A stretch of DNA of 35,632 bases. Origin: an uncultured Cytophagaceae bacterium (lineage in GTDB: Bacteria > Bacteroidota > Bacteroidia > Cytophagales > Spirosomataceae). The DNA lies in NCBI GenBank assembly GCA_903933935.1, contig CAIZMB010000081.1:1-35632 (forward strand), written 5' to 3'. Below the pieces are notes generated by a model. The model saw only the letters and a program-made list of their open reading frames with translations, was not told the origin of the DNA and made no database searches. Both the position numbers and the translations under genes were made by a program. This document shows, one piece after another, positions 1 through 35,632 of this stretch; the first letter of the stretch is position 1, and every line of letters starts with the position of its first letter.

Positions 1-1
1 A

Positions 2-529
2 TCTAATTTGATTAATTTTTGCAATTCAAACCTACCCTTAAAGCTTTCAAATACACCTGAAACAGTAGAACTATCCAGTAAACAATTATTCAATTATCCG
101 TTTATTCATTTAACAGGGCACGGAAATGTAGTATTTAATGATTCTGAAATTCAAAATTTAAAGACTTATTTACTAGGAGGAGGTTTTCTTCATATAGACG
201 ACAATTATGGAATGGACGTATATATAAGAAGGGAAATGAAAAAAGTATTTCCTTCTTTAGAATTTGTAGAACTACCATTTACGCATCCTATATACCACCA
301 GACTTATAATTTCCCAACGGGGATACCTAAAATTCATGAGCATGACGGGAAACCAGCACAGGGATTCGGTCTAATTTATAAGGGAAGGCTGATTTGTTTT
401 TATTCGTATGAAAGTGATTTAGGGAATGGATGGGAAGATGTGGGTACTTATTCGGATCCTGTAGAAAAACACCAAGAAGCTTTAAAAATGGGTGCCAACA
501 TAATTCAATTTGCTTTCAATAATCCTTAA
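2..529 (+). CDS. DUF4159 family protein, 5' end missing
   Basis: The reading frame is open from the first bases of the window to a TAA at 527-529, so the true start lies upstream and only the last 176 or so residues are present. The sequence matches the Bacteroidota DUF4159 family in its conserved central block: HLTGHGN, then LLGGGFLHIDDNYGMD, then an HPIYH and a KIHEHDGKP segment, ending in a FYSYESDLGNGWED stretch. Known full-length members are about 200-220 aa with an N-terminal signal peptide, which would be in the missing part. Molecular function of the family is not established; the fold is thought to resemble glutamine-amidotransferase-like domains. A TTG at position 8 could be taken for a start, but the upstream codons and the family length argue that the gene simply continues off the edge. 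Confidence 0.85.
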   Translation, partial: SNLINFCNSNLPLKLSNTPETVELSSKQLFNYPFIHLTGHGNVVFNDSEIQNLKTYLLGGGFLHIDDNYGMDVYIRREMKKVFPSLEFVELPFTHPIYHQTYNFPTGIPKIHEHDGKPAQGFGLIYKGRLICFYSYESDLGNGWEDVGTYSDPVEKHQEALKMGANIIQFAFNNP

Positions 530-588
530 ACATGATAAAAATCAATTATTAAAAATAGTCAAAACAAAAAGAGTGTTAAAATGCTTAT

Positions 589-596
589 TATATTTG
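589..596 (+). promoter_or_regulatory. -7 promoter box (TAnnTTTG) of the desaturase gene
   Basis: TATATTTG fits the Bacteroidota sigma-A -7 consensus TAnnTTTG exactly and lies 22 nt before the ATG at 619, leaving a short leader of about 16 nt. No good TTG -33 element is seen at the usual distance. Confidence 0.6.
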
Positions 597-618
597 TATC
601 TTAAATATAAACCTAAAA

Positions 619-1380
619 ATGCAATTAGTTCTTCCCGCTTTCATTATACATTGGTATATTTCATTATTTAGCCAAACATTTTTTCTTCATCGGTATTCAG
701 CACACAAAATGTTTGTGATGAATAAATTTTGGGAAAAATTCTTTTACTTTTTGACCTACCTTTCTCAGGGTTCTTCATTTTTGAGTCCTAGAGCCTATGC
801 AATCTTACATAGAATGCATCATGCCTTTTCAGACACCAAAAAAGATCCACATTCTCCTATGTTTTCGAGTAATGTCTTTAGCATGATGTGGAAAACAAAA
901 GACATTTATAATGCGGTTTTAAATAGAAAAAGCAACATTGAAGAACGATTTGAGCACGATTACCCAGTGTCTAAAACAATTGAAAAAATTGGAGATTCTT
1001 GGATTTCAAGAATTGGTTGGGGTGTAGCTTATGCCTCTTTTTACATTATTGCATTCATTTATTTTGACATGCATTGGTTATTTTTCCTATTATTACCTGT
1101 ACATTTTTTAATGGGGCCCGTACATGGTGCAATCGTAAATTGGTCTGGTCATAAATATGGGTATCAAAACTATGACAACCATGATCATTCTAAAAATTCG
1201 TTGGTATTTGATGTAATTATGATGGGTGAATTATTTCAAAATAATCATCATAAATTACCAAACCAAGTGAATTTTGCTTCTAAATGGTTTGAGTTTGACC
1301 CAACGTATCCATTAATTAAACTATTGACTTGGTTGAAAATAATTAGACCCAATATCAAGCCGGCAGACGCAAAGTTTTAA
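619..1380 (+). CDS. Membrane fatty-acid (acyl-CoA type) desaturase
   Basis: This 253 aa membrane protein belongs to the di-iron fatty-acid desaturase superfamily (stearoyl-CoA desaturase/DesC-like), which inserts a double bond into acyl chains to adjust membrane fluidity. The diagnostic histidine boxes are visible: HRYSAH at residues 24-29, HRMHH at 64-68, and NHDH near 187-190 followed by QNNHH at 207-211. Hydrophobic segments flank them (about 1-20, 38-60, 135-172). The last box has Gln where the usual HxxHH has its first His, as I recall for related Bacteroidota enzymes. The gene stands alone between a clear -7 box and a strong hairpin terminator, so it is probably monocistronic. Substrate and regiospecificity cannot be read from the sequence. 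Confidence 0.88.
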   Translation: MQLVLPAFIIHWYISLFSQTFFLHRYSAHKMFVMNKFWEKFFYFLTYLSQGSSFLSPRAYAILHRMHHAFSDTKKDPHSPMFSSNVFSMMWKTKDIYNAVLNRKSNIEERFEHDYPVSKTIEKIGDSWISRIGWGVAYASFYIIAFIYFDMHWLFFLLLPVHFLMGPVHGAIVNWSGHKYGYQNYDNHDHSKNSLVFDVIMMGELFQNNHHKLPNQVNFASKWFEFDPTYPLIKLLTWLKIIRPNIKPADAKF

Positions 1381-1387
1381 ATTATTT

Positions 1388-1412
1388 AAAAGCCCTTTAA
1401 CGAGGGCTTTTT
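1388..1412. terminator. Bidirectional hairpin terminator
   Basis: A perfect 9-bp stem (AAAAGCCCT, 1388-1396, with AGGGCTTTT, 1403-1411) encloses a 6-nt loop and has A/T runs on both sides, so it can stop transcription of the desaturase gene and of the convergent E2 gene, whose stop codon overlaps its right edge. Confidence 0.85.
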
Positions 1413-2679
1413 AGATTTCTTCAGGGAAGTTGAATTTCTCTAGGTAATCAGATACTCTTTTCAAGAAACCACCTCCTAGATTACCGTCAATAATCCGATG
1501 GTCATAGGAGTGCGAAATAAACATTTTTTGACGCACTTCGATTGAATCACCTTCTGGACTGCTCACTACTGAAGCTTTTTTTTCAATTAAGCCAAAAGCT
1601 AAAATACCGACTTGAGGTTGGACGATGATGGGAGTACCCATTAAATTACCAAAGGAACCAATGTTCGAAATTGAAAATGTACCGCCCTCCAGGTCAGCTG
1701 GCTTTAATTTATTTAATCTTGCGCGATTCGACAAATCATTTACTTTTTTAGTTAGATCGACTAATGATAATTTGTCTACTTCGTGAATAACGGGTACAAT
1801 TAAATTGCCATTCGGCAAAGCTACAGCCATACCAATATTAATTTGGGCATGCTGGACAATGAAATTTCCCTCGACGGAGATATTCATTCCAGGAAAATCC
1901 TTAATAGCCAAAGCTGTCGCCATAAATAATAAAGGAGTATATGTTATGGGCTCTTTATACTTTTCTTGAAATTTATTCTTATTTTTTTCTCGCCACTGAA
2001 CCATAGCGGTCATATCTGTTTCTAGAAATGAAGTGACATGGGGGGAAATCCTTTTGGAATCGAGCATTCTTTCGGAAATCATTTTCCTCATTCGATCCAT
2101 TTCAAATACTTCATCACCTGGTAAACGTAACCCTGTTCCTTGACTCAAGGTACCTGAAGCGATCACCCTTTTTGAATTTCGTATGGCAATGTAGTTTAAT
2201 ACATCTTTTTTAGTCACTCGATTATCTAAACCTGATCCCGCAATTTCACTTAATTCACGTTGAGAAACTTTTTCTTGTTGGCATATTTGCTTAATCAATG
2301 GCGAAATCCAAGGATTGTTTTGACCTGAATTTGGATTAAAACTACCCAATGACAATTCAGTCAAATTTGAAAGAGTTTCATCCTCAATGATGGAGTAGGT
2401 ATCATTGCTAATTCTATCTAAGTTAGAATCTTGGGTGATAACAGAATCAATAATACAAATAGGTTTGCCAATTTCAGCAATACTCCCTACTGGAACCAAA
2501 ACTTTTTTCAAATAACCTGCAACGGGAGTGGGAACTTCGGTATCTATTTTATCAGTGGCTACTTCGACAATAAATTCATCAATTTCAACATAATCACCAG
2601 GCTGTTTTAACCAATTTAAAACAGTAGCTTCCATGATACTTTCACCCATTTTGGGCATTATTATTTCCGTTATAGCCAT
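1411..2679 (-). CDS. 2-oxoacid dehydrogenase complex E2 (dihydrolipoamide acyltransferase)
   Basis: A 422 aa E2 subunit that carries acyl groups on a lipoyl arm from E1 to coenzyme A. Three domains are visible in order. First is one lipoyl domain (about 1-75) with the lipoylation site DKID, Lys44. Next is a peripheral-subunit-binding domain (about 123-168, starting NPWISPLIKQI and ending in KKDVLNYI). Last is the acyltransferase domain (about 190-422) with the catalytic HRIIDG at about 394-399. A single lipoyl domain and this length fit branched-chain or generic Bacteroidota E2 proteins better than the multi-lipoyl pyruvate enzyme, but the acyl substrate cannot be decided. No E1 or E3 gene is nearby. 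It lies 4 nt downstream of cinA on the same strand and is probably co-transcribed with it. Confidence 0.9.
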   Translation of the reverse strand: MAITEIIMPKMGESIMEATVLNWLKQPGDYVEIDEFIVEVATDKIDTEVPTPVAGYLKKVLVPVGSIAEIGKPICIIDSVITQDSNLDRISNDTYSIIEDETLSNLTELSLGSFNPNSGQNNPWISPLIKQICQQEKVSQRELSEIAGSGLDNRVTKKDVLNYIAIRNSKRVIASGTLSQGTGLRLPGDEVFEMDRMRKMISERMLDSKRISPHVTSFLETDMTAMVQWREKNKNKFQEKYKEPITYTPLLFMATALAIKDFPGMNISVEGNFIVQHAQINIGMAVALPNGNLIVPVIHEVDKLSLVDLTKKVNDLSNRARLNKLKPADLEGGTFSISNIGSFGNLMGTPIIVQPQVGILAFGLIEKKASVVSSPEGDSIEVRQKMFISHSYDHRIIDGNLGGGFLKRVSDYLEKFNFPEEI

Positions 2680-2683
2680 ATCA

Positions 2684-3934
2684 CTAAGATAAATCTTTTA
2701 ATAAATATCGCCTAATCAAATTCAATGAATTTAAAGAGGTCATATGTATATTTTGCAATCGGTTACCGCCTAATTGTAGCTTTCTGGTAATTATTTCACC
2801 TTCAGATGCCAAAGCAATCCAGACAGTACCTACCGGTTTTTCAATACTTCCGCCATCCGGACCAGCAATCCCGGAAGTCGCAATACCATAAGTAGTTTTA
2901 AATTTTTCTCTCACTGATTTCGCCATTTCGGATACGCATGATTCACTTACCGCACCCTCGATATTTATAATTGAATCGGAAACATGTAAAATTTCTTTTT
3001 TAATCTCATTGGAATATGAAATTACACCACCTGTAAAATAAGCTGAGCAACCTGGTATTTGAGTAAATTGGTGCGAAAGATGTCCTCCTGTGCAACTTTC
3101 TGCAACGGAAATCGTGGATTTATTTTTAATTAGGAGCTGACCCACAACATCAGCAATTTCATCTTTTTCATATCCAAAAATAAAGGAATTAATCATGGGG
3201 CGTAATAGAGCTATTTGCTCTTCTACATTGGCTTTTAATCCTTCAAGGTCATCTCCAAAAGCCGTAAGTCGAAGCTTTACAATTCCAAGAGATGGCAAAT
3301 AGGCTAGTTTAATGTGTTTGGGAAGTGATAATTCCCAATCTTGAATTAAATCCGATAAATAAGATTCACCTATACCAATCGTTTTTATTACTTTATGGTA
3401 AATAATTGGGGTCTTAAAATGTGAAACCAATTTTGGAATAACTTCATTTTCCATGATAGCTTTCATCTCAAAAGGAACTCCAGGCATTGAGATCCAAATT
3501 ACCCCAAATTCATCAAACCACATACAAGGAGCAGTACCATGCTTATTGGTAATAAATTTAGCTTTAGTAGGCAACAGCGCTTGATCTCGATTAATATCTG
3601 ATAATTCACGCCCACGTTTTAAGAAAAATTCGGTTACATCTTTTAAGGCATCCTCATTCATCTCCAGTGAGCAATGAAAGAAATCAGCTAATACTTTTTT
3701 CGTTAAATCATCTTTCGTTGGTCCAAGACCTCCGGTAATGAAAACCACATCTGCCCTAGATTTAGATTCATTTAAAATGGTCGTTATTTCTTCAGCAGAA
3801 TCACCAACCGACGACTTTCGAATCGTTTTAATCCCTAATTTGTCTAATTCAAAACTGATCCATTGGGTGTTCGTGTCCAATATTTGACCATAAAGAATCT
3901 CATCCCCAATTGTAATAATTTCTGCTCGAACCAT
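2684..3934 (-). CDS. cinA: CinA family protein (putative NMN amidohydrolase)
   Basis: This 416 aa protein has the two-part CinA architecture. The N-terminal molybdopterin-binding-like domain (about 1-170) carries EIITIGDEILYGQ, FITGGLGPTKDDLTK and SMPGVPFEM. The C-terminal CinA/PncC domain (about 255-416) carries SVAESCTGGHLS and ATSGIAGPDGG followed by KPVGTVWIA. Family members hydrolyse ADP-ribose and/or deamidate nicotinamide mononucleotide in the pyridine nucleotide salvage cycle; the old competence name comes from Gram-positive relatives. The length is normal for the full two-domain form. It is the first gene of a two-gene unit with the E2 gene, preceded by a -7-like box 20 nt upstream. 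Confidence 0.93.
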   Translation of the reverse strand: MVRAEIITIGDEILYGQILDTNTQWISFELDKLGIKTIRKSSVGDSAEEITTILNESKSRADVVFITGGLGPTKDDLTKKVLADFFHCSLEMNEDALKDVTEFFLKRGRELSDINRDQALLPTKAKFITNKHGTAPCMWFDEFGVIWISMPGVPFEMKAIMENEVIPKLVSHFKTPIIYHKVIKTIGIGESYLSDLIQDWELSLPKHIKLAYLPSLGIVKLRLTAFGDDLEGLKANVEEQIALLRPMINSFIFGYEKDEIADVVGQLLIKNKSTISVAESCTGGHLSHQFTQIPGCSAYFTGGVISYSNEIKKEILHVSDSIINIEGAVSESCVSEMAKSVREKFKTTYGIATSGIAGPDGGSIEKPVGTVWIALASEGEIITRKLQLGGNRLQNIHMTSLNSLNLIRRYLLKDLS

Positions 3935-3954
3935 TAAGTTTTCTTACTTTTGTA

Positions 3955-3962
3955 CGAAAATA
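3955..3962 (-). promoter_or_regulatory. -7-like box (TATTTTCG) of cinA
   Basis: Read on the minus strand the site is TATTTTCG, one base off TAnnTTTG, within CCGTATTTTCGT. The same core is found before rlmD and before the small cyclic-nucleotide-fold gene. It ends 20 nt from the cinA ATG. Confidence 0.5.
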
Positions 3963-4015
3963 CGGATTATTTGGGATTGATTAACACCCAAGAATTGAAA
4001 AAGCAACCATAATAA

Positions 4016-4369
4016 ATGAAACACTCAGAAATAAATTTTAAAATCCAGTTGGATGATCAAAATATACCCGAAAATATTACATGGTCAGCTACCGACAACC
4101 CAAACGAAGGCATAGAGGAAACCAAAGCAATTTTAGTAGCTACTTGGGATCCATATCATAAAGGAACATTAACTTTACCCTTGTGGACGAAGGACATGGA
4201 AGTCTTGGACATGAAACGCTTTTTTATTGAGATTATGGGAACAGTTTCTGAAGCCTCAATTCAAGCCACTGGAGATGAATATTTTTCAAAAGAAATAGAG
4301 CAGGTGTGTCGGACTCTATCTTCACATTTACAAAAAGAAATTTTAGAAGCTGAAAAGGGTTCAAAATAA
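4016..4369 (+). CDS. gldC: Gliding motility protein GldC
   Basis: This 117 aa soluble protein matches GldC of gliding Bacteroidota along its whole length, with the family features HSEINFKIQLDDQNIPE at the N-terminus, then WSATD, WDPYHKGTLTLPLWTKDM and the C-terminal EIEQVCRTLSSHLQKEI. In Flavobacterium GldC supports gliding without being strictly essential; its biochemical role is unknown, and it has no signal peptide, which suggests a cytoplasmic location. The gene ends 6 nt before a secreted thioredoxin-like gene and is probably co-transcribed with it. gldC also occurs in non-gliding Bacteroidota, so its presence alone does not prove motility. Confidence 0.92.
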   Translation: MKHSEINFKIQLDDQNIPENITWSATDNPNEGIEETKAILVATWDPYHKGTLTLPLWTKDMEVLDMKRFFIEIMGTVSEASIQATGDEYFSKEIEQVCRTLSSHLQKEILEAEKGSK

Positions 4370-4375
4370 AAGACG

Positions 4376-5419
4376 ATGAAATTCATTAAACATTTGATTT
4401 TTCTAATCGCCTTTAGTCACCTATCCATGGGTCAAAAAGGGATTAATTTTATTAAAACTAGTAATTTTAATGCGGCAGTAAACGCAGCTAAACAACAAAA
4501 TAAATTACTTTTTGTTGAAGCCTACGCTCCTGATTGCCACGTTTGCATGTCATTCAAAGGAACTTTCGCCCAACCGCAAGTTGGCAATGTTTACAACACC
4601 CATTTTATTAATTTCCAATTGGACGTTAATAATCCAGACAATCTAGCCATCCTTAAAAAGTATAAAATCATCATTAACGCAACGCCAACCTTCATATTTT
4701 TTGAACCTAAAACGATGAAAGTGGTTCAAGTAAAAGCTTTTGGTGAAAAAGATAATTCAGTCATTAGTGTTAATCTAATTGGCCAAAAAGCAGCTAATCC
4801 AAAGGAACAAGTGGGTAGTTTCCCAATAAAATTCAAATCAGGTGATCGCAATCCTGCATTTTTATTAAACTATGCTCAGTTTGCTAGAATTATGGGAGAT
4901 ACGTTGACCAACATTAAGATGATGAATGAATATGCTAAGGTACTGCCAACAAATCAATACCTGTCGCAAGGGACTTTAAACATTCTTCAAACGGTCATGA
5001 TGAACCATGACAATGAATTATTTGATTATTTTGTCACTCATTTACCTGATTATAACAAAGCCTTTGATCCCAATATGGTTCGTATGATTTATGAAAATAT
5101 CTTTCAAATTGTACTAACTTCTCAAATAAATAATTTGAATTCTAAAAGTATCTCGAAGATAAAAAATCAAATGAAAACGACTGGAATGGATCCTGGTGGT
5201 ATTATTAGAAGAACTTGGTTAGCTGAGAGCAACCTTTATTTCAAGCAAAAAAATGCGGCAGCGGGAATAAAAGTAATCCAAAATTTAATTAATGTTTTGC
5301 CTAATGCTCCAGGTCCTAAAGAATACCAATATTTATGTGATTACGTGAAAAGCAAAACCACCGATAAAAAGGCCTTAAAATACGCTCAAGTCAATTGGTG
5401 TAAATTTGGACTCCGGTAA
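4376..5419 (+). CDS. Exported thioredoxin-fold protein with CxxC site
   Basis: A 347 aa protein with an N-terminal signal peptide (hydrophobic run about residues 5-18, likely cleavage near Gly19-Gln20). A thioredoxin-like domain (about 25-130) follows, with the redox motif CHVC at residues 54-57 and the cis-proline loop ATPTFIFF at about 102-109. The remaining about 215 residues are largely helical, with no motif I recognise. Such periplasmic proteins of Bacteroidota reduce or shuffle disulfides in exported proteins; the partner here is unknown. It follows gldC by 6 nt, and its stop codon directly abuts the stop codon of the convergent DUF6728 gene with no intervening base. Thioredoxin-fold assignment is firm, physiological role is not. 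Confidence 0.82.
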   Translation: MKFIKHLIFLIAFSHLSMGQKGINFIKTSNFNAAVNAAKQQNKLLFVEAYAPDCHVCMSFKGTFAQPQVGNVYNTHFINFQLDVNNPDNLAILKKYKIIINATPTFIFFEPKTMKVVQVKAFGEKDNSVISVNLIGQKAANPKEQVGSFPIKFKSGDRNPAFLLNYAQFARIMGDTLTNIKMMNEYAKVLPTNQYLSQGTLNILQTVMMNHDNELFDYFVTHLPDYNKAFDPNMVRMIYENIFQIVLTSQINNLNSKSISKIKNQMKTTGMDPGGIIRRTWLAESNLYFKQKNAAAGIKVIQNLINVLPNAPGPKEYQYLCDYVKSKTTDKKALKYAQVNWCKFGLR

Positions 5420-5608
5420 TTAGCGAAGAAAGGCTCGATAAAGCATCACCAACACGCAAAATAAAAACATCAAAATTGATATTTTATTAATCGTATGCAT
5501 GGTCCTAATATTGAAATTAGTAGGTGCACCGGGCTTTGGTTTTTTGAATACTCTAACAAAATACGTAAAGACCTCCGTTAGATTAAATTGTTCTTTAAGT
5601 CTGCTCAT
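5420..5608 (-). CDS. Small membrane protein, DUF6728 family
   Basis: A 62 aa protein with the Bacteroidota DUF6728 layout: a short soluble N-terminal part beginning MSRLKEQFNLTEVFTYF, a Pro-rich linker, then MHTINKISILMFLFCVLVML, which is one transmembrane helix near the C-terminus. I chose the ATG at 5606-5608. It lies 4 nt after the ispG stop codon and begins at the conserved family N-terminus. An in-frame ATG 12 codons further upstream lies within the ispG coding region and would add an unconserved extension. Function is unknown. The gene is probably translated from the ispG transcript. Confidence 0.72.
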   Translation of the reverse strand: MSRLKEQFNLTEVFTYFVRVFKKPKPGAPTNFNIRTMHTINKISILMFLFCVLVMLYRAFLR

Positions 5609-5612
5609 GATT

Positions 5613-7613
5613 TTAGTTTTCAGGGGCGTCCTTCCAGTCGCCATGGTCTTTAATAAGTTGGATTAACTCGTCAACGGCCAAATGAGCCGGTACTGATTTT
5701 TTTATCACATTTTGCCCTTTGTACAGCGCAATTTTATCTTTTCCTGTTCCTACATATCCATAATCCGCATCTGCCATTTCCCCTGGTCCATTCACAATAC
5801 AGCCCATAATGCCAATTTTAATACCCTTCAAATGATCGGTCACTTTGCGAATCTTAGCCGTCGTTTCTTGAAGGTCAAATAAAGTTCTTCCGCAGGAAGG
5901 GCATGAAATATATTCTGTTTTTGATATCCTAACCCGACTCGCTTGTAGAGTACCAAAACTAATTGAATTACGAAGTTTATGCGTGTTTTTAACACCTGAA
6001 CTGGATATCATGATGCCATCACCTAATCCGTCTATTAACAATGCTCCTGCATCTGTAGGTGCATAAATTTGTAATTGTTCATCTGTAATTTCCTCATATT
6101 CCAAATGAATAATCACCGGAACAAGAATGTCATGATCCATTAAATCAAAAAATGCACGCCTAATTTCCGGCATTTTATGTTCATTAAAAGAGTGTAAAAT
6201 GATAATGACATTCTTATCTAATTTCAATTTATCTAATATACCTAGGTCTCCAATTAAACTGGCTGCATTCAATTTTATGAAATTAGCTGTTGGATGTTTA
6301 GTTGTCGAAACGCACCATTCATCCCAAGAAAACTGTGGATAAATTGAATTTTCTTGATGTGACATCCAAACAGAAGAAGACTGAATTTGTCTTAATCCAT
6401 TAGGCAGCATAAAATTAACTTGTTGATCCCCTGTAAATATGTAATCAGCTCCTAAATCATTCATAGCCCATTTATCTGGCTCTGGCAAATAAAAATGACC
6501 AATAGATTTTAAGTCATCCATCGACAAATCAGAAATGGTCGAAAAATCGGAAATTACACGGGGTACCTGTTTTCCTCCAAAATTTAAAATTTCGTTTGAT
6601 TGACGTCTTTCGTAATAAAATGGATGAATAGGGGAGTCAAAGTGATCTGTTTTTCCTTTAAATGAAATAATAGGAGAAGATTTAAGAGATCGATTTTGTA
6701 ACCGACGAACCATTTCTTGCGCCACAGGAATTTCCAACTCAGGATCTTCAGTCAAAGAAACACGGATCGTATCACCTAAGCCATCTTCTAATAAAGTACC
6801 GATGCCTACGGCTGATTTAATTCGTCCGTCTTCTCCTTCGCCAGCCTCAGTCACTCCCAAATGCAAAGGGTAAGCTTTGAATTTCCCTTCTTCCAATTTT
6901 TTGCTAAGTAGTCGATAAGCTTCCACCATCACTTGGGTGTTGGAAGATTTCATCGATAAAACAATATTAAAATAATTCTCGTCCTCACAGATACGCAAAA
7001 ATTCTAAAGCAGACTCCACCATACCCAATGGAGTATCGCCATATCGACTTAAAATTCGGTCAGATAAAGAACCATGATTCGTACCAATACGCATGGCAGT
7101 ACCATATTCTTTACAAATTTTAACTAAAGGCAAAAATTTATCTCGAATTCTTTCTAACTCAGACTGATATGAAAGATCAGTATATTCAATGACTTCAAAA
7201 CGCTTTTTATCTGCGTAATTACCCGGGTTTATACGCACTTTTTCAACAATCCTAGCGGCTAATTCTGCTGCATTGGGCGTAAAATGAATGTCCGCAACTA
7301 ATGGCGTTTGATATCCTTTTAAACGAAGGCCTTTACGAATATTTTCTAAATTTTGTGCTTCCTTGACAGATGGGGCAGTTATTCGAACTATTTCACAACC
7401 AGCATCGATCATTTTGATGGATTGATCGATGGATCCTTGAGTATCCATCGTATCCACGGTGGTCATTGATTGAACCCGAATGGGGAAATCTGAACCGATG
7501 AAAATATTTCCTACTTCGACCGGAATAGTATTTCTTCTTTTGTATGCAACAAGAGAATCTGCATACTTATTACCGTCAGAAATCAATTTTAAAATAGACG
7601 AATCCGTTGACAT
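5613..7613 (-). CDS. ispG: 4-hydroxy-3-methylbut-2-enyl diphosphate synthase, long form
   Basis: IspG (GcpE) makes HMBPP from MEcPP in the non-mevalonate isoprenoid pathway, using a [4Fe-4S] cluster. This 666 aa protein is the long form typical of Bacteroidota, Chlamydiae and plants, with a large insertion between the TIM-barrel part (from RNTIPVEVGNIFIGSDFPI, through DIHFTPNAAELAARIVEKVRI cut here to its key residues, to LGVTEAGEGEDGRIKSAVG) and the C-terminal iron-sulfur domain (YISCPSCGRTLFDLQ and GIMGCIVNGPGEMADADYG). The ATG at 7613 is preferred over an in-frame TTG at 7631, because that TTG is part of the apparent -7 box TAAATTTG. A DUF6728 gene follows 4 nt downstream. A terminator of the upstream permease gene sits just before the promoter. 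Confidence 0.96.
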   Translation of the reverse strand: MSTDSSILKLISDGNKYADSLVAYKRRNTIPVEVGNIFIGSDFPIRVQSMTTVDTMDTQGSIDQSIKMIDAGCEIVRITAPSVKEAQNLENIRKGLRLKGYQTPLVADIHFTPNAAELAARIVEKVRINPGNYADKKRFEVIEYTDLSYQSELERIRDKFLPLVKICKEYGTAMRIGTNHGSLSDRILSRYGDTPLGMVESALEFLRICEDENYFNIVLSMKSSNTQVMVEAYRLLSKKLEEGKFKAYPLHLGVTEAGEGEDGRIKSAVGIGTLLEDGLGDTIRVSLTEDPELEIPVAQEMVRRLQNRSLKSSPIISFKGKTDHFDSPIHPFYYERRQSNEILNFGGKQVPRVISDFSTISDLSMDDLKSIGHFYLPEPDKWAMNDLGADYIFTGDQQVNFMLPNGLRQIQSSSVWMSHQENSIYPQFSWDEWCVSTTKHPTANFIKLNAASLIGDLGILDKLKLDKNVIIILHSFNEHKMPEIRRAFFDLMDHDILVPVIIHLEYEEITDEQLQIYAPTDAGALLIDGLGDGIMISSSGVKNTHKLRNSISFGTLQASRVRISKTEYISCPSCGRTLFDLQETTAKIRKVTDHLKGIKIGIMGCIVNGPGEMADADYGYVGTGKDKIALYKGQNVIKKSVPAHLAVDELIQLIKDHGDWKDAPEN

Positions 7614-7628
7614 ACCTTTTATTAAAAC

Positions 7629-7636
7629 CAAATTTA
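7629..7636 (-). promoter_or_regulatory. -7 promoter box (TAnnTTTG) of ispG
   Basis: On the minus strand the site reads TAAATTTG, a perfect TAnnTTTG, ending 15 nt before the ispG ATG. It directly follows the U-tract of the upstream terminator. Confidence 0.6.
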
Positions 7637-7637
7637 C

Positions 7638-7675
7638 AAAAAAGCCTCATCAAATAAATCAAAAGATGAGGCTTT
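7638..7675 (-). terminator. Hairpin terminator after the sugar permease gene
   Basis: An 11-bp perfect stem (7641-7651 with 7665-7675, AAAGCCTCATC on the plus strand) has a 13-nt loop. Read on the minus strand it is followed by six T residues, the correct polarity to end the permease transcript before ispG. Confidence 0.85.
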
Positions 7676-7690
7676 CAAAAAATGAATATA

Positions 7691-8893
7691 CTACCAAGAA
7701 CTCTTTTTATGCCCAATTGTTGCATAAAAGTAAATAAATATATAGCATGGAATCATAATGACATAAGCCTTTTGGGTATCGCCAATCGTATCCGCTATTT
7801 TTCCATAAAGTAATGGGAGTAAAGCTCCTCCAGAAATCATCATAATGATCAAAGCACTTCCTAATTTTGTGAATTTACCTAAACCTTGAATCGCTAAAGG
7901 CCACAAAGCCGGCCACATTAATGCATTAGCTAAACCTAATAAAGCTAAACATAACACAGAAGTAAAACCTGTAAATACAATGGCACCAATAGAAAAAACA
8001 ATGCCTAAAATGGCAGAGTAATTCAAAGCTTTTTGTTGAGATAAATATTTTGGGATAAAAAGTATTCCGATAATATATCCAGCTAGCATACCGTATAAAG
8101 TATAAGTAGTAAAAATTTTAGCTACGTCTTTATCGAAACCTTGAGAAACGCCATAATTTATAATGGTATCTCCGGCAATAACCTCGACACCTACATACAA
8201 GAAGAAAGCTATAAGTCCTAAAACAAGGTTAGGATATGACCAAACGCTATCTTTTACAGATCCTTGATCTTGTTTAACCTCCTCAGCTTCCACTTCAGGT
8301 AGACTAGAAAACCAAACCCAAATGGCTAAAGCAACTAGAATCGCTGTCATAATTCCATAGGGTGTAATTACTGTATTAAGTTTTTCGTTGCCAACTAAAC
8401 CCGTAGATAGAAAAAGACCACCAAAGATAAATTGGCTCAAAATCCCTGCCACTTTGTTACAAATACCCATGACAGAAATTCTTTTAGCTGCAGATTCACT
8501 TGGCCCTAATATAGTTACATAGGGATTTGAAGCAGTTTGTAAAAGTGCTAGCCCAGTTCCTATGACAAAAAGACCAAATAAAAACATCGGATAATTAGCC
8601 ATTTTAGCAGCAGGAATAAACAATAGTGTACCTAAAGCCATAGATAATAATCCCAGAGACATTCCTCTTTTAAAACCTGTTTTAGCCAATACCCAAGAAG
8701 ATGGGATCGCCATGACAAAATAGGAAATGAAAAAGGCAAAAGTGACTAATAAAGAGTCAAAATTATTAAGTTGGAATGCGTCTTTAAAAAACGCAATCAA
8801 CACTGAATTTACCCAAGTAATAAATCCGAATACAAAAAAAAGTATCCCGATCATCATCAATGGGTCATTGGAAGATTTAGAGTTCGTTGTCAT
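7691..8893 (-). CDS. Sugar MFS transporter (FucP/GluP-like)
   Basis: A 400 aa major-facilitator membrane protein with about 12 predicted helices. It has hallmarks of the fucose/glucose-galactose permease family (FucP, GluP): FFVFGFITWVNSVLIAFFKD near the N-terminus, a GFKRGMSLGL loop after helix 2, QTASNPYVTILGPSESAAKR in the fourth to fifth helix region, and GLANALMWPALWPLAI in the C-half. Such permeases import hexoses by proton symport. It follows the GH109-like gene by only 6 nt on the same strand, which suggests it imports the sugar released or handled by that enzyme; the substrate is an inference from this context and could be N-acetylgalactosamine or another sugar. A strong terminator closes the unit. 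Confidence 0.88.
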   Translation of the reverse strand: MTTNSKSSNDPLMMIGILFFVFGFITWVNSVLIAFFKDAFQLNNFDSLLVTFAFFISYFVMAIPSSWVLAKTGFKRGMSLGLLSMALGTLLFIPAAKMANYPMFLFGLFVIGTGLALLQTASNPYVTILGPSESAAKRISVMGICNKVAGILSQFIFGGLFLSTGLVGNEKLNTVITPYGIMTAILVALAIWVWFSSLPEVEAEEVKQDQGSVKDSVWSYPNLVLGLIAFFLYVGVEVIAGDTIINYGVSQGFDKDVAKIFTTYTLYGMLAGYIIGILFIPKYLSQQKALNYSAILGIVFSIGAIVFTGFTSVLCLALLGLANALMWPALWPLAIQGLGKFTKLGSALIIMMISGGALLPLLYGKIADTIGDTQKAYVIMIPCYIFIYFYATIGHKKSSW

Positions 8894-8899
8894 AAGTTT

Positions 8900-10252
8900 T
8901 TAATAAGAGTCGTTTAGTGCAAAGATAGGTTTATTCGTTCTCCATTTACCTCGTGTGAAGTCCGGTATTTTGATTGATGCAGAATTTTTAGCGATGGATT
9001 GCTCGGATAAAGGCGCAATGGCTGACCATGCCGCCGCATCATATACGTCGATCGGAGGGGCAACTTTGTTTTTAATGGCCTCAATAAATCCTCGTAACAC
9101 GAAATAATCAATTCCACCATGACCTGCATTTTCAGCATCTGCAAAATGTGTCTTCCAAAGCGGATGATCATATTTTTCTAAATAAGGCTTTGCATCATCC
9201 CAGCGGTGAGCTTTTGAAGACACCCCTTCAATGTAAATGGATTTATTATCTTCCATCCATAAACCTTTTGTTCCTTGGACCCTAAAGCCTAAAGAATAGG
9301 GGCGAGGTGAATTTGTATCATGCGTAATTAATATGGTTTCCCCATTAACACACTTGATCATCGTTTGAACAATATCCCCACATTTAAAATTCACTTTTGC
9401 ATTCGGGTGATCTGCACCGCCTTTGTTGACAATATATTCATGAAGTCCTAGCGAAGGAGTGGCCATGGACGTCAAATAAGCAAATTGGTTACCCCGATTA
9501 ATATTAAGCATTTCGGCCACTGGGCCTAATCCATGCGTAGGATAAAGGTCTCCATTTCGGTCAATTGAATGCTGGGTTCTCCATTTCGCTTCTGAAAATC
9601 CTTTTTCTCCAAATTCAACCCCTCCGCCATAAGCCTGTATCCCATCATTGAATTTAACTTCTCTTAGATCATGCTGATATCCACATTGAACATGGTTTAG
9701 TGTACCAAACATGCCTTGTCTAACCATATTTAAAGTGGCTAACACATCTCTTCGATAACATACATTTTCAAGAATCATACAATGAGACCCCGTTTTTTCA
9801 AACATATTGACTAAATCCCAAGACTCTTGTAAGTTAACGGTTGCCGATACTTCCACACCCGCATATTTACCTTGTTTCATTACTTCCAAGGCCATTGGAA
9901 CATGCCATTCCCAAGGTGTAGCTATTACAACTCCATCGATATCAGCTCGCTTAGCTAGGTTTTCAAAATCATGATCATCCTTGCCATAGATCGCAGCAGA
10001 GCGCCTACCTTTATCTGCAATCATTTTTTTAGCGATGGCAATGGCTTTGGGGTCTATGTCACATATAGCAACTATTTCCACATCTGAACGATACATGGCC
10101 ATTTCCAAATGATTTTGACCGCGAAGACCTACACCGATGAAACCTAAACGTACTTTTGTTTGTTCAGTTGGTATTCCTTTTAAAAACTTAGGGAAAAGTG
10201 CTGTAGAAGAAGAATAAATAAGGGAATTAGATAAAAATTTCCTTCGTTTCAT
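8900..10252 (-). CDS. Gfo/Idh/MocA oxidoreductase, glycoside hydrolase family 109-like
   Basis: This 450 aa protein resembles GH109 alpha-N-acetylgalactosaminidases along its length. These enzymes use a tightly bound NAD to cleave alpha-GalNAc by a redox-assisted route. Visible features are a Tat-like signal peptide (MKRRKFLSNS followed by a hydrophobic stretch) and the dinucleotide site GFIGVGLRGQNH (about 37-48). Then come ATPWEWHVPMAL, YAGVEVSAT, LENVCYRRDVLATLNMVRQG, YPTHGLGPVAEMLNINRGN, GHGGIDYF and the conserved end IPDFTRGKWR. The Tat-type signal fits export of a folded, cofactor-loaded enzyme to the periplasm. The gene is followed after 6 nt by a sugar permease gene. Many GH109-related proteins are only annotated by similarity, so glycosidase activity needs testing; membership of the family itself looks firm. 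Confidence 0.88.
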   Translation of the reverse strand: MKRRKFLSNSLIYSSSTALFPKFLKGIPTEQTKVRLGFIGVGLRGQNHLEMAMYRSDVEIVAICDIDPKAIAIAKKMIADKGRRSAAIYGKDDHDFENLAKRADIDGVVIATPWEWHVPMALEVMKQGKYAGVEVSATVNLQESWDLVNMFEKTGSHCMILENVCYRRDVLATLNMVRQGMFGTLNHVQCGYQHDLREVKFNDGIQAYGGGVEFGEKGFSEAKWRTQHSIDRNGDLYPTHGLGPVAEMLNINRGNQFAYLTSMATPSLGLHEYIVNKGGADHPNAKVNFKCGDIVQTMIKCVNGETILITHDTNSPRPYSLGFRVQGTKGLWMEDNKSIYIEGVSSKAHRWDDAKPYLEKYDHPLWKTHFADAENAGHGGIDYFVLRGFIEAIKNKVAPPIDVYDAAAWSAIAPLSEQSIAKNSASIKIPDFTRGKWRTNKPIFALNDSY

Positions 10253-10332
10253 TTATTTTATTTTAGGTTTTAAGATATAGAATTGAAATTTAATTAAAAT
10301 ACTACATTAAATTTATAAGATTTTTTAAAATA

Positions 10333-10752
10333 ATGATGTCACAAAAAATTAGCGTTTTCAGAAAGGAACATTTTAATGCAGCCCATCGGTTACATAATCC
10401 CAATTGGTCAGTAGAAAAAAACAAGGAAATATTTGGATTATGCAATAATGCCAACTACCATGGACATAATTATGAATTAATTATTCAAATTACTGGAACA
10501 ATTAATCCTGAAACGGGTTATGTCATCGATATGAAAGATTTATCCGTTTTAGCCCAAGAAGAAGTGGTTAAAAAGTTTGATCACAAAAATTTGAATTTAG
10601 ATGTACCAGAGTTTGAAAATTTAAATCCATCAGCAGAAAACATAGCTGTGGTTATCTATCATAAATTAAGAGTAAAAATTGCCGCTGAATTAGACTTAAA
10701 AATTAGATTATATGAAACAGAAAGAAATTTCGTTGAATTCCCTGCTTATTGA
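10333..10752 (+). CDS. 6-pyruvoyl-tetrahydropterin synthase / QueD family
   Basis: A 139 aa enzyme of the PTPS/QueD family, which acts on dihydroneopterin triphosphate, the product of GTP cyclohydrolase I. The zinc ligands are H18 (in HFNAAHRLH) and H43 and H45 (NYHGHNY). The catalytic Cys is C37 in FGLCNNANYHGH, and a conserved Glu lies in YETERN near the C-terminus. The spacing of Cys37 and the HGHNY motif, with the segment EIFGLCNNANYHGHNYEL, looks closer to eukaryotic-type PTPS than to short QueD enzymes. It could serve tetrahydrobiopterin-type pterin or queuosine-precursor synthesis. It overlaps the following folE gene by 41 nt, the strongest sign that the two act on the same route. Two adjacent ATGs (10333, 10336) are both plausible starts. 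Confidence 0.9.
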   Translation: MMSQKISVFRKEHFNAAHRLHNPNWSVEKNKEIFGLCNNANYHGHNYELIIQITGTINPETGYVIDMKDLSVLAQEEVVKKFDHKNLNLDVPEFENLNPSAENIAVVIYHKLRVKIAAELDLKIRLYETERNFVEFPAY

Positions 10753-11413
10753 TTCCGATCGCTTCTTGTTAACAGATGAAGAAATTGGTGATAATCATGT
10801 AGCCACCTCAATTGACACACCGATGAGGGAGGATGCATTTGATCTTTCTGATCAAGAAAAAGTTAAAATAATCGAAGGACACTTTAGAGAAATAATGCTC
10901 ACATTGGGCCTTGATTTAACGGATGATTCTTTACGTGGCACACCTAACCGAGTAGCCAAAATGTATATTGAAGAAATTTTTAGTGGTTTAAATCCTAAAA
11001 ACGAGCCTAAAGTAGCCATGTTTGAAAATAAATTTGGCTATAAAGAAATGTTGGTTGAGAAGAACATTAGTTTTTACTCAAATTGTGAACATCATTTTGT
11101 CCCTATCGTGGGTAAAACACACATCGCTTATATTTCTTCAGGTAAAGTGATTGGGCTTTCTAAATTAAATAGAATCGTGCAATACTATGCCAAGAGGCCA
11201 CAGGTTCAAGAAAGATTAACCATTCAAATTGCGAAGCATTTACAAAAAGTATTAGCATCAGAAGATGTGGCCGTTTTTATTGACGCTAAACATCTATGTG
11301 TATCTTCAAGGGGAGTAAAAGATGATTCAACTTCCACGATTACCTCTTTTTACGGAGGTAAATTTCAAGAAGAAAATACCAAGAGAGAATTTTTAGGATC
11401 AATTCAGTCGTAA
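10712..11413 (+). CDS. folE: GTP cyclohydrolase I
   Basis: FolE converts GTP to 7,8-dihydroneopterin triphosphate, the entry to folate and pterin synthesis. The 233 aa protein shows the family signatures LTLGLDLTDDSLRGTPNRVA, FYSNCEHHFVPIVGK and KHLCVSSRGV; the Cys residues of NCEHH and HLCV plus the first His are the zinc ligands. The conserved N-terminal segment EIGDNHVATS begins at about residue 24, so the start must precede it. I keep the ATG at 10712, which overlaps the PTPS gene by 41 nt in another frame. A TTG at 10766, 14 nt past the PTPS stop, is a possible alternative. The gene is second in the PTPS-folE-SDR operon and ends 1 nt before the SDR start. Confidence 0.95.
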   Translation: MKQKEISLNSLLIDSDRFLLTDEEIGDNHVATSIDTPMREDAFDLSDQEKVKIIEGHFREIMLTLGLDLTDDSLRGTPNRVAKMYIEEIFSGLNPKNEPKVAMFENKFGYKEMLVEKNISFYSNCEHHFVPIVGKTHIAYISSGKVIGLSKLNRIVQYYAKRPQVQERLTIQIAKHLQKVLASEDVAVFIDAKHLCVSSRGVKDDSTSTITSFYGGKFQEENTKREFLGSIQS

Positions 11414-11414
11414 G

Positions 11415-12110
11415 ATGGGTAAATATGTGGTCGTAGGCGGTAGCCAAGGTATTGGTGCTTCCATAATATTGAATCTAATTTCACAAGCACATCAGGTTAT
11501 TAATCTATCCAGAAATCCTTGTGATGTACCAGGGGTGGAGAATATCCAATACGATGTTTTAGAAACGAACGAAGGTGTTTTAGGTGCCATTTCAGGACCT
11601 GTGGACGGACTCGTTTATTGTCCGGGAAGTATCAACTTAAAACCATTTCATCGCTTAACGGCAGGAGATTTTGAAAAAGATTTTCAGATTAATGTCCTAA
11701 GTGCTATCCAAGTAATTCAAGGTTGTTTACCTTCCCTAAAAGCTTCTTCGAATGCTTCCATCGTGCTTTTCAGCACCGTTGCGGTACAAACAGGAATGGG
11801 ATTTCATGCTTCCATTGCTAGTTCCAAAGGGGCTATTGAAGGATTAACTAGATCTCTCGCGGCTGAATTTTCGAGTTTAAAAATAAGAGTGAATGCAATA
11901 GCGCCTAGTTTAACGCAAACTCCGTTAGCAAATGCTTTGTTAAATAGCGATGATAAAATAGAGGCAGCAGGAAAAAGACATCCATTAGGTCGAGTAGGCC
12001 AACCTTCCGACATTGCGAACATGGCTTTGTTTCTTTTAAATCCAGAAAATTCATGGATTACGGGTCAGATTTTAAAAGTAGATGGTGGATTAGGTGATCT
12101 AAGAGCTTAA
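11415..12110 (+). CDS. SDR-family protein lacking the catalytic Tyr
   Basis: A 231 aa Rossmann-fold protein of the short-chain dehydrogenase/reductase superfamily. The cofactor loop GGSQGIG is at residues 8-14, and the C-terminal features PLGRVGQPSDIANMALFLL and WITGQILKVDGG are typical of classical SDRs. In the active-site region, Ser120 and Lys138 are in place, but the residue four before the Lys (134), normally Tyr in YxxxK, is Ile (HASIASSKGA). A few other SDRs with the IAxxK arrangement exist, so this may be a recognised subfamily with altered chemistry. It is third in an operon with PTPS and folE, where a pterin (sepiapterin-like) reductase would fit the pathway, but the missing Tyr makes that uncertain. 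Its 3' end overlaps the convergent CDF gene by 12 nt. Confidence 0.82.
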   Translation: MGKYVVVGGSQGIGASIILNLISQAHQVINLSRNPCDVPGVENIQYDVLETNEGVLGAISGPVDGLVYCPGSINLKPFHRLTAGDFEKDFQINVLSAIQVIQGCLPSLKASSNASIVLFSTVAVQTGMGFHASIASSKGAIEGLTRSLAAEFSSLKIRVNAIAPSLTQTPLANALLNSDDKIEAAGKRHPLGRVGQPSDIANMALFLLNPENSWITGQILKVDGGLGDLRA

Positions 12111-13085
12111 TCCGTGGTCATTAAAGTGCTTTTGGTTCAAGGCTAAATTAACTTTATTCCATTCAATTTCTTTTAAAAAATCCTGTTTTCTGATTTGACA
12201 ATTCGTTATTGGACAATGCGGGCAGCATTCATCTAAACATGGATCTACGTGCACAAAAATTTCAATATTCGTGGGCATTACTTGGCCTATAGTCACCTCA
12301 AATTCATGAATTTCATCATGTACGCGGTTTAAATCCCAATACCGAGGAAGGGTTAAATGGCAATCAATATGTAAATCTCCTCCATATTGCTGAACCCTGA
12401 GGTTATGTAAATCAATCCATTCTTGTTTTTTATTGGATACAATCCATTGGATAACTTTTTGAAATACCTCAGGATTTGTTTCATCCATCAAGGCTGCTAT
12501 CGCCTCACGAATTAATTTTAAACCTTGCCAACACATCACACTGGCAAATATCAATGAAGCAACGGAGTCAATCCAAAATAAATTAGTCACATAGGTAATA
12601 ACCAAAGCCACGACCACAAAAACTCCATTCAATGCGTCAAGCTTAAGATGCTTGCCATCAGCCAAAATAGCAGGTGAATGAGAAGATTTGCCTTGACTAA
12701 CTAAATAATACCCAAGAATTCCATTGATCATAGCCGAACTTAAGGAAATCATTATACCTAAGTCCAAACTTTTTAATTCAGGCCTGGCGTATAAATGTTG
12801 CCATGCGTGTAAAAAAATATATAATGCCGCTAATAAAATTAAAACTCCTTCTAACCCCGATGCAAAAAATTCAATTTTTCCATGGCCATATGGATGATTT
12901 AAATCACGAGGTAGTGAGGCTAAATAAATTGAATAATAAGCAAATGCTGCCGCCACGACATTGACAATAGACTCAAGCGCATCTGTCAGCAAGGTAGTAG
13001 AACCACTAGCATAGTAGGCATAAAATTTTGCCCCCATGATGGCCAAACTAACTAAAAATGACAAAATAATTAAACGTTGCTTCAT
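12099..13085 (-). CDS. Cation diffusion facilitator (CDF) metal transporter
   Basis: A 328 aa CDF-family efflux protein with about six transmembrane helices (residues 5-200) and a cytoplasmic dimerisation domain (about 210-290). Family marks are LLTDALESIVN in helix 2, NHPYGHGKIEF after helix 2, and ADGKHLKLDAL in helix 5, where His and Asp three apart are the usual transport-site ligands. After the dimerisation domain there is a Cys-rich stretch (DPCLDECCPHCPITNCQIRK), which may bind metal. Likely substrates are Zn(II), Fe(II) or similar ions exported against protons; the exact metal cannot be told. It is divergent from the Nudix gene, and the two share a back-to-back promoter region. Confidence 0.9.
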   Translation of the reverse strand: MKQRLIILSFLVSLAIMGAKFYAYYASGSTTLLTDALESIVNVVAAAFAYYSIYLASLPRDLNHPYGHGKIEFFASGLEGVLILLAALYIFLHAWQHLYARPELKSLDLGIMISLSSAMINGILGYYLVSQGKSSHSPAILADGKHLKLDALNGVFVVVALVITYVTNLFWIDSVASLIFASVMCWQGLKLIREAIAALMDETNPEVFQKVIQWIVSNKKQEWIDLHNLRVQQYGGDLHIDCHLTLPRYWDLNRVHDEIHEFEVTIGQVMPTNIEIFVHVDPCLDECCPHCPITNCQIRKQDFLKEIEWNKVNLALNQKHFNDHGLSS

Positions 13086-13103
13086 CCTTGATTAAAAAGT
13101 CTA

Positions 13104-13111
13104 CAAAGATA
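13104..13111 (-). promoter_or_regulatory. -7 promoter box (TAnnTTTG) of the CDF gene
   Basis: On the minus strand TATCTTTG matches TAnnTTTG exactly and ends 18 nt before the CDF start codon. Only one base separates it from the plus-strand box of the Nudix gene. Confidence 0.6.
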
Positions 13112-13112
13112 G

Positions 13113-13120
13113 TATTTTTG
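13113..13120 (+). promoter_or_regulatory. -7 promoter box (TAnnTTTG) of the Nudix gene, near-leaderless
   Basis: TATTTTTG is a perfect match and lies only 4 nt before the ATG at 13125. With the normal distance from this box to the transcription start, the message would begin at or within a base or two of the start codon. Confidence 0.55.
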
Positions 13121-13124
13121 CAAC

Positions 13125-13679
13125 ATGGAAAATAAAGAGAATCCCTGGAAAACGATAAGTAATACCAGTATGTATGAAAACCCTTGGATTAAAATTGAAC
13201 ATCATGAGGTAATCAACCCAAATGGCAACCCAGGCATTTACGGAAAAGTTTGTTTTAAGAACATAGCGGTATCTATTGTGGCCTTAGATCATGAGAATCA
13301 TGTGTATTTAGTAGGCCAACATCGATACACGGTGGACGCCTATTCGTGGGAATTACCAGAAGGGGGTTGTTTAATTTCAGATAAAGAAGATCCATTGGAA
13401 GCAGCTAAAAGAGAACTTCTCGAGGAAACCGGCTTGCGAGCTAATCAGTGGACATTCATGGGTGATGTTTTTCTAAGTAATTCAGTCACTGACGAAAAAG
13501 CATATATGTATTTGGCCACAGAATTAAGTCAAAACGAATCGAGTCCAGAGGATACCGAAAAGTTAGAAATTAAAAAAATACCTTTGACGGAAGCAATCGA
13601 ATTGGCACATAATGGAGAAATAAAAGATTGCCTTAGCGTGGTGAGTTTATTAAAGGTCCCACGATTTCATCAATTCTAA
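13125..13679 (+). CDS. Nudix hydrolase, ADP-ribose pyrophosphatase-like
   Basis: A 184 aa Nudix protein. The Nudix box is recognisable as ELPEGG, then EDPLEAAKRELLEETGL, with the REL-x-EE-x-G core that binds catalytic divalent metal. The loop between the first Gly and the first Glu is two residues longer than the standard spacing. The N-terminal ENPWKTIS segment, together with VSIVALDHENHVYLVGQHRY, fits ADP-ribose/nucleoside-diphosphate-sugar hydrolases of the YjhB/NudF-like groups, which cleave ADP-ribose and related housecleaning substrates. The start is supported by the conserved NPWKT stretch right after the ATG, even though it leaves almost no leader. The last 30 nt overlap the end of the convergent surE gene. 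Confidence 0.87.
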   Translation: MENKENPWKTISNTSMYENPWIKIEHHEVINPNGNPGIYGKVCFKNIAVSIVALDHENHVYLVGQHRYTVDAYSWELPEGGCLISDKEDPLEAAKRELLEETGLRANQWTFMGDVFLSNSVTDEKAYMYLATELSQNESSPEDTEKLEIKKIPLTEAIELAHNGEIKDCLSVVSLLKVPRFHQF

Positions 13680-14426
13680 CTCTGCATAATCCGTTAAATC
13701 ATACTTGACTGGAACAATGCTCACAAAATTATCTGAAAGGGCATCTAGATCCGTATTGTTATTCAAATCATCGTTTTCTAAATTCCCATCCATCCAATAA
13801 TAGGGTTGACCGTAAGGATCTTTACGTTCCTCAAAAAATTCCCTATAAACAGCGTTGGCTTGTTTGGCAACTTTTATTCCTTTTAATGGAACCTCAGATT
13901 TAGCAGGAAAATTCACATTTAAGGTCAATCCTTTGGGTAATCCATGAACTAAAACTTGTTGGCATATTTTGATAATGTAATCGTGGCAATGACTAAAATC
14001 AGCATCGGCACCGTATTCGCATAAAGAGAAACCAATGGCAGGAATTCCTTCCATGGCAGCTTCGATGGCTGCAGACATGGTTCCAGAATATAAAACGGAA
14101 ATAGAGGCATTTGAACCGTGATTAATTCCAGAAACCACTAAATCAATTTTCCTTCCTTTTAATATTTGATGCTTTCCAAATTTCACACAATCTGCTGGCG
14201 TACCCGAACATTTGTAGGAAAGAATCTTAGATCCAAAATCACTAGTTTTACTCACACGAAGAGGTGATCCTAAGGTAATTGCATGGCCCATTCCAGATTG
14301 ATGGGTATCAGGAGCGACAACAACCACTTCTCCTATTTCGGACATAATTTCAACTAAAACTCGGATTCCTTTTGAATAGATTGAATCATCATTGGCAATT
14401 AAAATAAGTGGTTTTTCTTGGCTCAT
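13650..14426 (-). CDS. surE: 5'/3'-nucleotidase SurE
   Basis: SurE is a metal-dependent survival-protein phosphatase that removes phosphate from nucleoside 5'- or 3'-monophosphates. The 258 aa protein carries the N-terminal metal site ILIANDD (Asp13, Asp14), VVAPDTHQSGMGHAIT, the SGINHGSNAS loop with its ligand Asn, and LYSGTMSAAIEAAMEGIPAIGFS. All of these are family signatures. I use the ATG at 14424-14426, which gives the conserved N-terminus. An in-frame upstream start would add 12 residues with no counterpart in the family. It is convergent with the Nudix gene (30 nt overlap) and divergent from the GNAT gene at 14478. Confidence 0.95.
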   Translation of the reverse strand: MSQEKPLILIANDDSIYSKGIRVLVEIMSEIGEVVVVAPDTHQSGMGHAITLGSPLRVSKTSDFGSKILSYKCSGTPADCVKFGKHQILKGRKIDLVVSGINHGSNASISVLYSGTMSAAIEAAMEGIPAIGFSLCEYGADADFSHCHDYIIKICQQVLVHGLPKGLTLNVNFPAKSEVPLKGIKVAKQANAVYREFFEERKDPYGQPYYWMDGNLENDDLNNNTDLDALSDNFVSIVPVKYDLTDYAELELMKSWDL

Positions 14427-14432
14427 AACTTT

Positions 14433-14440
14433 TATATTTG
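14433..14440 (+). promoter_or_regulatory. Candidate -7 box (TATATTTG) of the GNAT gene
   Basis: A perfect TAnnTTTG, 37 nt before the ATG at 14478, in the short region shared with surE. An imperfect dyad (TGCAA ... TTGCA) lies just downstream at about 14443-14461. Confidence 0.4.
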
Positions 14441-14477
14441 AATGCAATTTACAAATTTGCACGCATAATTTAGACGC

Positions 14478-14984
14478 ATGAAGATTAGGAAAGCAATATT
14501 ATCTGATATACCTGTTATTAAAGAAATAGCTGAAAAAGCTTGGAGGCCTACCTATGATCATATTTTGACTGAGCAACAAACGCTATACATGTTGGATTTA
14601 ATGTACAACAGCCTAACATTAGAAAATCAAATTAAAGGTAATATCGAATTTTTTATGGTTGACCTAGCGCATGAAACCGTTGGTTATTTCGCAGTAGAAA
14701 CCATAAACGAGCAAATAGTTAAACTACACAAACTCTATTTAGATCCGACTCAAAAGCAAAAGGGTTTTGGAAGAAAAATTATCCAATTTATCAAAGATTG
14801 GACCCTGAAAAACCAAAGAAACAACATCATTCTAAACGTGAATAAAAATAATTCTGCCGTTCAGTTTTATCAAAAAGTGGGATTTACAATCATGGAGGAA
14901 ATGATTCTTGACATAGGGGAAGGCTATGTCATGGATGATTATGTTATGCAATTATATCTAGGGTCAACTCAATCAATTGCTTAA
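14478..14984 (+). CDS. GNAT-family N-acetyltransferase
   Basis: A 168 aa GCN5-related acetyltransferase, which moves acetyl from acetyl-CoA to an amine. The acetyl-CoA loop is seen in YLDPTQKQKGFGRKIIQFI (motif A, Q-x-x-G-x-G/A form), preceded by the beta-4 strand VKLHKLYL and followed by the NNSAVQFYQKVGF motif B at about 128-140. The N-terminal IRKAILSDIPVIKEIAEKAW is also typical of this class. The acceptor cannot be predicted; relatives act on amino acids, aminoglycosides or protein N-termini. Its last 41 nt overlap the convergent nucleoside phosphorylase gene. Confidence 0.88.
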   Translation: MKIRKAILSDIPVIKEIAEKAWRPTYDHILTEQQTLYMLDLMYNSLTLENQIKGNIEFFMVDLAHETVGYFAVETINEQIVKLHKLYLDPTQKQKGFGRKIIQFIKDWTLKNQRNNIILNVNKNNSAVQFYQKVGFTIMEEMILDIGEGYVMDDYVMQLYLGSTQSIA

Positions 14985-15807
14985 TTTGGTTTTCTGGATT
15001 TTTGGAAAATTCATTTGTTATCCGATTCGCTAAAATAGCATTTAAAGAAATCATTTCATGACCAAGGGAAGCTGAAAAAGCATAATATGCCGCTGTTTCC
15101 ATTTCTATATTGGTGATGATTTCACCTTCAAATTTAGTTTTGGAAACATCTGATAAAAAATTAGGCAACAAAGATTTCATCCGAACTGTCCGACCTTGAG
15201 GAGCATAAAAACCAGGAGCGGTTAGGGTATATCCCTGTTGTGAAATAGATGAAAATTGCTTCACTAACTTTTCACTTGCCATCGCTCCATAAACAGGAAG
15301 TTTGTAGTTGATTTTTTGACACCACGAATTAAGCGCTTCAATGGATAACATATTGGGTGATTCAAAACCATAAAATTGAGCTAAATTATCAAAACCAATT
15401 CCAGCTTTGGAGACTAAAAATGAATCCACCGGCACATCTTTTTGAATACTTCCCGATGTACCGATTCGAATCAATTCTAAGGATATTTTATGATCTTTTG
15501 CCTGCCGAGTTTCAAAATCGATATTGACCAAGGCATCTAATTCATTCAAGACAATTTCTACATTGTCGGCTCCAATACCAGATGAAACTACACCAATAGC
15601 CTGATTTCGATATTGACCAAAATGACTAACAAATTCTCTCTTATGAATTTTATAGTCAATTTTGTCAAAATACTTAGAAACAAATGGAACTCGTTCAGGA
15701 TCACCCACTAGGATTAATTTATGTGGCAATTGGTCCGGACGAATATTTAAATGATACGTACTTCCGTCTGGATTAATGATGAGGTCTGTGGGTGAAAAAT
15801 AGATCAT
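14944..15807 (-). CDS. Nucleoside phosphorylase (uridine phosphorylase-like)
   Basis: A 287 aa protein of the PNP/UDP phosphorylase superfamily, which splits nucleosides with phosphate to base and ribose-1-phosphate. Family signatures are KLILVGDPERVPFVSKYF with the phosphate-binding GDPxR, GVVSSGIGADNVEIVLNEL, LIRIGTSGSIQKDVPV and the ribose-binding ITNIEMETAAYYAFSASLGH. The presence of the NIEMET segment and overall length suggest uridine phosphorylase or a close relative, but purine specificity cannot be excluded. A -7-like box ends 3 nt before its ATG, suggesting a leaderless message. Its 3' end overlaps the GNAT gene by 41 nt, and it is divergent from the Gre-like gene with only 38 nt between start codons. 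Confidence 0.9.
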   Translation of the reverse strand: MIYFSPTDLIINPDGSTYHLNIRPDQLPHKLILVGDPERVPFVSKYFDKIDYKIHKREFVSHFGQYRNQAIGVVSSGIGADNVEIVLNELDALVNIDFETRQAKDHKISLELIRIGTSGSIQKDVPVDSFLVSKAGIGFDNLAQFYGFESPNMLSIEALNSWCQKINYKLPVYGAMASEKLVKQFSSISQQGYTLTAPGFYAPQGRTVRMKSLLPNFLSDVSKTKFEGEIITNIEMETAAYYAFSASLGHEMISLNAILANRITNEFSKNPENQIKQLIELTLDIIA

Positions 15808-15810
15808 TCG

Positions 15811-15818
15811 CGAATTTA
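15811..15818 (-). promoter_or_regulatory. -7-like box (TAAATTCG) abutting the nucleoside phosphorylase start
   Basis: On the minus strand TAAATTCG, the TTCG form of TAnnTTTG, ends 3 nt before the ATG at 15805-15807. If used, the transcript would start at the codon itself. Confidence 0.4.
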
Positions 15819-15845
15819 TTGATAATTTTCTAAAGAATTAAAATT

Positions 15846-16298
15846 ATGCAAATTTCAAAGGTAGAAATACACGAAACCATTTTAAAATTACTGACTAATT
15901 CCATTGTTCAGGCAAAAAAGGATTATGAATTAGCCAAAGAATCGCGTGATTCAGATACAAAAAGCAGTGCGGGAGATAAATTTGAAACTGGCAGAGAAAT
16001 GATGCAAAGGGAAATGGATAAAATAAGTGCGAGCATCGATCAATCAAAAAGCCAGCTAAACTTTTTATCAAAAATTAACCTACATCGTCCCTATTCCAAC
16101 GTAGACGTAGGTTGTCTTATGAAAACAGATCATGGAATTTATTATATATCAATAGGGCTGGGAAAGGTTGAAATCAATGCTGATAGCATCTATGCGATAT
16201 CCCTAGATTCTCCGATAGGTCAATTATTTAAAGGAAAAAGGGTAGGAGACATTTTAGAATTTCGAGGTAAAACATTTAAAATCAATCAATTACTATGA
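15846..16298 (+). CDS. GreA/GreB-like elongation-factor family protein
   Basis: A 150 aa protein whose N-terminal half is a predicted coiled coil (about 5-75, rich in Lys/Glu/Asp with the segment DSDTKSSAGDKFETGREMM). Its C-terminal half resembles the FKBP-like Gre domain, with ISLDSPIGQLFKGKRVGDIL near residues 118-137. In Gre factors this domain binds the RNA polymerase secondary channel and the coiled coil reaches the active site. The acidic tip needed for transcript cleavage is not clearly conserved here, so it may be an RNA polymerase-binding regulator without cleavage activity. Similar Bacteroidota proteins are often mislabelled as 3-oxoacyl-ACP synthase. It overlaps the DUF2834 gene by ATGA. 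Confidence 0.7.
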   Translation: MQISKVEIHETILKLLTNSIVQAKKDYELAKESRDSDTKSSAGDKFETGREMMQREMDKISASIDQSKSQLNFLSKINLHRPYSNVDVGCLMKTDHGIYYISIGLGKVEINADSIYAISLDSPIGQLFKGKRVGDILEFRGKTFKINQLL

Positions 16299-16627
16299 AA
16301 AATGAATCGTATTTTTATCTATTATTATCAATAATAGGAGGAGGTTTTACATTTTATTTTGCCATGAAAGGAGTTGCTTTTCATCAGGGAAATTTTGATG
16401 TACTCGAATTTGTTCAAAGCACCTGGATTCAGGATGATTATGCGAAGAGTTTAACGTTGGATTTTTGGACGGGCGCTATAGCGGGTACATTTTTTATCTT
16501 GAGCGAGGGGAGAAGATTAAAAATAAAATACCACTACCTTTATGTCTTGCTGACAATACTCATTGGATATGCCTTTGCATTTCCGCTGTTTTTATTCGTC
16601 CGAAGTAAATATGTCAATCAAAATTAA
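16295..16627 (+). CDS. Small membrane protein, DUF2834 family
   Basis: A 110 aa integral membrane protein with three predicted helices (about 6-24, 58-68 extending through FWTGAIAGTFFILSEGRR, and 82-102). The EGRRLKIK motif after the second helix, and the PLFLFVRSKY end, fit the DUF2834 family. Function is unknown. Its ATG overlaps the TGA of the Gre-like gene, and the DUF1801 gene starts 2 nt after its end, so the three genes form a tight operon. Confidence 0.7.
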   Translation: MKNESYFYLLLSIIGGGFTFYFAMKGVAFHQGNFDVLEFVQSTWIQDDYAKSLTLDFWTGAIAGTFFILSEGRRLKIKYHYLYVLLTILIGYAFAFPLFLFVRSKYVNQN

Positions 16628-16629
16628 GC

Positions 16630-16971
16630 ATGGAAGAATATATTGCATCGTTTCCTGAAAACACTCAAAAGATCTTGATTGAAGTTTGTGAAGCCATTCG
16701 AAGTGTTGTTCCAGCAGGAACAGAGGAAATTATTTCGTATGGCATGCCTACCTTTAAATACAAGAAAAACTTGGTTCATTTTGCGGCATGGAACAATCAT
16801 CTTGGATTTTATCCAACGCCAAGTGGGATTCGGGAATTTCAGGAGCAACTTTCTATTTATGAAGGGTCAAAAGGTTCTATTAAATTCCTTTATAGCCAAC
16901 CCATACCCCTCGATTTAATCAAAGAAATCGTCGAATTTAGAGTCAAAGAGGTGATTAGCAAGTCGAACTAA
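16630..16971 (+). CDS. DUF1801 (YdhG/iron-chaperone-like) protein
   Basis: A 113 aa soluble protein of the DUF1801 family, recognisable by EEIISYGMPTFKYKKNLVHF, then HLGFYPTPSGI and a C-terminal IKEIVEFRVKEV. Relatives in Bacillus (YdhG/Fra) have been proposed to act as frataxin-like iron chaperones, but most of the family is uncharacterised. It is the last gene of the Gre-like/DUF2834/DUF1801 operon. Its end overlaps the convergent trhO by 4 nt. Confidence 0.8.
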   Translation: MEEYIASFPENTQKILIEVCEAIRSVVPAGTEEIISYGMPTFKYKKNLVHFAAWNNHLGFYPTPSGIREFQEQLSIYEGSKGSIKFLYSQPIPLDLIKEIVEFRVKEVISKSN

Positions 16972-17963
16972 TTAATTGTTTTCTTTTTCTCAATTTTTAG
17001 ATTGCGTCCAAAAGATTTAAAGCCTAACTCAGGTGAATACCCCACAGATTGCTTTGAATAGTATCCTTTTTCATTGTATGGACGTTTGCGAGGATGTTCC
17101 TTACATGATTGAGAGCAAGCTCCATCCATTTCTAACAAGCAGGTAGGGCAAATAGCTAAATGTTCATTGCATTCTGGATTAGCGCAGTTCACCATATGGT
17201 CAGATAATGAATCACAAACATGGCATTTTGAGATAACTTCCGGGTTAATAGAATTAACAATCGTCGCCACGCGATTATCAAAAACATAACAAGAACCATC
17301 AAAGTCTTCTCCACCTTCTTCTAAACCATACTTAATAATTCCTCCGTGTAATTGGTATACATTCGTAAATCCTTTTTCCAATAAATAGGCTGACGCTTTT
17401 TCGCATTTAATTCCACCGGTACAATACGTAATCACCTTTTTGTTCTTTAGGTGCTCTATTTCGTGCACATGATCGGGTAGATCTCGAAGATTTTCCATAT
17501 CAAACGTATAAGCTCCTTTAAAGCGACCTAATTCATGTTCATAATTTGATCTCATATCGACTAAAACGACATCAGGATCATTCTTAAGCATGTTTTTGAA
17601 GTCGGCAGGTTTCAAATGTTTCCCCGTACGTTCTAAAGGGTTAACAGGTAATTCTGAATGAACAATTTCATTTTTAACACGGACATGCAATTTGGCAAAT
17701 GTATGCGCATCATGTTTTTCAATTTTGAAATCAAAATCGGTTCCTTGAAAAATAGGATCGCTTTTAAGCCATTCCATATAATTTTGGCAATCCGAATGAG
17801 TACCAGAAACGGCCCCATTCAAACCTTCGCTAGCTACAATAATTCGTCCTAAAATACGATTCTGTATGCAAAAAAGGTGATGTTTCTCCCTATAAGATTC
17901 TGGATCAGCAATAGGAGTATAATTATAATAAAGTAATACACTGTAAGGTTTCATCTTCAACAT
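16968..17963 (-). CDS. trhO: tRNA uridine-34 hydroxylase TrhO (YceA family)
   Basis: TrhO introduces the 5-hydroxyl on uridine 34 of tRNAs in an oxygen-dependent way. The 331 aa protein has the family layout. An N-terminal acylphosphatase-like part (PYSVLLYYNYTPIADPESYR, then IVASEGLNGAVSG) precedes a rhodanese-like domain (about 125-220) with DMRSNYEHELGRFKGA and the active Cys loop TYCTGGIKCEKASAYLLEKG. A C-terminal Cys-rich zinc-like region follows (CHVC, then CANPEC, CPTC and CSQSC). The ATG at 17963 and another three codons later are both acceptable. A tRNA-Leu gene lies 22 nt upstream on the same strand. Confidence 0.94.
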   Translation of the reverse strand: MLKMKPYSVLLYYNYTPIADPESYREKHHLFCIQNRILGRIIVASEGLNGAVSGTHSDCQNYMEWLKSDPIFQGTDFDFKIEKHDAHTFAKLHVRVKNEIVHSELPVNPLERTGKHLKPADFKNMLKNDPDVVLVDMRSNYEHELGRFKGAYTFDMENLRDLPDHVHEIEHLKNKKVITYCTGGIKCEKASAYLLEKGFTNVYQLHGGIIKYGLEEGGEDFDGSCYVFDNRVATIVNSINPEVISKCHVCDSLSDHMVNCANPECNEHLAICPTCLLEMDGACSQSCKEHPRKRPYNEKGYYSKQSVGYSPELGFKSFGRNLKIEKKKTIN

Positions 17964-17985
17964 GATTTACAGATTAAACAAAAAG

Positions 17986-18068
17986 TGACGATGGGGAGAT
18001 TCGAACTCCCAAACCTTAACGGCACTACCACCTCAAGGTAGCGTGTCTACCAATTTCACCACATCGCC
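17986..18068 (-). tRNA. tRNA-Leu (anticodon GAG)
   Basis: The minus strand folds into a class II tRNA of 83 nt. The acceptor GGCGATG pairs with CATCGTC; the D arm is GTG/CAC. The anticodon stem CTACC/GGTAG encloses loop TTGAGGT, giving GAG. A 14-nt long variable region follows, then a T arm GGGAG-TTCGAAT-CTCCC. The discriminator is A, as expected for Leu, and CCA is not encoded. The anticodon reads CUC and CUU codons. Upstream lies a promoter with both elements. Confidence 0.96.
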
Positions 18069-18079
18069 AAAACGGTTAG

Positions 18080-18110
18080 CAAAATTACCAATAATTTACT
18101 TACTTGCCAA
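18080..18110 (-). promoter_or_regulatory. Complete Bacteroidota promoter of the tRNA gene
   Basis: Minus strand: TTG (18108-18110), a 20-nt spacer, then TAATTTTG (18080-18087), matching the -33/-7 consensus. The box ends 11 nt before the tRNA 5' end. It is one of only two sites here with both elements properly spaced. Confidence 0.7.
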
Positions 18111-18140
18111 CAATTCGAAATACTCAAAATTATTTTTAAA

Positions 18141-18515
18141 ATGGCTTTAGAACTAAGCGGAAAATTAATCAAAAAATTACCTGAGGTTACAGGAACAGGT
18201 AAAAATGGTACAAATTGGATCAAACAAGAATTTGTACTTGAAACTCAAGATCAATACCCTAAAAAAGTATGCATGTCGGTTTGGGGAGATAAAACACAAG
18301 ATTTAACTCCGGTACAAGAGGGTGAAATTGTTAAAGTTCAATTTAATGTAGAATCCAGAGAATACAATGATCGCTGGTATACAGAAATTAGAGCCTATAA
18401 ACTAGATCGCACTGGGTCAAGCCCAAGCGTTCCCCCGAATGTTGAACCAAGTCCAGCAGGAGGCTATCAATTTCCTCCATTAGCCACAGAAAGTGGTGAT
18501 GATTTGCCTTTTTAA
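18141..18515 (+). CDS. DUF3127 OB-fold protein with SSB-like acidic tail
   Basis: A 124 aa protein of the Bacteroidota DUF3127 family, predicted to adopt an OB fold: ELSGKLIKKLPEVTGTGKNG, a WIKQEFVLETQD strand, VCMSVWGDK, and VKVQFNVESREYNDRWYTEI. The C-terminal 25 residues are Pro/Gly-rich and end in ESGDDLPF. This closely resembles the acidic tip of single-stranded DNA-binding protein (consensus DDDIPF) that docks replication and repair partners. A role in single-stranded nucleic acid binding is therefore likely, though not shown for the family. It stands alone between the divergent tRNA and an inverted repeat that probably ends transcription. Confidence 0.8.
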   Translation: MALELSGKLIKKLPEVTGTGKNGTNWIKQEFVLETQDQYPKKVCMSVWGDKTQDLTPVQEGEIVKVQFNVESREYNDRWYTEIRAYKLDRTGSSPSVPPNVEPSPAGGYQFPPLATESGDDLPF

Positions 18516-18533
18516 CTTATAATACTCTTTAAT

Positions 18534-18579
18534 AATCAATCATACATGGAGTTTAATCAACTTATGTGTATGATTGATT
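18534..18579. terminator. AT-rich 13-bp inverted repeat between convergent genes
   Basis: AATCAATCATACA (18534-18546) pairs perfectly with TGTATGATTGATT (18567-18579) across a 20-nt loop. It lies between the DUF3127 and GNAT genes and covers the GNAT stop codon. It lacks a clean T run, so it is a likely but weaker bidirectional terminator. Confidence 0.55.
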
Positions 18580-19021
18580 AGGTATTTATTGATTTCTCCA
18601 TGGCCTGATGTACGATATCGGCCTCAATAAATGTATTTCCATACGATATAAAGCCTAATTTTTCATAAAGCGGCTTAACACTTACTTGCGCATGTAAATA
18701 GAAACAAATTGCATCTTTGTATATCGTTTGTGATACAAACATTAAATGATTTAGCAGTTCAGTCGCATAGCCTTTGCCACGATAATGGTTGAGCGTAGCA
18801 ATGCGTTCTATTTTAATCCCTTTATTCGTTTTGCGAAAACGGCCTGTGGCAACGGCCAATTCATTTTCAAAAAGTAAGTAATGCTGGGCAACAGCATCTA
18901 AGTCGTCAAATTCCTCAGAGGGTAAACACTTTTGTTCATGCACGAAGACTTCGGTTCGAATGGCAAAAACTTGGTCTATTAACGCCTGATTTTCAGCTCG
19001 TAAGATTTTAATATTGGACAT
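18578..19021 (-). CDS. GNAT-family N-acetyltransferase (ElaA/YjcF-like)
   Basis: A 147 aa acetyltransferase of the GNAT superfamily. The early IRTEVFVHEQKCLPSEEFDD segment and QHYLLFENELAVATGRFR are typical of the ElaA/YjcF group. The acetyl-CoA-binding loop is HYRGKGYATELLNHLM, and the end LYEKLGFISYG completes the fold. The acceptor is unknown. It starts 2 nt after the phoH stop codon on the same strand and is probably the second gene of that operon. Confidence 0.85.
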   Translation of the reverse strand: MSNIKILRAENQALIDQVFAIRTEVFVHEQKCLPSEEFDDLDAVAQHYLLFENELAVATGRFRKTNKGIKIERIATLNHYRGKGYATELLNHLMFVSQTIYKDAICFYLHAQVSVKPLYEKLGFISYGNTFIEADIVHQAMEKSINT

Positions 19022-19023
19022 AA

Positions 19024-19983
19024 TTATTTCGATTGCTTTCCGTAAGCTTCAATAATCTCACGAACTAATCGATGACGTACTACATCAGAACCATCTAATT
19101 CCACAAAGGCAATTCCTTCGATCCCGGCAAGAATCCGTTCGGCATCCCCTAAACCAGAAGTTTGATTTTTAGGTAGATCAACCTGCGATTTATCACCCGT
19201 TATGATGGTTTTTGATTGAATTCCCATACGAGTTAAAAACATTTTCATTTGCATAGAAGTCGTATTTTGCGCTTCATCCAATAAAATAAAAGCTTTATTT
19301 AAGGTTCTACCCCGCATATAGGCTAAAGGCGCAATTTCGATGGTCCGATTTTCCAGATAAAATTTAAGCTTTTCTTGGGGAATCATATCATCCAAAGCGT
19401 CATAGATTGGACGTAAATAGGGGTCAATTTTCTCCTTTAAATCACCAGGTAAGAAACCTAAATTTTCACCGGCTTCCACGGCAGGTCGAGTAATGATTAT
19501 TTTCTTTACCTCTTTATTTTTCAAAGCTTTGACGGCTAAAGCTACAGCCGTATAGGTCTTACCGGTACCCGCAGGTCCGATAGCAAAAACAATGTCATTT
19601 TTGGAAGCTGACTCAACTAATTTCCTTTGATTAGGTGTTTTTACCTTAATCACAATCCCTTTATTTCCAAAAAGCAAAACATCCTTGTCATCCACCCAAG
19701 GCATGACCTTTTCTTCTCCCGTTGGATTTAAAACTCCGTCTATAAATAAAGTCATGTGCTTAACGCTCAGAGAACTATGAGATTCCAAATGTGCAATACA
19801 TTGATTAACAATGGCTTCCACTAAAGAAATTTGATCATCAGAACCACGAATTGTGAGTTGTTCACCTCTTGCTATAATTTTAGTTTGAGGGAAAGCATTC
19901 ATTAATGCTTGAAGATTTGCGTTTGATACCCCCAAAAAATCAATTAAGGAAATGTCAGCTAAAGAAATTATTTTTTCTAACAA
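19024..19983 (-). CDS. PhoH-family ATPase
   Basis: A 319 aa P-loop ATPase of the PhoH/YbeZ type, a group linked to RNA metabolism and ribosome maturation. Domains: an N-terminal KH-like region (about 1-75), then the ATPase domain with Walker A GPAGTGKT at 136-143, the Walker B-like AFILLDEAQNTT and the arginine-containing ITRPAVEAGENLGFLPGD segment. The start appears to be TTG at 19981-19983. The family N-terminus (LEKIISLADISLIDFLGVSN) begins immediately after it, an in-frame stop lies three codons upstream, and there is no ATG until residue 28. It is divergent from dnaB and followed after 2 nt by a GNAT gene. No phoU/ybeY neighbour is present. Confidence 0.9.
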   Translation of the reverse strand: MLEKIISLADISLIDFLGVSNANLQALMNAFPQTKIIARGEQLTIRGSDDQISLVEAIVNQCIAHLESHSSLSVKHMTLFIDGVLNPTGEEKVMPWVDDKDVLLFGNKGIVIKVKTPNQRKLVESASKNDIVFAIGPAGTGKTYTAVALAVKALKNKEVKKIIITRPAVEAGENLGFLPGDLKEKIDPYLRPIYDALDDMIPQEKLKFYLENRTIEIAPLAYMRGRTLNKAFILLDEAQNTTSMQMKMFLTRMGIQSKTIITGDKSQVDLPKNQTSGLGDAERILAGIEGIAFVELDGSDVVRHRLVREIIEAYGKQSK

Positions 19984-20057
19984 GAAGATTCAAATTAATG
20001 ATGAATGAAAACACTAAAATATAAAATAATTGAAATTTTAATAGAAAGAGAAGGTGA

Positions 20058-20065
20058 TATTTTTG
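20058..20065 (+). promoter_or_regulatory. -7 promoter box (TATTTTTG) of dnaB
   Basis: A perfect TAnnTTTG ending 24 nt before the ATG at 20090. It overlaps an in-frame GTG at 20054, which is therefore unlikely to be the true start. Confidence 0.6.
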
Positions 20066-20089
20066 ATAAATTATCGTAAAATTGTACCT

Positions 20090-21691
20090 ATGGAATCCAA
20101 CACACCATCCTCCATTTTTAAAAAGGGAAATCAGCAAGCAAATACGTCCAATCGCACGAATATGCCTCAAAGGCTTAGTGATATGGGTTTGGGCAAATTA
20201 CCTCCACAAGCGTTGGATTTAGAGGAAGCACTTTTGGGGGCGCTGATGTTGGAGAAAGAACCATTAGCGAATGTAATTGAGTTGTTGAAACCAGATACAT
20301 TTTATAAAGAGGCACATCAAAAAATATTTGGGGCGATTCAAGCTTTATTCCAAGCTTCACAGCCTGTAGATTTACTTACGGTCAACAATCATTTAAAATC
20401 AAATGGTGAATTAGAAAAAGCAGGAGGGACTAGTTATTTGGCTCAATTGACTTCCAGGGTAAGTTCTACATCCAATGTTGAATTCCATGCGCGTATAATT
20501 ATTGAGCAATACATCAAAAGACAGTTGATTCATATTTCATCTGAAATCCAAAGGCAATCGTATGAAGACACATCCGATGTTTTTATGATTTTGGATCGAA
20601 TGGAGCAAGAATTATTCACCATAGCCGAGTCCAATATTCGTAAAAATTACGAAAGTATGTCGGACATTTTGAAGAAGGCCGTTGAAGAATTAGAAAAGAA
20701 ACAATTGCAAAAAAGTGGCTTAACAGGTATTCCTTCAGGTTTTACTGATTTAGACCGATTGACCTCTGGATGGCAAAAACAAGAATTAATTATTATCGCT
20801 GCAAGACCCGGTATGGGAAAAACGGCCTTTGTTGTTTCAGCTTGTCGGAATGCTGCGGTAGATTTCGGACATTCGGTAGCCTTATTTTCGCTTGAAATGT
20901 CGGCGGTCCAATTGGTCAACAGGATTATCTCTGCTGAAGCAGAAATTGAGGCAGAAAAAATTAGAAAAGGTAAATTAGAAGCGCATGAGTGGCAACAATT
21001 ACACTCAAAAATAAAGACATTATTTGACGCCAAAATATTTATTGACGACACACCTGCTCTATCCATTTTAGAGTTAAGAGCGAAATGTAGACGTTTAAAG
21101 GCGCAAAAAAATATCGAATTAATTGTGATTGATTATTTACAATTAATGACAGGAGACTCGTCCGGAAAAGGACCTTCAGGAAACAGAGAGCAGGAAATTG
21201 CTCAAATATCAAGAGCCTTAAAGCAATTGGCCAAAGAATTAGATGTACCTGTAATCGCCCTATCGCAATTAAATCGTTCTACGGAGACTAGGGGAGGAAA
21301 TAAAAAACCTCAGCTTTCTGACCTTCGTGAATCTGGCGCCATTGAGCAAGATGCGGATCAGGTAATGTTTATTTATCGACCCGAATATTACCAAATTACC
21401 CAAGATGATCAGGGGAATTCTTTAGTTGGCATGGGGGAGATCATCATGGCTAAAAACCGTTCCGGTTCATTAGAAAATGTTTGGTTGAAATTTATTGGGA
21501 AATTTACCAAATATTGTGATTTGGATTTCCAGCCTTTTGGCAATCAAGATGGTTCTCAAAATCATGTACTTAGTGCCTTAGGAGATCAGACGTCTAGTTT
21601 TGAGCAACAAAAAAATGAATCCTCCATCTTCAAATCGAGTAAAATGAATTTACCTCCTGAAGATTATGATCCATTGAATACACCATTTTAA
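20090..21691 (+). CDS. dnaB: Replicative DNA helicase DnaB
   Basis: The hexameric helicase that unwinds DNA at the replication fork. The 533 aa protein has the N-terminal helical domain (about 45-150, starting PPQALDLEEALLGALMLE) and the RecA-like C-terminal domain. The C-terminal domain carries Walker A ARPGMGKTAF (about 238-247), FSLEMSAVQLVNRI, Walker B LIVIDYLQLM, SQLNRSTETR with the arginine finger region, and RESGAIEQDADQVMFIYR. It ends with a poorly conserved tail of about 55 residues. I chose the ATG at 20090 because the 12 upstream in-frame codons overlap the promoter box and lack conservation. No intein is present. A strong hairpin follows. Confidence 0.96.
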   Translation: MESNTPSSIFKKGNQQANTSNRTNMPQRLSDMGLGKLPPQALDLEEALLGALMLEKEPLANVIELLKPDTFYKEAHQKIFGAIQALFQASQPVDLLTVNNHLKSNGELEKAGGTSYLAQLTSRVSSTSNVEFHARIIIEQYIKRQLIHISSEIQRQSYEDTSDVFMILDRMEQELFTIAESNIRKNYESMSDILKKAVEELEKKQLQKSGLTGIPSGFTDLDRLTSGWQKQELIIIAARPGMGKTAFVVSACRNAAVDFGHSVALFSLEMSAVQLVNRIISAEAEIEAEKIRKGKLEAHEWQQLHSKIKTLFDAKIFIDDTPALSILELRAKCRRLKAQKNIELIVIDYLQLMTGDSSGKGPSGNREQEIAQISRALKQLAKELDVPVIALSQLNRSTETRGGNKKPQLSDLRESGAIEQDADQVMFIYRPEYYQITQDDQGNSLVGMGEIIMAKNRSGSLENVWLKFIGKFTKYCDLDFQPFGNQDGSQNHVLSALGDQTSSFEQQKNESSIFKSSKMNLPPEDYDPLNTPF

Positions 21692-21716
21692 GGATAATTT
21701 AAAAGCTATTTTAAAT

Positions 21717-21747
21717 AAAAAAGACGTGCAAACTGCACGTCTTTTTT
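21717..21747. terminator. Strong bidirectional terminator between dnaB and rlmD
   Basis: A 14-bp perfect stem (AAAAAAGACGTGCA with TGCACGTCTTTTTT) around a 3-nt AAC loop, with T/A runs on both sides. It serves both convergent genes. Confidence 0.93.
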
Positions 21748-21769
21748 ATTAGGATTAAATCTCACATCA

Positions 21770-23188
21770 TCATGATTTCAATCGCAATCTGACAATATTT
21801 TCTACGTGGTGCGTTTGAGGAAACATATCCACGGGATGAACGATGTCCACGGTGTAGGCCACATCCAATAAAGCTAAATCTCGAGCTTGAGTAGCAGGAT
21901 TACAACTAACATAGACAATCGTTTTTGGTAATACTTTTAAGATTTGAACGATTACTTCTTCATCCATTCCAGCCCGAGGAGGATCCGTAATAATCACATC
22001 AGGCTTCCCATGAATGGAAATAAATTCCTCCGTTAAGACCCGTTTCATATCACCAGCAAAGAATGAAGCGTGATCGATATTATTTAATTTGGCATTTATA
22101 TGCGCATCTGCCACCGCCATTTCAACGTATTCAAGACCTACTATTTTGGAGGCTTGATTAGCCAAAAACAAACCAATGGTACCAGTACCTGAATATAAAT
22201 CATAGACAATTTCAGAACCTGTCAGACCTGCGTATTCTCGAACCAATTGGTATAAACGGATAGCTTGTTTTGAATTGGTTTGGAAAAAGGATTTTGGGCC
22301 AATTTGAAATACTAAATCCTCCATTTTTTCTTCTATGAAGGGTTTTCCATGATAACAAACTACCTCTAAATCATGAAAAGTATCGTTTCCTTTTTGATTA
22401 ATTACATAATTTAATGAAGTAATTATAGGGAATTCGGCTAGTAAAAAAGCCATAACAGATTCTATTTCTTGTGGCTCTGCATAGGCAAACTGAACCGTAA
22501 CCATCCACTGTCCTATACTTGTATTCCGAATGATCAAATTCCGTAAAGAACCTTCCTTTTGAAATTTCAATTCGTAAAATGAAATATTGTTTTTTTCCGC
22601 AAATTGGAAAACACTATTTCGAATGGCATTGGAGGGATCGGGTTGAAGATAACAATGATCTACCGCTAATATTTTATCAAATCGGCCAGGAACGTGAAAA
22701 CCTAACGCATGCAAAGAACCTAAATCCTCTGAACCTATTTCATCATTAGTAAGCCAACGAGCAGATGAAAAAGTAAATTCAAGTTTGTTTCGATAATAAT
22801 ACGCTTCATCAGAACCTAAAATAGGCATAAATTCAGGAAGTGAAACTTTAGCGATTCTTGTTAAATTATCTGAAACTTGGCGAGATTTAAAAGCTAATTG
22901 AGATTCATAGGAAACGTGTTGCCATTTACACCCACCGCATACCCCAAAATGAGAACAAGGAGCTTCGACTCTATGCGTTGAAAAAGCTTGAATATTGACT
23001 GCTTGGGCTTGTTTAAACTTCTTTTTGGATTTTAAAATCCGCAAATCGGCTATATCACCGGGAGCCACTGGACCTTGAACGAAAATAATTTCATCATTTA
23101 TTTTAGCGATGCATTTAGCTTCTGCAGCAAAGTCTAAAATGGGTATTTGTTCTAAAACAACTGGAATTCTCTCTTTCTTTTTACTCAT
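21770..23188 (-). CDS. rlmD: 23S rRNA (uracil-C5) methyltransferase, RlmD type
   Basis: A 472 aa SAM-dependent RNA methyltransferase of the RumA/RlmCD/TrmA family. It contains an N-terminal TRAM domain (about 15-65) and a [4Fe-4S] Cys motif CSHFGVCGGCKWQ with a fourth Cys in DHCYLQ. The SAM domain has QTNSKQAIRLYQLVREYAG, VYDLYSGTGTIGLFLA and ITDPPRAGMDEEV, followed by the nucleophile loop YVSCNPATQARDL and the end HHVENIVRLRL. The iron-sulfur motif favours RlmD (U1939 of 23S rRNA) over TrmA. A promoter with both -33 and -7 elements lies directly upstream. Confidence 0.9.
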   Translation of the reverse strand: MSKKKERIPVVLEQIPILDFAAEAKCIAKINDEIIFVQGPVAPGDIADLRILKSKKKFKQAQAVNIQAFSTHRVEAPCSHFGVCGGCKWQHVSYESQLAFKSRQVSDNLTRIAKVSLPEFMPILGSDEAYYYRNKLEFTFSSARWLTNDEIGSEDLGSLHALGFHVPGRFDKILAVDHCYLQPDPSNAIRNSVFQFAEKNNISFYELKFQKEGSLRNLIIRNTSIGQWMVTVQFAYAEPQEIESVMAFLLAEFPIITSLNYVINQKGNDTFHDLEVVCYHGKPFIEEKMEDLVFQIGPKSFFQTNSKQAIRLYQLVREYAGLTGSEIVYDLYSGTGTIGLFLANQASKIVGLEYVEMAVADAHINAKLNNIDHASFFAGDMKRVLTEEFISIHGKPDVIITDPPRAGMDEEVIVQILKVLPKTIVYVSCNPATQARDLALLDVAYTVDIVHPVDMFPQTHHVENIVRLRLKS

Positions 23189-23205
23189 TTACATTAAAAT
23201 ATTGA

Positions 23206-23235
23206 CGAAAATACGGCTTTATATGTGCAAGCCAA
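23206..23235 (-). promoter_or_regulatory. Promoter of rlmD (TTG-N19-TATTTTCG)
   Basis: Minus strand TTG at 23233-23235, a 19-nt spacer, then TATTTTCG at 23206-23213, 17 nt before the ATG. Proper spacing supports the TTCG form of the -7 box as functional. Confidence 0.65.
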
Positions 23236-23245
23236 TCAAAACTAG

Positions 23246-23253
23246 TAACTTCG
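23246..23253 (+). promoter_or_regulatory. -7-like box (TAACTTCG) of the SDR gene
   Basis: TAACTTCG, the TTCG variant of the consensus, ends 16 nt before the ATG at 23270. It lies close to the divergent rlmD promoter. Confidence 0.45.
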
Positions 23254-23269
23254 TTCTAAATTTTTTCAC

Positions 23270-24076
23270 ATGAATAACAAGGTTATTATTATTACAGGGG
23301 GTTCCTCAGGAATAGGAAAAGCTTTAGCCTTAGAATATGGACGATTAGGCGCCCACGTCGTTATCACGGGTAGAAACCAGCAGAAACTACAAGCAACCAC
23401 AGACGAATTAAAACAATCAGGAATTTCGATTATTGGCTTTCCTTGTGATAGCAGTTCAGAAAAGGAAACCCAATCGATGATACAAAAAGTGGTCGATCAA
23501 TTTGGGCACATCGACTTATTGGTCAACAATGCAGGAATATCGATGAGGTCAATGTTTGAAGACGTTAGCGTAGACGTATTAAAAACGGTCATGGACATTA
23601 ATTTCTGGGGCACTGTTTATGCAACCCAAGCAGCCTTACCCTTCTTAAAAGAATCAAAAGGAGGTATCATCGGGATTTCATCTATTGCAGGTTATCGTGG
23701 ATTACCTGTTCGAAGTGGTTATTCAGCATCCAAATTTGCCATGAATGGGTTTTTGGAAGCCTTAAGAACTGAATTACTACATTCCGGAGTACATGTATTG
23801 ATTGCTTGTCCAGGATTTACTGCCTCCAATATTAGGAACTCATCGCTTAACGCTGAAGGAAATATTACGGGGGAATCCATGAGAGAAGAAGAAAAAATGA
23901 TGTCGGCAGAAGAAGTAGCTAAAAAAATTATTCGCGCATACCAACAAAAGAAAAAGACTTTAATTATGACTTTTCAGGGTAAATTGACCGTTTTTTTAAA
24001 TAAATGGATGAATGGCCTGATGGATACCTTGGTCTACAATTCATTAAAAAAAGAACGCAACAGCCCATTAAAATAA
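23270..24076 (+). CDS. Short-chain dehydrogenase/reductase
   Basis: A 268 aa classical SDR with all catalytic features. The cofactor motif is TGGSSGIGKALA (about 9-20), the structural NNAG is at about 88-91, and the active site comprises Ser in GISSIAGYRGLP and the YSASK motif (Tyr and Lys four apart). A basic, hydrophobic C-terminus (KKTLIMTFQGKLTVFLNKWM) is like that of dehydrogenase/reductase SDR family member 7-type proteins and may bind membrane. The substrate (a lipid, steroid-like compound or sugar) is not predictable. It is monocistronic, between its own -7 box and a hairpin terminator. Confidence 0.9.
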   Translation: MNNKVIIITGGSSGIGKALALEYGRLGAHVVITGRNQQKLQATTDELKQSGISIIGFPCDSSSEKETQSMIQKVVDQFGHIDLLVNNAGISMRSMFEDVSVDVLKTVMDINFWGTVYATQAALPFLKESKGGIIGISSIAGYRGLPVRSGYSASKFAMNGFLEALRTELLHSGVHVLIACPGFTASNIRNSSLNAEGNITGESMREEEKMMSAEEVAKKIIRAYQQKKKTLIMTFQGKLTVFLNKWMNGLMDTLVYNSLKKERNSPLK

Positions 24077-24078
24077 AG

Positions 24079-24107
24079 CCCTGCTCGATATAATCGAACA
24101 GGGTCTT
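24079..24107 (+). terminator. Hairpin terminator after the SDR gene
   Basis: CCCTGCTCGAT pairs with ATCGAACAGGG around an ATA loop with one internal mismatch, followed by a short T-rich stretch. It lies between convergent genes and may act both ways. Confidence 0.7.
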
Positions 24108-24127
24108 ATACTCCTTAACTTACCACT

Positions 24128-24496
24128 CTATGAACTTAAAATATTGAAATCTTCTCTTTTCTGAAGAAAATAAGGCGTTGCGGCTTCAAATTCATTCATT
24201 AACATCAAAAAATACTTTCTTTCAAAAACTAAAAACTTACAATCAACCAACGTTTTCATACTGCAGCCATAATTTTTACCATCCATAGCTTCTTCAATTC
24301 CAATGAAACAAGGCAAATTTATGATCCTTGATTTTCCTTTTTCTAAGGGCCAATCCATTAATAAACTTCCTTCCTTTAAAAAAAAAACGAATTCTGCTTT
24401 TTGCCCTTTTCGAAAAATATGTTCTTCAGACAAATACCTCATCTCAATCCCACTAGCCAATATTTTTTTTTCTGTTTCTCTAAAGGTATCTGCCAT
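24128..24496 (-). CDS. Crp-type cyclic-nucleotide-binding-fold protein without HTH
   Basis: A 122 aa protein consisting of just the beta-roll sensor fold of Crp/Fnr regulators: HIFRKGQKAEFVFFLKEGSL, then the strand ending INLPCFIGIEEAMDG, SMKTLVDCKFLVFERKYF and a final helix. It ends with no DNA-binding helix-turn-helix and lacks an obvious canonical phosphate-binding-cassette arginine, so cAMP binding is doubtful. I use the ATG at 24494-24496; a TTG six codons upstream is less likely. The gene is divergent from ccoI and shares about 150 bp of regulatory region with the oxidase cluster. A regulatory or redox-sensing role is suggested by position only. Confidence 0.72.
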   Translation of the reverse strand: MADTFRETEKKILASGIEMRYLSEEHIFRKGQKAEFVFFLKEGSLLMDWPLEKGKSRIINLPCFIGIEEAMDGKNYGCSMKTLVDCKFLVFERKYFLMLMNEFEAATPYFLQKREDFNILSS

Positions 24497-24536
24497 TTGA
24501 ATCAAATTAATCAACCGTTTTAGGTTAATTAGTTGA

Positions 24537-24544
24537 CGAAAATA
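24537..24544 (-). promoter_or_regulatory. -7-like box (TATTTTCG) of the cyclic-nucleotide-fold gene
   Basis: Minus strand TATTTTCG within CCGTATTTTCGTC, the same core as before rlmD, and 40 nt upstream of the ATG. Confidence 0.4.
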
Positions 24545-24647
24545 CGGGGCTTTATTCGATTAAAAACTAACATACATCAGTTTTACAATTGCTATTTGTC
24601 AATAAAATAATTACGCTGAGTCAACATATTTGTCTAAAATATTTTTG

Positions 24648-27098
24648 ATGAATCTCGTTGCACCTACTCAGAAAGAAATTGACACCGATTTAAACTGCTT
24701 CCATTGTGGAGAATTAAATCATAACAATCCAATCCTTTATAATAAGCATTCATTTTGTTGCTTGGGGTGCCAACAAGTCTACAAATTATTATCCGACCAT
24801 TCGTTAGAAGATTATTATGACTGTGAAGTGGTCCCAGGAATATCCCCAAATGCGCAAAGATTCAGTTTTTTAGACCATCCTATTTTTAGAGATAAACTAA
24901 TCAGTTTCACGCATCAAGGTGTTTCAAAAGTTACTTTCTTCCTTCCGGGAATTCACTGTAGATCATGTTTATACCTGTTAGAAAACTTATATAAGCTTAA
25001 TAGCGCGATCATAAAGACCTCTTTAAATTTCACAAAAAAAGAATTGAGCATTTGGTTCCAAGATGCGGAAATTTCTTTGGGTGAATTGGCTAATTTCCTT
25101 GCTAGTATCGGTTACGAGCCTTTTGTTGATTCAGTTGATTCTCAAGCCAGTAAACATAAAAGTTTAAAAAAAGAAAATGACTTATTTATAAAATTAGGCA
25201 TTGCTGGTTTTTGTGCTGGAAATGCCATGCTATTTAGTTTTCCTGAATATTTAGGCATCGACGATATAGATTTAAAATACCTTTTTGGATATTTAAACCT
25301 TTTTCTAGGAACCATAGCTGTTTTTTATTCAGGCTCTGATTACTTTAAAAACGTTTGGTCCCATCTGAAATTAAAGAAGATAACGATCGAGCTTCCTATT
25401 TTATTGGGAATCTTAGTGGGATATTCTAGAAGTGTTTACGAAATTCTTTCTCATTCAGGTGCCGGATACATTGACTCTGTTTCGGGTTTATTATTTTTTC
25501 TTTTAATAGGTAAATGGTTCCAACAAAAGTCTTTTGATTTTTTATCATTTGAGCGCAATTACACTTCCTATTTTCCTTTAACCATCACCAAATTAATGAG
25601 TGGGGATGAGGTTTTAGCACCCCTACAAGAAATAGCTATTGGAGATCATTTAGTGATTAGAAACCAAGAAATTATTCCTGCAGATGCTATTTTATATAGA
25701 GGCACATCTGATATGGATTATAGTTTTGTGACTGGCGAAAGTGAAAAAATTAATATCAAGGAAGGTGATTCCATTTTTGCAGGAGGAAAACATGAAGGGG
25801 AACTCATTGAGATTGTTATCATTAAGGAGCTTAAGCAGAGCCATTTAACTCAATTGTGGGAGGAACAAGTCTTTAAAGATCCCATTCATAAATCGGAGAA
25901 TTGGGAGAACTTCGCTAATTCCGTAGGCGTCTATTTTACTTATGGATTAATAAGTTTAGCCAGCGCAGTTGGTATATATTGGTTTATGTTTGATCCTACT
26001 AAATGGCAAAACTCAGTGGTCAGCATTTTGGTGATTGCCTGTCCTTGTGCATTAGCTATTTCATATCCGTTTGCTCTGGGACATGGCATGCGATGGTTGG
26101 CCAAATTTAATTTTTTCATCAAAGACACCCAATCCTTAGAAAGGTTGGCACAAATAGATACCATCGTTTTTGACAAAACTGGGACTCTAACATTAACAAT
26201 TAATCAGGGAGCCAAAGAACATTTTAACCGCACATTAACATCCATTGAATGGTCAAATCTCTGTTCATTGGTGAATCAATCCACTCATCCTATCTCAAGA
26301 CAAGCTCGGAAATACATACAGCATAAAGGTATTAGTCAAGCAGAAAAACCTGAATTATTTAATGAATTTTCAGGAAAGGGCTTAGAAGGGTATTTTAATG
26401 GAATTAAGTACCGAGTAGGTTCAGCCAAGTTTACAGGCCATCAGGTAAACACTTCAAACACGTATCAAATGTCTGAGTCTCAACTGTATGTTCTGATTAA
26501 TGAGGAACCTCTAGGTTATATTGAATTTCCATGGGAAAATAGGCCAGGAGTGGAGTTGATGTTGCGCCAACTTCAATCCAAATATGACGTTTATTTACTT
26601 TCAGGGGATAAAAAAGAGCATGCCGCGCACTTATTAGATTGGTTTCCGATACCTGAATCTTGCCAATTTGAATGTAGTCCCATGGATAAAATGAATTTCA
26701 TTCGTTCCTTACAAGAGCAGGGAAAAAAAGTAGCCATGGTAGGAGATGGATTGAATGATGCCGGAGCTATTAAACAGGCACATATAGGCATTGCTGTTTC
26801 AGATGATCACCTTCATTTTACACCCGCTAGTGATGCTATTTTACAGGGAAGTTCATTGCCCAATCTACCCAAATTCATCCATTTTGCTCAAATAGGCCTG
26901 AGGCTAATTAAATTCAGTTTTATCCTATCGCTTTTTTACAATGCGATTGGGTTAAGCTTTGCTATTCAAGGAACCTTATCCCCCTTGATTGCCGCCATAC
27001 TGATGCCAGTTAATTCTTTTAGCATGTTAGCGATAGCCAACATCGGAATGAACTATCAAGGGAAAAAATTAAAATCAGAATATAAATCATATAATTAA
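24648..27098 (+). CDS. ccoI: Copper P1B-type ATPase for cbb3 oxidase assembly
   Basis: CcoI/FixI-type ATPase that exports copper across the membrane for the heme-copper centre of cbb3 oxidase. The 816 aa protein begins with a Cys-rich metal-binding region (CFHC at 17-20, CCLGC at 37-41), then an HMA domain with GIHCRSC at about 100-106. Next come transmembrane helices, the transport motif IACPCALA, the phosphorylation site DKTGTL, and the hinge GDGLNDAGAI. The start is the ATG at 24648; a TTG 18 nt upstream is in frame but not conserved. It heads a cluster followed by ccoS, ccoNO, ccoQ and ccoP, which supports the oxidase-assembly role over copper detoxification. Confidence 0.93.
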   Translation: MNLVAPTQKEIDTDLNCFHCGELNHNNPILYNKHSFCCLGCQQVYKLLSDHSLEDYYDCEVVPGISPNAQRFSFLDHPIFRDKLISFTHQGVSKVTFFLPGIHCRSCLYLLENLYKLNSAIIKTSLNFTKKELSIWFQDAEISLGELANFLASIGYEPFVDSVDSQASKHKSLKKENDLFIKLGIAGFCAGNAMLFSFPEYLGIDDIDLKYLFGYLNLFLGTIAVFYSGSDYFKNVWSHLKLKKITIELPILLGILVGYSRSVYEILSHSGAGYIDSVSGLLFFLLIGKWFQQKSFDFLSFERNYTSYFPLTITKLMSGDEVLAPLQEIAIGDHLVIRNQEIIPADAILYRGTSDMDYSFVTGESEKINIKEGDSIFAGGKHEGELIEIVIIKELKQSHLTQLWEEQVFKDPIHKSENWENFANSVGVYFTYGLISLASAVGIYWFMFDPTKWQNSVVSILVIACPCALAISYPFALGHGMRWLAKFNFFIKDTQSLERLAQIDTIVFDKTGTLTLTINQGAKEHFNRTLTSIEWSNLCSLVNQSTHPISRQARKYIQHKGISQAEKPELFNEFSGKGLEGYFNGIKYRVGSAKFTGHQVNTSNTYQMSESQLYVLINEEPLGYIEFPWENRPGVELMLRQLQSKYDVYLLSGDKKEHAAHLLDWFPIPESCQFECSPMDKMNFIRSLQEQGKKVAMVGDGLNDAGAIKQAHIGIAVSDDHLHFTPASDAILQGSSLPNLPKFIHFAQIGLRLIKFSFILSLFYNAIGLSFAIQGTLSPLIAAILMPVNSFSMLAIANIGMNYQGKKLKSEYKSYN

Positions 27099-27104
27099 TT
27101 CGAT

Positions 27105-27124
27105 AACATGACTATAATCATGTT
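27105..27124. other. Small hairpin between ccoI and ccoS
   Basis: AACATGA and TCATGTT form a 7-bp perfect stem around a 6-nt loop. It sits 7 nt after the ccoI stop in a 75-nt gap. No T run follows beyond TTTTC, so this is a processing or weak attenuation site at best. Confidence 0.4.
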
Positions 27125-27173
27125 TTCTGTAGACTCAAAAGTGGAAATTTGACTCACCAAAAACAGGCGATAA

Positions 27174-27335
27174 ATGGCAATATTGTACATCATGATTGGA
27201 TTAAGTTTGAGTATGTCCATTGGATTTGTCATTGCATTTATTTGGTCCATAAAATCAGGCCAACAAGATGATCTTAACACGCCCGCTATGCGCATTTTGA
27301 TGGATGAAAATAAGACAAAAAACAGAAATCTATGA
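27174..27335 (+). CDS. ccoS: cbb3 oxidase assembly protein CcoS
   Basis: A 53 aa protein (MAILYIMIGLSLSMSIGF at its N-terminus) with one transmembrane helix and the CcoS signature WSIKSGQQDDLNTPAMRIL following it. The SGQ-x-DDL-x-xPA-x-RIL pattern is diagnostic of CcoS, which is required for heme and copper insertion into the cbb3 catalytic subunit. The gene sits between ccoI and ccoNO, and its TGA overlaps the ATG of ccoNO (ATGA), so translation is likely coupled. It is short enough to be missed by length-limited gene callers. Confidence 0.93.
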   Translation: MAILYIMIGLSLSMSIGFVIAFIWSIKSGQQDDLNTPAMRILMDENKTKNRNL

Positions 27336-29458
27336 GCACAAAATCCAACCCATTAGAACAATTTTATTACGATAACAAAGCTGTTCGAAATTTTGCCATT
27401 GCCACCATCATTTGGGGAATCGTGGGCATGCTGGTCGGCGTAATCATTGCCACACAATTATTTGAACCCGCCGCAAATTTCACACAATATGGCTCTTTTG
27501 GCCGAATAAGACCTTTGCATACCAATGCAGTCATTTTTGCTTTTGTAGGAAACGCCATATTTGCTGGAGTGTATTATTCCCTACAAAGGTTATTAAAAGC
27601 AAGAATGTTCAGTAATTTCTTAACAAGTTTTCACTTTTGGGGCTGGCAAGCTATTATCGTTGCTGCGGCCATTACCTTACCACTTGGTATTACCACCTCA
27701 CATGAATATGCTGAATTGGAGTGGCCCATTGATATTGCGATTACCTTGGTTTGGGTTGCTTTTGGTATCAACATGTTTGGGACTATTTTAAAAAGAAGAG
27801 AAAGGCACTTATATGTAGCTATATGGTTTTACATCGCCACATTTGTGACCGTAGCAGTTTTGCATTTGACCAACTCGATGCAATTGCCTATTTCGATTTT
27901 CAAATCCTATTATGTGTACGCAGGAGTTCAGGATGCATTAGTTCAGTGGTGGTATGGTCATAATGCCGTGGCATTCTTTTTAACCACCCCATTTTTAGGA
28001 TTAATGTATTATTTCTTGCCAAAGATGGCTAATAGGCCTGTATACTCTTATCGACTATCCATATTGCATTTTTGGGCGTTGATTTTCATTTACATTTGGG
28101 CCGGTCCACATCATCTTTTATATTCTAGCTTACCCGATTGGGCACAATCATTAGGGGTTGTATTTTCCATTATGTTAATTGCTCCTTCCTGGGGAGGAAT
28201 GATCAATGGACTTTTAACCTTAAGAGGAGCTTGGGACCAGGTCAGAGAAAACACGATATTGAAATTTATGGTGGTAGGAATTACCACATATGGGATGGCC
28301 ACATTTGAAGGCCCTATGTTAAGTTTAAAGAATATCAATGCCATTGCGCACTTTACGGATTGGATTGTTGCGCATGTTCACGTAGGAGCCTTAGGTTGGA
28401 ATGGATTCTTAACCTTTGCGATTTTATATTGGATGATTCCCAGGATTTTTCAAACAAAGCTTTATTCTGAAAAACTATTGAAAACGCACTTTTGGATCGC
28501 TACGATCGGCATTGCGTTTTATACGATCCCCATGTACATTTCCGGATTTACCCAAGGTATGATGTGGAAACAATTTACGGCTGAGGGAAATCTTCAATAT
28601 GGAAATTTTTTAGATACAACGCTTCAGTTAATTCCTATGCATCAAATGCGCGCATTGGGAGGAACTTTATATTTGATAGGCGCCATATTAATGGCCGTTA
28701 ATTTATTTAAAACAATGGCGCAGGGAAAATTATTAGCCAATGAACCCGCGGAAGCCCCTGCTTTATTAACGATAGACGAAAAAGCACCAGATGCCCATTG
28801 GCATCGTTGGATTGAAAAAAGACCTATTCAATTATTGGTAGCCTCTTTAATCATGATTTTAATAGGTTCTTTAGTCGAGCTAGTACCCACCTTCATGGTA
28901 AAATCGAATATGCCCACGATCGCTGCGGTTAAACCTTATAGTGCTTTAGAGTTAGAGGGAAGAGATATTTATATTCGAGAAGGTTGTGTGAGTTGCCATT
29001 CTCAATTAGTCCGACCCTTCAGAAGTGAAACGGAACGGTATGGCGATTTCTCTAAATCAGGTGAATTTGTGTACGACCATCCATTTTTATGGGGATCTAA
29101 GCGTACAGGTCCAGATTTACACCGCGAGGGTGGAAAATATCCCAATTCGTGGCATTATTATCACATGAAAGAGCCCAGCTCCATGTCACCCGGATCCATC
29201 ATGCCTGCATACGATTGGCTTTATGAGCAAACACTTAATACGAGCATGACACAGAAAAAATTAAGCGCCATGAAAACGTTGGGCGTGCCTTATGATGATG
29301 GCCAAATTACCAATGCAGTGAGTGATTTAAATCGACAAGCAAAAGAGATTCAAACGCAGATGGCTGGAGAGAAAATTAAAATAGGGGCCGACAAAGAGAT
29401 TATTGCTTTGATCGCTTATTTACAAAGATTAGGAACCGACATAAACAAAAAACAATAA
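27332..29458 (+). CDS. ccoNO: Fused cbb3 cytochrome c oxidase subunits I and II (CcoNO)
   Basis: A 708 aa fusion typical of Bacteroidota. Residues 1-480 are CcoN, the catalytic heme-copper subunit with about 12 helices. Conserved segments include RPLHTNAVIFAFVGN (heme-ligand His), QWWYGHNAVAFFLT, GPHHLLYSSLPDW (copper-site histidines) and VAHVHVGALGWNGF. Residues about 520-708 are CcoO, a membrane-anchored monoheme cytochrome c with REGCVSCHSQLVRPF (CxxCH at about 552-556) and RTGPDLHREGGKYP, and a Met ligand probably in SPGSIMPAYDW. The enzyme reduces oxygen to water with high affinity. The order ccoI, ccoS, ccoNO, ccoQ, ccoP is clean. Confidence 0.97.
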   Translation: MSTKSNPLEQFYYDNKAVRNFAIATIIWGIVGMLVGVIIATQLFEPAANFTQYGSFGRIRPLHTNAVIFAFVGNAIFAGVYYSLQRLLKARMFSNFLTSFHFWGWQAIIVAAAITLPLGITTSHEYAELEWPIDIAITLVWVAFGINMFGTILKRRERHLYVAIWFYIATFVTVAVLHLTNSMQLPISIFKSYYVYAGVQDALVQWWYGHNAVAFFLTTPFLGLMYYFLPKMANRPVYSYRLSILHFWALIFIYIWAGPHHLLYSSLPDWAQSLGVVFSIMLIAPSWGGMINGLLTLRGAWDQVRENTILKFMVVGITTYGMATFEGPMLSLKNINAIAHFTDWIVAHVHVGALGWNGFLTFAILYWMIPRIFQTKLYSEKLLKTHFWIATIGIAFYTIPMYISGFTQGMMWKQFTAEGNLQYGNFLDTTLQLIPMHQMRALGGTLYLIGAILMAVNLFKTMAQGKLLANEPAEAPALLTIDEKAPDAHWHRWIEKRPIQLLVASLIMILIGSLVELVPTFMVKSNMPTIAAVKPYSALELEGRDIYIREGCVSCHSQLVRPFRSETERYGDFSKSGEFVYDHPFLWGSKRTGPDLHREGGKYPNSWHYYHMKEPSSMSPGSIMPAYDWLYEQTLNTSMTQKKLSAMKTLGVPYDDGQITNAVSDLNRQAKEIQTQMAGEKIKIGADKEIIALIAYLQRLGTDINKKQ

Positions 29459-29459
29459 G

Positions 29460-29639
29460 ATGTTCAAGCAATTCATTTCCGTTATTCCTGGAGCCGATAT
29501 TTTCATGATTTCCTCCTTGTGTATTTTTATGGCATTTTTTGTTTTGGTAGGCCTTTACTTGTTGTGGATGGACCCGACACATACGGTTAAAATGCAAAAT
29601 TTGCCATTAGAAAATAATGATTTTGAACCCAAATTTTAA
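29460..29639 (+). CDS. ccoQ: CcoQ/FixQ-like small oxidase subunit
   Basis: A 59 aa single-helix membrane protein located between ccoNO and ccoP, starting 1 nt after the ccoNO stop. The helix (about 14-36, IFMISSLCIFMAFFVLVGLY) is followed by LWMDPTHTVKMQNLP and an acidic end. This gene position and layout match the CcoQ/FixQ stabilising subunit of cbb3 oxidases, although sequence conservation of that family is weak. The call rests mostly on position, length and the single helix. Confidence 0.8.
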   Translation: MFKQFISVIPGADIFMISSLCIFMAFFVLVGLYLLWMDPTHTVKMQNLPLENNDFEPKF

Positions 29640-29644
29640 AGATT

Positions 29645-30382
29645 ATGGAAACCATTTATTTAGAAAATTGGCTAATAAGCTTAGTCATATTAACGAGCAT
29701 CGTCATATTCATCGTCACAGTGCAATTAAATTATACACTAAAAAAAATAGCCCAAGCCCAAAATAAACCCCATGAAAAAGCGTTAAGTTGGTGGCAATCA
29801 TTTACGGGATTAAGGCCTATAGAGGATGAAAAGGACATCATGATCAAAGATTCTCATGATGGAATCATTGAATTAGACAATCCCACACCGCCTTGGTTTA
29901 TGTATTTATTCTACTCAACTATTTTATTTGGTGTGATTTATTTAATTAATTACCATGTCATTCAAGATGGAAATATTCAGGAAACCGAGTATAAAACCGA
30001 TATGGCTAAAGCTGAAAAAGAGCGGGCCAATTACCTGAAAAAATTTGCTAAATCAATCAATGAGAATAATGTCGTATTAGCGACTTCTAAAAAGGATATA
30101 CTAGAGGGATCCAACATCTACAAAACAAATTGTGTGGCTTGTCATGGAAATTTAGGGCAGGGAGGAGTAGGTCCTAATTTCACGGATCGGTTTTGGATTC
30201 ATGGGGCTGGTATCAAAGATTTGTTTAAAACGATTACCAACGGAGTACCCGAAAAAGGGATGATTGCATGGAATAAAACAATCAATCCCTTGCAAATTCA
30301 ACAAGTTGCTTCCTATATTTTAACTTTACAAGGTACAAATCCTCCTGGAGCCAAAGAGCCTCAGGGAATTGAAATCAAATAA
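29645..30382 (+). CDS. ccoP: cbb3 oxidase subunit III (CcoP), mono-heme form
   Basis: A 245 aa membrane-anchored cytochrome c. Two helices lie at about 8-30 and 82-105; the second follows NPTPPWFMYLFY, the conserved CcoP N-terminal domain signature. After a charged coiled-coil-like stretch there is a single cytochrome c domain with TNCVACHGN (CxxCH at 163-167) and the probable Met ligand in EKGMIAW. Proteobacterial CcoP has two heme c sites; here I find only one. It would pass electrons to CcoO. It is directly followed by a DUF2892 gene. Confidence 0.93.
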   Translation: METIYLENWLISLVILTSIVIFIVTVQLNYTLKKIAQAQNKPHEKALSWWQSFTGLRPIEDEKDIMIKDSHDGIIELDNPTPPWFMYLFYSTILFGVIYLINYHVIQDGNIQETEYKTDMAKAEKERANYLKKFAKSINENNVVLATSKKDILEGSNIYKTNCVACHGNLGQGGVGPNFTDRFWIHGAGIKDLFKTITNGVPEKGMIAWNKTINPLQIQQVASYILTLQGTNPPGAKEPQGIEIK

Positions 30383-30395
30383 AAACTCCTACACT

Positions 30396-30623
30396 ATGAT
30401 GAACCTAAGAAAAAACGTCGGAAAAATGGACCAAATCGTCCGTATCTCGTTAGCCATTGCCATTGCTATTCTAACTTACTCAGGAATTATCCCAAAAGAC
30501 ATTAGCTTAGCGGTCTATTTAGTCGCTATTTTTATTGCTTTAACGGGTTTTGTTAGAATTTGTCCGCTTTATAAAGTTTTGCATAAAAGTACGACCCGCG
30601 AAGAACCTCCACATTTCAGTTAA
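30396..30623 (+). CDS. DUF2892 family inner-membrane protein
   Basis: A 75 aa protein with the DUF2892/YgaP-like pattern: NVGKMDQIVRISLAIAIAIL, a two-helix hairpin, and the end GFVRICPLYKVLHKST with a CPLY motif. I choose the tandem ATG at 30396/30399, where the family normally begins; a longer in-frame start would overlap ccoP. Function is unknown; its place between ccoP and ccoG suggests co-expression with the oxidase. It is followed immediately by a hairpin terminator. Confidence 0.78.
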   Translation: MMNLRKNVGKMDQIVRISLAIAIAILTYSGIIPKDISLAVYLVAIFIALTGFVRICPLYKVLHKSTTREEPPHFS

Positions 30624-30627
30624 CAAA

Positions 30628-30655
30628 AAGGTCCGCACTAACGGACCTTCTTTTT
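30628..30655 (+). terminator. Hairpin terminator touching the ccoG start codon
   Basis: AAGGTCCG (30628-30635) pairs with CGGACCTT (30642-30649) over a 6-nt loop, followed by CTTTTT. The ATG of ccoG begins at 30656, the very next base. It can end most ccoNOQP transcripts or act as an attenuator or translational block on ccoG. Confidence 0.8.
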
Positions 30656-32062
30656 ATGCCTCAATTTAATTTAGAAAATGATGATTATCGCAATCATCTG
30701 TACAATCAAGCCAAAGACGGGAAAAGACTCTGGATCTACCCAGGAAGGATTATAGGGAATTTATATCGCGCTAGAACCTATTTTTCCTATGTGCTTTTAA
30801 TCTTGTTGTTTGGATTGCCGTGGGTGGAGATTTCTGGGCAACCGGTTTTCATGTTCAATGTAATGGAGCGTACTTTTATATTCTGGTCTATTCCATTTTA
30901 TCCGCAAGATTTTCATTTAGTGGCCTTAGGAATTGTCTGTTTTTTAATCTTCATAAGTTTGTTTACTGTGCTATTTGGCAGAATTTGGTGTGGTTGGGCC
31001 TGCCCTCAAACTATATTCATGGAAATGCTATTCAGAAAAATTGAATATTGGATCGAAGGGGATGATAAGGCGCAAAGGAGGTTAGATGAGGGTCCTTGGA
31101 ACCAAGAGAAGATTCTTAAAAAGTCAAGCAAGCATTTCATCTTTTTGATATTAGCTTTTGCCATTTCAAATACCTTCCTTATGTATATCATAGGAAAAAA
31201 AGAATGGTTGAAATTAGTGATTGAGCCACCCATGAACCATTTGATTGGGTTTATGGCCATCTGGATTTTCACGGCTGTATTCTATTTTGTATTTGCCCGA
31301 TTTAGAGAAATCGTTTGTATGGTGGTCTGTCCCTATGGAAGATTGCAAGGAGTTTTGTTAGACAATAATTCTATTTTAGTCCAATACGATCATAAAAGGG
31401 GAGAGCCTAGAGGGAAAATTACTAAAGGAGAAACTTCTACAAATCATGGAGATTGCATTGATTGCCACTGGTGCGTGCGTGTTTGCCCGACCGGAATTGA
31501 CATACGAAATGGGAGTAACCAATTGGAATGTATTGGTTGTACCTCATGCATCGATGCCTGTGACGAGGTCATGGAAAAAATCAATAAGCCTAAAAATTTA
31601 ATCCGCTATGATTCCCTCAACGGGGTTACTTCAGGTACTAAGCTAAAAATTACCACACGGATTATGGCCTATAGCATTGCATTAATGGCTATTATTGGGG
31701 TATTTGGCTATTTACTTATTACTAGAAAAAATTATGAAACCACGCTTTTGCGTATGCCAGGAATGACCTATCAATATGATGAAAAAACGCATGAGGTGAG
31801 TAATTTATACCAAATTGAAATTTTAAATAAATCCAAAGGCAAGCAGCACTATAAAATTTCAGTAGATCCTCCTTTGAAATTAATTTGGGTAGGAAAGGGG
31901 ATAAGTATGATTGAAAATGGAAAAATGGCCAAAGGAGAGTTTTTTATAAAAGGATTAGTGGGCCAACAACCTATAAATGAAAAGTTACCCATCATGGTCA
32001 CTGATTCTGAGGGGGATACGGAAACAATTAAAACAAGTTTTATACAACCAGATGAAGAATAA
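30656..32062 (+). CDS. ccoG: cbb3 oxidase accessory iron-sulfur protein CcoG
   Basis: CcoG/FixG/RdxA is a membrane-bound ferredoxin-like protein that reduces copper for cbb3 assembly. The 468 aa protein has four to five helices, the RIWCGWACPQTIFMEM segment, VVCPYGRLQG, and two [4Fe-4S] Cys sets: CIDCHWCVRVCPTGI and CIGCTSCIDACDEVM. These are followed by another helix and a C-terminal immunoglobulin-like domain (about 360-468). The ATG abuts a hairpin, leaving no room for a leader of its own except in read-through mRNA. The next in-frame ATG is far downstream within the first helix, so this start is probably right. It overlaps fixH by 11 nt. Confidence 0.95.
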   Translation: MPQFNLENDDYRNHLYNQAKDGKRLWIYPGRIIGNLYRARTYFSYVLLILLFGLPWVEISGQPVFMFNVMERTFIFWSIPFYPQDFHLVALGIVCFLIFISLFTVLFGRIWCGWACPQTIFMEMLFRKIEYWIEGDDKAQRRLDEGPWNQEKILKKSSKHFIFLILAFAISNTFLMYIIGKKEWLKLVIEPPMNHLIGFMAIWIFTAVFYFVFARFREIVCMVVCPYGRLQGVLLDNNSILVQYDHKRGEPRGKITKGETSTNHGDCIDCHWCVRVCPTGIDIRNGSNQLECIGCTSCIDACDEVMEKINKPKNLIRYDSLNGVTSGTKLKITTRIMAYSIALMAIIGVFGYLLITRKNYETTLLRMPGMTYQYDEKTHEVSNLYQIEILNKSKGKQHYKISVDPPLKLIWVGKGISMIENGKMAKGEFFIKGLVGQQPINEKLPIMVTDSEGDTETIKTSFIQPDEE

Positions 32063-32507
32063 CAAGTCATTTAAGTTCCACTGGGGACATGGAATCATTA
32101 TTACATTTATCCTTTTTGGCGGATTTATGGCCTATTTCTATATCAATATGACGCATGAAAATATTGACCTTGTGGGTAAACAATATTATCAGGATGGTCA
32201 AAATTTCCAAGAAAAAATAAATGAGCGAAATGGAGCGAATCATCTTTTAGAAAAACCTATTTGTGAGTTTAGCGAAGATTTTCAAGCGGTCCGAATCACT
32301 TATCCCAAGTCCATACAAAAAATATCCTTGGTATTTTATAGGCCATCGGATTCCAAGCTAGACCAACAAATCAACCTGTCTAAATTGTCGGGGGATTTTC
32401 AAATGATTAAAACATCTTTTTTAAAGAAAGGTCCCTGGAAATTATCCATTCATTGGGTGCAAGACAATCATAAATATCAGCAAGATCATCGAATTGATGT
32501 GCCATAA
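32052..32507 (+). CDS. fixH: FixH-family protein
   Basis: A 151 aa protein with one N-terminal helix (about 10-30, GIIITFILFGGFMAYFYI) and a periplasmic beta-rich domain. The segment ENIDLVGKQYYQDGQNFQEKI is the FixH signature. FixH is needed for cbb3 maturation in rhizobia; its exact role is unclear, perhaps copper handling with CcoI. The ATG at 32052 lies inside the end of ccoG (11-nt overlap), giving a conserved N-terminus. A longer in-frame start far inside ccoG is not supported. Confidence 0.9.
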   Translation: MKNNKSFKFHWGHGIIITFILFGGFMAYFYINMTHENIDLVGKQYYQDGQNFQEKINERNGANHLLEKPICEFSEDFQAVRITYPKSIQKISLVFYRPSDSKLDQQINLSKLSGDFQMIKTSFLKKGPWKLSIHWVQDNHKYQQDHRIDVP

Positions 32508-32518
32508 ATAGCATTTTT

Positions 32519-33181
32519 ATGAATACTTGGTACTACAGTTTCTTTATAGGTTTAGCGGGTAGTTGGCATTGCCTGATCATGTGCGGCCCGATAGTAGCTT
32601 CTATTAATACCAAAGGGAAATCGAATCTCCGAATGATTCTCTATCCGCTAGGCCGAATTCTGATGTACGGAATTTTGGGATATTTAGTGGCGGGCATGGG
32701 TTCCATTTGGCTTTTTCCATCCTGGTGGTACATGTATTACATCGCAGCAGGTATTTTGATTATCATGGTGATGACCCAAAAAATAGGAGATGGGCTGTTG
32801 CTTTTTTTACATGAAAGTATAGGCAATTATTTACGTAAAAAAGGGATGCAATGGGGTATTTTAGGATATTTTATGGCCGGCTTAGCTAATGGATTAATGC
32901 CATGCGGATTAGTTGTAGCAGGATTGAGTGTTGCGATGATACAACCAAATCCTTATTTAGGATTTTTAAGTATGGCTAGTTTTGGTATTGCGACCTTGCC
33001 TGCGCTCCAACTTTATGTTTGGGGATTAAAGAAAATAAACCTTAAACCCTTGATGTATTTAGGCTGGGTCATATCCGTCCTATTAATTTTCCGAGGAACA
33101 TGGGGGATTGGAATGAATCAATCCAATTATTTAAAGCATTCGAATGTAAGTCCGATTATTTGTCATCCCTTTTCAAAATAG
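32519..33181 (+). CDS. SafE/TauE-like membrane protein of the cbb3 cluster
   Basis: A 220 aa integral membrane protein with about six helices, of the sulfite-exporter TauE/SafE-like (CcoH/DUF-type) group regularly found after fixH in Bacteroidota oxidase clusters. Two conserved motifs are visible: GLAGSWHCLIMCGPIVAS at the N-terminus and GLANGLMPCGLVVAGLS in the middle, each with a Cys next to Gly/Pro. This resembles CcdA/copper-transport-like proteins more than a true sulfite exporter. A role in copper or thiol supply to the oxidase is an inference from position. It is the last gene of the cluster and converges with the regulator gene 4 nt away. Confidence 0.8.
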   Translation: MNTWYYSFFIGLAGSWHCLIMCGPIVASINTKGKSNLRMILYPLGRILMYGILGYLVAGMGSIWLFPSWWYMYYIAAGILIIMVMTQKIGDGLLLFLHESIGNYLRKKGMQWGILGYFMAGLANGLMPCGLVVAGLSVAMIQPNPYLGFLSMASFGIATLPALQLYVWGLKKINLKPLMYLGWVISVLLIFRGTWGIGMNQSNYLKHSNVSPIICHPFSK

Positions 33182-33185
33182 CCTT

Positions 33186-34241
33186 TTAGTATTTCAAATT
33201 AGCTAGGGCTAAAGGTTTTAAAATTTTCATTTCGCTGCCTTTGATTTCCACCAGGCCTTCTTTTTTAAATTCGCTTAATGTTCTGATGACCGATTCGGTC
33301 GCGGTACCCACTCGGGAAGCTAAATCTTCTCTAGATAATTTCATGGTAATGGGACTTTCCATATTCGTTCCGTAGGTTTTGGCTAGTTCCACTAATGCGG
33401 CTGCGACACGCATGCGAAGGGATTGGTAAGCCATCGACATGAGAATAGCTTCGTTTTTAATCAAATACTTGGTCAATTCCTTTCTGAAAAATATTTCTAA
33501 ATGGATATTCTCCTTAATGATGGCTTGGAAATCTTTTGCAGAAATACTGATGACTGTGGCTTCTTCCAGTGCTTCGGCTGATTCTCTATAGATTTGATTT
33601 TCTAGAATGTCGACAAACCCAAAGAACTCACCTTCTTTGACAAAGGAAGTGATAAAATATTTCCCATCTCGGTTCGTATGGTAGGTTTTAATCTTTCCTT
33701 TTTGGAGAAAATATAAGCGGGCAGGGTTGTCGCCTTCGGAATATACAATTTGCTTTTTATTGATTGCAGATGATCTTTTTTCTTTGGGGTATTGAGTAAA
33801 ATCTAAAAATTCTAACGCTTCGTGCGCTAAGGCCACCTCTGAATGAGAATCGTTTTGCAAAGATGTATAACCTTCAAATTTTTTGAGACGGGATTCGATG
33901 GCTTTAAGTAACTCGACTTCTTGGAAAGGTTTCGTCAAATAGTCATCGGCACCCATTTCCATGCCCTTGCGCATGTCGGCACGATCCGTTTTTGCGGTCA
34001 GAAAAATGAAAGGAACCTTACTTAAAATATCATTGCTTGAAAAAACCTGAAGTACTCCATAGCCATCTAAATGGGGCATCATGATGTCGCAAATAACGAT
34101 ATCGGGGGTGGATAATTTAGCCAAACGAACTCCTTCGATGCCATCGGAAGCTTTTTCTACTTGGTATCCTGAAAGTTCTAATAGCTCTGCCGTGTTTTCA
34201 CGAATATCGAAGTTATCTTCAATGATTAATATTTTAGTCAT
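33186..34241 (-). CDS. Response regulator fused to a Crp/Fnr-type transcription factor
   Basis: A 351 aa two-module regulator. Residues 1-120 are a receiver domain with Glu8/Asp9, phospho-acceptor Asp52 (CDIMMP), Thr82 and Lys104 (KPF). Residues about 150-265 form a Crp-type beta-roll sensor with KQIVYSEGDNPARLYFLQKG and EGEFFGFVDILE. The C-terminus is a Crp HTH (about 300-345, KLSREDLASRVGTATESVIR) in which Glu316 and Arg320 match the DNA-contact residues of Crp/Fnr. No Fnr-type iron-sulfur cysteines were found. It is translated after a PAS histidine kinase with an 8-nt overlap, and it faces the cbb3 cluster, so it probably controls respiratory genes. The fused receiver would let phosphorylation gate an otherwise ligand-type regulator. 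Confidence 0.9.
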   Translation of the reverse strand: MTKILIIEDNFDIRENTAELLELSGYQVEKASDGIEGVRLAKLSTPDIVICDIMMPHLDGYGVLQVFSSNDILSKVPFIFLTAKTDRADMRKGMEMGADDYLTKPFQEVELLKAIESRLKKFEGYTSLQNDSHSEVALAHEALEFLDFTQYPKEKRSSAINKKQIVYSEGDNPARLYFLQKGKIKTYHTNRDGKYFITSFVKEGEFFGFVDILENQIYRESAEALEEATVISISAKDFQAIIKENIHLEIFFRKELTKYLIKNEAILMSMAYQSLRMRVAAALVELAKTYGTNMESPITMKLSREDLASRVGTATESVIRTLSEFKKEGLVEIKGSEMKILKPLALANLKY

Positions 34242-35463
34242 TTTTGTGGTTTTTAAAAGGTATTATAAAATTCAAAACGGTTCCTTTATTTAATTCACTA
34301 ATAATTTGAACTTTACCACCTAGCAACTCGATGTATCGGTCGATTAAGTGTAATCCTAAACCGGTACCTTGAATTACATTGACATTCCCCCCTCGGAAAA
34401 AGCGCTCAAAAAGATGCTTTTGATCTTCTTGGCCAATGCCCACACCCTGGTCAATGATATTAATTTCGAGGGATTCAATGGTAGAAACTGCGTTAAGTTT
34501 AACGTCCTTTTCAGAAAATTTCAAGGCATTAGACAAACCATTCAATAGGATATTTCGGAGGATTGAGCTATCTGAAATGCAGGTAGGTAAACCTGAAAAA
34601 TCAATGTTAATTTGTTGGCCTGTCTTCCTTAACGCCCCTAGTTCAGTGGAAATATTTTCCAAAAATGGTTCTATTTGAATAGTAGAAAGGTGTAATTCTA
34701 CCTTTCCGTCTTCAAGTTTACCTACAGACAAAAATTCTTCTAAAATTTCAGTTAGGTTAGAAACCGACGATTTAATGCGATTGATATGATTTAGACGTTT
34801 TTCTTGGTCTGTTTCTTTATGATATTTTTCAATTAGGGTTGCAGAGCTCAGAATAGCGGTTAGTGGTGTCCTAAATTCATGGGAAGCCATGGACACAAAG
34901 CGGGTTTTTAGGTCGCCTAGCTCAATCTCTTTTTGTAATGAAATTTCAAGCTCGTGTGTATTCTTCTCTAATTTCTCTAGGGTATTTTGCAATGCTTGGG
35001 TGCGAATTTTAACTTCCTCCTCCAGTGTTTCGTTTAATTGGTTTACCTCTTGATTTTTCAAGATAAGCTCCATTTCCACTTGGCGCTTTAACGTCACATC
35101 GCTGACAAAAGCAATGTAGTATATTTGCTCGTTCTCTTTAAAGTGGCTTAAGCTAATTTCAATGGGAAAAAGTGATTCGTCCTTTCGCTTGGCTTTAAGG
35201 TCTAAACCGATTCCCATAGGCCTAGAGATAGGGGAAGAATTTAAGTGATTTAGATGACCATGGTGGCGATCCTTAAGGTGATTGGGAATTAAGATGGAAA
35301 TATTTTTACCGATAAGTTCATTATGTTCAAATCCAAATAATCGGTCAGCAAAATAATTTGAAATAAGTATTTCGAAGGAGGCATTTGTCACTAAAATGCC
35401 GATGGCAGCTTCATTAAAAATGGCCTCAAATTGGAATGAACTAGGGAGTTGCTTGGTAACCAT
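34234..35463 (-). CDS. PAS-domain sensor histidine kinase
   Basis: A 409 aa kinase with no transmembrane helix, so probably cytoplasmic. It has a PAS domain (about 11-125) with LIPNHLKDRHHGHLNHL and RPMGIGLDLKAKRKDESLFP, and a coiled coil (about 128-185). The HisKA domain has the phospho-His in SMASHEFRTPLTAIL (His195), and the HATPase domain has Asn308/312, DQGVGIG and GTGLGLHL. His67 sits where FixL has its heme-ligating His, but similar His residues occur in non-heme PAS domains and the FixL distal Arg is Leu here. The end overlaps the response regulator start by 8 nt, so the two are a coupled pair. A direct repeat ATCAAT-N4-ATCAAT lies at 35541-35556 upstream. Confidence 0.93.
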   Translation of the reverse strand: MVTKQLPSSFQFEAIFNEAAIGILVTNASFEILISNYFADRLFGFEHNELIGKNISILIPNHLKDRHHGHLNHLNSSPISRPMGIGLDLKAKRKDESLFPIEISLSHFKENEQIYYIAFVSDVTLKRQVEMELILKNQEVNQLNETLEEEVKIRTQALQNTLEKLEKNTHELEISLQKEIELGDLKTRFVSMASHEFRTPLTAILSSATLIEKYHKETDQEKRLNHINRIKSSVSNLTEILEEFLSVGKLEDGKVELHLSTIQIEPFLENISTELGALRKTGQQINIDFSGLPTCISDSSILRNILLNGLSNALKFSEKDVKLNAVSTIESLEINIIDQGVGIGQEDQKHLFERFFRGGNVNVIQGTGLGLHLIDRYIELLGGKVQIISELNKGTVLNFIIPFKNHKND

Positions 35464-35591
35464 AAAACCTTAAATATGTTTTAAATTACAAAAAAAATAT
35501 CAGAAATTCGTATAAAGTAATAAAGCTACCCCAACAAATTATCAATCAAGATCAATTCCATTCTTAATCGCCTAAAACAGTTTTGGCATTT

Positions 35592-35632
35592 ATGTATTCA
35601 GCTCAAATAATCCAACAACTTTTTCGACCAAA
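35592..35632 (+). CDS. Possible start of a gene running off the right edge
   Basis: An ATG at 35592 opens a frame to the window end (MYSAQIIQQLFRP). A -7-like CAGTTTTG (one mismatch, 35578-35585) ends 6 nt before it. Only 13 codons are visible, so this could be chance. The rest of the 35464-35591 interval is AT-rich and contains only the ATCAAT direct repeat. Confidence 0.3.
   Translation, partial: MYSAQIIQQLFRP

Follow-up and report, generated by a model that had tools for sequence, protein, structure and literature searches.

A receiver-Crp response regulator and its PAS kinase as a candidate low-oxygen switch beside the cbb3 oxidase genes of a Cytophagaceae bacterium

Gene content of the window

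The window, i.e. the whole stretch of DNA analysed here, comprises 35,632 nucleotides of contig CAIZMB010000081.1 from an uncultured Cytophagaceae bacterium. It carries a cbb3 oxidase (cco) cluster on the forward strand. This cluster contains ccoI, encoding a heavy-metal P-type ATPase (24630..27098; ORF list, Pfam and NCBIfam); ccoS (FixS; 27174..27335); a ccoN-ccoO fusion, here called ccoNO, encoding cbb3 subunits I and II (27332..29458; Pfam and NCBIfam); ccoP (29645..30382; Pfam and NCBIfam); a gene for a YgaP-like small membrane protein (30369..30623; Pfam); ccoG (30656..32062; Pfam and NCBIfam); and ccoH (FixH; 31977..32507; Pfam). A gene for a DsbD_2/SafE-like membrane protein (32519..33181, forward strand; Pfam) follows and is convergent with the regulator gene; the cco cluster ends at 33181, and four bases separate it from the regulator stop.

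The regulator gene (33186..34241, reverse strand; ORF list and Pfam domain search) encodes a response regulator of 351 aa. As the preliminary description had reported, it lies downstream of and overlaps the gene for a PAS-HisKA-HATPase_c histidine kinase (34234..35463, reverse strand; ORF list and Pfam); the overlap is 8 nt. The domain order of the kinase suggests that there is little space for a membrane sensor.

Domains of the regulator

Three Pfam domains make up the regulator: a receiver (Response_reg, aa 4-116, E 2e-28), a beta-roll (cNMP_binding, aa 161-245, E 2e-19) and a helix-turn-helix (HTH_Crp_2, aa 278-348, E 3e-16). In an alignment of 22 rows (the window protein and 21 relatives), the receiver active site is complete, with E8, D9, D52 and K104 identical in 22/22; position 82 is T in 21 rows and S in one. 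The recognition helix of this receiver-Crp fusion reads GTATESVIR, and E316, I319 and R320 are kept in all 22 proteins. This E..IR pattern is presumably that by which FNR- and FixK-type proteins read their box, with contacts made by the Glu and the Arg. The domain matches and the conserved active-site and helix residues confirm the earlier assignment of a complete receiver (Asp52) joined to a Crp beta-roll and HTH.

The fusion has neither the ligand cassette of CRP nor the cysteine cluster of FNR. Its sole Cys is C51, located within the receiver beside the phospho-acceptor; with a single Cys no FNR-type cluster is available, and the N-terminal cysteines that hold the Fe-S cluster in FNR are missing. 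The cAMP cassette of CRP, which we take to be Glu/Arg/Ser and used to locate the aligned positions, is also absent: aligned by eye, the phosphate-binding Arg position is E or D in all 22 regulators and the Glu position is variable. The cNMP_binding match could be read as a sign that a cyclic nucleotide controls the Crp half while the receiver merely tunes it. The loss of the phosphate-contacting Arg and the variable Glu position make this extremely unlikely.

A structure model of the regulator has a mean pLDDT of 86.7 and a pTM of 0.58. The modelled C-terminal part matches CRP/FNR structures, and the placing of the receiver relative to it is uncertain. Among the best 60 solved structures, the best Crp-type match is PDB 2gau, which covers regulator residues 154-341. 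The best relatives of the receiver are of the RpaA, PleD and PhoB type; FixJ is absent among the best 60 solved-structure and best 25 NCBIfam matches to the regulator. FixJ joins its receiver to a NarL/LuxR-type HTH; the output here is Crp-type, and among the matches listed the receiver is not FixJ-like.

The partner kinase and its PAS domain

The top matches of the kinase PAS domain are DosP (E 9e-14) and FixL (E 1.5e-13); these are the only solved structures below 1e-10. Kinase H67 aligns with the proximal heme His of FixL and DosP and is invariant in 20/20 aligned kinases, an alignment that omits four rows (one plasmid record, one locus-end cut and two without a usable PAS). The window kinase thus has the proximal His of FixL; at the position of the distal Arg it has Leu. 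A His at the proximal position does not prove heme. Judged from these matches, it is likely that the kinase senses oxygen or another gas through a heme PAS.

A same-strand ORF of more than 250 aa lies directly upstream of 74/81 regulators; by this criterion of strand and length these ORFs are putative kinases. Their distal PAS position is variable (22 R, 19 M, 12 L and 8 others), and the motif is missing in 13 of the 74, some of which are cut ORFs. This variability would fit a different cue: the DNA circuit described below may hold while the kinase responds to redox state, NO, sulfur species or a metabolite, or while the PAS is merely structural. Several points favour oxygen instead. FixL and DosP are the best solved PAS matches; four partner kinases (L036, L048, L082 and L096) contain a FixL-like GIGRE stretch; and several of the gene families preceded by the predicted site (cco, hemA and ScdA/RIC-type) fit low-oxygen physiology. 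A cue other than heme-bound oxygen is a possible reading that falls well short of even odds.

A predicted binding site upstream of ccoS-ccoNO

Palindromes were counted de novo, with no prior motif, in the 300-bp regions that precede 21 ccoI and 28 ccoNO genes. ATGA-N6-TCAT, TGAT-N4-ATCA and TGAC-N4-GTCA are near the top of this count. The box TGAY-N4-RTCA is found before 13/21 ccoI genes (shuffled 0.7) and 22/28 ccoNO genes (shuffled 1.0); it is found before only 1/27 ccoG genes and before none of 26 ccoP genes. Masking of the ccoS frame, which was recognised in 2 rows, leaves the ccoI and ccoNO counts unchanged.

In the window, the predicted binding site is TGACTATAATCA (27109..27120, no strand assigned), the core of AACATGACTATAATCATGTT. 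It lies upstream of ccoS-ccoNO, ccoS being the first gene 3' of it, and within the perfect inverted repeat AACATGA/TCATGTT. The box falls within a 66-aa reverse ORF, which is taken as spurious. ATGAYN4RTCAT occurs at 22 places in the window's own genome (reversed control 3); by judgement two of these are intergenic, namely the window site and one on contig C110.

No exact box is present upstream of the window ccoI or in the upstream region of the kinase gene. Near-matches before ccoI (24568 and 24590) were dropped, since boxes with one mismatch occur in the window at chance level (58 observed vs 59 expected). The preliminary description had proposed that the regulator controls the convergent ccoI-safE cluster. 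The recurrent linkage and co-occurrence described below, together with the palindrome, uphold cco as the likely target; the predicted point of action shifts, as the exact box lies before ccoS-ccoNO and not before ccoI.

The box footprint was compared in 18 rows from the genus and its sister genus: it is exact in 13, has one mismatch in two and is absent in three. The three rows without a box (L162, L163 and L165) belong to the clade of Aquirufa beregesia (A. beregesia) and lack it although regulator and cco are present. L164, L166 and L167, from the same clade and outside the 18-row alignment, have no box by strict search within 700 bp. An A. beregesia contig carries a regulator relative at 71%, and its genome is placed in the window's genus; the window sequence thus probably derives from Aquirufa (Cytophagales).

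Promoter geometry

A TTTG on the forward strand (27148..27151) ends 37 bp from the centre of the window box. This is the modal spacing: of 49 sites in fusion-bearing genomes, 14 have a TTTG whose end is 37 bp from the box centre and 13 have one at 59 bp. None of 300 shuffles reaches the 37 bp peak, and with ccoS masked the two offsets are found in 14 and 13 of 43 sites. We take TTTG to be part of the Bacteroidota -7 element TAnnTTTG, full matches to which are rare (4 cases). Read in this way, the window box is likely to lie near -41.5, with its centre some 41 bp before the predicted start. A position of about -41.5 is usual for class II activators of the CRP/FNR family.

The difference between the two offsets (22 bp) matches tandem boxes that are observed directly in many promoters. 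Fusion-less genomes show the same offsets, with 8 of 35 sites at 37 bp and 8 at 59 bp; their biggest TTTG peak adjoins the box. Tandem boxes 22 bp apart were considered as the mark of a receiver dimer and rejected, as the 59 bp offset is present in both groups (13/49 and 8/35). When one mismatch is allowed, the pattern of box, T-run and TTTG is found at two other places, and the cco promoter is not among them.

Boxes around the regulator genes

Across the 80 loci listed, 210 of 969 upstream segments contain a box, compared with 5, 6 and 5 for control palindromes and 12.6 for shuffled sequence. The families in which boxes recur are ccoNO (17/30), Usp (15/31), ccoI (12/25), an unknown 121-aa family (9/16), HemA (5/6), Hsp20 (5/7) and a ScdA_N/hemerythrin protein (4/5). 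A 13-member family (4 with boxes) and a large kinase/regulator cluster (34/175) show no enrichment over the other genes there. Boxes are concentrated around the fusion gene: in 20 genomes, 71 of 305 segments in 20-kb stretches near the regulator are boxed, versus 6 of 285 in distant ones. With the cco genes omitted, the counts are 58/262 and 6/285. In relatives, probable further targets of the regulator are ccoI, Usp, hemA, hsp20 and the ScdA/RIC-type gene.

Distribution of the regulator and linkage to cbb3 genes

At E <= 1e-40, relatives of the regulator are present in 160/292 genomes of the order, in 50/109 genera and in 31/59 relatives. The frequency within the order is far above chance, and the architecture is therefore no local oddity. 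A search for receiver plus Crp HTH proteins in Bacteroidota, which had been suggested beforehand, finds them to be common in the phylum and often near cco. Among named genomes, a scan returned at least 80 regulator loci, by their titles mostly from Bacteroidota. Three loci are titled Proteobacteria and are possibly misbinned.

The architecture is already present in databases. Plasmid relatives from Hymenobacter, Runella and Spirosoma carry the annotation 'response regulator', or in one case 'transcriptional regulator', and several of them adjoin a PAS kinase. No description of a receiver-Crp regulator of cbb3 was found in the titles and abstracts of open-licence literature.

Linkage to the oxidase genes is frequent. 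Of the 80 loci listed, 31 have ccoNO or ccoG (>300 bits) no more than 10 kb from the regulator; among the 42 loci whose flanks are full, the number is 17. The regulator-ccoNO distance is at most 15 kb in 42 of the 88 pairs listed with coordinates. Regulator and cco genes are convergent, divergent or co-directional, and their spacings differ between loci. In the order (n=292), 140 genomes have both regulator and ccoNO, 20 have the regulator only, 77 ccoNO only and 55 neither (Fisher p 1.8e-8, kinship ignored); ccoNO is thus missing from 20 of the 160 regulator-bearing genomes.

The genus set comprises the window's own genome and 36 others. Regulator and ccoNO are jointly present in 22 of these 37 genomes and jointly absent in 14; one has the regulator only and none has ccoNO only. 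Many of these assemblies are incomplete, and genes that lie side by side are in any case likely to be missing together; co-occurrence in the genus is consequently supporting evidence only. In the exception (G010, the same as L061) the regulator lies beside a weak ccoH match and ccoNO is absent.

Adjacency and common descent explain part of the co-occurrence, and the linkage might on this basis be an inherited neighbourhood with no regulation behind it. This is highly unlikely. The linkage recurs in varied orientations and spacings, and adjacency does not explain the box, the box spacing or the partial replacement of the fusion by a stand-alone FNR.

Genomes without the fusion

Regions upstream of ccoNO were compared between 40 fusion-bearing and 40 fusion-less genomes. 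The box is found before ccoI/ccoNO in 38/40 of the former (shuffled 1.9) and 32/40 of the latter (shuffled 1.3). The start codons of ccoS can spell the box; with ccoS frames masked, which covered recognisable frames only (7 and 8 rows), it is found in 37/40 and 32/40. The box was therefore rejected as a mark specific to the fusion. Given its presence in fusion-less relatives, the site alone does not identify its regulator.

Stand-alone Crp/Fnr proteins are a ready candidate in the fusion-less genomes. A search with the regulator's Crp half (E <= 1e-8), which covered 29 of the 40, found a relative in all 29, with best matches of 70-128 bits. By coordinate comparison, it lies within 15 kb of ccoNO in 14/29. 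The best stand-alone proteins have a CxxC on the N-terminal side plus further cysteines in 28 of 29 cases. Their recognition helix reads GTATE[ST]..IR or variants of it, such as GTVKETAIR, which is close to the GTATESVIR of the fusion. In fusion-bearing genomes, an FNR-like query finds a stand-alone protein of at least 100 bits in 8/43 and one more at 86 bits; in the window genome it finds none at E <= 1e-15. The two groups were searched with different queries, which makes the contrast inexact.

The box in fusion-less genomes raises the question of whether another Crp/Fnr protein reads the cco box in the window genome as well, leaving the receiver-Crp regulator to serve other genes. One such protein, encoded on contig C51 of that genome, has a Crp HTH with the helix REVISR, and a box with a rightly spaced TTTG lies before its neighbour gene. 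This protein sits on a very long branch, far from the fusion as well as from the FNR-like proteins, and is without the E..IR helix. The joint presence or absence of regulator and ccoNO in 36/37 genus genomes and the clustering of boxes around the fusion gene, even without the cco genes, also favour the fusion as the reader of the cco box; a role for another Crp/Fnr protein is unlikely.

In a tree of Crp proteins, the Crp halves of the fusion group together in a single clade (99/100), adjacent to the stand-alone FNR-like proteins. Three distant Crp proteins are placed apart on very long branches, a split supported at 94/88. The tree leaves the direction of change (FNR to fusion or the reverse) unsettled. 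An FNR whose Fe-S input was swapped for a receiver and a kinase fits better than a fusion of FixJ and FixK: among the matches listed, FixJ is not the nearest relative of the receiver, and the Crp half clusters with FNR-like proteins from Bacteroidota. The preliminary description had the FixJ and FixK roles merged in one polypeptide. The single polypeptide stands, as does the functional analogy; fusion of FixJ and FixK by descent is unsupported, the receiver being of the RpaA/PleD/PhoB type and the Crp half FNR-like.

A candidate two-component low-oxygen switch

The kinase-regulator pair is best read as a two-component low-oxygen switch for cco, in which an FNR-type regulator carries a receiver as its input; from the sequence comparisons, the probability of this reading is put at about 0.73. 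Oxygen, or a related gas or redox cue, would act on the FixL/DosP-like PAS and alter autophosphorylation of the kinase. Since the receiver is complete and the two genes overlap, the kinase would be expected to hand its phosphate on to D52. The phosphorylated receiver would then shift the Crp/Fnr dimer to the form that binds DNA, for which neither a cyclic nucleotide nor an Fe-S cluster would be needed. The final step is backed by strong comparative evidence: the dimer is predicted to bind TGAY-N4-RTCA, in the window at 27109-27120, and to switch on ccoS-ccoNO and the later cco genes. In evolutionary terms, a kinase-fed receiver may have supplanted the N-terminal cysteines as input while the DNA site and the core target were retained.

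A broader reading stands at even odds. The low-oxygen regulon of Bacteroidota would be built on one Crp/Fnr module with exchangeable inputs, either an Fe-S FNR or a heme-PAS kinase with a fused receiver. These would largely replace each other at cbb3, with the box, the 22-bp tandem spacing and the core targets kept constant.

Comparison with known systems

In sections of two papers on the rhizobial FixL-FixJ-FixK system, a Crp/Fnr-type factor reads TTGAT-N4-ATCAA at cbb3 genes (PMC7888657, PMC4999443). As far as these sections go, the likeness lies in a PAS kinase paired with a receiver protein, an output through a Crp/Fnr-type factor and a similar box at cbb3 genes. Unlike in that system, the receiver and the Crp/Fnr factor are one protein in the window, with no transcriptional relay, and the receiver is not FixJ-like. 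By functional analogy only, the regulator would combine the roles of FixJ and FixK in a single step. The hFixL-FxkR pair of Rhizobium is similar in being an alternative two-component input to cbb3 control that replaces FixJ. FxkR acts via fixK at a K-box, according to a section of PMC7888657, whereas the window's receiver protein carries the Crp HTH itself.

The fusion shares with stand-alone FNR/FnrN proteins the Crp fold, the E..IR helix and, in sister lineages, an identical box before cco; it differs in carrying a receiver where those proteins have the N-terminal cysteine cluster. The literature found on oxygen control of cbb3, within open-licence sources, mainly concerns Proteobacteria. 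If the proposed switch is correct, a large phylum has a shorter circuit, in which the output of the sensor kinase and the contact with the promoter reside in one protein. Related lineages with different input modules would then represent a natural swap between one-component and two-component control. The gains and losses that come with replacing a direct sensor by a phosphorelay, while the regulon stays constant, would become testable.

The Crp/Fnr protein of Porphyromonas gingivalis (PDB 2gau) differs from the window regulator in being a 232-residue chain without a receiver.

Regulator and oxidase genes in related lineages

Both the kinase and the regulator are retained in the close relative G010 (locus L061), where the regulator is 96% identical to that of the window. 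A sequence search found no match to the ccoN-ccoO fusion gene, ccoNO, in this relative, and the match to ccoH is only weak; judging by sequence, the oxidase cluster has apparently been lost recently in this lineage. The A. beregesia-like lineage (L162-L167) contains both the regulator and the cco genes; a box upstream of ccoS is absent in L162, L163 and L165 by alignment, and in L164, L166 and L167 by a strict 700-bp search.

In the window, a 128-aa protein with a Crp beta-roll (Pfam domain match) is encoded divergently to ccoI (24128-24514, minus strand); no HTH domain was found in it by Pfam domain search. The regulator-locus comparison places a homologue beside ccoI in L063 too. Possible roles for this protein are those of a regulator partner or a regulator decoy.

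Predicted regulator sites at other genes

Fatty acid desaturases are O2-using enzymes. The gap upstream of the window's desaturase gene (619-1380) contains an exact TGAY-N4-RTCA box (533-544); no TTTG is found at the modal spacing from this box.

Elsewhere in the window's genome, a box with TTTG at 37 bp (C51:33275-33317; L396) lies upstream of a gene that, by eye, encodes a TauE/SafE-like permease. The stretch overlaps the end of another Crp/Fnr gene; the box may be the own target of that Crp/Fnr protein. Further intergenic box and TTTG pairs are located on contigs C131, C102 and C69 (L402, L401 and L397); by eye, two of the genes that follow are membrane-protein-like and one is methyltransferase-like.

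Among the matches listed, a family of 121-aa proteins has 16 members in 15 regulator loci, nine of them with boxes upstream. The family, represented by L079:11184-11549, has no Pfam match and is possibly a new low-oxygen gene.
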